Positions 1-38,027 of a stretch of 38,027 nt of DNA are shown here, piece by piece. Every line of letters starts with the position of its first letter. Positions within the stretch are counted from its first letter, which is position 1. Below the pieces are notes generated by a model. The model had not been told where the DNA came from, ran no database searches, and saw nothing but the letters and a program-made list of their open reading frames with translations. The translations under genes and the position numbers were made by a program. This stretch comes from a virus: positions 1 through 38,027 of the IMG/VR virus record IMGVR_UViG_3300025310_000015; one strand, given 5' to 3'.

Positions 1-396
1 CATGGCGCGCGCGAAAATCGGCGCGAACCGGTCCGGGCCGGGATCGGCGACCCCCTCCGCATCCGTCTCGCTCTCCAGGTACTCGAGGCTGACAAAGCGC
101 GCCCTCCCGAGGCGATAGCTGTATTTTTTTCGCTCGGCGCGATACGCGTGCCGGAGAGCGGTCCGGAGGTAGTCCGTAAACCGGGAGCCCAGACGCCAAT
201 CGTAGCTCTGGCACGCCCGGAAAAGGGCGATGCGGGCGATCTGCCAGCGATCGGGGTACTCCATGGGCGTGGGCGCGAAATAGGCGACCCCGTGGGCCAG
301 GATCCGCCGCATGCGCGCCTCGACCCACCGGAACGCCCCGTCGTCGCCCTGGCCGGCCCGGGCGACCTGGTCCACGAGAAAGTCCGCGGGGCTCAT
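1..396 (-). CDS. Sigma-70 region-2-like protein, partial (cut by left window edge)
   Basis: The first 132 codons of a leftward gene are visible and it runs off the window. Its ATG at 396 overlaps the stop of the upstream gene (ATGA), so the two are probably translationally coupled. Residues 61-100 include ALFRACQSYDWRLGSRFTDY followed by LRTALRHAYR. This matches the spacing of sigma-70 region 2, where a helix is followed by a (F/Y)D...G..F..Y motif and basic residues. By family knowledge such proteins bind core RNA polymerase and melt -10 elements; a phage copy could redirect transcription to late genes. The C-terminal region 4, if any, lies outside the window. Alternative: a sigma-like transcription regulator without promoter specificity. 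The region-2 assignment is from pattern only. Confidence 0.6.
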   Translation of the reverse strand, partial: MSPADFLVDQVARAGQGDDGAFRWVEARMRRILAHGVAYFAPTPMEYPDRWQIARIALFRACQSYDWRLGSRFTDYLRTALRHAYRAERKKYSYRLGRARFVSLEYLESETDAEGVADPGPDRFAPIFARAM

Positions 397-1586
397 GCCG
401 GCGTCCTCCAGCCGCGCACGGCGGCGGCCAGCATCTCGCGGGCGATACGGGCGTTTTCCTGTTCCGGCGAGAGGGTGAGACGCGCCGCCTCCTCCAGCAC
501 CTCTCGCCATTCGTCGCGGGGCACAGGCCCCCCCCGGCTCGGACACCAGGGCGGGTTCTCCAGGGCGAACGATTTGCCGTAGAGATCGAGCCGTTTTCGG
601 GCTACCTGGACCAGATGTTGCCGCTGCCCGGCGCGGTCGGGGATGGGAGCCGGGCCCGGCGCCGGCGGGGCGAGCGCTTCCGGGAGCGCGCCGTAGCCGT
701 TTTTCAGCGCCGCGACGATCTGGCGCGGCCGCCTGCGGGGATCCGTGGCCCATGGCTGCGAATCTGCCCAGCGGCACACCTCCAGCACCCGCGCCGCCCC
801 TTTCACCCGCACCCAGTACTCCGGCGCCGGTCCGTCCACGCCCCGGGCACGCAACGCCCGGCACGCCGGCTCCTCATCCGGATGCGGCGTGTCCCCCGCG
901 GGCGGCGTGTCCCCCTCGGGCGGCGCGGAGCCTCCGGATGAGGAGGCCGCAGCCCCTCCGCCCTGACCTGCCGCCCGGGGAACCGCCGCCTCCCCGGCCG
1001 GATTGGGAGTCGAAAAAACAGCAGCAGCAGAATCGCGCCTCTCGCTCGATCCCCGCTCCGCGCGCGCGCGAGAGAGATCCGGATCTACTGCTGCTATCTC
1101 TCCGAGATCCATGCCATGATCATATTGAGTCCCGACATCAGTCCCGACATCAGTCCCGACATCAGTCCCGACATCAGTCCCGACATCAGACGCGACATCA
1201 GTCCCGACATCAGACGCGACATCAGTCCCGACATCAGTCCCGACACGGGCTCCGCACGCGGGGCACCGCCGGTCCCGACAGGCATCCCTCCCGATCCCGA
1301 CATCAGACGCGACATCAGTCCCGACACGAGCAGGCGGGGGCTCGGTGGGGATCAACAGACGCAACTTGTTGCCGCGAGCCCCCCGTTTGCCCTGGATGGC
1401 GACGCGGAGGTAGCCCTCATCGCGCAGCGCGGCGATGAGGCGTTCCAGGTGGCGCTCCGTGCAGCCGAGCTCGCCGGCGAGATAGCGGTTCCCGGCGTAG
1501 CAGGCGCCCCGGGCATTTTGGGAGAGCGCGACGACGCGGCGGAGCAGGTCCTCGCGCCGCGAGGCGACGGCCTGTGCGGCGATCAT
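393..1586 (-). CDS. Phage replication initiator-like protein with iteron-encoded repeat
   Basis: A 397-aa protein, starting at ATG 1586, which overlaps the previous stop by four bases. Residues 1-80 form a winged-helix-like domain (YLAGELGCTERHLERLIAAL, then a basic hairpin), as in phage replisome organisers and DnaD-type initiators. Residues about 86-153 are a low-complexity run of VGTD/VASD tetrapeptides, encoded by 12-bp DNA repeats. A Pro/Gly/Ala/Ser-rich linker follows, then a C-terminal domain from about residue 260 with EYWVRVKGAARVLEVCRWA. The layout (N-terminal DNA-binding domain, repeats inside the gene, C-terminal partner-binding part) parallels lambda O, which binds iterons lying in its own gene and recruits the helicase. 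The role is inferred; the sequence is not a close match to any O protein I recognise. Confidence 0.62.
   Translation of the reverse strand: MIAAQAVASRREDLLRRVVALSQNARGACYAGNRYLAGELGCTERHLERLIAALRDEGYLRVAIQGKRGARGNKLRLLIPTEPPPARVGTDVASDVGIGRDACRDRRCPACGARVGTDVGTDVASDVGTDVASDVGTDVGTDVGTDVGTDVGTQYDHGMDLGEIAAVDPDLSRARAERGSSERRDSAAAVFSTPNPAGEAAVPRAAGQGGGAAASSSGGSAPPEGDTPPAGDTPHPDEEPACRALRARGVDGPAPEYWVRVKGAARVLEVCRWADSQPWATDPRRRPRQIVAALKNGYGALPEALAPPAPGPAPIPDRAGQRQHLVQVARKRLDLYGKSFALENPPWCPSRGGPVPRDEWREVLEEAARLTLSPEQENARIAREMLAAAVRGWRTPA
1129..1329. repeat. 12-bp iteron array inside the initiator gene (candidate replication origin)
   Basis: Ten contiguous 12-bp units run from 1129 to 1248. Most read GTCCCGACATCA; the units at 1189 and 1213 begin GACGCG instead. 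A second group at 1272-1283 and 1294-1329 holds one degenerate and three further units. Because the unit is a multiple of three, the gene stays open and encodes VGTD/VASD repeats. Repeated initiator-binding sites within the initiator gene are the known arrangement of lambdoid origins. The GACATC core is kept in nearly all units while the other half alternates between two forms, which suggests selection on DNA and not only on protein. Confidence 0.75.
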
Positions 1587-1960
1587 CGGGAGGCCTCCTC
1601 CGGGCCGCGGTCGTAGCCGCGCCGGCGAGCGGGGATCACGCCCGCCTCCGCCAGGCGGCGGCGCAGGGTCTGGGCACTCACCCACTGCGCCAGAGCGATC
1701 TCGGAGAGGGATAGGCCCCGGCGCAGGTCGGCGACGGCGCGGGCCACGTCGACGGGCACGCGGCGGCTGGTCAGGGTGCGCGACGGCGCGCGGCGCGGGA
1801 TGCCGTACGTGACGAGCCGCTTCCAGATCGAGGACTCCGCGAACCCGTAGAGGACGGCGATCTGCCGGATCGACCACTCGCGCTCCTGGTACAGCTCGCG
1901 CAGTCGCTCCGGCGTCAGGTCACGCCAGTCCGGCAGAGAAAACGGGGCGCTCCGGCTCAT
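1583..1960 (-). CDS. Small protein with two helix-turn-helix segments
   Basis: A 125-aa basic protein. Two similar HTH-like segments are visible: residues 15-55 (LTPERLRELYQEREWSIRQI, then IWKRLVTYGIPRR) and residues 65-110 (VARAVADLRRGLSLSEIALA, then LRRRLAEAGVIPARRR). Each ends in a basic tail, as in resolvase or transposase HTH domains. It overlaps the start of the initiator gene by four bases, so it is probably co-expressed with it. A 71-aa relative with one such unit lies at 13516-13731. Probably a DNA-binding regulator or replication accessory; target unknown. Confidence 0.65.
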   Translation of the reverse strand: MSRSAPFSLPDWRDLTPERLRELYQEREWSIRQIAVLYGFAESSIWKRLVTYGIPRRAPSRTLTSRRVPVDVARAVADLRRGLSLSEIALAQWVSAQTLRRRLAEAGVIPARRRGYDRGPEEASR

Positions 1961-2038
1961 CGGGCGCCTCCGCCCATCCGATCCCGTCCCGCCGGGAGGG
2001 AAAACCCGGTCGGGCGGCGAACAACCTCTCGTCGGTTC

Positions 2039-2701
2039 CTAACCGACGTCCTCTGCGCCCTCTTGCCGGAGAGCGCCGGATGACGGGACATCTCGGTACC
2101 TCCACACGTGAACGGTCCACGTCGCCGGCACGGCGCGGAGGTTTTTTTTGGTCCGTCGGGGTGACAGGATTGACACCCCGGTGTCATTTCGGGTAAGCTG
2201 GAGACGAGAACGATTTCTGCGCCTGGTTGGGCTTTTCGGGATGACAGGAGTGTCGCCCCGTGGCTTCGTGTTCCACCGATCCCCTGCCGGGGGAATCCGG
2301 CGGAACAGGAGCCTCCAGCCTTCCGCGATGGGCCGGGCCCATGTGGCCCGGCTTTTTCTTTGGCCCGGCCCGGCGCGCGCGGGCGGCAGAGCGGGCGCCG
2401 GATCGTCGGGCAGGATGAGCAGGAAGCGGTCCTCCTCATGGCGCGCGTGATTCCCCTTGGAACGCGCCAGGACACTGCCGCGTTCCAGGGGTGGGATGCC
2501 GCGCTGCACGTGGCGGCGGCTCATCCCCGTGAGGCGGGCGATCTCCAGCTCGGAGAGGCTCTCCTCCCGTCCCTCCATGCGCTCGGCGATGGCGCCGAGC
2601 GCGATCCGCACCGCCGGCCGGGGCAACGCGACGAGGACGCGGCACAACTGGGCGATCTGGAGGATCGTCACCCTGGGGTCCGGTCCGTCATGCGCCGCCA
2701 T
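2039..2701 (-). CDS. Helix-turn-helix replication-region protein
   Basis: A 220-aa reading frame; the ATG at 2701 is preferred because the protein then opens with MAAHDGPDPRVTILQIAQLC. Residues 10-90 form a plausible winged helix: LCRVLVALPRPAVRIALGAI, then LSELEIARLTGMSRRHVQRG and a hydrophobic strand LLILPDDPAP. The last 110 residues are Arg/Pro-rich and less convincing. They overlap palindromic DNA (2171-2186) and a plus-strand terminator-like hairpin (2332-2357), so the true gene could end earlier or carry regulatory DNA in its 3' part. It lies between other HTH genes of the replication block. Probable role: DNA-binding replication or regulatory protein. Confidence 0.5.
   Translation of the reverse strand: MAAHDGPDPRVTILQIAQLCRVLVALPRPAVRIALGAIAERMEGREESLSELEIARLTGMSRRHVQRGIPPLERGSVLARSKGNHARHEEDRFLLILPDDPAPALPPARAGPGQRKSRATWARPIAEGWRLLFRRIPPAGDRWNTKPRGDTPVIPKSPTRRRNRSRLQLTRNDTGVSILSPRRTKKNLRAVPATWTVHVWRYRDVPSSGALRQEGAEDVG
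2171..2186. promoter_or_regulatory. Perfect palindrome with TTGACA, operator/promoter-like
   Basis: TGACACCCCGGTGTCA is a 16-bp perfect palindrome (7-bp arms, CC centre). With the T at 2170 it contains a plus-strand TTGACA. A related but imperfect copy lies about 70 bp to the right, near 2240-2258 (GATGACAGGAGTGTC). Palindrome plus -35-like hexamer suggests a repressor site over a rightward promoter, but no good -10 hexamer is seen at the right spacing. Confidence 0.35.
2332..2357 (+). terminator. Rho-independent terminator-like hairpin (plus strand)
   Basis: GCCGGGCC (2332-2339), a five-base loop, GGCCCGGC (2345-2352), then TTTTTCTTT. This is a textbook intrinsic terminator read on the plus strand, yet it sits inside a leftward reading frame. 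It would end a short rightward RNA starting near the 2171-2186 palindrome. Confidence 0.5.
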
Positions 2702-2728
2702 GGGTCGTCTCTCCGGCGGCCGCACCGC

Positions 2729-3124
2729 TCAGCTCTCGTCCGGCTCGAAATCCTCGGCAACAAAGGAGGCCAGCCGCCAGCCCCGCCGGTCCTCCTCCAC
2801 CCAGTGTTGCAGTTTGAGAGCGATCAGAATAAGCCGCGTTTTCTCCTGCGACAGCCCGGCTCCCTCCGCGATCTCTCGCAGTCGAAACCAGCTCCCCGGC
2901 CGTCCCGCGCGCCAGAGGAGAAAAATCAGGTAGAACATGACCAGGGCGGTCTCGGCGTTCATGCGCAGAAACAGTCCCCGCGGCACGGGGACCAGGAGCT
3001 CCTCGTTCGGAGGGGGAGGCCCGTCGCCCGCCCGGTATGCCCCACCCTTGCGACCGCTCGGGGCAACCGGCGGTGCCTCGCGCCGCGTCACCGGAAGACA
3101 CCATCCTGCATGCTCGCTCTCCAT
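2729..3124 (-). CDS. Small winged-helix-like protein
   Basis: A 131-aa reading frame. The conserved-looking part is residues 55-131: a helix MNAETALVMFYLIFLLWRAG, then WFRLREIAEGAGLSQEKTRL and a strand ending in a Glu/Asp-rich tail. This looks like a winged-helix domain of about 75 residues. The N-terminal 54 residues are Pro/Gly-rich, and translation may instead begin at Met55 (position 2962). It is followed closely by the HTH gene at 2701, in the same leftward replication/regulation cluster. Function not recognised beyond probable DNA binding. Confidence 0.5.
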   Translation of the reverse strand: MESEHAGWCLPVTRREAPPVAPSGRKGGAYRAGDGPPPPNEELLVPVPRGLFLRMNAETALVMFYLIFLLWRAGRPGSWFRLREIAEGAGLSQEKTRLILIALKLQHWVEEDRRGWRLASFVAEDFEPDES

Positions 3125-3318
3125 GGTACCCGCCGCCGCGAAATGGAGCGGACTCTCGACCCAAGCCGCCGGGAGTGGTCTCCACGTCCCTACCCTTCAT
3201 CAGGCGTCACCTCCGGGGTCGTCACGCGACGCGTCATGCCAGCGGCCGCGAGCGTCAGCGACTCGTTCCAGTGACAACGCAGGCGGCAGACTGTAGCAGC
3301 AAACTGGGTTCTGTTCTG

Positions 3319-3369
3319 TTGACAGACAAGGGCGCTAAATGGTAAAATCAAACTGGTGTTTTAGCGCCC
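3319..3369 (+). promoter_or_regulatory. Sigma-70-type promoter with operator-like inverted repeat
   Basis: TTGACA at 3319-3324 and TAAAAT at 3343-3348, with an 18-bp spacer. The inverted repeat GGGCGCTAAA (3330-3339) / TTTAGCGCCC (3360-3369) brackets the -10 box, a good position for a repressor. Transcription would go right, through the 3381-3412 hairpin and antisense to the next leftward gene, towards the endolysin gene at 3824. Confidence 0.55.
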
Positions 3370-3380
3370 GTTCATGTTGG

Positions 3381-3412
3381 GAACGGCTGTCTCTGTGGGG
3401 AGACAGCCGTTC
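3381..3412. terminator. 13-bp perfect hairpin between convergent-direction signals
   Basis: GAACGGCTGTCTC (3381-3393) and GAGACAGCCGTTC (3400-3412) with a six-base loop. It lies 12 bp past the stop of the leftward gene ending at 3425. It may stop that transcript, or be the 5' hairpin of an RNA from the 3319 promoter. No long T-run follows on either strand, so intrinsic termination is uncertain. Confidence 0.45.
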
Positions 3413-3424
3413 TAACGTACGAAT

Positions 3425-3724
3425 TTACGCGACACGCCTGACCTCCTCTCCCGGCGACCAGTTGAGGCAATCCTCGACGACCTGTAACCACTCGGCTGAC
3501 AGGGGTTTTCCGGTATACTCCGCCAGGTCCCCGAGTTTTACCTGCCAATGCGTCTGTCCCTTGCCTGCCGGAAACGGCGTGGCGGGCAGCCGTCCGGAGT
3601 TGCAGTGTTTCCACATCGTGTTGATCGGCCGTCCGACGATTTTCGCCGCCAGCACGAGCGGAACGGGCACCTCTCTCAGGTGATCGGGTAATCGCGCGTC
3701 ATTCTCGGGGTCTGCCGCCGCCAT
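3425..3724 (-). CDS. Small protein with helix-turn-helix-like segment
   Basis: A 99-aa protein with a strong ribosome site (GAGGAGG, then AACC, then ATG at 3724). Residues 17-45 read VREVPVPLV-like into LVLAAKIVGRPINTMWKHCN, suggestive of an excisionase/MerR-type HTH. Residues 60-98 (WQVKLGDLAEYTGKPLSAEW) form a second small segment. It starts about 100 bp from the divergent endolysin gene. Probably a regulator of this end of the phage; the family is not recognised. The upstream 3725-3823 gap is AT-rich and likely carries its promoter. Confidence 0.6.
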   Translation of the reverse strand: MAAADPENDARLPDHLREVPVPLVLAAKIVGRPINTMWKHCNSGRLPATPFPAGKGQTHWQVKLGDLAEYTGKPLSAEWLQVVEDCLNWSPGEEVRRVA

Positions 3725-3823
3725 GGTTCCTCCTCATGGAGCATGTTATTCGCGGGTGAGGAATATCCTTTCACTTCCCCCGGCCTTCTTGACTTTTTTT
3801 TCTCGGGCGGCGAAAATGCCCGC

Positions 3824-4357
3824 ATGAGCCGCCTGGTGCCCGCTTCCTGGATGAATGGCAGCCCCCGCCGAATCATCGTCCACTGGACGGCCGGCGGCCC
3901 TGCTCCCTCCGCGGTCGATGTCGAGCACTACCACATCCTCGTTCACTCGACGGGCAGGCTCACGCGCGGCGAGCACGCGATTGCCGACAACGACTCCTGC
4001 GCCGATGATGATTACGCGGCGCACACCCGGGGCTGCAACACGGGCGCGGTCGGGGTGGCCCTGTGCGGCATGGCCGGCGCCGTGCGGAAGCCGTTCAGGG
4101 CGGGGCCCTATCCCTTGACGCGCCCGCAGTGGAACTCATGCCTCCTCGTCCTCGCCGATCTCTGCCGGCGCTACGCGCTCTCCCCCGAGCCGGGCGTGGT
4201 GCTCATGCACTGCGAGGTGGAGGCGCAGCTCGGCCGTCCCCAGGCGGGGAAGTGGGACATCGAGCGCCTGCCGTTCGACCGCGGCGACTGGGCGGGGATG
4301 TCGCCGGGCGAGGAATTGCGCGCCCGCGTGGCGCTGCTGCTGAAGGAGACCCCATGA
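3824..4357 (+). CDS. N-acetylmuramoyl-L-alanine amidase endolysin (Amidase_2 type)
   Basis: A 177-aa protein from ATG 3824. It cleaves the bond between muramic acid and the peptide stem of peptidoglycan to release progeny. Visible Amidase_2/T7-lysozyme features: strand RRIIVHWTAG with zinc ligand His20, HYHILV at 35-40, and HCEVEAQLGRPQAGKWDI at 129-146, where His129 and Asp145 are the other expected zinc ligands. The length fits a single-domain phage endolysin, with no signal peptide or cell-wall-binding domain. An upstream in-frame ATG at 3743 would add 27 unconserved-looking residues, so the shorter start is preferred. The next gene overlaps by four bases. A holin is not evident beside it. 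Confidence 0.88.
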   Translation: MSRLVPASWMNGSPRRIIVHWTAGGPAPSAVDVEHYHILVHSTGRLTRGEHAIADNDSCADDDYAAHTRGCNTGAVGVALCGMAGAVRKPFRAGPYPLTRPQWNSCLLVLADLCRRYALSPEPGVVLMHCEVEAQLGRPQAGKWDIERLPFDRGDWAGMSPGEELRARVALLLKETP

Positions 4358-4671
4358 GCACCGAGCTAAAGACCCTTTGCCCCTTCGATCACGAGGCCCT
4401 CGCCGAAATGGCCCGGCGCGAGCAGGAAGAGCAGCCGGCGCAGCGGCCGATCGCGACGGCGATTCTCTCGCCCGAGACGCAGGAGCGCGTGCGGGAGGCG
4501 GCGCGGGAATTGCGGATGGCGGCGATCACGATGGAGGCGCTCGCCTGGCAGACGGAGCCGGCCCTGCTGGAGGCGCTCGTTCGCGGCGCGGACCGTTTTC
4601 TGGAGATCGGCGGCGGGAAATTCTCCGACGCCCTCACGGACGCCGGGCATCCGATCCCGCGAGATGCCTGA
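4354..4671 (+). CDS. Small soluble protein coupled to the endolysin
   Basis: A 105-aa protein beginning inside the endolysin stop (ATGA). It is mostly helical and charged; residues 15-60 could be a short coiled coil (HEALAEMARREQEEQPAQRP, then ETQERVREAARELRMAAITM). No membrane segment, so not a holin. It is the last rightward gene before the CRISPR array. Overlap with the endolysin suggests a lysis-related or regulatory job, but I do not recognise the family. Confidence 0.6.
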   Translation: MSTELKTLCPFDHEALAEMARREQEEQPAQRPIATAILSPETQERVREAARELRMAAITMEALAWQTEPALLEALVRGADRFLEIGGGKFSDALTDAGHPIPRDA

Positions 4672-4729
4672 CGGGATCCCCGCGCGCGGGCGCAACCGGG
4701 AGCCTAAGGCTCTTCGGCGATGGGCGGCC

Positions 4730-5124
4730 CGCCTCATCCTCACGCGCGCGCGCGCGACTCGCGTGGCTGGCATGAGGAACACCATGACCTCGCCTCACCC
4801 CCACGCGCCGGGGCGCGACTCGTTGCGGAAAGGCTTCAGCTTGTGCAAGCCCGCCTCACCCCCACGCGCGCGGGCGCGACCTTGAGCCTGGCGTCTTTCA
4901 GCCACCTTCGCTCGCCTCACCCCCACGCGCGCGGGCGCGACACCTCTGGGCCACCATCGACTTCGGCGGCGATCGCCTCACCCCCACGCGCGCGGGCGCG
5001 ACGTCCTATCGCCTGCGAGGAGACCACAGGCCTTCGCCTCACCCCCACGCGCGCGGGCGCGACGACCAAGGTCGTCGCGCTCCTCGAGAAGCTGTCGCCT
5101 CACCCCCACGCGCGCGGGCGCGAC
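4730..5124 (-). CRISPR. CRISPR array, 7 repeats / 6 spacers, type I-E-like repeats
   Basis: Strict 61-bp period: 29-bp repeats at 4730, 4791, 4852, 4913, 4974, 5035 and 5096, separated by six different 32-bp spacers. The five right-hand repeats are identical. The two left-hand ones carry three and two changes, typical of the trailer end, so the leader is on the right and transcription is leftward, like the adjacent effector gene. Read leftward the repeat starts GTCGCGCCCGCGCGCG and ends TGGGGGTGAGGCG. It can fold CCCGC/GTGGG with a GCGC loop and matches the size and layout of E. coli type I-E repeats (29 bp repeat, 32 bp spacer). A weak further remnant may end at 4696. No cas1, cas2 or Cascade gene is in the window. 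By eye no spacer matches elsewhere here. Confidence 0.93.
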
Positions 5125-5399
5125 CTCAAACAGGTGTTCTTTCTCTGCCCAGCGCATGTCCGGAGAACGGGGTCCATAGGGCGACGGTGCTTGTTTTGAT
5201 CGCTGTGGTTGGCGTATCTCCCGCCGCCGTTACCGGAAGAGGGTTCGATCCCCGCGCTTGCGCGCTGCCGCCGCGGTAAGCCGGGGGAGGCCCGGTCATA
5301 GGCCGCGGGAGGAGATCCCGGCCCTGAGGCTACTCATTCTCCTCCCTGAAGGAGGACGGGGCCGGTGCCCCGGCACGGGGCCGGGACATCTGGGATTTT
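5125..5399 (-). other. Leader / structured RNA region between effector gene and CRISPR array
   Basis: 275 bp with no credible gene. Next to the first repeat (5125-5160) it is AT-richer, as leaders often are. Inverted repeats: TTACCG (5230-5235) with CGGTAA (5274-5279), enclosing CGCG-CTTG-CGCG; TCCTCC (5340-5345) with GGAGGA (5351-5356); and GC-rich arms around 5360-5385 just after the effector stop. It could hold the array promoter, the effector's terminator, or a small RNA such as a tracrRNA or a remnant of the omega RNA that TnpB genes make at their 3' end. None of these can be told apart from sequence alone. Confidence 0.5.
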
Positions 5400-6959
5400 T
5401 CAAGGAACGTTTCGACGCACGCTTTTGACGTAGTTCGGCAGCGTCGGCCGCGTCTCCTTTCGCCCCGTCCGGAGACGCAGGGTATCCAGCGCCAGCAGCT
5501 CCGCGGCGTGAAACGGCAGCTCCCGGTCGCGTCCGCAGCCCGGGCACGCGGGCGCCGGGGCCTCCTCCACGCGCACGGGCTCGCCGGGCGCCCAACCGCA
5601 GGCGGTACAGGTGAGGGAGGGGCCGTAGATGCGCCGCACGCGCGCGGGGGGTAACCCGGCCTCCTCCGTCAACTGGACGAGGATCTCGGCCAGCCGGGAA
5701 AAATGCTTGTAGCGCAGCAACGGCGTCGGCCTGCGCCGGCCCGGGTCCTCCAGGAGCACGATCTCCGCGCCGTGGCGGCAGGCGAGATCGATGATCTGGT
5801 GCCCCGCGGAATAGAGCACATGCTCCGCCACGCGCGCCGCGCGCCGGTCTCCGGCGAGGGACCGGCCCTTCCGCTGGCGGATCGCCCGCAGCCGTGTCAG
5901 GGCGCTGATCGTCCGCATGAGGTCCCGGCCATCGATGGCCGTCGTCGCCAGCCGCCGGCCGCGCGCGTCCAGCAGCACGCCCGCGACGAGCGTGTGTACG
6001 CCGCGGAGGAGCGCCAGCACCGCGCCGCTCGTCGGGCGGGGCTCCCGCCGTGGATACTCGAACTCTACGTGCAGGTAATACTCTCCGTCGCGTTCTACGA
6101 GCAACGCCGATTTGGGCGTGCCCCGGCCCGGAAACAGGCGCTCCCAGCGCTTGCGCCGCCGCCCCGGCCCCGTGCCCATCTCGATGGGCACCAGCATCGT
6201 CGAGGTAGCGCGGCCGGGGAGATACTCCTCCCGGGAGCGGACGTTCGCCAGGGGGCCGCGGTTCGCGCGGTTCCCCGCCCGGCGGGGCGTCTCTCCCAGG
6301 GGGTCCCCTTTCGGCCAGAGGGTCAGCGCCGCGAACCACTTGCGGTCGGCGCGGCGGATCAGGCCGCAATGCGCCAGATGGCCGGGCCGCACGCCCGACT
6401 GCGCCGCGCCAAAGTAGAGCGGCATGCGCCGCTCTCGCGCCTCACGCGTCACCGCCGCCCGCCAGCGGTCCTCCTCGGCCCGCGTGAGGACGGTACGACT
6501 GGCGTCCAGGGCGGCTTCCCACCGCTCCCGCGCCCCCCGCGCCGTGCCCGCAGCGACCGTCGGGAACCCGGGTTTGCGTCCCGCGGGCTTGCCGCTCGTC
6601 AGCCACTCCGCATAAAGCGCCAGCCAGGAACCCAGCAGGCCCTCCACGGCGACGATCAGCGCCATGGCGAGCGCGCTGTGCAGATCCCGCGGCAGGCCCC
6701 GGCAGTAGCCCAGAACCCGGGCGTGCAGGGCGCGGGAATCCACCTCAAACCGCGCCGGACGGTCGCTTCCCATCCCGTCCCCGGGGGGCGCCGACCGGCC
6801 GGCTCCGCGCGGCCTAAGCGTCCGCAGAAGCGCCCGCTGGTCGGCGCGGGCGCGGTCCAGCGCCTCCCCCATCCCCGCCGACCAGCGCGCCAGCGCCGTC
6901 GCCAGCCGCCGGCGATCGTGAGGGTGCACGCGGAGCTTGAAACAGGCCGTCCGGTACAC
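5400..6959 (-). CDS. TnpB/Cas12-family (type V-like) effector with degenerate RuvC site
   Basis: A 519-aa basic protein, GTG start three bases after the stop of the IbrB-like gene. The N-terminus (MYRTACFKLRVHP) resembles the TnpB/Cas12 wedge-domain start. The C-terminal third has the family order: RuvC-I at 312-334 (ALLRGVHTLVAGVLLD), RuvC-II at 399-407 (EIVLLEDPG, Glu404), a zinc finger with Cys451, 454, 472 and 475, and RuvC-III at 478-492 (DRELPFHAAELLALD). In active relatives RuvC-I has Asp where this has Leu318 (GID-RG versus ALL-RG), and RuvC-III has Asp where this has Pro482 (DxNAA versus PFHAA). Hence predicted DNA binding without cutting. Length lies between TnpB (about 400) and Cas12m (about 600). 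The gene directly precedes the CRISPR array on the same strand. Alternative: a domesticated TnpB unrelated to the array. Confidence 0.85.
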   Translation of the reverse strand: MYRTACFKLRVHPHDRRRLATALARWSAGMGEALDRARADQRALLRTLRPRGAGRSAPPGDGMGSDRPARFEVDSRALHARVLGYCRGLPRDLHSALAMALIVAVEGLLGSWLALYAEWLTSGKPAGRKPGFPTVAAGTARGARERWEAALDASRTVLTRAEEDRWRAAVTREARERRMPLYFGAAQSGVRPGHLAHCGLIRRADRKWFAALTLWPKGDPLGETPRRAGNRANRGPLANVRSREEYLPGRATSTMLVPIEMGTGPGRRRKRWERLFPGRGTPKSALLVERDGEYYLHVEFEYPRREPRPTSGAVLALLRGVHTLVAGVLLDARGRRLATTAIDGRDLMRTISALTRLRAIRQRKGRSLAGDRRAARVAEHVLYSAGHQIIDLACRHGAEIVLLEDPGRRRPTPLLRYKHFSRLAEILVQLTEEAGLPPARVRRIYGPSLTCTACGWAPGEPVRVEEAPAPACPGCGRDRELPFHAAELLALDTLRLRTGRKETRPTLPNYVKSVRRNVP

Positions 6960-6962
6960 GGG

Positions 6963-7625
6963 CTACTCCCACGCCTCGGAAAAAACCCCGTCGGCGAAGA
7001 GTTGCGCCAGGCCCGAGACCTGTTTCAACCGCAGCACCTCGTCGGCGTCCATCCCCAGCTCGCGGGCGATGCGGGCGTCCGACCAGTTGCGCCGCGCGAG
7101 CTCCACCACGATCTCGCTCATCCCGGCCACCTGATGGACGCCGCGCGCCCGGTTGTGGCGGATCGTCGCCGCGATCCGGTCCGCCCGCTGCCCGCGATCC
7201 GGATTGATCGTGACCACGGGCAGATAGCCTCCCGTGCGCGCCCGCACCGTCCGGCTCGTCATCCCGACCTGGCGGCGATGAAAGCCGTCCACCACCTCCC
7301 GGCGTGTCTCCTCCAGGAACGTGACGACGGGCTGCGTGTACCCGTCCGCGGCGATACTGTGCTCCAGGAGTTTCAGCTCCGGTTTCGCCACCGTGTTGGG
7401 ATTGTAGTCGTTCGCCTCGACGGCCTCGGCCGGCAGCCAGAGCACGCAGTCCACGGGTTCGGCCGCCAGGGGGCTGACGGCCTGGAGACGGCGCCGCACC
7501 CGGTTGAGCGCCGCGATTCGCTCCGGCACGGGCAACCGTTCGATCCGGTCGCAAATCGTGTCGATCAGGGCCTCCATCGTGCGCTCCTCCGTCTGCCGGC
7601 GGATGTCGACCGTCAGATTCCCCAT
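6963..7625 (-). CDS. IbrB-like ParB/sulfiredoxin-superfamily protein
   Basis: A 220-aa protein. Residues 68-120 carry the ParB-like core: EANDYNPN, HSIAADGYTQPVV and VVDGFHR (113-117, at the site of the ParB GxxR box). A TIRHNRARGVH motif near 154-165 is typical of the IbrB group, and a C-terminal HTH-like part (WSDARIARELGMDADEVLRL) follows. It overlaps the IbrA-like gene by 13 bp and is followed after three bases by the TnpB/Cas12-like gene, so all three are probably one transcript. IbrA/IbrB pairs are known from E. coli prophage-like elements as co-acting regulators of Ig-binding proteins; the chemistry of the pair is unsettled. The function here is inferred from pairing and motifs. Confidence 0.78.
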   Translation of the reverse strand: MGNLTVDIRRQTEERTMEALIDTICDRIERLPVPERIAALNRVRRRLQAVSPLAAEPVDCVLWLPAEAVEANDYNPNTVAKPELKLLEHSIAADGYTQPVVTFLEETRREVVDGFHRRQVGMTSRTVRARTGGYLPVVTINPDRGQRADRIAATIRHNRARGVHQVAGMSEIVVELARRNWSDARIARELGMDADEVLRLKQVSGLAQLFADGVFSEAWE

Positions 7626-8836
7626 TCGCGCCTCCGGTTTTGCATGACGCGGCGATACTGCTCGTAGGCCGTCGATTTGTGCTGCGTGAACGACAGGCCT
7701 TTACACCAGTAGTCGTTTCGCAGCAAGGCTTTCACGATCCGGCGCCAGGAGGGGGCCTTCCGTGCCGCCTCCAGTGCCGGGTCCGATTCCTCGGGGATCC
7801 CGTTCGGGTAGCCGCGGAGCATCCACCAGCGGCAGAAAACGGCGATTTTGTTCTCGTAATGCTCGCGGGTGCGCTCCGGGAGGCTGGCGAGCAGAAGCCG
7901 GGCGAAGCTCTCCCAGGTGTGCCCGGGGGGGCGAGAGACGCGGATCATCCCGTTGACGTTTCCTGTCTCGCGCGCGTAGAGAGCGCCGCCGTTGGCCCCC
8001 GCCACCCGCGCGACCACCCGTCCCCACGTTTCGGGCTCGATGGCGTGAAACAGCCACAGACCGCGCCGCTGATCGTCCCCGTACGGCTGACAGATGCGCG
8101 CCTGGTGGATGGAGAGGCCCGCCTGGTACATCCGGTCGTAAATCCGGTTATACGGCAGGCCCGTCGTCCCGTGATAGACCCAGACGTCCTCCGTTTTCCA
8201 GTCGTAGAGCGGATAAATGTTCACCACGGTGCCGCCTTTCCACGTGGTGTAGCCGCGTCCCTCGAAGCGGCTTTTGTCCCGCACGACGGTCCGGTAACGA
8301 TTGAGGCTCTCATCGGCGCGAATCCCGACGAAACAGCCGCACGCCCTGCCTCCGGCATACCAGTCCGCGAACGCCGGCACGAACTCCTCGAACTCCATCC
8401 CCCGCCGGAAAAAGGGGAAAAATCCCTCGTCTACGATCGCCTCGGGCGGCGGTTCCCGCACCCAGAGCGGCCGCGCCCCCGGGTCCCAACAGAGCCAGTG
8501 CGTCTCGAAAACGCTGACCGCGTTGCGGAGGTTCAGCGGCAGCGCCACCCAGAAACACTCGACGCAGCCGGCGTAGCGGGCCAGCATCTCCCGCGCGTGC
8601 TCGATGGTCAGCCGGTACTGCGCCTCCAGGTCGATGAACAGCACCCCGACCCGCCGTCCCCGCCGCGTCGCCTCCTCGCCGACGAGATGGAGCATCACCG
8701 TCGAGTCCTTCCCCGCCGAGAACGACACGTAGAGCCGGGGAAAGGTCTCGAAGGCCCAGGCGACGCGTTGCCGCGCCGCCGTCAGGACGTCGATTCCCAG
8801 GCGGCGTTTGCCCCCGCCTCCCTCCCGTCGAGCCAT
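7613..8836 (-). CDS. IbrA-like phosphoadenosine phosphosulfate reductase-family protein
   Basis: A 407-aa protein; ATG 8836 has a good GGAGGAGG ribosome site nine bases upstream. The PP-loop is clear at residues 34-46 (RLYVSFSAGKDST). It is followed by FIDLEAQY, a cysteine pair near CGCFVGIRADES, and IYPLYDWKTEDVW, all typical of PAPS-reductase-like ATP pyrophosphatases of the DUF3440/IbrA type. A C-terminal region with WWMLRGYPNGIP is also usual for this family. The enzymes activate a substrate with ATP; the phage substrate is unknown. Its partner IbrB-like gene overlaps its end. An alternative role is DNA backbone or base modification (compare DndC), but no dnd partners are seen. Confidence 0.85.
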   Translation of the reverse strand: MARREGGGGKRRLGIDVLTAARQRVAWAFETFPRLYVSFSAGKDSTVMLHLVGEEATRRGRRVGVLFIDLEAQYRLTIEHAREMLARYAGCVECFWVALPLNLRNAVSVFETHWLCWDPGARPLWVREPPPEAIVDEGFFPFFRRGMEFEEFVPAFADWYAGGRACGCFVGIRADESLNRYRTVVRDKSRFEGRGYTTWKGGTVVNIYPLYDWKTEDVWVYHGTTGLPYNRIYDRMYQAGLSIHQARICQPYGDDQRRGLWLFHAIEPETWGRVVARVAGANGGALYARETGNVNGMIRVSRPPGHTWESFARLLLASLPERTREHYENKIAVFCRWWMLRGYPNGIPEESDPALEAARKAPSWRRIVKALLRNDYWCKGLSFTQHKSTAYEQYRRVMQNRRREWGI

Positions 8837-9204
8837 TCGAGAACCTCCTCCCGCGTCATCAGCACTCTCTCCCCCGCCGCGTCCACACGGCAAAAGTACC
8901 GCTCGACGCGCCTCCAGGTGAGGCGATGACAGACCTCGTAGACCTCCCCCGAGTGCAGCCAGAAGGTCTTGCGAACCCCCCGGGATCCCGTGGAGTTCGC
9001 GTGCGTGTAATCCGTCTGCGAGCGCAAAAACTCCCGCTCCAGCCCGTACCGCGGGCAGATCCCCACGATCCGGGCGACCCAGGGCTCGGGAAACAGCACC
9101 CGCCGGTAGGCCACCGGGTGCCCGGAGAGGAGGCGTCGATACAGGCGCGTCAGGCGGTGCGGGCCGTCGGCGCCGATGGCTTCCACCACGAGAGCGTGGA
9201 CCAT
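8782..9204 (-). CDS. Hypothetical protein upstream of the IbrA-like gene
   Basis: A 140-aa protein starting at ATG 9204, overlapping the previous stop by one base; its 3' end overlaps the IbrA-like start by 55 bp. Residues 1-60 (MVHALVVEAIGADGPHRLTR, then HPVAYRRVLFPEPWVARIVG) look like a compact alpha/beta fold, and the C-terminus (YFCRVDAAGERVLMTREEVL) has one Cys. No family recognised. Tight packing with the IbrA/IbrB genes suggests co-function or simple co-expression. Confidence 0.6.
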   Translation of the reverse strand: MVHALVVEAIGADGPHRLTRLYRRLLSGHPVAYRRVLFPEPWVARIVGICPRYGLEREFLRSQTDYTHANSTGSRGVRKTFWLHSGEVYEVCHRLTWRRVERYFCRVDAAGERVLMTREEVLEWLDGREAGANAAWESTS

Positions 9205-9833
9205 CACCGGGGGCCCTCCCGGTGGTGCCATTCGATCCGATGGGGGCTATCGGCCGGCGCTCCGCCGGCCCAGGGGAAAACGCGGGCGTTCGACGGCTCG
9301 TCGCGCCCGAACAGACCCGTCGCCAGGAGGCGGCGGATCGCCTGACGCCGCGCGCCGTCCGGCGGCAGCGGGCTGGAGACCCACTCGGCGAGCGTCTCCC
9401 AGACGGCCCTGGCCCGCGCCGGCTCGGGGTCCTCGTACCGCTCGGGGCCCGCGGCCTGCCAGTGAAAATCGGTCGCGTACGCGTAGATCACCGGCCCGCA
9501 AAACCGGTTCAGCCCGTCGTTCTGAATCCCGAGGGACCAGTGCACGCCCGGGCGGATGATCGCCAGGAGATTGTCGTTCCGGGGCACCGCGCGCAGCGCG
9601 GAAAGCGGCGCCTCCTCCCCCAGTCGCAGCCCCCGCCAGGCGGGGCCGAGCGGCGACCGCAGGAAGGCCGCCGGCGCCTCCGACCGCGCGTAGAGGGACG
9701 GGACGCCCAGCAGGCGAAACCAGTGCTCTCCCGTCCGATCGGTCTGGACGGCGCACCAGCAGCGGTCCGCGTCCCTCTCCGGAATCCAGGCGCACGCCGT
9801 GATCCGGATGAGAGTGCGTCGCGAGATCGTCAT
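9204..9833 (-). CDS. Hypothetical protein
   Basis: A 209-aa protein. The start ATG 9833 overlaps the previous stop. The sequence is rich in Trp, Arg and Pro, with a central stretch (NLLAIIRPGVHWSLGIQNDG, then FCGPVIYAYATDFHWQA) suggesting beta strands; no membrane segment or known motif. It lies in the accessory operon upstream of the IbrA/IbrB/effector genes and is coupled at both ends. Function unknown. Confidence 0.6.
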   Translation of the reverse strand: MTISRRTLIRITACAWIPERDADRCWCAVQTDRTGEHWFRLLGVPSLYARSEAPAAFLRSPLGPAWRGLRLGEEAPLSALRAVPRNDNLLAIIRPGVHWSLGIQNDGLNRFCGPVIYAYATDFHWQAAGPERYEDPEPARARAVWETLAEWVSSPLPPDGARRQAIRRLLATGLFGRDEPSNARVFPWAGGAPADSPHRIEWHHREGPR

Positions 9834-10006
9834 GGCGCCTCCGTGTTTTGTCCGCCGGCGAGGGATTCCTTGCGGCGCCGAACGCCCTCCGCCACGATCT
9901 GCCGCAACAGTTCCCGCCGGCTCATGCGGAGACGCCAGCGGAGATCGTCCAGCTCCGCCAGCAGCCCGGCGGGAAGCACCAGTGTAATTTGCACATCCTC
10001 AGACAC
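9830..10006 (-). CDS. Ribbon-helix-helix DNA-binding protein
   Basis: 58 aa when started at GTG 10006, chosen because a GGAGGAGG ribosome site lies a few bases upstream. The protein reads SEDVQITLVLPAGLLAELDD, then LRWRLRMSRRELLRQIVAEG: a short beta strand followed by two helices, as in CopG/Arc-type RHH repressors. Such proteins bind operators as dimers. It is a likely autoregulator of this operon, perhaps acting at the promoter at 11771-11799, where short direct repeats occur. The target is inference. Confidence 0.75.
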   Translation of the reverse strand: MSEDVQITLVLPAGLLAELDDLRWRLRMSRRELLRQIVAEGVRRRKESLAGGQNTEAP

Positions 10007-10517
10007 GCTGACCCTCCTCCAGCCAGGCGGCGGCAAAGCAGGTCGCGAAATCCGCCGCGATCATGACCCGCTCCGGATCGGCGCCCGGCGTGGGCAGCAC
10101 CGTCGCCACCACGATCGGCCGCTCCTCGTAGAGCGGCATCACGATCTCTGCCAGCGCCGTCGCCGTCATCCCGTGCGCGCCGGAGACACCCAGGATCGAG
10201 GCGATTCCGTAGATCCCCGGTTCCGGCTCCGTCGTCTCATGGATGACGCAGTTGTACTGAAACGCCGTCTCCCCCGGCGCGCCGACGCAGAAAATGAGGC
10301 GATTGCCGGGCGCCTCCCCGTACCCGGCCGGCATCCCGAGGCGGACGGTAAACGTCGGGAGCCCCTCGACACCGTGGGGGATCTCGAGGGCTCCCGAGCG
10401 CAGGCGGGAGAGCAGCCCGGCGCAGAGGGAGACGGCGGGCGCCGCCAGCTCGCGGGCGTCGACCACGCGGCGGGAGAGGACGGCGCCGCCTGAGATCGTC
10501 ACGTCTCGGAAGATCAT
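9999..10517 (-). CDS. Hypothetical alpha/beta protein
   Basis: A 172-aa protein, overlapping genes on both sides by four to eight bases. Motifs seen: AAPAVSLCAGLLSRLRSGAL, RLIFCVGAPGETAFQYNCVI and a Gly-rich GIYGIASILGVSGAHGMTA. It looks like a soluble enzyme-like fold, but I cannot place it. Context: accessory early operon. Confidence 0.55.
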   Translation of the reverse strand: MIFRDVTISGGAVLSRRVVDARELAAPAVSLCAGLLSRLRSGALEIPHGVEGLPTFTVRLGMPAGYGEAPGNRLIFCVGAPGETAFQYNCVIHETTEPEPGIYGIASILGVSGAHGMTATALAEIVMPLYEERPIVVATVLPTPGADPERVMIAADFATCFAAAWLEEGQRV

Positions 10518-11332
10518 TTCGCCCTCCCCGCGGTCGCACGGATGCGCGCCGCGAGCTCCCCATCGTAGGGCACGAATCGTCCGATGGCGCCGGCGCCGCC
10601 CGTGCGGACGTTGTTTGCGCCCCAGTCGTCGCCGTCCCTCCCGTTGTTTCGGACGGCCCAGATCCGGCCGTCCGCCTCCTCGATCACGAACCAGCGCCCC
10701 CCGCCGTAGATCCGCTGGCCCGACGCCGGGATCTCGATCTCCTCACCGGAGAGGACGTGCGAGCCGGGTTCATACGTCCCGTCGCGGTCCACCTGGTCGA
10801 AGAGGGCGGCGAGCTCGCGGCGCGCCTCGGCCCGCCGGGCGGCCGCGGCCTCCGCCTCTCGCACGGGCGCCGCTTCCTCCTCCGTCGCCGGGCGGAGGCG
10901 AAACGTGTAAAGGAAGCCCGATTCGTCCCCGACCCCAAAACTCATGCCGTCCTCGCGGACCCATTGCTTCCGGACCGCCGCCACGACCCAGCAGGAGCCG
11001 GGGGCTGCCCCCGGCAGCCTGTGCGCGAGGCCGCCGCCGCGCCCGGATTTCGCCAGGATCACCGAGCCCTCCCCGGCGTCGTCGAGCAGGTAGCCCGATC
11101 CGATCGTCACCTCGATCCACCCCTCGGGGAGGGGCGAAGGAGCGTGGGAGTCTCGGATACCCCCGCGGCGGGGGGCGGCCGGCGCGTTCGCCACGAGCGC
11201 CCGCGCCGCCTCGGCCTGGCTCTCCGGCACCTGCCACACCCGGGCGTCGGCATCCCACCGCCCGCCGAGCGCCTTGAGCTGGTCCCTCACAGGAAAGGTG
11301 TTGCCCGTGACCGCCACCATCCGCTCGCTCAC
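10514..11332 (-). CDS. Hypothetical protein with DUF5710-like N-terminal motif
   Basis: A 272-aa protein. Residues 6-45 (VAVTGNTFPVRDQLKALGGR, then WDADARVWQVPESQAEAARA) match the short (F/Y)PVKDxLKxLGxRWDxxxxxW motif common in phage and plasmid proteins that handle DNA. The rest contains beta-rich stretches (IEVTIGSGYLLDDAGEGSVI), an Ala/Glu/Arg-rich helix near 155-180, and a C-terminal repeat of WFVIEE and WAVRNN. No catalytic motif recognised. Coupled by ATGA overlaps to both neighbours. Confidence 0.6.
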   Translation of the reverse strand: MSERMVAVTGNTFPVRDQLKALGGRWDADARVWQVPESQAEAARALVANAPAAPRRGGIRDSHAPSPLPEGWIEVTIGSGYLLDDAGEGSVILAKSGRGGGLAHRLPGAAPGSCWVVAAVRKQWVREDGMSFGVGDESGFLYTFRLRPATEEEAAPVREAEAAAARRAEARRELAALFDQVDRDGTYEPGSHVLSGEEIEIPASGQRIYGGGRWFVIEEADGRIWAVRNNGRDGDDWGANNVRTGGAGAIGRFVPYDGELAARIRATAGRAK

Positions 11333-11733
11333 GCCGCCACCTCCGCGTTCGTCACCGGCCGGCCGGCCGCGTCCACCAGACCGGCGAAATTCGGATTCGT
11401 TGCCAGGAAATCCTTGAGGCCGTGCAGACTGGCGTGCCAGCCCTCGTAATAGCCGGCGTTGTAGGCCGGGTTCGGTCGCTCCTCACCATACGGGTGACCC
11501 GTGAGCCGGTCGAGAAGCGCCTGGCCGCGCCCCTGATGCCACTCCGGCTGCCCCTGGAGGGAGAGCGCCGCCGCCTCGCGTTTCGCCAGACCGAACGTCG
11601 TCCGGCGCCGCTTCCAGTAGCCGGCGTCACCACGCCGGCTTTCGATCTCCGCCATGGCGGCGTCCCGCATCTGCGCCTTGCGCTCCGCGTTCCGCCGGTC
11701 CCGCTCCGTCAACTGGTAGACCGCTCGCTCCAT
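11329..11733 (-). CDS. Small hypothetical protein, first gene of the effector operon
   Basis: A 134-aa protein; ATG 11733 has AGGGGAG just upstream and lies 38 bp from the -10 box of a strong leftward promoter. The N-terminal 40 residues are a charged helix (LTERDRRNAERKAQMRDAAM). The C-terminal part includes RPNPAYNAGYYEGWHASLHG, a Tyr/Trp-rich motif. Not recognised. As first gene of the operon that ends with the Cas12-like gene, it could be an early regulator. Confidence 0.6.
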   Translation of the reverse strand: MERAVYQLTERDRRNAERKAQMRDAAMAEIESRRGDAGYWKRRRTTFGLAKREAAALSLQGQPEWHQGRGQALLDRLTGHPYGEERPNPAYNAGYYEGWHASLHGLKDFLATNPNFAGLVDAAGRPVTNAEVAA

Positions 11734-11770
11734 CTCCCCTCTCCCCGTCCTCAACAGCACCGTTATCATC

Positions 11771-11799
11771 AGTATACTATCCAATATCAACGATGTCAA
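11771..11799 (-). promoter_or_regulatory. Near-consensus leftward sigma-70 promoter
   Basis: On the minus strand TTGACA (complement of 11794-11799), a 17-bp spacer, then TATACT (complement of 11771-11776). The surrounding 11750-11835 is strikingly AT-rich for this DNA. The direct repeats ATCGTTGACATCGTTGATAT across the -35 could be an operator. It should drive 11733 down to the effector gene and possibly the CRISPR array. Confidence 0.75.
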
Positions 11800-11852
11800 C
11801 GATATCTCGAATATTCCCGGTTTTTTTTCCGATCGCCGACAATCAGAGAAAA

Positions 11853-11881
11853 GCCCCCGCGGCGTCACGCACCGCGGGGGC
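11853..11881 (-). terminator. Intrinsic terminator for leftward transcripts
   Basis: GCCCCCGCGG (11853-11862) and CCGCGGGGGC (11872-11881) form a 10-bp perfect stem. Read leftward it is followed by TTTTCTCT. It would separate the 12.7-22 kb leftward unit from the promoter at 11.8 kb. Confidence 0.65.
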
Positions 11882-11972
11882 GACTGTCCCGACCTGCCGA
11901 GCCAGGACGAGACGGTGGTAGATTCCTGCCGCCGCGGCCGCACTCCCTCCTGGCCGGCTGCAGGAGACATTC

Positions 11973-12914
11973 ATGCGACACCCCTGTTCCGAACCGATGT
12001 CCTCGCCGGGATCGCACCCGGATCCGGATCCGGGCCCGGATCCGGATCCGGAGTCTCTCTGGGTCTCTCTGCCGGAGGCCGCGCGGCATTTTAGACGCAA
12101 CGAGCGCACCGTCCGCGAGTGGCTGAAAGACGGCCGGGTCCGGGGGCGGAAGGTCGAGCAGTTCGGCTCCCTCACCTGGCGGGTCTGGATCGGCGCCGGC
12201 GCGCTCGTCCCGCCCCCGGATCCGGGGGCGGGCCCGGGGCCGGATCCGGGCTGCCGGTCCAGGATTTCCGCACGGAAACCGGCACCGGATCCACCCCCGG
12301 ATCCGGAGGTGGATCCGGGGGTGGATCCGGGGGTGGGTCCGGGAGAGGAGGGCGAGGCGGCGATCCTGGCGCTCATCCGCGAGCAGTTCGCGGCGGAGCG
12401 CGAGGAGAAGGAACAACTGCGCCGGGAGAACCTCCAGCTCATCCACCGGGTAGGGACGCTGGAGCAGGCCCTCCGGGACCGGATCCCCGCGCTGATCGCG
12501 GAGGGGACGGCCGAGGTCCGCAGGGAGGTGACGGCGCTCGCGCGACAGGTTGTGGCGCTGGAGCGGGTCGGGGAGGGGATGGGCCGAAGGGTGCGGGTGG
12601 TGACGGCGCTGGTGGCGGTGCTTGCGGTCCTGGTGGCGATCGTGGGCGTTATGGCGCTTCGCCCCGCCCCCGGATCCGGGGGCGGGGGCGGGACTACAGG
12701 AGCAGGACCGGCGAAAGCGGTGCCGGCTCCTGCTCCCGTTCGACCTCATAGAGTCCCAGCCGGCCCGGGCCCGGGATCGGCCGCGCGAAGGCCACCGGCT
12801 CGCGAAGCTCGAAGCACCAGGGGCCAAACGCCCAAAAATTCCCGCCCATCGTCGGGCTCCCGCACCCGGATCTCCGCTCCCGCTCCGCAACGAGCGCCCG
12901 ACGGCAGCCGGTGA
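11973..12914 (+). CDS. Membrane-anchored helix-turn-helix protein
   Basis: A 313-aa protein with a ribosome site (CAGGAGA). Order of parts: an Asp-Pro/Gly-rich N-terminus encoded by repeated GGATCC/GGATCCG hexamers; a MerR/excisionase-like HTH at 29-72 (LWVSLPEAARHFRRNERTVR, then EWLKDGRVRG); a second Asp-Pro-rich linker; a charged coiled coil at 130-200; and one strong membrane helix at 208-229 (VVTALVAVLAVLVAIVGVMA). The last 75 residues are low complexity and lie antisense to the ASCH gene, so the working protein may end near the membrane helix. It suggests a DNA-binding protein tethered to the membrane, for phage genome anchoring or signalling. It is the only rightward gene in this stretch. 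Confidence 0.7.
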   Translation: MRHPCSEPMSSPGSHPDPDPGPDPDPESLWVSLPEAARHFRRNERTVREWLKDGRVRGRKVEQFGSLTWRVWIGAGALVPPPDPGAGPGPDPGCRSRISARKPAPDPPPDPEVDPGVDPGVGPGEEGEAAILALIREQFAAEREEKEQLRRENLQLIHRVGTLEQALRDRIPALIAEGTAEVRREVTALARQVVALERVGEGMGRRVRVVTALVAVLAVLVAIVGVMALRPAPGSGGGGGTTGAGPAKAVPAPAPVRPHRVPAGPGPGSAARRPPAREARSTRGQTPKNSRPSSGSRTRISAPAPQRAPDGSR

Positions 12915-13128
12915 TCGTGACGCGCCCGACATAGGCGCCCGTGACGAGGGAGGCGGGGACGTAGAAGCCGCAGGAGCGGAGCCACTCGCGGCCCTCCTCA
13001 TCGATCTTCTTCCCGGCGTGGATGAGGACGGGACCGCGGTAGGAGGTAGACCATGTGCGGTTTTCGATCGTCTTGCCGAGAGAGAGGATGGCGTAGGCCC
13101 AGGGTTGGCGCACAGAGAGCGCGATCAT
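12694..13128 (-). CDS. ASCH-domain protein
   Basis: A 144-aa protein starting at ATG 13128. It opens with IALSVRQPWAYAILSLGKTI, then ENRTWSTSYRGPVLIHAGKK: the hallmark ASCH/PUA-like start (S[IV]xQPWA.li..G.K..E.R) and RNA-binding groove residues. Known ASCH proteins bind RNA or act as N4-acetylcytidine amidohydrolases; many phages carry them. Usual length. It heads a row of small leftward genes, with its start overlapping the next gene's stop. Its 3' 220 bp overlap the convergent membrane-HTH gene, so one of the two ends may be regulated by the other's transcription. Confidence 0.85.
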   Translation of the reverse strand: MIALSVRQPWAYAILSLGKTIENRTWSTSYRGPVLIHAGKKIDEEGREWLRSCGFYVPASLVTGAYVGRVTITGCRRALVAERERRSGCGSPTMGGNFWAFGPWCFELREPVAFARPIPGPGRLGLYEVEREQEPAPLSPVLLL

Positions 13129-13286
13129 GGGGTCATCTCCTGTCCCCGCCGTACCCAGCCCTCGACCCACTTATGACCGTTCGCGCCGCAGAGCTGGCAG
13201 CTATCTCCGTCGTGCTCTGCGTACCGCTTCGCGTCCTCTTGCCTGCGCGCTTCGACATCCACAAACATCTCGGATAACGGTTTCAT
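13125..13286 (-). CDS. Small zinc-finger-like protein (53 aa)
   Basis: Starts at ATG 13286 (MKPLSEMFVDVEARRQEDAK). It has a CQLCGANGHKWVEGW knuckle at residues 32-46, with two Cys and a His that could bind zinc. Overlaps genes on both sides by four bases. Function unknown; a probable small host-takeover or regulatory protein. Confidence 0.55.
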   Translation of the reverse strand: MKPLSEMFVDVEARRQEDAKRYAEHDGDSCQLCGANGHKWVEGWVRRGQEMTP

Positions 13287-13519
13287 CGCTCCTCCCTCTC
13301 CAGCACCCACCGTGCCGCCCGCACGAGCGCCGCCGCCCGCAGCAGCCGGTGCCGCCGGCAGTCCCCCGTCACCCGCAGGGCATCCGACATGTGTTGATCG
13401 ACGGCGGGGCCCCAGCACTCCGGGTGCCGCTTTGCGCTCTCATCGAACTCGCGGCACCACTCCTCGAGTCCGCGGAGCACGTCGGCGGCGGTAGCGCACT
13501 GCTCCCTCGTCACGCTCAT
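13283..13519 (-). CDS. Small helical protein (78 aa)
   Basis: Starts at ATG 13519 within the preceding stop. It reads MSVTREQCATAADVLRGLEE, and ends in an amphipathic helix (LLRAAALVRAARWVLEREER). No known motif. Packed between other tiny leftward genes. Confidence 0.5.
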   Translation of the reverse strand: MSVTREQCATAADVLRGLEEWCREFDESAKRHPECWGPAVDQHMSDALRVTGDCRRHRLLRAAALVRAARWVLEREER

Positions 13520-13731
13520 GGCCGCTCTCCCAGCCGGGGCAGCGCACCCTTCGCGCCGTCGCCCCACGCGCCGATGCGCTTGCCCCGCCTCCGCCGCGTG
13601 ATCCCTGCCTCCCGGAGCCAGCCGCGCAGCGTGGGAACGCTCCCGCCCGTTCGCACGGCCATCTCGCCCAGGGAGAGCCCGTAGGACACCAGGGCCGAGA
13701 GGTGCTCAGGCGAAGGTCTCTCGCGTCTCAT
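13516..13731 (-). CDS. Small helix-turn-helix protein (71 aa)
   Basis: Starts at ATG 13731. Residues 8-50 (LSALVSYGLSLGEMAVRTGG, then SVPTLRGWLREAGITRRRRG) are one HTH followed by an Arg tail. It closely resembles each half of the 125-aa protein at 1583-1960, so the two are probably paralogues. Likely DNA binding. Confidence 0.6.
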   Translation of the reverse strand: MRRERPSPEHLSALVSYGLSLGEMAVRTGGSVPTLRGWLREAGITRRRRGKRIGAWGDGAKGALPRLGERP

Positions 13732-13733
13732 GG

Positions 13734-14042
13734 CTACTCCCACACCCACACCGGCTTCGCGCCCGGTCCCGCCGCGCTCGGCAGCCAGTAGTGCCGGCCC
13801 GGCTCCAGATCCCGGCAGTCCTCCTCGCCCGGCCAGCGGTAGCGCACCCACTCGGCGCATAGCTCCCACGGCTCGATCACGTCGCCCGGATCCAGGTAGC
13901 CCATCGCGATCAGTTCCTCCGTCATCACGCGCGCTGCTTCTCTCCGGCCGGGATACCGCTCGCGGGAGAGATACGCGCACTCCAGCGGCTTGCTCCAGCC
14001 GCAGGGGATCGTCTCGGCGAACAGGTCATCGAAGGCGCTCAT
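13734..14042 (-). CDS. Hypothetical acidic protein (102 aa)
   Basis: Starts at ATG 14042, overlapping the stop of the DpdA-ParB gene by four bases. Acidic and Trp/Tyr-rich (MTEELIAMGYLDPGDVIEPW, then ELCAEWVRYRWPGEEDCRDL). No family recognised. It is directly downstream of the putative DNA-modification gene and so may act with it, but this is only context. Confidence 0.55.
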   Translation of the reverse strand: MSAFDDLFAETIPCGWSKPLECAYLSRERYPGRREAARVMTEELIAMGYLDPGDVIEPWELCAEWVRYRWPGEEDCRDLEPGRHYWLPSAAGPGAKPVWVWE

Positions 14043-16777
14043 GCCTGCTCCTCCTCCTTCCACCGCCCCAGATACCACCGCGCCCGCTTCGGGATCTGTC
14101 CGGCCCGGCAGTCGTCCAGGTCCCGCGCGAGGAGGGCCGCTCCCGTGAGCTTCCAGATCGCCGTCGGGCTCATCTCCAGGAGCGCCTCCAGCGCCGCCGT
14201 CTCGTCCCAGCCGGACAGCACCTCCGTCAGGTGCTCGCGCCCCCAGGCCCGGAGCACGGGTGCCAGCACCGCCCCCGGCACCGAGACCAGCGCGGAGACG
14301 GCGATGAGGGCGGCCAGGCGCGTATCCTGCTCGACGGGGCAGGAGGACCAGAAGGCGCGGATGGCGGTCTCCAGCTCCTCCGCCTCCGCCGCCCACTCCT
14401 TCTGCCGCCGCCGGAACCCCCGGTCGGCCGCGCGCTGCTTCTCGCGCCTTTGCTCCTCGGCGGCCGCCCATTCGGCGCGCACCTCCTCATCGATCAGGGG
14501 GGCGCCGTTCGTGGCCGCGGGAGTGGGGTCGGAAGGTCCGGCCGCCCCGGTTCCTGCCGGTACCGGGTGCGCGCCACTCCGCGCCTTCTCCCGCTCTTGC
14601 CGCCACATGGTCTCCAGTCGCCGGCTCGTCAGGCAGCTCCTGGGATCGGCGGCGGTGCGCGCCAGCTCCACGCACCGCGTCTCGTCGGCGGCGAACGGCA
14701 GGAGCGCGCGGGCGGTGGCGCCCGGGATCTCGCCCCGATCCGCCATCTCCTGCACCTCGGCGGGGAGTTTCAGGAGCCGGAGGCTGTTGCTGATCGTGGG
14801 GAGCTTTTTGCCCAGCCGCCTGGCGATCTGGGTCGGCGTCATCCCGGAGTCGACGAGCGCGACGAGGCCGCGGGCCTCCTCCATCGGCGAGAGGTCCTGG
14901 CGCTGGAGGTTCTCAATGAGGGAGAGCAGCCGGTCGACGTCCTCCGGGCCCTCCCGCACGATGGCCGGGATCCGCTCCCATCCCAGCAGCCTGGCCGCCC
15001 GCCACCGTCGCTCCCCGGCGATCAGGCGGAACCGATCGCCCTCCCGGCGAACGAGGATCGGCTCCAGCAGGCCGTGCTGCTCCATGCTCGCGCCAAGCTC
15101 CTCGATCCCGGAGACCGTCCGCCGGGCGTTCCGGGGGTCCGGGTCGATTCGCGCGACGGGCAGCTCGCGCAGGCCCGCGGGCTCCGACGCCCGGCCGGCA
15201 GAGGGTGGGGTTTCGGTCCGGTTGGGGGATGGTTTCGCGGCCGCGCGGGCCGCGGCCGCGCGCGCGGCATGGCAGCCGACAGCAGGCCCGGAATCTCCCG
15301 ACGGGGCCGTTGCCTCGCCCTCCGCCGCGCACCGATCGCACAGGAGGACGTGACCCTCGCCTGTTTCGCCGGAACACACCACGCACCGCCCGGCCGGCAC
15401 CGACGGGCTCGTCGGCGTCGCCAGCAGCTCCAGGCGATTCGCCGTCTCCCAGACCTCGCGCGGGATGTAGCCCTGCCAGCGACCGGACAGAATCTTGTTC
15501 ACGGTCTCCGGGAGCACCCCGGCTTCGCGAGCGAAGCCGCGGGCGCTGATCTTCCGGCGATGGAGCGCCGCGCCGAACTGGAGACGCCAGTTGGGCGCGG
15601 CGGTCTCCGCGAGCCAGCGCGCGGTCTCCGGGTCCGGGGGCGCCGTACCCTGATCGGCCGCGATCAGGACCGTCTCCCGGTCCGGTTTTCTCCGATTGCC
15701 CTTCGCCGCCGCCATCTCCCGGATCTTGCGGTCGGCCGGGCAGAGCCGATCCTCCCCCACGTTCCGATCGGTGCCGCAGCCGAGACACGTGGAGGTCGTG
15801 GCAGGTTTCATGCGGAGCGACATCGGTTCCTCCTTTGCAGGAAATGACCAGAGGGAGAGCTGTTCCTCTGTTTTCGGGTGCGGGGGACGCCGGTAATCCG
15901 GGTGGCAACGCAGATTTGCCACGTGCGACTGCCACCAGGCACAGTTCTCCTCCCACGTCGGACGCCGCGCACCCGACTTCTTCAGGTCTCCCCAGGTCAC
16001 GGCGAGCAGCGGGGATGCAGAATCCACCGACAGGGAAAGGCCATGCGCGTCGGTTATCCAGAGGAGACCGGCGAGCGCCCGGCTCCAGAGGCAGCCGAAG
16101 AGATGGACGCGGGAGATGTTGGCCTCGGCGATCATGGGAACCACGCGCCACATCGCATCCCAGAAGACCGGGAGCCACTTCCGGTTCCTCCCCAGAATAC
16201 ACCAGCCGCCGAAACCGATCCAGTCGGCGGGACTCGCCGAGGACAGCACGCCCGCCGTGCACTCCTCGTACTGCGCGGCCGTCACTCCCTGGACGGAGAG
16301 CACCAGCCTGCGGGGAACGAGCGTCTCCCGGGTGCTCGCGAGGTATGCCGCCGCCGCCACCGTCTCGCAGACGGCATCCTCCGCGGCTTTGGCACTCCAG
16401 CGTTGTTTCTCACGGCGTCGTCGAATTCCCCCGCTCGAATCGGGAGCTACCCACGTCTCGTCGATCAGTCGATCGTAGGAGACAAGGGCCTCCGCATGAA
16501 ACGGAGCACCCCAGAAGCCGGACGCCTTTTGCTCCCAGGCGAGCTGCCGCGAAAGGGCTTCCGCCGGCGAGAGCCGCTCCTCGGGCGAATCGGAGAAGGC
16601 GCCCGAATCCAGCAGGACGCGCAAGCGTGGAACTTCCTCCTTCCGGAACCGGCTGTTGACCTTGTTGGCCGCCGTGAAGCAGCGCGTCCCCGTCAGGTCC
16701 ACGCGCCGGCGCTGTACGGTGTCCACGTCGCCTCCGATGTAGAGAATCGGACTGTCAGGGACGGGCGCGGCAGACAA
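14039..16777 (-). CDS. DpdA-like 7-deazaguanine transglycosylase joined in frame to a ParB-type protein
   Basis: One open frame of 912 aa. Residues 1-305 resemble DpdA/TGT barrels: VLLDSGAFS (Asp57), VSYDRLIDE, GFGGWCILG (188-196), RVHLFGCLW and LSVDSAS (Asp252, at the TGT nucleophile site). DpdA swaps guanine for preQ0-type bases in DNA, which shields phage DNA from restriction. Residues 319-912 differ: a Cys4-like knuckle at 331-346, an HTH at 405-440, a second knuckle (CVVC...CDRC, 466-483) and a full ParB/Noc module with GERRWRAA at 588-595 and an HTH at 647-665. A strong ribosome site precedes Met319 (position 15823), so a separate 594-aa ParB product is likely, alone or besides the fusion. 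Both activities are inferred from motifs. Confidence 0.8.
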   Translation of the reverse strand: MSAAPVPDSPILYIGGDVDTVQRRRVDLTGTRCFTAANKVNSRFRKEEVPRLRVLLDSGAFSDSPEERLSPAEALSRQLAWEQKASGFWGAPFHAEALVSYDRLIDETWVAPDSSGGIRRRREKQRWSAKAAEDAVCETVAAAAYLASTRETLVPRRLVLSVQGVTAAQYEECTAGVLSSASPADWIGFGGWCILGRNRKWLPVFWDAMWRVVPMIAEANISRVHLFGCLWSRALAGLLWITDAHGLSLSVDSASPLLAVTWGDLKKSGARRPTWEENCAWWQSHVANLRCHPDYRRPPHPKTEEQLSLWSFPAKEEPMSLRMKPATTSTCLGCGTDRNVGEDRLCPADRKIREMAAAKGNRRKPDRETVLIAADQGTAPPDPETARWLAETAAPNWRLQFGAALHRRKISARGFAREAGVLPETVNKILSGRWQGYIPREVWETANRLELLATPTSPSVPAGRCVVCSGETGEGHVLLCDRCAAEGEATAPSGDSGPAVGCHAARAAAARAAAKPSPNRTETPPSAGRASEPAGLRELPVARIDPDPRNARRTVSGIEELGASMEQHGLLEPILVRREGDRFRLIAGERRWRAARLLGWERIPAIVREGPEDVDRLLSLIENLQRQDLSPMEEARGLVALVDSGMTPTQIARRLGKKLPTISNSLRLLKLPAEVQEMADRGEIPGATARALLPFAADETRCVELARTAADPRSCLTSRRLETMWRQEREKARSGAHPVPAGTGAAGPSDPTPAATNGAPLIDEEVRAEWAAAEEQRREKQRAADRGFRRRQKEWAAEAEELETAIRAFWSSCPVEQDTRLAALIAVSALVSVPGAVLAPVLRAWGREHLTEVLSGWDETAALEALLEMSPTAIWKLTGAALLARDLDDCRAGQIPKRARWYLGRWKEEEQA
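15829..15836 (-). promoter_or_regulatory. Strong internal ribosome binding site within the DpdA-ParB frame
   Basis: Read leftward, AAAGGAGG is followed by AACCG and ATG at 15823. This is ideal Shine-Dalgarno strength and spacing, in frame with the upstream DpdA part and with no stop codon between. Start of a probable 594-aa zinc-finger/HTH/ParB protein. The junction is also where the two halves differ in family, supporting two originally separate genes. Confidence 0.7.
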
Positions 16778-17102
16778 GGCGCATCTCCTGCGAGGGAAAG
16801 AGCACGAGATCGGCGATTCCCACGACCGGAACGCCGAGGGCCTTTGCCGCCTCGGCCGTGATCGTCTGGATCATCGCCTCCATGCTCCGCACTTCCCCAC
16901 GCCCGCCGATGAAGCTCTCCACATAGGCGTGGAGGCTGAACACCTCCAGCACCGTCTCTCCCGGCCGGTAGGAGAGCGTGAGCGTGCTGCCCGGCCGAGG
17001 ATTGCCTGAGACCGGACAGCAGCCGGGGAGATCAAGACGGAGGCGGTGCCGCTCGGACATGCCGACATCGGGCCGTTCGTTGGGCATTGTGCGGAGGGTC
17101 AT
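16755..17102 (-). CDS. QueF-like tunnelling-fold protein
   Basis: A 115-aa protein. Residues 24-52 read DLPGCCPVSGNPRPGSTLTL and then SYRPGE; the CPVSGNP box matches the QueF CPVTGQP site, where the Cys forms a thioimide with preQ0. EVFSLHAYVESFIGGRGEVR sits where QueF has its ESK...LKLY motif, but the exact ESK is missing, so reduction of preQ0 to preQ1 is not assured. Further MIQTITAEAAKALGVPV is typical of the T-fold helix. It lies immediately upstream of, and overlaps, the DpdA-like gene, which strongly suggests a 7-deazaguanine DNA-modification pair. Alternative: a FolE2/QueF-like binding protein. Confidence 0.72.
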   Translation of the reverse strand: MTLRTMPNERPDVGMSERHRLRLDLPGCCPVSGNPRPGSTLTLSYRPGETVLEVFSLHAYVESFIGGRGEVRSMEAMIQTITAEAAKALGVPVVGIADLVLFPSQEMRLVCRARP

Positions 17103-17317
17103 GCTCTTCCCTCACGTTTCCACGCCTCGAAATGCGCCTCGCAGAAGCACGCGCTCGCGAAGTCCTCTTCGTCGCCCGTTCTCACCTCGTAGACGGCCAG
17201 CCGGTCGCACGCCTCTTCCTCGCAGGCGTAGCCCTTACCCTCGCAGTCTTCGACCTCCCACACCTGGCCGCCCACAAGCACCTCGTTCTCCGTCAGGTAG
17301 CCGTCAAGATCCGGCAT
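17099..17317 (-). CDS. Small cysteine-rich zinc-binding-like protein (72 aa)
   Basis: Starts at ATG 17317 (MPDLDGYLTENEVLVGGQVW). Then CEGKGYACEEEACDRLAVYE and ACFCEAHFEAW give five Cys and a His in zinc-finger spacing. It overlaps the QueF-like start by four bases. Acidic. Function unknown. Confidence 0.6.
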   Translation of the reverse strand: MPDLDGYLTENEVLVGGQVWEVEDCEGKGYACEEEACDRLAVYEVRTGDEEDFASACFCEAHFEAWKREGRA

Positions 17318-17599
17318 CCGTCCCGCCCTCCACGTCCCACTCACTCTGCGTAGCGGCGATGCACGCCGGGTGCGTGTCGACCCAGCCGACCACCGATGAT
17401 CCGACCACCGTGAAGCCGTGGCGGATGCGCCCGCGTTTGCCCGGCCCTTCCTTCGCCCCGGTCCAGTAGCGGACCCGCGTGCCGATGGCAACGGCATCTG
17501 TGAGTAGCTTCGCGGTGCGCTCGAGGCTCTCGCCACTGTCGCGCACCGATCGCACAGGAGGACGTGACCCTGACAGATCAGCGGCGCGGCGGTTTTCAT
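17304..17599 (-). pseudogene. Small SH3-like protein, apparently frameshifted near its start
   Basis: An ATG at 17599, overlapping the previous stop (ATGA), opens MKTAAPLICQGHVLLCDRC, then loses sense. The frame ending at 17304 carries the convincing remainder: DSGESLERTAKLLTDAVAIG, then TRVRYWTGAKEGPGKRGRIR, an SH3/KOW-like barrel with WVDTHPACI. Joining them needs a one-base shift near 17540. The shift lies in a 32-bp stretch (17540-17571) identical to 15326-15357 in the zinc-knuckle part of the ParB gene. Either the gene is broken, or a GTG near 17555 is the real start (83 aa). Confidence 0.5.
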
Positions 17600-17886
17600 T
17601 GTCCTTTGAGCCGGGTCACCCGGTAGGTCACCGGTTCGCCGGCGGCCCGGCGAACCTGGTCCAGAGACAACTCCACTCCCCGCAACTCCGCGGGGATGTC
17701 GAGCGGCACCTCGGTGACGCTTGCGGCCAGCGCCGCCAGGCGCAGCGGCAGGATGCCGATGACGTGCTTGCCGCGCACGTCGTCCTCGCCGACGTGCGCG
17801 AGGACGGGAGTATCGGGATCGACGATCCCGCGCTCGCGCAGGTATTCGATCAGCGCCGGGTGTCGCGTGATGAGGATCCGTTCCAT
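17596..17886 (-). CDS. Csx16-like protein (candidate ring nuclease / anti-CRISPR)
   Basis: A 96-aa protein from ATG 17886. Motifs: MERILITRHPALIEYLRERG, then a KHVIGILPLRLAALAASVTE block, EVPLDIPAELRG and a C-terminal strand. This follows the Csx16 (Cas_VVA1548) plan: a (T/S)RHPxAxEWL start, GxLPxxLAA, a leucine/proline strand, then RGxEL. Csx16 proteins are linked to type III CRISPR and have been proposed as ring nucleases that remove cyclic oligoadenylate. In a phage, such a protein could blunt host type III immunity, as AcrIII-1 does. No type III genes are nearby. The assignment is from pattern and needs a profile search. Confidence 0.62.
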   Translation of the reverse strand: MERILITRHPALIEYLRERGIVDPDTPVLAHVGEDDVRGKHVIGILPLRLAALAASVTEVPLDIPAELRGVELSLDQVRRAAGEPVTYRVTRLKGQ

Positions 17887-17939
17887 CGTTGTTTCCTCTC
17901 TGTGTCGGCGGCGATCAGCCAACCGGCTAACGCCGGGCT

Positions 17940-18404
17940 CTAACGGTCAACATAGACTCGGACTTCGCCGGGCGCCAGCTCGCCCAGCCGCACCTCGCAC
18001 TGCGGGGCTCCACGCTCCCGCAGCCACTGGTGGACGGCCTCGAAAACGAGGAGGTCCACCGTCTCGCACTCGTGCGCTCGCTCGTCATCGTCCGGGATGT
18101 CTCGCGGCTCCGGGAACACGTATCGGCCCACCGCCGTACTGCCCGGCGGGTTCGCCAGCAGTTCCTGGAGGTCCGCTTCGGCGTCAGGGTCTGGAACCCA
18201 GATCGCGTCATCCCGGAGGATCCTCGCCTCGGCCCATCCGAGAACCCGCCGCTCAAAAAGTCCGGTTGCGAGGTCCTCATCATCCTCGATCCCGTAGCGA
18301 TTGCGGATCCTCTGTGCAACGCTCTGTCCGCCCTCCGCGGCGAGAGCGTTGAACTCATCGACGCTGATGCCCAGCGTGCGGCAGATGGGGTCCATCGGGG
18401 TCAT
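17940..18404 (-). CDS. Hypothetical acidic protein (154 aa)
   Basis: Starts at ATG 18404 (or Met4, position 18395). Asp/Glu-rich centre, with the N-terminal helix CRTLGISVDEFNALAAEGGQ and a C-terminal strand pair VRLGELAPGEVRVYVDR. No motif recognised. Lies 53 bp upstream of the Csx16-like gene; likely early-expressed. A DNA-mimic role could be imagined from its acidity but has no direct support. Confidence 0.55.
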   Translation of the reverse strand: MTPMDPICRTLGISVDEFNALAAEGGQSVAQRIRNRYGIEDDEDLATGLFERRVLGWAEARILRDDAIWVPDPDAEADLQELLANPPGSTAVGRYVFPEPRDIPDDDERAHECETVDLLVFEAVHQWLRERGAPQCEVRLGELAPGEVRVYVDR

Positions 18405-18485
18405 CGTTGCCTCCTTGAGGAGCGACGGCGGCGCTATCGGCGGCCGCCGTCGCCAGGGTCGCCGTCAGTCGTCGTGTTCACTGCG

Positions 18486-19079
18486 TTAGCCTGCCTTCCG
18501 CGCCGCGAGCTGCTCCTTCTGATGGGCGGGACAGAACAACCGGCCGGCAAAGTTCGCCTTCGAGACCTTCACCTGCCCGGGCGTAAGGGCGACGCCGCAC
18601 ACCTCGCACCCGGCCGCGCCGTTCCCCTCCGGCGCCTTCTCCACGAGGGGCCGCTCGCCGCTCGCGACCGCGGCCGCCGCGCGCTCCTTTCCCGCGGGCT
18701 TCGCGTGCCCGTTCCGGGCCGGGTCGTTCGCCGCGCCACCCTCCTCCAGGTCGGGCAGCTCCTCGAGCATCGTCTGACCGATGTTGCAGGCATCCCGCAG
18801 CGCCCGGCCCTTCGCCCGGGTCTCTGCCATCCGCAGGAGCGCGGTGGCGATCCGGGGGTTGACGTTCCGGGGCGAGGCATCTCCGTAGCCCTGGAACATG
18901 GTCCCGTCCTTCATCAGGACGACCGCCTTGACGATCGCCGTCTGCCCGTTCTCGTCGCTCGGGATCTGGATGAGCTGGGTCTCGATCGACTGGAGACCGA
19001 GCGCGTGCGCTTCCGCCAGCACCCCCGCGTAGAGCGGGTACTCCCGTCCCTGCAACGGTACGATGTACTTGCTGTCCAT
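18486..19079 (-). CDS. Probable single-strand annealing / DNA-metabolism protein with C-terminal zinc finger
   Basis: A 197-aa protein. Residues 1-100 (MDSKYIVPLQGREYPLYAGV, GLQSIETQLIQIPSDENGQT, TAIVKAVVLMKDGTMFQGYG, then RMAETRAKGRALRDACNIG) match a phage/bacterial family I recall only as hypothetical. The (A/R)xAETRAxxRALRD helix is also seen in Rad52/Sak-type annealing proteins. A flexible Ala-rich linker follows, then a CxxC...CPxH finger at about 160-190 (CEVCGV, FCPAHQ). The position in the early region suits recombination or replication. Annealing activity is inference. Confidence 0.62.
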   Translation of the reverse strand: MDSKYIVPLQGREYPLYAGVLAEAHALGLQSIETQLIQIPSDENGQTAIVKAVVLMKDGTMFQGYGDASPRNVNPRIATALLRMAETRAKGRALRDACNIGQTMLEELPDLEEGGAANDPARNGHAKPAGKERAAAAVASGERPLVEKAPEGNGAAGCEVCGVALTPGQVKVSKANFAGRLFCPAHQKEQLAARKAG

Positions 19080-19110
19080 GACCTCCCCTTTCCGTGCGGA
19101 ACGTGGATCG

Positions 19111-19320
19111 CTATCGATCGGACCCGGCGAATACCAGCAGCCAGTTTCCGATGTCCATCAGATCCGCGGTGTCCAGCCACCGCTGATGGTCCCGGGCTTC
19201 TATCCAGGGAGTGTCGATGAGTAGCTGACGACATCCCTCCAGAGTCAGTCCCGTTGCCGCGGCGAGCGCCTCCAGGCGCTCGGAGTCGATGGAAAACCAC
19301 CTGCCATGGATTCGAGTCAT
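19111..19320 (-). CDS. Small hypothetical protein (69 aa)
   Basis: Starts at ATG 19320 (MTRIHGRWFSIDSERLEALA), preferred over an upstream in-frame start because of its GGAGAAG-type ribosome site. Helical, with WIEARDHQRWLDTADLMDIG and a hydrophobic end. No family recognised. Confidence 0.55.
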   Translation of the reverse strand: MTRIHGRWFSIDSERLEALAAATGLTLEGCRQLLIDTPWIEARDHQRWLDTADLMDIGNWLLVFAGSDR

Positions 19321-19333
19321 CGGTGGCTTCTCC

Positions 19334-19576
19334 TTATTGCTCCCCTCCGCGGGCATGCGCCTCCGCGGCGCGGCGGACCAGAAGCCGGGCCTCCTCGGCG
19401 TCCCGCGCGTCCAGCACCACGTAACAGGTCACGCCGTCGCTCCACTCGTCCAGATGCCGGAGCCGAAGCAACCTCTCCAGTCCCGGAACCTGGTAGAGCG
19501 CCGACCGGGGGAAGGCCATGAGCACCTCGCCCGGCAGGAGCTTTCGATCTACCGTCCATTCGCGTCCGATTGCCAT
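19334..19576 (-). CDS. Small hypothetical protein (80 aa)
   Basis: ATG 19576 with GGAGAGACCC upstream. Sequence MAIGREWTVDRKLLPGEVLM, then LRHLDEWSDGVTCYVVLDAR and DAEEARLLVRRAAEAHA: a beta-alpha pattern, like a tiny ferredoxin-like fold. No known motif. Packed in the early row. Confidence 0.55.
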   Translation of the reverse strand: MAIGREWTVDRKLLPGEVLMAFPRSALYQVPGLERLLRLRHLDEWSDGVTCYVVLDARDAEEARLLVRRAAEAHARGGEQ

Positions 19577-19615
19577 GGGTCTCTCCTGGGGGAGGGGGCA
19601 GCCTCCGCGTCTCCG

Positions 19616-19996
19616 TCAGCGCAAAGGCTTTGGTTCCCAATCGTCCGGATCCCCGCACCGCTCCCCGTCGCGCTCCTGAGCCGCACGCCACGCCGCATAG
19701 AGTGCCTGCCGGCACATCTCCAACTCCGCACCCGTCACGCCCTGGCTTCCGCCTGGAACGTGTGTCACCCTCGCCGCCGCGGCCTCCTGTTCGGCGCGGA
19801 TGCGGAGGCACTCCGGACACATCTCCTCCGGGTTCATCTCCTCAAAAATGCGAGAGAGCTCCGGGTTATGCGCGGCCCAATCGCCCTCCGGCATGGAGCC
19901 GCAGAGGGAGGTAAAGGCCCACTCCCCGTCGTCCCAGTACGGCAGCAGGTGAACCGGGCCGTCGCCCTCGTATTCATCGATCGCCAGATATTCCAT
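19616..19996 (-). CDS. Hypothetical protein with CPEC knuckle (126 aa)
   Basis: Starts MEYLAIDEYEGDGPVHLLPY, then WAFTSLCGSMPEGDWAAHNP and MCPECLRIRAEQEAA. One CxxC pair plus a lone Cys may bind zinc; the second half is a long helix (ELEMCRQALYAAWRAAQERD). Common style of small actinophage-type proteins, but no named family. Confidence 0.55.
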   Translation of the reverse strand: MEYLAIDEYEGDGPVHLLPYWDDGEWAFTSLCGSMPEGDWAAHNPELSRIFEEMNPEEMCPECLRIRAEQEAAAARVTHVPGGSQGVTGAELEMCRQALYAAWRAAQERDGERCGDPDDWEPKPLR

Positions 19997-20053
19997 CTCA
20001 CAACGCCTCCGCCGAAAGTGATGAGAAGGGGAGGGGAAGCCCTCCCCCGGTCC

Positions 20054-20389
20054 CTACTCCTCGAAGATCGCGGCGCGGGCGGCCGCCCGCGCCGCCGCCC
20101 GCGCCGTCTCCTCCGCCCGCTCCACCGGGCAGGTCGAGGGCGCCTGCTCCGCGAGGAGCTTGTGAGCGAGGGCAATCACGTGCTTGCAGCGCATCTCCGT
20201 CCCCGAGCACCGCTCGGTAAAATCCCGGCAGGTGCAGGAATTCCGGTGCACCAGGTAACAGCCCCCGGCAGTCTCGCAGACCCATCCCTGCGGCGCCTTC
20301 GTCCAGCGGTACTCCGGTCCCTCGGCGATCGCCCGCGCGATCCGCTTCTCCTGCTCCATCCCGAACGACCCCTCAATCGTGCGTGCCAT
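20054..20389 (-). CDS. SWIM-type zinc-finger protein
   Basis: A 111-aa protein. Residues 50-76 contain CTCRDFTERCSGTEMRCKHV: CxC followed by CxH, the SWIM zinc finger, known to bind DNA or proteins. The preceding strand pair (CETAGGCYLVHRNSCTC) is the usual lead-in. The tail is Ala/Arg repeat (ARAAARAAARAA). It is the first gene after a leftward control region, so probably very early. Many phages carry such single-SWIM proteins without known targets. Confidence 0.85.
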   Translation of the reverse strand: MARTIEGSFGMEQEKRIARAIAEGPEYRWTKAPQGWVCETAGGCYLVHRNSCTCRDFTERCSGTEMRCKHVIALAHKLLAEQAPSTCPVERAEETARAAARAAARAAIFEE

Positions 20390-20564
20390 GGGTATCCCCT
20401 TTCGTCATGCTCCCCCTGATCGCTGACACTACTATTTTACCGCGATACTTAGTCAACCGTCCAGTTTTTCGAGCCATCAACTAAATGTTTTTTCGCTTTT
20501 TTCCTTGGCTGCCCGGCGCTCCTCTGGAGGGGGAGGGGTCGCCTGCCCGAAAGGAGCGAGCCTG
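20390..20564 (-). promoter_or_regulatory. AT-rich divergent control region
   Basis: A 175-bp gap between divergent genes, much more AT-rich than its surroundings. Leftward it has TAAAAT (complement of 20434-20439), with a weak TGGACG-like -35 about 18 bp upstream and a nearby TTGACT. Rightward T-runs (TTTTTTCGCTTTTTTCC) precede the ribosome site AAGGAG at 20551. Promoter positions are tentative. Confidence 0.5.
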
Positions 20565-20849
20565 GTGTATCGGGAATCACTCCTTCGGAGGGACCTGCCG
20601 GTGACCGAGGAGGAGGCGCTGGCCTGGGAGTGTTACGCGGATCTGCTCGCGCGGATGGTCGCGCTCCTCTCGATTCTCGCGGTCCACATCCAGGAGCACC
20701 CGGAGGCGTACCGGGGGCGGATGGGGGAGGCTGTGCGGGAGCGCGTCGAGGTCGAGCTCAAACGCGTGCAGAGCGAGCCGGCCCCGGAGTCTGCGAAGCG
20801 GCCGGTCCTCCGCAGGATGATCGACGAGCAGCGGCGAACGAGCCGGTGA
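20565..20849 (+). CDS. Small helical protein (94 aa)
   Basis: GTG 20565 is chosen because AAGGAG lies eight bases upstream; a longer frame to 20505 lacks such a site. VYRESLLRRDLPVTEEEALA, then YADLLARMVALLSILAVHIQ (hydrophobic, possibly one membrane or buried helix) and a charged tail. Rightward among leftward genes, so separately controlled. Not recognised. Confidence 0.5.
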   Translation: MYRESLLRRDLPVTEEEALAWECYADLLARMVALLSILAVHIQEHPEAYRGRMGEAVRERVEVELKRVQSEPAPESAKRPVLRRMIDEQRRTSR

Positions 20850-21162
20850 GCGGGTGATTCCCTTTCGCCTGCTTTCCCTGATCGCGCCCGCGGCCTCCCC
20901 CCAACGATGCCGCGGGCATTATTTCGTGGCGGGACCGGGGCGCGCCCGCCACCCGTGCGGGCGCTTGTCGCCCCCGCCTCATCCCCCTGCCGTCTGGAAC
21001 TGGAGGGTCACCGGAATGCTGCCCTGAACAGTCTGCGCGTGGGGCGGCACGCGCTGGGCCTTCGGTCCCTGGAAATCCCCCCGCTCAATCGGGAGGGGCC
21101 GGTCGCGGACTTCCCCTAACTGCAACTTCCGATAATGGGTCTTACGTCGGTCGCAACGGCAA
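20850..21162. other. 313-bp stretch without a confident gene
   Basis: On the minus strand a short reading frame ends at 20979; its last 50 codons (GEVRDRPLPIERGDFQGPKA, then QRVPPHAQTVQGSIPVTLQF) have G/C-ending codons like real genes, but no good start or ribosome site is seen. It may be the tail of a small gene, or a remnant. The rest shows no clear hairpin or promoter. Confidence 0.35.
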
Positions 21163-21477
21163 TCATCCGAAGGGATCCTTTTCCTCCTCCTCTTCCATGG
21201 CCTCCCAAACGGGGCCCTCGGGTGGGTCGGCAACCGGAAGCGCCAGCCGCGCGATGGGGCGGGGCTGCATCCGTTCCCGCACGATTTCTTCAGTCGTCGG
21301 GGTTATGCAGTAGACGGACGCGGGCGCGACGAATTGCGTGGTCTTCGGTGCCCCCTCTTCGCTCCAGAGGTCGACGCGCAGGAAGCCGGCGCCGGCGATC
21401 TCCACTTCAGAGACGAAGCCGGCGATCACGCGATGTCCGAGCATTTCGACGATGGACCAGCCCAAAAAAACGCTCAT
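21163..21477 (-). CDS. Conserved-style phage protein of unknown function (104 aa)
   Basis: Starts at ATG 21477. MSVFLGWSIVEMLGHRVIAG, then FVSEVEIAGAGFLRVDLWSE and FVAPASVYCITPTTEEIVRE follow a plan I have seen in many small phage proteins (W-IVEL-GH--IAG--SE...RVD...Y-I-P--E). Beta-rich, possibly a binding barrel. An acidic tail ends the protein. Function unknown. Confidence 0.7.
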   Translation of the reverse strand: MSVFLGWSIVEMLGHRVIAGFVSEVEIAGAGFLRVDLWSEEGAPKTTQFVAPASVYCITPTTEEIVRERMQPRPIARLALPVADPPEGPVWEAMEEEEEKDPFG

Positions 21478-21582
21478 CGATTCTCCTTGCACCGCCACTC
21501 CTCCAGAGCATCAATACTCCCCCTCCTCCAGCACCCGCACACTCCAGACGTCGACCCACCGGCTCTCGGGTTGGGCTCAATG

Positions 21583-21605
21583 CCCACACCCCTAAAGGGT
21601 GTGGG
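21583..21605. terminator. 9-bp perfect hairpin downstream of a frameshifted gene
   Basis: CCCACACCC (21583-21591) and GGGTGTGGG (21597-21605), five-base loop. It lies just past the stop (21611) of the leftward gene. No long T-run, so attenuation or mRNA stabilisation is as likely as termination. Confidence 0.4.
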
Positions 21606-21610
21606 ATCCC

Positions 21611-22070
21611 TTACCCTCCCTCGTGTCGTTGATGTGCTGGAGAAAGGCGCGCGGCGTGCTCCAGACCTTCCGCGGCGTCCGGACCCACCTCCACCAGGAT
21701 TCCCTTCCCCTCCGGGATCCCCTCCAGGGGATGAAGGGGCCGCCAATCCGTGCCCGGCACGAGGGCGACCGTCCGGCTGCCGACGAGCGCCTCCATGCGG
21801 GCGATCCGATCCGTCGCCCAGACATCGAGGGCGACGGGGTCGCGGTCGTCGGGAGCCGGCCCCGCGTCGTAGGCGGCGAGCCGCGGGCACGGCTCGCCGC
21901 ACCGCGTCGGCGACCGCATCCCACACGGACTGCATCGCGAGCTGATGCGTCCAGACCGGCGAGCCCAGCACGAACTCGATCGCGCCGTGCGCCTCGTCCA
22001 CGGAGCAGAACGCACGGCCGGAAAGCAGCGTGTAGACGACGCCGACCGGGAACTCTCTCGATTTTCTCAT
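21611..22070 (-). pseudogene. DUF7736-like phage protein with apparent +1 frameshift
   Basis: From ATG 22070 the frame reads MRKSREFPVGVVYTLLSGRA, then CSVDEAHGAIEFVLGSPVWT and HQLAMQSVWDAVAD, the plan of a common small phage family (FPxGDxLSxTTGRLL...THQLPRA). Near 21885 the sense moves to another frame: RLAAYDAGPAPDDRDPVALD, VWATDRIARMEALVG and RPLHPLEGIPEGKG, ending at 21611. The crossing needs +1, and a 10-bp perfect hairpin (21873-21882 / 21891-21900) sits exactly there. Options: a disabling mutation, a sequencing error in a hard hairpin, or programmed frameshifting. Product length would be about 152 aa. Confidence 0.65.
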
Positions 22071-22072
22071 CC

Positions 22073-22240
22073 CTACCGCTCCCGCACGCCCATCTGCGCG
22101 AGCAGCTCCGCCCGGCGTACGCGCCACCGCCCGGCAATCTTCGCCGCCGGCAGCTTCCCCGCCCGGCAGAGGTGCTGCACCCACTGGTGATTCATCTTCA
22201 GGAGGTCGGCCGTCTCGCGGATCGTCAAAAAGGTGGACAT
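22073..22240 (-). CDS. Excisionase-like helix-turn-helix protein (55 aa)
   Basis: ATG 22240 with GGGAGGGGAG upstream. MSTFLTIRETADLLKMNHQW, then VQHLCRAGKLPAAKIAGRWR and VRRAELLAQMG: the canonical HTH_17/excisionase fold (L-(V/I)xEaAxxLxvs...iP..ki.grWR). It could control excision or early transcription; no integrase is seen in the window. It heads the leftward early unit beside the divergent sigma-like gene. Confidence 0.85.
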   Translation of the reverse strand: MSTFLTIRETADLLKMNHQWVQHLCRAGKLPAAKIAGRWRVRRAELLAQMGVRER

Positions 22241-22350
22241 CTCCCCTCCCCTTTCATCAGCACGGTTCGTCATTCCTCACCGTCCCTCCTGTGAACTCAT
22301 CAATACTCATTCATCCGGTCGATACAGCCTCATTCTCCCTCAATCGATCG

Positions 22351-22848
22351 ATGTACGCAAGACCCAAAAGGACCAATATTGTTACTGTGAGAGTGAGCAC
22401 CCGTTACGAACCCGGTGATGAAGAAGTACGGAGGGAAATGGCGTGGCTCTTTCGCAGGGCGCGCCTGACCAGGGTTCAGGCCGACGTTGCCAAACTCGCC
22501 GCGAGAAAGTATACTTATGGGGAGATCGCGGGGTGCCTCGGGCTTTCCTACACGGCGTGCCGGAACGCGGCGCGCAAAGCCGAGGGAAAACTGATCGAGG
22601 CGCACCCGTGGTTGATTTCGCGACTGACCCGTGAGATCAAAGTCCTGCTGGACTGCATGCGGAACGTCCGGGACACCCGGCCGGCCCGCGTGCTGCTCTA
22701 CCGGGAACGCTCCTTCGGCTGGGAGCGCGATCCGGTGACCCTTCGGCCCCGGCCGGAGGGCGAGTGTCCCGAGGATCTCGCGACCGAGCCCGGCCGAATC
22801 CTGGCTTCCCTCCCCGCCCTCCTTCGTCGCACGAGAGACGAGGAGTAG
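22351..22848 (+). CDS. Sigma-70 region-4-like transcription regulator
   Basis: Up to 165 aa. ATG 22351 lacks a ribosome site; GTG 22387 (153 aa), about 15 bases after AAAAGGA, is a good alternative. Residues from VRREMAWLFRRARLTRVQAD, then VAKLAARKYTYGEIAGCLGL and SYTACRNAARKAEGKLIE resemble region 4 of sigma-70/ECF factors or LuxR-type HTHs. The C-terminal 60 residues are Arg/Pro-rich. First gene of the rightward late unit, so a plausible late-gene activator. Together with the region-2-like protein at the left edge it could form a two-part sigma, which is speculation. Confidence 0.65.
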   Translation: MYARPKRTNIVTVRVSTRYEPGDEEVRREMAWLFRRARLTRVQADVAKLAARKYTYGEIAGCLGLSYTACRNAARKAEGKLIEAHPWLISRLTREIKVLLDCMRNVRDTRPARVLLYRERSFGWERDPVTLRPRPEGECPEDLATEPGRILASLPALLRRTRDEE

Positions 22849-22943
22849 AGTGCCATCCGGGAGACCCCGGACAGTGCGCCCGGCGAACAGTGACGCGACA
22901 GCACGCGTCCTGGCGCCGCTTGTTCAGGGATGGAGGGAACGAG

Positions 22944-23270
22944 ATGATGGACCCCACGGCGGGGGCGTGGTTCCTCGCGGAGCAGTTCGGCTGGGCGTTC
23001 GGGGGGGCGCTGGCGGGCTCGATGGCCCGCGGCCCGCTTTCCCGGCCCCGGCTCACCCACGAGCATTTTGACCCCGGAGCGCTGGCGATCACTCTGGCCG
23101 GCGGCTACCTGGGGATGGTCTACGGCACCGTGCCGGAGCACGCCTGCACCATCGGCCTGGCGGTCGGCCTGGCGGGCCGACCGGCGATCCGCAAGCTCTC
23201 CCAGCCCATCGTCCGCGCCGTGGTGGACGCCGCGGCGCGCCGGCTGGCCGGCCCGGGAGACCCCAGGTGA
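22944..23270 (+). CDS. Small membrane protein (108 aa), possible holin
   Basis: ATG 22944 with GGAGGGAACGAG upstream. Hydrophobic stretches at about 6-25 (WFLAEQFGWAFGGALAGSMA), 47-66 (ALAITLAGGYLGMVYGTVPE) and 68-80 (TIGLAVGLAGR), with charged ends. This could be a holin, but the endolysin is 18 kb away, so a structural-module membrane protein is equally possible. The next gene starts inside its stop codon. Confidence 0.6.
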   Translation: MMDPTAGAWFLAEQFGWAFGGALAGSMARGPLSRPRLTHEHFDPGALAITLAGGYLGMVYGTVPEHACTIGLAVGLAGRPAIRKLSQPIVRAVVDAAARRLAGPGDPR

Positions 23271-23440
23271 AACTCACCCTCCGTCTCTCCTGGCTGCCGG
23301 TCAGCGTGCGCCGGCGCGCCTACCTGGAGATCCTGGAGGCGGTGCGAAAAATCGACGCTCGCGACGTGCTGGTGTTTCAGGAGCAGGTACTGGCGGAGTT
23401 GCGGCGGGTGCTGGTGCTCAGGGATTCCGACGTCCGATGA
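23267..23440 (+). CDS. Tiny coupled protein (57 aa)
   Basis: GTG 23267 overlaps the TGA of the membrane-protein gene. It translates KLTLRLSWLPVSVRRRAYLE, then ILEAVRKIDARDVLVFQEQV and a C-terminal helix LAELRRVLVLRDSDVR. G/C-ending codons and placement between a gene and a perfect terminator support it as real. Highly basic and helical; function unknown. Confidence 0.6.
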   Translation: MKLTLRLSWLPVSVRRRAYLEILEAVRKIDARDVLVFQEQVLAELRRVLVLRDSDVR

Positions 23441-23442
23441 GA

Positions 23443-23487
23443 ACGCGGCCGGGGGCGGGAAAGGACCTTTCCCGCCCCCGGCCGCGT
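23443..23487. terminator. 22-bp perfect bidirectional terminator
   Basis: Left arm 23443-23464 and right arm 23466-23487 are perfect complements around a single A. The centre is AAAGG-A-CCTTT, so each strand has a short T-run after part of the stem. It separates convergent genes ending at 23440 and 23487 and even contains part of the latter's stop. Confidence 0.85.
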
Positions 23488-23804
23488 CAGGCGGCCTCGC
23501 GACGCGCCCGCCCCACGAGACGATAGACGTACTCCGTCGTGCAGCCCACGTCGGCGGCGATGGCCCGGGCTTTCTCCCCCGCCTGGTAGCGGCGCAGGAT
23601 CGCCGCGTGGTCCAGCCTCCGGGAGTGCCGGCCGGCGCCGCGGGGGCGGTGCTTGAACGCCTCCAGCGTGGAGCGCAGGAACCCGTGCGCGCGCGGCAGG
23701 CGCACGTCCGGGGTGATCCGGCCCTTGTGAATGTAACCCCGCAGCGTCGCCACGGAAAGACCCAGATACCGGGCGGCCTCGGTCACGGAATAGATGCGTT
23801 CCAT
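23487..23804 (-). CDS. MerR/HTH-type DNA-binding protein
   Basis: A 105-aa protein. Residues 1-45 (MERIYSVTEAARYLGLSVAT, then LRGYIHKGRITPDVRLPRAH) form a MerR/excisionase HTH. Residues 65-100 (LDHAAILRRYQAGEKARAIA, then ADVGCTTEYVYRLVGR) form a second, Trp-repressor/transposase-like HTH. Likely a regulator. Its ATG overlaps the divergent methyltransferase ATG inside CCATGG, so binding near this point could control both. Confidence 0.78.
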   Translation of the reverse strand: MERIYSVTEAARYLGLSVATLRGYIHKGRITPDVRLPRAHGFLRSTLEAFKHRPRGAGRHSRRLDHAAILRRYQAGEKARAIAADVGCTTEYVYRLVGRARREAA

Positions 23805-25068
23805 GGATACAGTCTACCCGGAGAGTGAGGTCATTGTCCAGAGGGGCGCGACGGTCCGGGAGACGAGCCTGGCGGAGCTGGAGTTCGATCCCAGGAACGC
23901 CAATCGGGGCACCGACCGCGGGCGGGAGGCACTCCGGCACTCGCTCTCCTCCTACGGCGCGGGGCGTTCGATCCTCCTCGACAAAAACGGCCGGATCCTC
24001 GCCGGGAACAAGACTGCCGAGCAGGCGGCGCTCCTCGGTCACGAGAGTTTGATCGTGGTCGAGACGGACGGATCGAAGCTCGTCGCCGTGAAGCGGGTCG
24101 ACCTGGACGGGGAGAGTCCCGAGGGTCGCGCGTTGGCCCTGGCGGACAACCGCGTGGGGGAGCTCGATCTCTCCTACGATCCGGCGATCCTCTCCGAGGC
24201 GCTGGCCGATGGGATCGACCTCTCGTCGCTCTGGACGGGCGACGAGCTGGAGGAGCTGCTCGCGGGGCTCACGGAGCCTTCCGGGCTCCTGGAGGGCGCG
24301 GGCCCCGACGCGATCCCGGAGGAGGTGGAGCCCAGGACGACGCCGGGGGACCTGTGGGCGCTCGGTCGGCACCGGCTCCTCTGTGGCGACAGTACGAAGT
24401 CTGAGGACGTGGAGCGGCTCCTGAGCGGAGAGACGCCTCGCCTCATGGTCACCGATCCCCCCTACGGCGTCGACTACGATCCGGGATGGCGCAACGAAGC
24501 CGCTGCCGCGGGACGGATCGCCTTCGCGGCGAGCCGCGAAGGCAAAGTCGCCAACGACGATCGCGTCTCATGGACCGAAGCCTGGTCGCTCTTCCCAGGC
24601 GACGTCGTCTACTGCTGGCATGCCGACCGGCATGCCAGCGAGGTGGCATCCGACCTTCTCGGCTCCGGCTTCGAGATCCGCAATCAGATCATCTGGGCCA
24701 AGCCCCGTTTCGTGATCAGCCGGGGCCACTACCACTGGCAGCATGAGCCGTGCTGGTACGCCGTTCGCAAAGGCGCCGCCGCCCACTGGTGCGGGGACCG
24801 CTCGCAGACGACCCTCTGGGAGATCCCGCTGACGACGGACGGCGAGAGGACGGATCACGGCTGCCAGAAGCCGGTCGAGTGCATGCGCCGCCCGATCAAG
24901 AATCACAAGGGCGACGTCTACGACCCCTTCGTCGGCTCCGGCTCCACGCTCATCGCCGCCGAGATGGAGGGACGCCGCTGCTACGCGATCGAGCTTGAGC
25001 CTCATTACTGCGACGTGATCCTCGCCCGCTGGGAAACCGCCACCGGCGAGACCGCGCGGCGGCTCTGA
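23803..25068 (+). CDS. ParB-like domain fused to beta-class DNA methyltransferase
   Basis: 421 aa from ATG 23803 (an in-frame ATG at 23794 adds three). Residues 20-130 are ParB/Srx-like (FDPRNANRGTDRG, then ILLDKNGRILAGNKTAEQAA). Residues 185-415 are an N4/N6-type amino-methyltransferase: catalytic DPPYGVDY at 218-225 and SAM-binding DPFVGSGSTLIAAE at 374-387. Catalytic motif before SAM motif is the beta-class order. Such fusions sit beside terminase genes in many phages and modify packaged DNA against host restriction. No cognate nuclease is present. The domain between the motifs includes HWQHEPCWYAVRKG, usual for the family. Confidence 0.92.
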   Translation: MDTVYPESEVIVQRGATVRETSLAELEFDPRNANRGTDRGREALRHSLSSYGAGRSILLDKNGRILAGNKTAEQAALLGHESLIVVETDGSKLVAVKRVDLDGESPEGRALALADNRVGELDLSYDPAILSEALADGIDLSSLWTGDELEELLAGLTEPSGLLEGAGPDAIPEEVEPRTTPGDLWALGRHRLLCGDSTKSEDVERLLSGETPRLMVTDPPYGVDYDPGWRNEAAAAGRIAFAASREGKVANDDRVSWTEAWSLFPGDVVYCWHADRHASEVASDLLGSGFEIRNQIIWAKPRFVISRGHYHWQHEPCWYAVRKGAAAHWCGDRSQTTLWEIPLTTDGERTDHGCQKPVECMRRPIKNHKGDVYDPFVGSGSTLIAAEMEGRRCYAIELEPHYCDVILARWETATGETARRL

Positions 25069-25079
25069 TCCCCCGCCGC

Positions 25080-25147
25080 CTCCCTGGGGTTTCCTGGGGC
25101 ACTCTTGTATGGCAGGTAAGCACCGAACCCCAACAAACCCCAGGGAG
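25080..25147. repeat. 13-bp inverted repeat across the terminase small subunit start
   Basis: CTCCCTGGGGTTT (25080-25092) and AAACCCCAGGGAG (25135-25147) bracket the start codon at 25109 of the terminase small gene. A partial third copy (CCTGGGGC) lies at 25093-25100. Packaging initiation sites often lie in or near this gene, so this is a candidate pac/cos binding site. An mRNA hairpin limiting translation is the alternative. Confidence 0.6.
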
Positions 25148-25660
25148 AAGCGCCACCACAAGCCGGGATGGAAGCCGATCTTCCTCGCCGAGCTGGAGAA
25201 GTGGGGCGTGGTGGAGCATGCGGCACACGTCGCCGGGGTCCACGTCCGGACGGCCTACGAGGCGAGAGAGAAGGACCCGAGGTTCCGCGCCGACTGGGCG
25301 GAGGCGAAGGGAACGTTTGTCGGGCGGCTGGAAGCCCTCTCCATGCAGCGGGCGATGGTCGGTACGCCCAAACCCGTGTACTACCAGGGCAAGAAGATCG
25401 ACACGATCCAGGAGCTGGAGAACGCGCACCTGCGGTGGGTGCTCGCGCATCTCAAGCCCGAGGTCTACGGGGAAAAGCTCGACGTCACCCAGACGGTGAA
25501 CGGCTCCCTGGACCTGAACGTGACCGGCACGCTCGATGTCACTCTCCTCTCCGACGAAGAGCTCGCGACCCTCGACGCGATCCTGGAGCGCGCGGCCGGA
25601 GGTGCTCTCACGCCTCCGGCAGTCGGTCCAAACGGAGCGGGCAAGGCGAAGCCTGCATGA
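25109..25660 (+). CDS. terS: Terminase small subunit
   Basis: A 183-aa protein. N-terminal HTH: FLAELEKWGVVEHAAHVAGV, then HVRTAYEAREKDPRFRADWA, as in terminase small subunits and phage DNA-binding adaptors. A helical region (ALSMQRAMVG, then ELENAHLRWVLAHLKPEVYG) follows, as in oligomerisation domains. The C-terminal tail is Ala/Pro-rich. It recognises the packaging site and delivers DNA to the large subunit. The gene overlaps the next by 59 bp and sits directly after the methyltransferase, a usual order. Confidence 0.85.
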   Translation: MAGKHRTPTNPREKRHHKPGWKPIFLAELEKWGVVEHAAHVAGVHVRTAYEAREKDPRFRADWAEAKGTFVGRLEALSMQRAMVGTPKPVYYQGKKIDTIQELENAHLRWVLAHLKPEVYGEKLDVTQTVNGSLDLNVTGTLDVTLLSDEELATLDAILERAAGGALTPPAVGPNGAGKAKPA

Positions 25661-27032
25661 GTTCGTGCGCCAGGCCTGGGCGCAGGTGGACCCGGACCCG
25701 TTCGTGGACGGCGTGCACATCGAGGCGATCTGCGCGCACCTGGAGGCCGTGGACCGGGGGGAGATCCGCAATCTGGTCATCAACGTGCCGCCCCGGCACT
25801 CCAAATCGACGATCTGCGGCGTGCTCTGGCCGGCCTGGCGGTGGATCGACCATCCCCAGACCCGCTGGCTGTGCGCCTCGTACGCCCACAATCTCTCCAT
25901 CCGCGATTCGGTCAAGATGCGCCGGCTCCTGCTCTCTCCCTGGTATCAGGAGCGCTGGGGAGATCGGTTCCGCCTGATGGCGGACCAGAATGCCAAGATC
26001 CGGTTCGATAACGACCGCGGCGGCTACCGGATCGCGACTTCCGTCACGGGGCAGGTCACGGGAGAAGGGGGGGACCGCCTTCTGGTGGACGACCCGCACA
26101 ATGTTCTTTCGGTGGAGTCGGAGGTGCGGCGGCAGGAGGTGCTGGACTGGTGGGACGGGGCGATGTCCACGCGGGGCAATGATCCCAAGACCGTCGCCCG
26201 CGTCATCATCGCCCAGCGTGTCCACGAAAACGACCTCTGCGGCCACGTCCTGGCGCGCGAGGGCTATGAGCACCTCTGCCTGCCGGCGGAGTACGAGCCG
26301 GACCACCCGTTTCGGCGCGTGACGGCGATCGGCTGGGAGGACCCCCGCCGCGGGGAGGGGGAACTGCTCTGCCCGGAGCGGTTCGGCCCGCGGGAGATGG
26401 AGGCGCTGAAAGCGGCGCTGGCCTCTCCCCTGCGGGTGGCGGGACAGTTGCAGCAGCGGCCGGCACCGCGGCAGGGGGCGATTTTCAAGGCCGAGTGGTT
26501 CCTCGGCACCCCCGCCGTCCCCGCGGTGGCGGAGCGCGTGCGCGCCTGGGATAAGGCGGCCACCCTGGACGGCGACTGGACGGCGGGGGTGCTCATGAGC
26601 CGCACGCGGGAGGGGATTTTTACCATCGAGGACGTGGTGCGCGTGCGCGCGACGCCGGACGGGGTCAACCGTATCCTCCGCGCCACCGCGGAGAAGGACG
26701 GCCCCGCCGTGCGGATCTGGGGCGAGCAGGAGCCGGGGGCGGCGGGGGTCGCCGACCGGGACGCCTTTCGCCGCCTGCTCGCCGGGTTCTCCGTCCACAC
26801 GGAGCGCCCCACGGGGGATAAAGTGCTGCGCGCCGAGCCGCTCGCCGCGCAGTTCGAGGCGGGCAACGTCCGCATCCTGGCGACCGACGCCTCCGGTCAG
26901 CCCACCCCCTGGCGCGCCGAGTTTGAGGCGCAGCTCCTGACCTTTCCCGCGGGCAAATACGACGACATGGTGGACGCGGCGGCGCTGGCGTTTAACAAAC
27001 TCGCGGGCAAAATCGAGGGGGCGTTTCTGTAG
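25602..27032 (+). CDS. terL: Terminase large subunit
   Basis: 476 aa from GTG 25602 (CGGAG just upstream); a longer frame from 25536 is unlikely. ATPase part: VINVPPRHSKST (Walker A-like, 59-70) and RLLVDDPHN (Walker B, 159-167), with the coupling motif near ARVIIAQRVHENDLCGHV. RNase H-like nuclease part: VRAWDKAATLDGDWTAGVL, IWGEQEPGAAG and KYDDMVDA, giving the acidic residues of the metal site. It cuts concatemers and pumps DNA into the prohead through the portal. Complete and of normal size; the stop overlaps the next start. Confidence 0.95.
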   Translation: MLSRLRQSVQTERARRSLHEFVRQAWAQVDPDPFVDGVHIEAICAHLEAVDRGEIRNLVINVPPRHSKSTICGVLWPAWRWIDHPQTRWLCASYAHNLSIRDSVKMRRLLLSPWYQERWGDRFRLMADQNAKIRFDNDRGGYRIATSVTGQVTGEGGDRLLVDDPHNVLSVESEVRRQEVLDWWDGAMSTRGNDPKTVARVIIAQRVHENDLCGHVLAREGYEHLCLPAEYEPDHPFRRVTAIGWEDPRRGEGELLCPERFGPREMEALKAALASPLRVAGQLQQRPAPRQGAIFKAEWFLGTPAVPAVAERVRAWDKAATLDGDWTAGVLMSRTREGIFTIEDVVRVRATPDGVNRILRATAEKDGPAVRIWGEQEPGAAGVADRDAFRRLLAGFSVHTERPTGDKVLRAEPLAAQFEAGNVRILATDASGQPTPWRAEFEAQLLTFPAGKYDDMVDAAALAFNKLAGKIEGAFL

Positions 27033-27187
27033 TGGAGCGGTACGATCCCGTCACGGGCTGGACGCTCCTCGGCTGGGGACTGGGGATCGCCGGCGGGGTC
27101 ATCGCCGTGGGGCTGGCGCTGCTGCTCCTCGCCGCGCTCTGGTTCGCCCTCCTGGGGACGAGGGACACGGGTGCCCGCTCTCGCTAG
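27032..27187 (+). CDS. 51-aa single-pass membrane protein
   Basis: GTG 27032 overlaps the terminase stop (TAGTG). Translation: VERYDPVTGWTLLGWGLGIA, then GGVIAVGLALLLLAALWFAL and a short basic tail. One strong membrane helix at about 13-40. It overlaps the portal start by 17 bp. Small membrane proteins between terminase and portal are seen in several phages without known function; a holin or spanin-like role is possible. Confidence 0.6.
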   Translation: MERYDPVTGWTLLGWGLGIAGGVIAVGLALLLLAALWFALLGTRDTGARSR

Positions 27188-28646
27188 GCTGCGGCGCTCC
27201 ATCGCCCGCGGGGTCGCCAAACAGTTCCGTTTTCCCGGCTACGGGGGCTCGGGCTGGGGCGGAACCTTTCCCGGATTCTGGGGCCCGCTGGGCCTGTTGC
27301 CCGGCACGCGCTACGACTACGCGCGAGAGGCGGGCATCACCTGGCTCTCGGGCGTCGTGATGACGGTCCTCGGCTGGGTCTGCGGCACCTGGCCGGAGGC
27401 GGAGATGGTGGTGGCCCGGCCCCGCCGGGCCGGGCCACCGGAGATACTCAAGCAGCACCCGGCGCTCTCTCTGCTGGCACGGCCGAACACCCACTACGAC
27501 GATACGGTTCTCTGGGGCGGCACCCTCCTCTCCCTGCTCGCGGGAGACGGCAACGCCTACTGGTTCAAGCAGCGGGCGCCCGCGGGCAACGTCGTCGGCC
27601 TGGTCTATGTGCCGCACTTTCAGATGACGCCCCTGTGGCCCGTCGATGGGTCGGACTTTATCTCCGGGTATCGCTACTGGCACGACGCCGGCACGACGGA
27701 TTATGCCGGGGAGGAGATCGTCCACCTCAGAAATCCCCGCTGGCCGCTCGATCCCGCCAACCCCCGCAAGGCGATCCATCCCCTGGCGGGGGAGCTCCGC
27801 TCGATCTGCAACGACAATGAGGAGCGGAACTTCTCCGCGAGCCTGCTCCGCAACATGGGGATTCCCGGCGCCGTGTTCTCGCCGCGGGACGCCGGCACGG
27901 GGTTCACGCCCGACCAATCGGACGCGCTCAAGAAGCTCTGGCGCGAGCGATTTACGGGCGACCGGCGGGGCGAGCCGCTGGCGAGCACGATCCCGATCGA
28001 CGTGACGCTCCTGTCGTTCTCCCCGGAGCAGTTGAAAACGGACTCCCTGTCGCGGCTGAACATCTCGCGCATCTGCGCCGCCATGGGCATCGATCCCATG
28101 GCGGTCGGGCTGCCCTCGGAGACGCGCACCTATGCCAACTACGAACAGGCGCGCAAAGCCGCCTACGAGAACACCCTCATCCCCCTGCAGAAGTCGATCA
28201 ACAGCCAGTTGACCCATCAGTTGATGGCGGACGTCCTGGGGGCGCGTCCCGACGATGCGTTCGCTCGCGACTATGGCGAGGTGGGCTGCCTGCAGGAGGC
28301 GGTCAAGGAGCGTTACGAGCGGCTGGCCCGGGCGGTGGGCGGGCCGTGGCTGACGGCCAATGAGGCGCGCCGGCAGGTCGGCCTGGAGCCGATCGAGGGC
28401 GGGGACACACTCTATCCGTCGCGCGGCGGGGAGGCGGGCGCGCTGGGGAACGAGCCGGCCTCCCCCACCCGCGCGGCCGGCATGGATCCCGGCTCCGGGC
28501 TCCGGGGTTCCGGTTCGGGCCCGGAGGCCGGAGCCGCCGGCCTGGAGCCCATCGCTCTGAAAGCGGCCATCGGGGCAAAATGGCGGGACCGCGCCCGGGA
28601 GGCGGAGGTGCGGCGCCATGCGCTGACGGCCGGAGGCGGGGTATGA
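27171..28646 (+). CDS. Portal protein (HK97 type)
   Basis: A 491-aa protein, GTG start. HK97 portal pattern: YDYAREAGITWLSGVVMTVL near the start, HPALSLLARPNTHYD, LLAGDGNAYWFKQR, EEIVHLRNPR, then NDNEERNFSASLLRNMGIPG, KTDSLSRLNISRICAAMGID, YANYEQARKAAYENTLIPLQ and a Gly/Ser-rich tail. It forms the 12-subunit ring for DNA entry at one capsid vertex. Normal length. The Gly-Ser-rich last 60 residues vary in this family. Confidence 0.93.
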   Translation: MPALARLRRSIARGVAKQFRFPGYGGSGWGGTFPGFWGPLGLLPGTRYDYAREAGITWLSGVVMTVLGWVCGTWPEAEMVVARPRRAGPPEILKQHPALSLLARPNTHYDDTVLWGGTLLSLLAGDGNAYWFKQRAPAGNVVGLVYVPHFQMTPLWPVDGSDFISGYRYWHDAGTTDYAGEEIVHLRNPRWPLDPANPRKAIHPLAGELRSICNDNEERNFSASLLRNMGIPGAVFSPRDAGTGFTPDQSDALKKLWRERFTGDRRGEPLASTIPIDVTLLSFSPEQLKTDSLSRLNISRICAAMGIDPMAVGLPSETRTYANYEQARKAAYENTLIPLQKSINSQLTHQLMADVLGARPDDAFARDYGEVGCLQEAVKERYERLARAVGGPWLTANEARRQVGLEPIEGGDTLYPSRGGEAGALGNEPASPTRAAGMDPGSGLRGSGSGPEAGAAGLEPIALKAAIGAKWRDRAREAEVRRHALTAGGGV

Positions 28647-28653
28647 CCCCGGC

Positions 28654-29283
28654 ATGGAACGTTCCGCCGATCAACGGGGCGACACGCCTGTGGGAGCCCA
28701 TGCCGATTTCGCGGACCTCTACGTGCAGACGCGGATGATACTCCTCGATCTGGGCGAGCAGTGGGGCGAGGGGCTCCTCTCCGCGCGATCCTTCACCGAG
28801 GCGATGGACGAGGTCCTCCTCGCCGCCCACACCCGTGCCGTCGTGATCGGCCGCACGCACGGCGGCGACGACGCGCCGGAGGACGACGACGACCGGCGCT
28901 TTGCCGAGATCGTCGTGCAGGGCGAGCACGGGCACCTTGCACCCTTCCGGCAGCAGTTGGAGGCCGGGGTCTACACCGGGGCGGACGGCGTGCGGCAGGG
29001 GGGGCGCGCGGCGCGCCGCGCCGCGTCCTACAGCAGCCGCCTGGTGGGAACGGCCAACGAGGCGTTTTTTCTCACCCTTCCCCAGGACACGCTTCTCTGG
29101 TGGGAGTGCCTGGAGGACGAGGCGAGCTGTCCCGACTGTCCCGAGATGGAAGCGGCGTCTCCCTGGCTGATCTCGGAGATACCGTTTCACGTGGGCATGA
29201 ACGCCACGCAGTGTCTCGTCAACTGTCGCTGTCGCGAGCGCACGGAGAGCGGGCTGGAGGGGTTTCACCTCCCCGCGCCGTGA
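28654..29283 (+). CDS. MuF-like head morphogenesis protein
   Basis: A 209-aa protein between portal and protease, where minor head proteins lie. The N-terminal helical half has ADLYVQTRMILLDLGEQWGE. The C-terminal motif contains WWECLEDEASCPDCPEMEAA and NATQCLVNCRCRE, giving Cys152, 159, 162, 187, 191 and 193. This is the cysteine-rich version of the phage head morphogenesis/MuF C-terminus (CxxC...CRC). It probably binds zinc or disulfides within the head. No toxin domain is fused. The start ATG has no clear ribosome site; a GTG at about 28690 is possible. Confidence 0.75.
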   Translation: MERSADQRGDTPVGAHADFADLYVQTRMILLDLGEQWGEGLLSARSFTEAMDEVLLAAHTRAVVIGRTHGGDDAPEDDDDRRFAEIVVQGEHGHLAPFRQQLEAGVYTGADGVRQGGRAARRAASYSSRLVGTANEAFFLTLPQDTLLWWECLEDEASCPDCPEMEAASPWLISEIPFHVGMNATQCLVNCRCRERTESGLEGFHLPAP

Positions 29284-29549
29284 CGCGCAAATGCCGGGGA
29301 CGCGCGGTGGACCGGAACACCGTGAAGGCGCGGCGGGCGCGTAAGTCGAGTGAGGCGCCCGCGAGGCTCGACCCCTCTCCCCGGCATCCGGCGGGCGACG
29401 TGCCGCCCGCGCGGGTTCTCCCCGCGCGAAAGGCGCGTCTTTTGTCGGATGCATCAAACTCCTATCCTGCGGGCTGACGGGGCCGCGCCTCCATGGGATG
29501 CGCGGCCCCCATTTTTTCCGCACGATAACGGCGGCTTTTCAAGGCGGCC
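29284..29549 (+). ncRNA. Non-coding, hairpin-rich segment between head genes
   Basis: 266 bp without a credible gene. It contains ATGCCGGGGA (29291-29300) pairing with TCCCCGGCAT (29378-29387). Inside this, GTCGAG (about 29345) pairs with CTCGAC (about 29367), so the segment can fold into one nested structure. Then comes CGCGCGGG-TTCT-CCCCGCGCG, a GCGCGAAAGGCGCG hairpin followed by TCTTTT, and finally the 29479-29517 terminator. It looks like a structured leader or small RNA, not merely a spacer. Confidence 0.45.
29479..29517 (+). terminator. Strong intrinsic terminator before the protease gene
   Basis: GGGGCCGCGC (29479-29488) and GCGCGGCCCC (29500-29509) with an 11-base loop, then CATTTTTT. 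Classic shape. It would separate packaging-gene transcripts from capsid-gene transcripts, implying a new start, or read-through control, between 29517 and 29550. Confidence 0.8.
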
Positions 29550-30638
29550 ATGAAACGCAAGCACCTCACATGCCCGGTCACCGACGTGAAAACCCTGGAG
29601 GACCAGGGGGTCATCGAGGCGATCGTCAACGTTTTCGGAATCGTGGACCACGGCGGCGACCGCGTCTGCCTGGGGGCCTTTGCCGATTCCCTCGCCCGCC
29701 GCAAGCCGTACGGCTGCCTCCACCACGACTGGACGCGGCCCGTGGCCCGGACGCTGGAGGCGCGCGAGCTGGCCCCCGGAGACCCCCTCCTGCCCCCCTC
29801 GATCCGGGACTACGGCGGGCTCTACGTCAAGGGCCGGTTCAACCTGGAGACGCAAGACGGCCGGGAAGCCTATTCCAATATCAAGGCCGGCATCCTGGAC
29901 CAGTTCTCCATCGGCTACGCGCCCGAGGAGGAGCGCCGCGCCCGGGACGGGGCCAACGAGCTGGTGCGCGCCACCCTGTATGAGTGGAGCCCCGTCCTCT
30001 GGGGCATGAACCCCGCCACCGCCGTCCTCTCGGTCAAGTCCGGCGCTCCCCCCACGCCGGAGCGCGCCAAATCGCGCTACCTGGGGGAGTACGCCGAGGA
30101 GGAGATGACCCTCGCCGCCCTGCGGGACGCCTGCGACTCCCTCTTCTACCGGGCGATCTATACCATTCTCTTCAGCCACGACGGCGTGGACCGGACGACG
30201 GAGGAGAAGGTCGCGGAGATCGACGCCGCAATCATGGAGTTTCACGCGCTCTGCGTCCGGGCGCTGGGCGCCATGCTCGCCGCCCTCGCCGGCGACGAGG
30301 ACGCCCGGGCCGAAATGGAGGCCCAGTACAAGCAGCTTTTTCCCGAGCCGGGGCCGGCGCTTACGGCCGCCCGGTTCGATCAGCAGCTTCTCCGACTGCT
30401 TACAGACGCCGAGAACTGCATCCCCCGCGCCGAGAGCATCCGGGCGCTCCGCATGGAACAGGGGCGCTCCCCGTTCTCCAGGGAGCGCCACGAGCAGCTC
30501 CGCGCGGTCTACCGGGCGTGGGGCGCCCTCGTGGAAAAAACCGCCCCCAGGACCGCCCTGGATGTCACCCTCCTGGAACTGAAAATGAAATCCCGCTCCC
30601 GCGCGCTCGCGCTCGTCGGGGCGATCGGAGAAAACTGA
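29550..30638 (+). CDS. HK97-family prohead protease with long C-terminal extension
   Basis: A 362-aa protein. Residues 10-165 are the U35/HK97 protease: VIEAIVNVFGIVDHGGDRVC, then YGCLHHDWTRPVART (His58/59) and GILDQFSIGYAPEEE (Ser120), a His-Ser pair as expected. WSPVLWGMNPATAVLSVKSG ends the domain. It cleaves scaffold or the capsid delta domain during maturation. The extra 195 residues are mostly helical (EKVAEIDAAIMEFHALCVRA) and could act as scaffold. The gene follows a terminator and ends two bases before the capsid gene. Confidence 0.9.
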   Translation: MKRKHLTCPVTDVKTLEDQGVIEAIVNVFGIVDHGGDRVCLGAFADSLARRKPYGCLHHDWTRPVARTLEARELAPGDPLLPPSIRDYGGLYVKGRFNLETQDGREAYSNIKAGILDQFSIGYAPEEERRARDGANELVRATLYEWSPVLWGMNPATAVLSVKSGAPPTPERAKSRYLGEYAEEEMTLAALRDACDSLFYRAIYTILFSHDGVDRTTEEKVAEIDAAIMEFHALCVRALGAMLAALAGDEDARAEMEAQYKQLFPEPGPALTAARFDQQLLRLLTDAENCIPRAESIRALRMEQGRSPFSRERHEQLRAVYRAWGALVEKTAPRTALDVTLLELKMKSRSRALALVGAIGEN

Positions 30639-30640
30639 GT

Positions 30641-32104
30641 ATGGACCCCAGGCTGAAAGAGCTTCTGGAGACGCTCCAGACGAAACAGTCGGAGCTCGCC
30701 GCGCTGATCGAGAAGCGAAAGAGCGGCGAGCTCACCGCCGACGAAGAGGCGCGGCTGCTCGCGCTCGACGGCGAGCTCGACGCCCTCGTCGCGGACATCG
30801 AGAAACAGAAAAAACACGCCGAGATCGAGGCACGGGCGGCCGCCCGCGCCTCCCTGCTCGCCACGGCCGCGACGGCCATCCCCCACCCCTCCGGCCAGGG
30901 CGCGCCCCCGGGGGAGAAGAAGACCCCCTTCCATCCCGTTCGTGCCCGCGCCGCCGGCTACACCGTCAAAAATTTCGTGCCCCGCGAGCTGGTGACGGCG
31001 AGCGGCGAGGTCAAGGAGTTCTCCGCCGCCGAGCAGGCGGAGCGGTTCGGGATGTGGCTCTGCTGGAAGTTCTCCAATCCCCATGAACCCAACCTCAAGG
31101 CGCGGGCCTATTGCGAGGCGCGGGGGATCGGCTGGGAGTTCCTGCCCCCGGAGGTCAAGGTCGCCTACGAGGGCGTGGCGGAGCGCGGCGGCTATATCGT
31201 CCCCCCGGAATTTGAGCCGACGCTGATCGACCTCCGCGAGCGGTACGGCGTTTTTCGCCGTTACGCCCGCACGGAGCCGATGTCCTCCGACGCCAAAACC
31301 ATCCCCCGCCGCGCGGGCCACATCACGGTCTATCCCGTGGGAGAAGGCCAGGCGATCACGCCCTCGGACATGACGTTTGACCAGATCAACCTGGTCGCCA
31401 AAAAATGGGCGGCGCTGACCAAGCGCAGCACGGAGCTGGACGAGGACAACGCGATCATGCTCGCCGATCGCCTGGTCGAGGACATCGCCTGGGCTCTGGC
31501 GAAAAAAGAGGACGAATGCGGTTTTACCGGCGACGGCGGTTCGACCTTCCACGGCATGACGGGGGTCACCCAGAAAATCCTGGGCCTTTCCTCGACCCGC
31601 GCCAACATCGCCGGCCTCGTCGTCGCCAGCGGCAACCTCTGGAGCGAGTGGCAGCTCACCGATTTCACCCAGGCGCTGGCCCGGCTGCCCGAGTACGCCA
31701 ACACGATGCGGACCGCCTGGTTCTGCTCGCGGACGTTTTATTTCTCCACGATGCTCCGCCTGATCCTGGAACAGGGCGGCTCGCCCGGCGCCGAGGTGAT
31801 CGCGGGGGTGCGGACGCCGATGTTCCTGGGTTATCCCGTGGCGATCTCCCAGGCGATGCCGCGGGTGGAGAGCAACGATTCGATCCCCGTTTTCTTTGGG
31901 GACCTGGACCAGGCGGCGTCCTTCGGCGACCGGCGCGGGATGACGCTGGCGCTCTCCGAGCACTCGGATTTCGCCAACGATCTGCTCGTCATCCGGGCGA
32001 CGGAGCGGTTTGACGTGAACGTCCACGACGTCGGCAACGCCTCCGCCGTCGCCGCGGAGCGCGAGCCGGGCCCCATCGTCGCCATCGCCACCGCGGCCAG
32101 CTAG
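30641..32104 (+). CDS. Major capsid protein, HK97 fold
   Basis: 487 aa from ATG 30641. Residues 1-75 are a charged coiled coil (MDPRLKELLETLQTKQSELA, EEARLLALDGELDALVADIE), i.e. the delta/scaffold domain removed by the protease. The core has GGYIVPPEFEPTLIDLRERY, KWAALTKRSTELDEDN, MLADRLVEDIAWALAKKEDE, GSTFHGMTGVT, FFGDLDQAASFGDRRGMTLA and a C-terminal VIRATERFDVNVHD: the usual phage capsid family elements. Complete. Directly followed by a 24-bp perfect hairpin that may stabilise its mRNA. Confidence 0.95.
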   Translation: MDPRLKELLETLQTKQSELAALIEKRKSGELTADEEARLLALDGELDALVADIEKQKKHAEIEARAAARASLLATAATAIPHPSGQGAPPGEKKTPFHPVRARAAGYTVKNFVPRELVTASGEVKEFSAAEQAERFGMWLCWKFSNPHEPNLKARAYCEARGIGWEFLPPEVKVAYEGVAERGGYIVPPEFEPTLIDLRERYGVFRRYARTEPMSSDAKTIPRRAGHITVYPVGEGQAITPSDMTFDQINLVAKKWAALTKRSTELDEDNAIMLADRLVEDIAWALAKKEDECGFTGDGGSTFHGMTGVTQKILGLSSTRANIAGLVVASGNLWSEWQLTDFTQALARLPEYANTMRTAWFCSRTFYFSTMLRLILEQGGSPGAEVIAGVRTPMFLGYPVAISQAMPRVESNDSIPVFFGDLDQAASFGDRRGMTLALSEHSDFANDLLVIRATERFDVNVHDVGNASAVAAEREPGPIVAIATAAS

Positions 32105-32108
32105 AGAC

Positions 32109-32177
32109 GGACGGCTCCAGGGCTTCCGGCTCCTCTTTGAGCCCCTGCTTAAAGAGCCGGAAGCCCTGGAGCCGTCC
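32109..32177 (+). repeat. 24-bp perfect hairpin between capsid gene and next gene
   Basis: Arms 32109-32132 and 32154-32177 are exact complements, with a 21-base loop in which CTCTTT/AAAGAG can also pair. The ribosome site AAGGAG of the next gene starts right after it. No T-run follows, so it is more a stability or processing element than an intrinsic terminator. Confidence 0.75.
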
Positions 32178-32190
32178 TCAAGGAGTGACC

Positions 32191-32640
32191 ATGATCCCTC
32201 TTGCGGATTGTAAATTCGTGCTCGTCACGCCCCCGGCGGCGATCGTTGACAACGCGGCGTTCACGACGACCGAGATCGACACGCGGGGGTTTCGCTGGCT
32301 GACGGTGCTCGGCCTGCTGGGCGCCACGGACGTGGATATGGTCGCCTGGAAGCTGACGGAGTCGGACACGTCGGGCTCCGGGCACACCGACATCACGGGC
32401 CTGATCGCCTCCGGCACGACGGGAGACGGCCGCCTGCCCCAGGATGACGACGACAACAAGATTTTCGCCTTTCAGGTGGACCTCAAGGGCCGCAAGCAGT
32501 ACATCGACGTCAGCGCGACGGCCGGAGACGGCACGAACGGGACGTTCCTGACGATTCTTGCCATCCTCTCCCGGCCGGAGGAGGCGCCGGACACCACGGC
32601 GGAGCGCGGGTTGGGCGGATACCTGGCCTTACCGGCCTAG
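32191..32640 (+). CDS. Head decoration / structural protein (149 aa)
   Basis: ATG 32191 with AAGGAG. IPLADCKFVLVTPPAAIVDN, then FTTTEIDTRGFRWLTVLGLL and KIFAFQVDLKGRKQYIDVSA: a beta-rich protein with TxETSD/DT-type strands, typical of small capsid-associated or tail-completion proteins encoded right after the capsid. No sequence family I can name. Flanked on both sides by long hairpins. Confidence 0.65.
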   Translation: MIPLADCKFVLVTPPAAIVDNAAFTTTEIDTRGFRWLTVLGLLGATDVDMVAWKLTESDTSGSGHTDITGLIASGTTGDGRLPQDDDDNKIFAFQVDLKGRKQYIDVSATAGDGTNGTFLTILAILSRPEEAPDTTAERGLGGYLALPA

Positions 32641-32650
32641 CGGGAAGGCC

Positions 32651-32718
32651 GCTCCTGACGGTCACTCCAGGCTCCTTTTGGCCCCGGACAAAAGGAGCCC
32701 GGAGCGACCGTCAGGAGC
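32651..32718 (+). repeat. Long compound hairpin between structural genes
   Basis: Outer arms GCTCCTGACGGTC (32651-32663) and GACCGTCAGGAGC (32706-32718); inner arms GGCTCCTTTTG (32670-32680) and CAAAAGGAGCC (32689-32699); CTCC/GGAG pairs lie between. Nearly 30 bp of stem. Same placement and design as the hairpin after the capsid gene. Confidence 0.75.
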
Positions 32719-32732
32719 CGACGTGAACAGCC

Positions 32733-33380
32733 GTGGCGATCCTGCGTCAGATTCTCTCCCTCAGAAACGCCCTGGAGCTCATGCTGTCCGGCGCGGCGCC
32801 GTCCGTGGCGCCGGCCGGGCGGGCGCGGGCCTATTACGACACGGCGGGGCGGCGGGTCTCCCTGTCCCTCGACGGCGACGCCTACGCGGCGCTGGCCCGG
32901 GTGCTGGGCACGATGACCGCCTCGGCGACCGTGGCGAACAGCACGAGCGAGACGAGCCTGCTCGGCACGATCACCGGGGGCAAAACGCTGGCCGCAGGCA
33001 GCCTGGTCGTGGGGAAATCTCTCCGCGTCCGGGCCTGGGGCGTGCTCTCCTCCACCGGAAACCCGAACCTGACGGTCCGGGTGAAACTGGGAAGCACGGT
33101 CGTGGCGACGACGGGCGCCGTCGCCCAGGTCGGCACGCCCAGCCAGGCGGGGTGGGAGCTGGACGGCATCCTGACCTGTCGCACGACGGGGGCCTCGGGA
33201 AGCGTTTTCGCGCAGGGATGCTTTCGCTACGGGGCCAACCTCGTGCCGCTGGCGGCGACGGCCGCGGTGACGGTGGACACCACGGCGGCGCAGGTCCTCG
33301 ACGCCACCGCGCAGTGGTCGGTGGCGGACGCGGGAAACACGATGACCGCCACGAACGCCCTTTTTGAACTGCTCAACTGA
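32733..33380 (+). CDS. Beta-rich structural protein with domain shared with the next gene
   Basis: 215 aa, GTG start. The N-terminal ARAYYDTAGRRVSLSLDGDA is followed by TVANSTSETSLLGTITGGKT, LTVRVKLGSTVVATTGAVAQ, ILTCRTTGASGSVFAQGCFR and ADAGNTMTATNALFELLN. The last 150 residues closely match the last 150 of the neighbouring 716-aa protein, so one arose by duplication. Beta-strand, Thr/Gly-rich content suggests a capsid fibre, decoration or virion surface domain. Not a tail tube. Confidence 0.7.
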   Translation: MAILRQILSLRNALELMLSGAAPSVAPAGRARAYYDTAGRRVSLSLDGDAYAALARVLGTMTASATVANSTSETSLLGTITGGKTLAAGSLVVGKSLRVRAWGVLSSTGNPNLTVRVKLGSTVVATTGAVAQVGTPSQAGWELDGILTCRTTGASGSVFAQGCFRYGANLVPLAATAAVTVDTTAAQVLDATAQWSVADAGNTMTATNALFELLN

Positions 33381-33458
33381 CGGCGGCGCCCCGTGTCCGC
33401 GGGAGACCGTGCCGGCGCCGCGCCGTGGGGCAACGGCTTTGAAAAACGGTCCCTCTCC

Positions 33459-35609
33459 ATGAGCCAGCGAATCGTCACCAAACAGGTCGAGGTCCGCAAC
33501 GGGTATCTCGCCTTCTCCCACCCGGGAGGAACGGCTCCCGATCCCGCCCGGCCGGGGGAGAGCCGGCTCTACTACGACACCCTCGCGGGCCAGCTCAAAA
33601 TCAGCGTCGAGGGCAGCGCCTACACGCCCCTGGCGGGCTCGGCCAACTACGACGCCAACGTGCCCGACGGGACGGCCTATCTGACGATGGGCGGGGGCAG
33701 CCACGTCATCGGCGCGGGCGGCACCTACCTGTCGATCTCGGACGATTCCGGGCAGTCCACCTACGATTTCCTCCGGTTCCACTCCGACGGCACCCGCGTG
33801 TTCCGCGTGGCGTCGGGCGGGACGACGGAGATCGCCGGCGCCGTCACGATCGGGGCGGCAACGGCCGCCACGCCCCTGCGCGCCGGGCGGGGACTGGCGC
33901 TGGGGGCGCCCGCGGCGGCGCCGACGCCGAGCACCAACGGCGCCGGCGTGCTGAACGGTACCTACGCCTACGCCTACTCGGAAACGGCCTCCACGGGGGA
34001 GTCCTCCCTCTCCCCGGAAGCGCAGGTCGTGGCGACGAACAACACCGTGCGCGTCGTCGTGCCCTACGCCCGGAGCGGCACCTCCTCCCGCAAGCTGTAC
34101 CGGCGCAAGCTGCCCTCGACCACCTTCCGGCTCGTCCACGATTTCGGCGGCGCCGGTGGCTATCACCAGTCCACCTGGGACGACAACACCGCCGACGGCG
34201 CGGAGGGCGCGGCGCATTCGGGAGCGGACAGCTCGATCCTCTACGAGTGCGAGGTCAACCAGGACGTCAAATTCTGGCGGACGCATCCCGATCGCGCGGG
34301 GAACCCCCACGACGTGACCCTGCTGACGAGCGATCCCCAGACGGGCAGTTACAGCCAGGACGCCTACGGACCGATCTTTTGCCGCACCCGGATCGGCAAC
34401 AGTTTCGGCAGCCAGAAGACGGGCACGACGGGCACGCATTTCTACGCCGAGTGGCTGGACGATGTCGACACCGGCGCGGCCGGGACGAACGTGTTCAACG
34501 TGTTCGCCCGCGGCGAGGTGCAGATGGTCCCGCTTCAGCTCACCGAAAGCCGGCCGGCGCTCGCGATCACGACGACCATGCCCTCCGTCCTCACCGCGAA
34601 CCGCTTCGCGGTCACTCTCGGGGTTACGGGGGCCGGCTCTTCCGCTTTCGAGCAGCAGGGGTTCCGCGTGGACTGGGCGGCGGGTTACACCGGCAGCTCC
34701 CCCGTACGCGGGATCGCCAGCCAGATGTCCTCCGCCCACTCGGGGAGCGCCTATGCCGTCTGGGGCTCGGCCACGGGCGCCGCGACCCGGTGCTTTGGCG
34801 TGGTGGGCAACGCCGCGAGCGGCACCGGCCTGAACATGGGCGGCTTTTTTGGCCTCGGCCAGGCGCCGGACGGCCTGACCGCGTCCTGCGCCCTGGGGGC
34901 GAGTAACGGCGCGACGACGAGCGACATCCTCCGCTGCTGGGACGCCGGCTCGGCCGTCTTTCTCGTGCGGGACGGCGGGATGACCAACTTCGCCGCGATC
35001 ACGCACCCCCTGGGGGGGCAGCTCAACTCCGGCGATTTCTGGCGCGAGTCGGCGCGCAACGCCTGGCAGTGCTTTGTGGGCTCGACCGTCCACACGGTGC
35101 CGATGGTGCTGTTCACCCAGACGGCCAGCCAGACCGTCGCCAATTCGACCACCGAGACGACCCTCTTTTCGACGGGGGTCGGCCAGAGGACGCTCGGCCA
35201 GTTCGGCGGCAACTACCTGGTGGCCGGGAAGACGATCCGCGTGTACGCGTCGGGGTTTCTGTCCATCACCGGCACGCCGAACCTCACCTTTCGCCTCAAG
35301 CTGGGGGGGGCGACGGTGGCGACGAGCGGCGCTGTCGCCAACGCCGCCGTCACGGACACCGGATGGGAGTTCTGGGGCACGATCACCTGTCGCACGACGG
35401 GTGTGACGGGCAGCGTGTTCGCCCAGGGCCATCTCCGGTACGGCACGGCGGGGGCGACGAACTGGAAGATCATCGCCGTTCTCGCGACCGCCGCCACGAC
35501 GATCGACACGACGGCGCAGCAGGCGATAGACCTGACCGTGCAGTGGGGGACGGCCGACGCCGGCAACACGATCACGGCGACCAATGCCGCCATCGAGGCG
35601 CTCAACTGA
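33459..35609 (+). CDS. Large beta-rich fibre/decoration-like protein
   Basis: 716 aa from ATG 33459; GTG 33393 is a possible earlier start, neither with a clear ribosome site. N-terminal RLYYDTLAGQLKISVEGSAY resembles the neighbour's N-terminus. The middle has Gly/Ser/Thr-rich strands (GTYAYAYSETASTGESSLSP, STTFRLVHDFGGAGGYHQST) as in phage fibres and appendages. The C-terminal 150 residues repeat the domain of the 215-aa neighbour. It lacks collagen-like Gly-X-Y repeats. It could bind host surface or decorate the head; the site between capsid and connector genes favours a head fibre. Confidence 0.68.
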   Translation: MSQRIVTKQVEVRNGYLAFSHPGGTAPDPARPGESRLYYDTLAGQLKISVEGSAYTPLAGSANYDANVPDGTAYLTMGGGSHVIGAGGTYLSISDDSGQSTYDFLRFHSDGTRVFRVASGGTTEIAGAVTIGAATAATPLRAGRGLALGAPAAAPTPSTNGAGVLNGTYAYAYSETASTGESSLSPEAQVVATNNTVRVVVPYARSGTSSRKLYRRKLPSTTFRLVHDFGGAGGYHQSTWDDNTADGAEGAAHSGADSSILYECEVNQDVKFWRTHPDRAGNPHDVTLLTSDPQTGSYSQDAYGPIFCRTRIGNSFGSQKTGTTGTHFYAEWLDDVDTGAAGTNVFNVFARGEVQMVPLQLTESRPALAITTTMPSVLTANRFAVTLGVTGAGSSAFEQQGFRVDWAAGYTGSSPVRGIASQMSSAHSGSAYAVWGSATGAATRCFGVVGNAASGTGLNMGGFFGLGQAPDGLTASCALGASNGATTSDILRCWDAGSAVFLVRDGGMTNFAAITHPLGGQLNSGDFWRESARNAWQCFVGSTVHTVPMVLFTQTASQTVANSTTETTLFSTGVGQRTLGQFGGNYLVAGKTIRVYASGFLSITGTPNLTFRLKLGGATVATSGAVANAAVTDTGWEFWGTITCRTTGVTGSVFAQGHLRYGTAGATNWKIIAVLATAATTIDTTAQQAIDLTVQWGTADAGNTITATNAAIEALN

Positions 35610-35953
35610 TGGGAACGACGAGAGACATGCCGAACATCGCGGGCCCGGGAACGTCCGGGAACGGGGCGGGCCCGGCGCCGGTCCCGCGGGAGGCCGAGCT
35701 CCCTGCCCGGCTCGACGAGCCCGAACTCGCCGCTTTCCGCCTCCTCTGCGCCCGGATGACGGCCGCGGAGCGGGAGATGGCCCACGCCCAGGAGCTCTGG
35801 GCGCTCTTTCAGGCGCTCGTCCGTCCCCGATACGGGATGGAGCCGGGGGACCGCTTTGACGCCGAGGGAGGGATCCTTCGGACGTCGCCCGAGACGGCTC
35901 CCGGGAACGGGCTTCCGGGAGCCGTCTCGGGCAACGAGGCCCCGACTCCATGA
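35609..35953 (+). CDS. Small structural-region protein (114 aa)
   Basis: ATG 35609 overlaps the previous stop (TGATG). Pro/Gly-rich start, then a helix LPARLDEPELAAFRLLCARM and TAAEREMAHAQELWALFQAL, and a tail encoded by hairpin DNA (35887-35932). The helix pair might mediate dimerisation. Not recognised. Overlaps the next gene by four bases. Confidence 0.55.
   Translation: MGTTRDMPNIAGPGTSGNGAGPAPVPREAELPARLDEPELAAFRLLCARMTAAEREMAHAQELWALFQALVRPRYGMEPGDRFDAEGGILRTSPETAPGNGLPGAVSGNEAPTP
35887..35932 (+). repeat. 18-bp perfect hairpin within the 3' end of a gene
   Basis: Arms 35887-35904 and 35915-35932, loop GAACGGGCTT. Shares ACGGCTCC with the hairpin at 32109-32177 and lies 18 bp before the next start. 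Third member of the structural-region hairpin set. Confidence 0.7.
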
Positions 35954-36849
35954 CGGGCCCTCGGGTACTCTCTCTGTCCGCCTGGGCGGCTAAGGGAGCG
36001 GAGATTTCCATGCGGGAGGCGACGGCGGCCCTGCACCGGCGCGCGCGCGCCGGTGGGACTTCGCCCCGGGCCCTCACCATTATCCTCCCGCCCCGGCCGC
36101 GGGCCGCGTCTCCCGGCCGGGTCGTCCGGGGCGCCACGGAAGGGATCCCCATGGAAAAACTGCCGCCCGGAACGCGCGTGCGCGTGGAAGGGGCGGGACG
36201 GGGCAGGATCGTCGCCATCGAGACCTGCGCCGTCCAGCTCGACAGCGGCTCCGTACTGGCCGTTCTGGCCGAACAGGTGTGCCGCGAGGGAGGGGCCGAC
36301 GAGCCCCCGGCCCCGGGAGAGACGCCGGCCCCGGAGCCCCCGGCCCCGGTGGAGCCCCCGGCCCCGGTGGAGACCGCGGCCCCGGAGCCGCCGGCCCCGG
36401 TGGAGCCCCCGGCCCCGGTGGAGACCGCGGGCTCCGGGGGGCCGGCCGGTGAGGCGGAGAAGCCCGAGAATCGCATGAAAAGCGACCTGTGGCCGGGAGA
36501 CGCGGTGATCGTGCCGGGATGGGGCGCGGGGGTGGTCACGGAGCGCGACGCGACGCGACGCGCCTATCGCGTGCTCCTGGAGAGCGGCGCCACGGTCACC
36601 GTGGACGAGCGGAACGTCCGGGCGGCCGCGGCAAAAGCGCCTCCCGCCCCCGCCCCGGAAGACGCACCCGCCCGGGAGGACGTGCCCGCCCGGGAGGACG
36701 CGCCCGCCGCGGCGCCCCCGCCGCCCGCGACCGCGGAGAGCGAGGAGGATTCCGCGGCGACGGGTAAAACGGCGTCCCGGCGGAAACCGGGACGCCCGCC
36801 CCGTCACAAGGCGGTCAAAGGACCGGAAAAGGACAAATCCGATGCCTGA
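35950..36849 (+). CDS. Pro/Glu/Ala-repeat protein with two KOW-like segments
   Basis: 299 aa from ATG 35950 (ATGA overlap). Two short SH3/KOW-like barrels, LPPGTRVRVEGAGRGRIVAI (about 70-100) and LWPGDAVIVPGWGAGVVTER (about 178-215), separated by tandem EPPAPVEPPAPVETA repeats (117-160) and followed by an Ala/Pro/Glu tail and a basic end (SRRKPGRPPRHK). Met68 (36151, after GGAAGGGATCCCC) may be the true start. The flexible, extended design suits a scaffold or linker of the virion. Family unknown. Confidence 0.55.
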   Translation: MTGPRVLSLSAWAAKGAEISMREATAALHRRARAGGTSPRALTIILPPRPRAASPGRVVRGATEGIPMEKLPPGTRVRVEGAGRGRIVAIETCAVQLDSGSVLAVLAEQVCREGGADEPPAPGETPAPEPPAPVEPPAPVETAAPEPPAPVEPPAPVETAGSGGPAGEAEKPENRMKSDLWPGDAVIVPGWGAGVVTERDATRRAYRVLLESGATVTVDERNVRAAAAKAPPAPAPEDAPAREDVPAREDAPAAAPPPPATAESEEDSAATGKTASRRKPGRPPRHKAVKGPEKDKSDA

Positions 36850-37123
36850 CGAGGGCAAAATCCTGCTCCTCTGCCGGCGTCTGGCCCTGGCATCGGATGC
36901 GATCATGCGGAGCCTGGCGGAGATCGAGCAGGTCCACGCGCAGCTCGCGGCATGCGAGATCGATCTCACGGGACCGGAGGCGGAGGCGGCCATCGCCGCG
37001 AGCCGGGAGCTCGGTCACGCCAGCGGCCAGGTGTTCGCCGAGGTGGTCGCCAGCGCCCAGGCGCTCTCGCGCTGGCTTCAGAACCAGGGGCACGCGACGC
37101 GTTTTCAGAGAGCGAGGCCGTAG
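36842..37123 (+). CDS. Small helical protein (93 aa)
   Basis: ATG 36842 inside the end of the previous gene. Helices ILLLCRRLALASDAIMRSLA, EIEQVHAQLAACEIDL and EAAIAASRELGHASGQVFAE. All-alpha; head-tail region. Could be a connector accessory or chaperone. Not recognised. Confidence 0.6.
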   Translation: MPDEGKILLLCRRLALASDAIMRSLAEIEQVHAQLAACEIDLTGPEAEAAIAASRELGHASGQVFAEVVASAQALSRWLQNQGHATRFQRARP

Positions 37124-37615
37124 GTGGCGGTGCCGGCGCTCGCACAACCGTTGCCGCTCGCGGGCGTGCCCGCGAGCGGGGTGGACGAGGTGCAGCGGGT
37201 GACGATCACCGGCGGGCCCACGGGGGGTTCGATCACCCTCACCTACGCCGGGCAGACGACGGCGGCCATCCCCTACAACGCCACCGCCGCCCAGGTGCAG
37301 GCGGCGCTGGAGGCGCTGGCGGCCATCGCCGCCGGCGACGTCGCCTGCTCCGGCGGGCCCTTTCCCACCACGGCGATCGACGTGCGGTTTCAAAACGATC
37401 TCGGCGGCCTGAATCTGACGGAGATGACGGCGGCCTCGGCCCTCACCGGGGGGGTCAGCCCGGCGGTGGCCGTCAGCACCGTGACGCCGGGCGTGCGGGG
37501 CAGCTACCGCGGCGCCCGTTACGGGCAACTGCTCTGCGACACCACGAACGGCGTGCTCTACGAGCAGACGTCCCTCTCGCCGGCCACGCCGACCTGGTCG
37601 GAGGTGGAGCCGTAG
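37124..37615 (+). CDS. Virion protein with repeated-beta domain (163 aa)
   Basis: GTG 37124, right after the previous stop. VQRVTITGGPTGGSITLTYA, then GQTTAAIPYNATAAQVQAAL and EALAAIAAGDVACSGGPFPT: a domain common in virion and some cell-surface proteins (GGPxGGxFTLTxxGxTTxAIxYNATAxxVQxALExL). The C-terminal YRGARYGQLLCDTTNGVLYE is another beta segment. Probably a virion surface protein. Confident as a family pattern, not as to exact role. Confidence 0.75.
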   Translation: MAVPALAQPLPLAGVPASGVDEVQRVTITGGPTGGSITLTYAGQTTAAIPYNATAAQVQAALEALAAIAAGDVACSGGPFPTTAIDVRFQNDLGGLNLTEMTAASALTGGVSPAVAVSTVTPGVRGSYRGARYGQLLCDTTNGVLYEQTSLSPATPTWSEVEP

Positions 37616-37618
37616 CCC

Positions 37619-38027
37619 ATGCCGGCGCACGCGAATTATCCTCAGGCCGCGGACCTGGAGAGCTACCTGCGCGCCCTCGGCATCCTGACCGACGTCCAGA
37701 TGGCCGCCCTGCTCTCCTTCCTGTCGCTGGAGGAGGCGACCGCCGCGGCGCGGTCGGAGTGGGAGAGCGAGACGGGCTGGCGGCCGTTTCTGGCGGACGC
37801 CTCGCCCGTAACCCGCTACTACGATCCCCAGGGCCCCAATTTCCGACCCCACACGGTCGGCGGCGGCTACCGGCTGGATCTGGAGGCGGGCCTGATCGCC
37901 CTCACCTCGGTGATCGTGGACGTCGATGCCGAGAGCCCGGGCACGACGCTCGTCTCGGGCGAGGATTTCTGGCTGGACCCCTACAACGCGGCGGTGATGG
38001 GCCTGCCGTCCACGGCGGTGCTGTTCG
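37619..38027 (+). CDS. Head-tail connector-like protein, partial at right edge
   Basis: ATG 37619; 136 codons visible, cut by the window. PQAADLESYLRALGILTDVQ, then LSLEEATAAARSEWESETGW and RYYDPQGPNFRPHTVGGG, VIVDVDAESPGTTLVSGEDF, WLDPYNA. Pattern of gp6-like/Phage_connect_1 adaptor proteins (short helices with an E-xxxxTGW box, then Y-DP and a beta half). It would join portal to tail. The rest lies beyond the window. Confidence 0.7.
   Translation, partial: MPAHANYPQAADLESYLRALGILTDVQMAALLSFLSLEEATAAARSEWESETGWRPFLADASPVTRYYDPQGPNFRPHTVGGGYRLDLEAGLIALTSVIVDVDAESPGTTLVSGEDFWLDPYNAAVMGLPSTAVLF

Follow-up and report, generated by a model that had tools for sequence, protein, structure and literature searches.

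A stand-alone csx16 gene of a tailed phage as a candidate counter-defence gene against cA4-signalling type III immunity

What is the role of a gene of the Csx16 family, which is associated with type III CRISPR loci, in a tailed phage that has no such locus? The stretch of DNA analysed here (the window) is a whole IMG/VR virus record, 38,027 bases long, although the record itself may be a fragment, and it encodes a terminase large subunit, a portal protein, a major head protein, a head maturation protease and an endolysin. The terminase is closest to those of Roseobacter and Rhizobium phages, but at only about 41%, which gives no host call. Profile searches of the window with RAMP (PF03787) and Cas10 palm (PF22335) models returned no match, while the type III-B locus of an Aeromonas media plasmid, used as the positive control for the Cas10 search, was detected at 2.5e-35. 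An earlier reading of the letters without database searches (the sequence-only reading) had described the carrier as a phage without type III genes, and this description is borne out by the terminase, portal and capsid genes and by the RAMP and Cas10 searches of the window. The window csx16 therefore does not lie in a type III CRISPR locus and, like the genes classed as anti-CRISPRs (AcrIII), is encoded by a virus that lacks the targeted system. We consider it likely that the product is a stand-alone, predicted cA4-degrading protein directed against type III immunity, i.e., a counter-defence gene of a tailed phage.

The 96-aa open reading frame was found exactly where the sequence-only reading had placed it (Table 1), and the three motifs quoted there (TRHPALIEYL, IGILPLRLAA and LDIPAELRG) are all present in the translation. 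The strand, which had not been given, is minus, with the ATG at 17886 and the stop codon at 17598-17596; the plus-strand frame across the same interval is an unrelated string and was rejected. The profile search proposed at that time, with PF09652 (Cas_VVA1548, i.e., Csx16), gave a match with an E value of 7.9e-20 and a bit score of 71.3, above the cut-off of 25, which joins residues 5-90 of the protein to positions 2-90 of the 91 in the Pfam profile, and the PADLOC Csx16 model matched at 2.6e-19. By contrast, TIGR02620, a hypothetical equivalog of NCBIfam, scored 25.5 bits, under its cut-off of 46.35, which marks the protein as divergent within the family. Nevertheless, its membership of the Csx16/PF09652 family is clear and far beyond chance. 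PF09652 was the sole Pfam match at E values up to 1, DUF1874 (AcrIII-1/Crn2) not being matched, and PHROGs held no family for the protein. A sequence search of the PDB gave one match, to a DARPin, which was judged to be chance. The frame immediately downstream had no family match in the profile search, and it may not be a real gene along its full length.

Table 1. Features of the window referred to in the text, in order of position
Feature	Position	Strand	Basis or description
CRISPR array	4730-5124		seven 29-nt repeats (CGCCTCACCCCCACGCGCGCGGGCGCGAC), 32-nt spacers, period 61
519-aa frame	5400-6959	minus	weak TnpB match, NF040570 E 4e-4
PAPS reductase/DUF3440 protein	7613-8893	minus	phrog_2302, E 2.8e-78
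Frame with unmatched N-terminal part	14039-16777		
QueF-like protein	16755-17102	minus	TIGR03139, 24.6 bits, under cut-off
Next frame downstream of csx16	17099-17599	minus	ATG overlaps csx16 stop by 4 nt (ATGA)
csx16-like gene, 96 aa	17596-17886	minus	PF09652, PADLOC Csx16, AlphaFold2 model
Shine-Dalgarno-like GAGAGGA	17894-17900	minus	sequence; 7 nt upstream of csx16 ATG
ParB-DNA methyltransferase fusion	23794-25068		

Csx16 is viewed in the literature as a derived Rossmann, CARF-like fold (PMC12409355). The AlphaFold2 model obtained from a five-row alignment had a mean pLDDT of 91.2 and a pTM of 0.77, with strands alternating with helices. A Foldseek search of the PDB with this model gave nothing under an E value of 0.001. 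With VIA-align, CARF domains were among the best rows, namely Cam1 with cA6 (Z 3.8), the ring nuclease Sis0455 with substrate (Z 3.6), SiRe_0806 and Cad1, although these scores are weak (Z 3.2-3.8, the best of all rows being 4.0) and interleaved with those of unrelated methyltransferases. The predicted model thus agrees with the published fold, but these matches would not by themselves establish a CARF-like one.

The protein resembles the Csx16 of type III loci (PF09652/TIGR02620) in family, length, conserved polar residues and, presumably, in being a small CARF-like protein. In the example of Aeromonas media pMC64A, csx16 lies between a CARF gene and csm6, with cmr genes adjoining, whereas the window gene stands alone, with no cas10, cmr or csm, and its product differs by a mean identity of about 30%, residues of its own and a separate clade. 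The type III set used for comparison consisted of four proteins (two from Allochromatium and one each from Aeromonas and Photobacterium), all of them plasmid-borne, and in the alignment the virus proteins were on average 48.9% identical to one another and 29.8% identical to the type III proteins. All polar positions that do not vary among the four aligned type III-locus proteins and that the virus set also conserves, namely T/S7, R8, H9, H31, R69 and E72, are kept in the window protein, and likewise G44-x-L46-P47 and G70; the Csx16-wide residues (T/S)RH, H31, GxLP and RGxEL of the virus, plasmid and type III alignment are present in the window protein. Other positions are fixed or nearly fixed in one group, i.e., L12, T58 and mostly E59 in the viruses, and A12, W15, D33 and Y57 in the type III set. 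A maximum-likelihood tree of 37 proteins, in which the inner branches are mostly weak and the type III side has four sequences only, groups two proteins of Deinococcota plasmids with those of the viruses on one side of a branch (97/87) and puts the type III-locus four on another (96/86). The virus/plasmid lineage is therefore separate from the four type III-locus Csx16 sampled.

For a recombinant Csx16 representative, a cA4-specific ring nuclease, full degradation of cA4 to linear products has been described, with cA6 untouched even at 10-fold higher protein (PMC12409355). The suggestion of the sequence-only reading that the phage protein may degrade or bind cyclic oligoadenylate is thereby favoured as regards turnover of cA4, but cleavage of cA6, which it had also put forward for assay, is not expected because the tested Csx16 spared it. 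We infer that the virus lineage has kept the cA4 activity, together with the dimer, the active site and an anti-CRISPR role. The small, presumably CARF-like protein would dimerise, and the dimer would bind the cA4 (cyclic tetra-adenylate) made by a host Cas10 that had sensed phage RNA; the bound cA4 would be cut to short linear oligoadenylates, with T/S7, R8, H9, H31, R69 and E72 as the likely binding and catalytic residues. The cA4-activated effectors of the host (Csx1, Can1/2, Cam1 and similar) would then be starved, and infection would proceed.

The same alignment bears on two other explanations. The protein could be a sponge that damps host signalling by capturing cA4 or a different cyclic nucleotide, with cleavage that is not fast, as might be envisaged from Csx15, a neighbour in the CARF superfamily with good binding but very slow cleavage of cA4 (PMC13148439), and from the fixed residues peculiar to the virus lineage. 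We regard this as unlikely, since all the polar residues common with type III-locus Csx16 are kept, the Csx16 tested is a good enzyme (PMC12409355), and the authors of the Csx15 study find sponging ill suited to the large amounts of cOA produced by type III systems (PMC13148439). Alternatively, the virus lineage could have moved to another signal, e.g., a CBASS cyclic trinucleotide or a cOA other than cA4, and block a defence that is not type III. The residues specific to each group mean that ligand or kinetics could have shifted in the virus lineage, and both the low mean identity to type III-locus Csx16 and the lineage-specific residues around the T58/E59 strand are in keeping with such a shift; however, the cA4 specificity of the tested Csx16 even at high protein (PMC12409355) argues against another ligand, and we hold this explanation to be improbable.

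The distribution of the relatives also bears on the role. A scan of 2.9 million virus contigs, in which the query was the alignment of the first five members, found 31 loci besides the window, with 26 distinct proteins besides the window's own (27 with it), whereas a scan of 84,980 bacterial and archaeal genomes for the same lineage gave a single match. This match comes from a Patescibacteria MAG, on a contig of 4.7 kb that opens with a large-terminase-like ORF (read by eye, not by profile), and a PF09652 search of 287 genomes of the phylum matched one, the same MAG. The patterns of the genome scan were stricter, but they fit 27 of the 32 virus proteins, so the contrast between viruses and genomes does not come from the patterns alone; since they miss the type III kind of Csx16, it covers the virus-type lineage only. 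Cas10 was absent from all 32 virus records by profile search, and no type III RAMP was found in them, the sole RAMP-like match being a type IV Cas7 (G002/L010). At least 13 of the 32 records have a Terminase_6N match, a lower bound because that model misses the window's own terminase. When all ORFs of the 31 loci were compared with one another, csx16 was the only widely shared gene, the other families present at several loci being frames antisense to csx16 and a distant DNA methyltransferase. No conserved csx16 neighbourhood was observed across the 31 virus loci, and for that reason a function based on an operon cannot be claimed. The gene is a mobile single-gene accessory, with the sharing pattern expected for one. 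Since at least 26 further phages, for the most part unrelated, carry a relative on its own, csx16 is probably a phage weapon that switches off type III immunity. Five of the virus proteins (L010, L011, L023, L029 and L037) have C-terminal extensions of about 100-160 aa that matched no Pfam family, and the tails of L023 and L037 resemble each other.

The lineage is also found on plasmids, in Deinococcus proteolyticus pDEIPR02 and Allomeiothermus silvanus pMESIL02, with csx16 away from cas genes. These proteins belong to the same tree lineage as those of the viruses and neither plasmid has cas10 or RAMP genes, but the carrier is a plasmid and not a phage, and the Allomeiothermus protein is two-domain. 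The latter, of 261 aa (positions 9992-10777 of the pMESIL02 locus), has two Csx16 domains in tandem and is encoded in a conjugation-like region. Two Csx16 domains in one chain fit a protein that works as a dimer.

Among cultured phages the family is rare. A tblastn search of INPHARED with the window protein, and with the L036 protein, gave no match, and with cellular Csx16 the only matches were MH674343 and NC_062738, which are the GenBank and the RefSeq entry for a single virus, Methanobacterium virus Drs3. Among the 28,114 phage genomes of an earlier INPHARED release, two were previously reported to carry Csx16 (Hoikkala et al. 2025; PMC12409355); these two genomes are presumably the two Drs3 records, and since both records are one virus, the published count of two may be one virus. 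Drs3 is a precedent for a viral csx16 and resembles the window phage in being a tailed virus with no type III genes in the 7.8 kb examined, although it is an archaeal virus and its protein is a distant long branch outside the window's lineage. The 27 distinct proteins found in virus contigs suggest that Csx16 is commoner as a phage gene and has been missed by cultured-phage databases, and the breadth and separateness of the virus Csx16 lineage are new with respect to the literature consulted.

Other viral proteins offer parallels for the expected way of working. AcrIII-1/Crn2 is a virus-encoded enzyme that destroys cA4, as is expected of phage Csx16, but it belongs to another family, which the window protein does not match. 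Unlike the phage Csx16 lineage, AcrIII-1 is experimentally established. The viral SAVED protein AcrIII-2 and phage Crn4b also illustrate the co-option of host type III parts or ring nucleases by viruses against cOA (PMC12751052; PMC12830947), the former having a SAVED fold and the latter a novel Crn4 fold, and neither being Csx16. The authors of the AcrIII-2 study regard the anti-CRISPR label for their viral ring nuclease as plausible but unproven (PMC12751052), and the same caution should hold for phage Csx16, for which there is less evidence. If phage Csx16 degrades cA4, it would be a further enzymatic anti-type III protein, and this would point to pressure on these phages from cA4-signalling type III immunity. 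A broader picture is possible, though doubtful, in which phages have a Csx16 lineage of long standing, dispersed as a lone gene through unrelated tailed phages and a small number of plasmids, that forms a further class of virus-encoded ring nuclease in addition to AcrIII-1 and AcrIII-2 and whose kinetics or ligand range have changed, and in which the Csx16 of type III loci may come from, or exchange with, the viral pool.

The sequence-only reading had also proposed, from the CRISPR array of the window, that the element both uses and blocks CRISPR. The array is real, but no link between it and csx16 was found, the two being about 12.5 kb apart and no complete effector system having been found. 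Virus-borne mini-arrays are known and are thought to act in virus-virus conflicts (PMC6858448). The reverse complement of the repeat is type I-E-like by eye, and no exact copy of the repeat was found in the other virus contigs. The 519-aa frame that ends beside the array has distant matches on haloarchaeal and Salinibacter plasmids and no relative among virus contigs by the scan used; judging from its sequence, in which the RuvC-I aspartate is not evident by eye, it may be nuclease-dead. In another virus record (IMGVR_UViG_3300037424_001387, locus L010), an apparent type IV-B-like module at 8056-11415, on the same strand as csx16, comprises a zinc-finger Csf1-like gene, a small ORF, Csf2/Cas7, a 228-aa ORF and a CysH-like gene; the Csf2/Cas7, at 1.8e-74 with PADLOC, is the only member that was profile-tested.

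These components raise the alternative that Csx16 is not an anti-CRISPR but a regulator, which shields a phage-borne RNA-guided system from cOA signalling or ties that system to it. The seven repeats of the window could be accommodated in this way, and so could the type IV Cas7 and the PAPS reductase-like gene that lie downstream of csx16 at L010, at a distance of about 2-5 kb, but with type IV Cas7 in one of the 32 virus records, Cas10 in none and neighbours that are not shared, we find it very unlikely. The window csx16 and its relative L019 differ with a dN of 0.31 and a dS of 1.31, and the relatives L023 and L037 with values of 0.115 and 1.23, i.e., the gene is under purifying selection. 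That selection, the confident fold and the occurrence in viruses of 26 other distinct homologues, whose contexts are unrelated, make it scarcely credible that csx16 is functionless today, whether as a passenger or through decay, as could be supposed from its shortness and its divergence from the curated NCBIfam model.

Compared with these explanations, an anti-type III role through degradation of cA4 remains the one we prefer, and the surroundings of csx16 in the window are described here in their own right. The QueF-like protein encoded just downstream of the csx16 region may belong to a pathway that modifies the bases of DNA or RNA. An island of QueF-like and DNA-modification genes beside csx16 was weighed and is not claimed, because the QueF match is below the cut-off and the searches gave no match for the N-terminal part of the 14039-16777 frame. 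Farther away, the PAPS reductase/DUF3440 protein and the ParB-DNA methyltransferase fusion are possible further anti-restriction genes of this phage.
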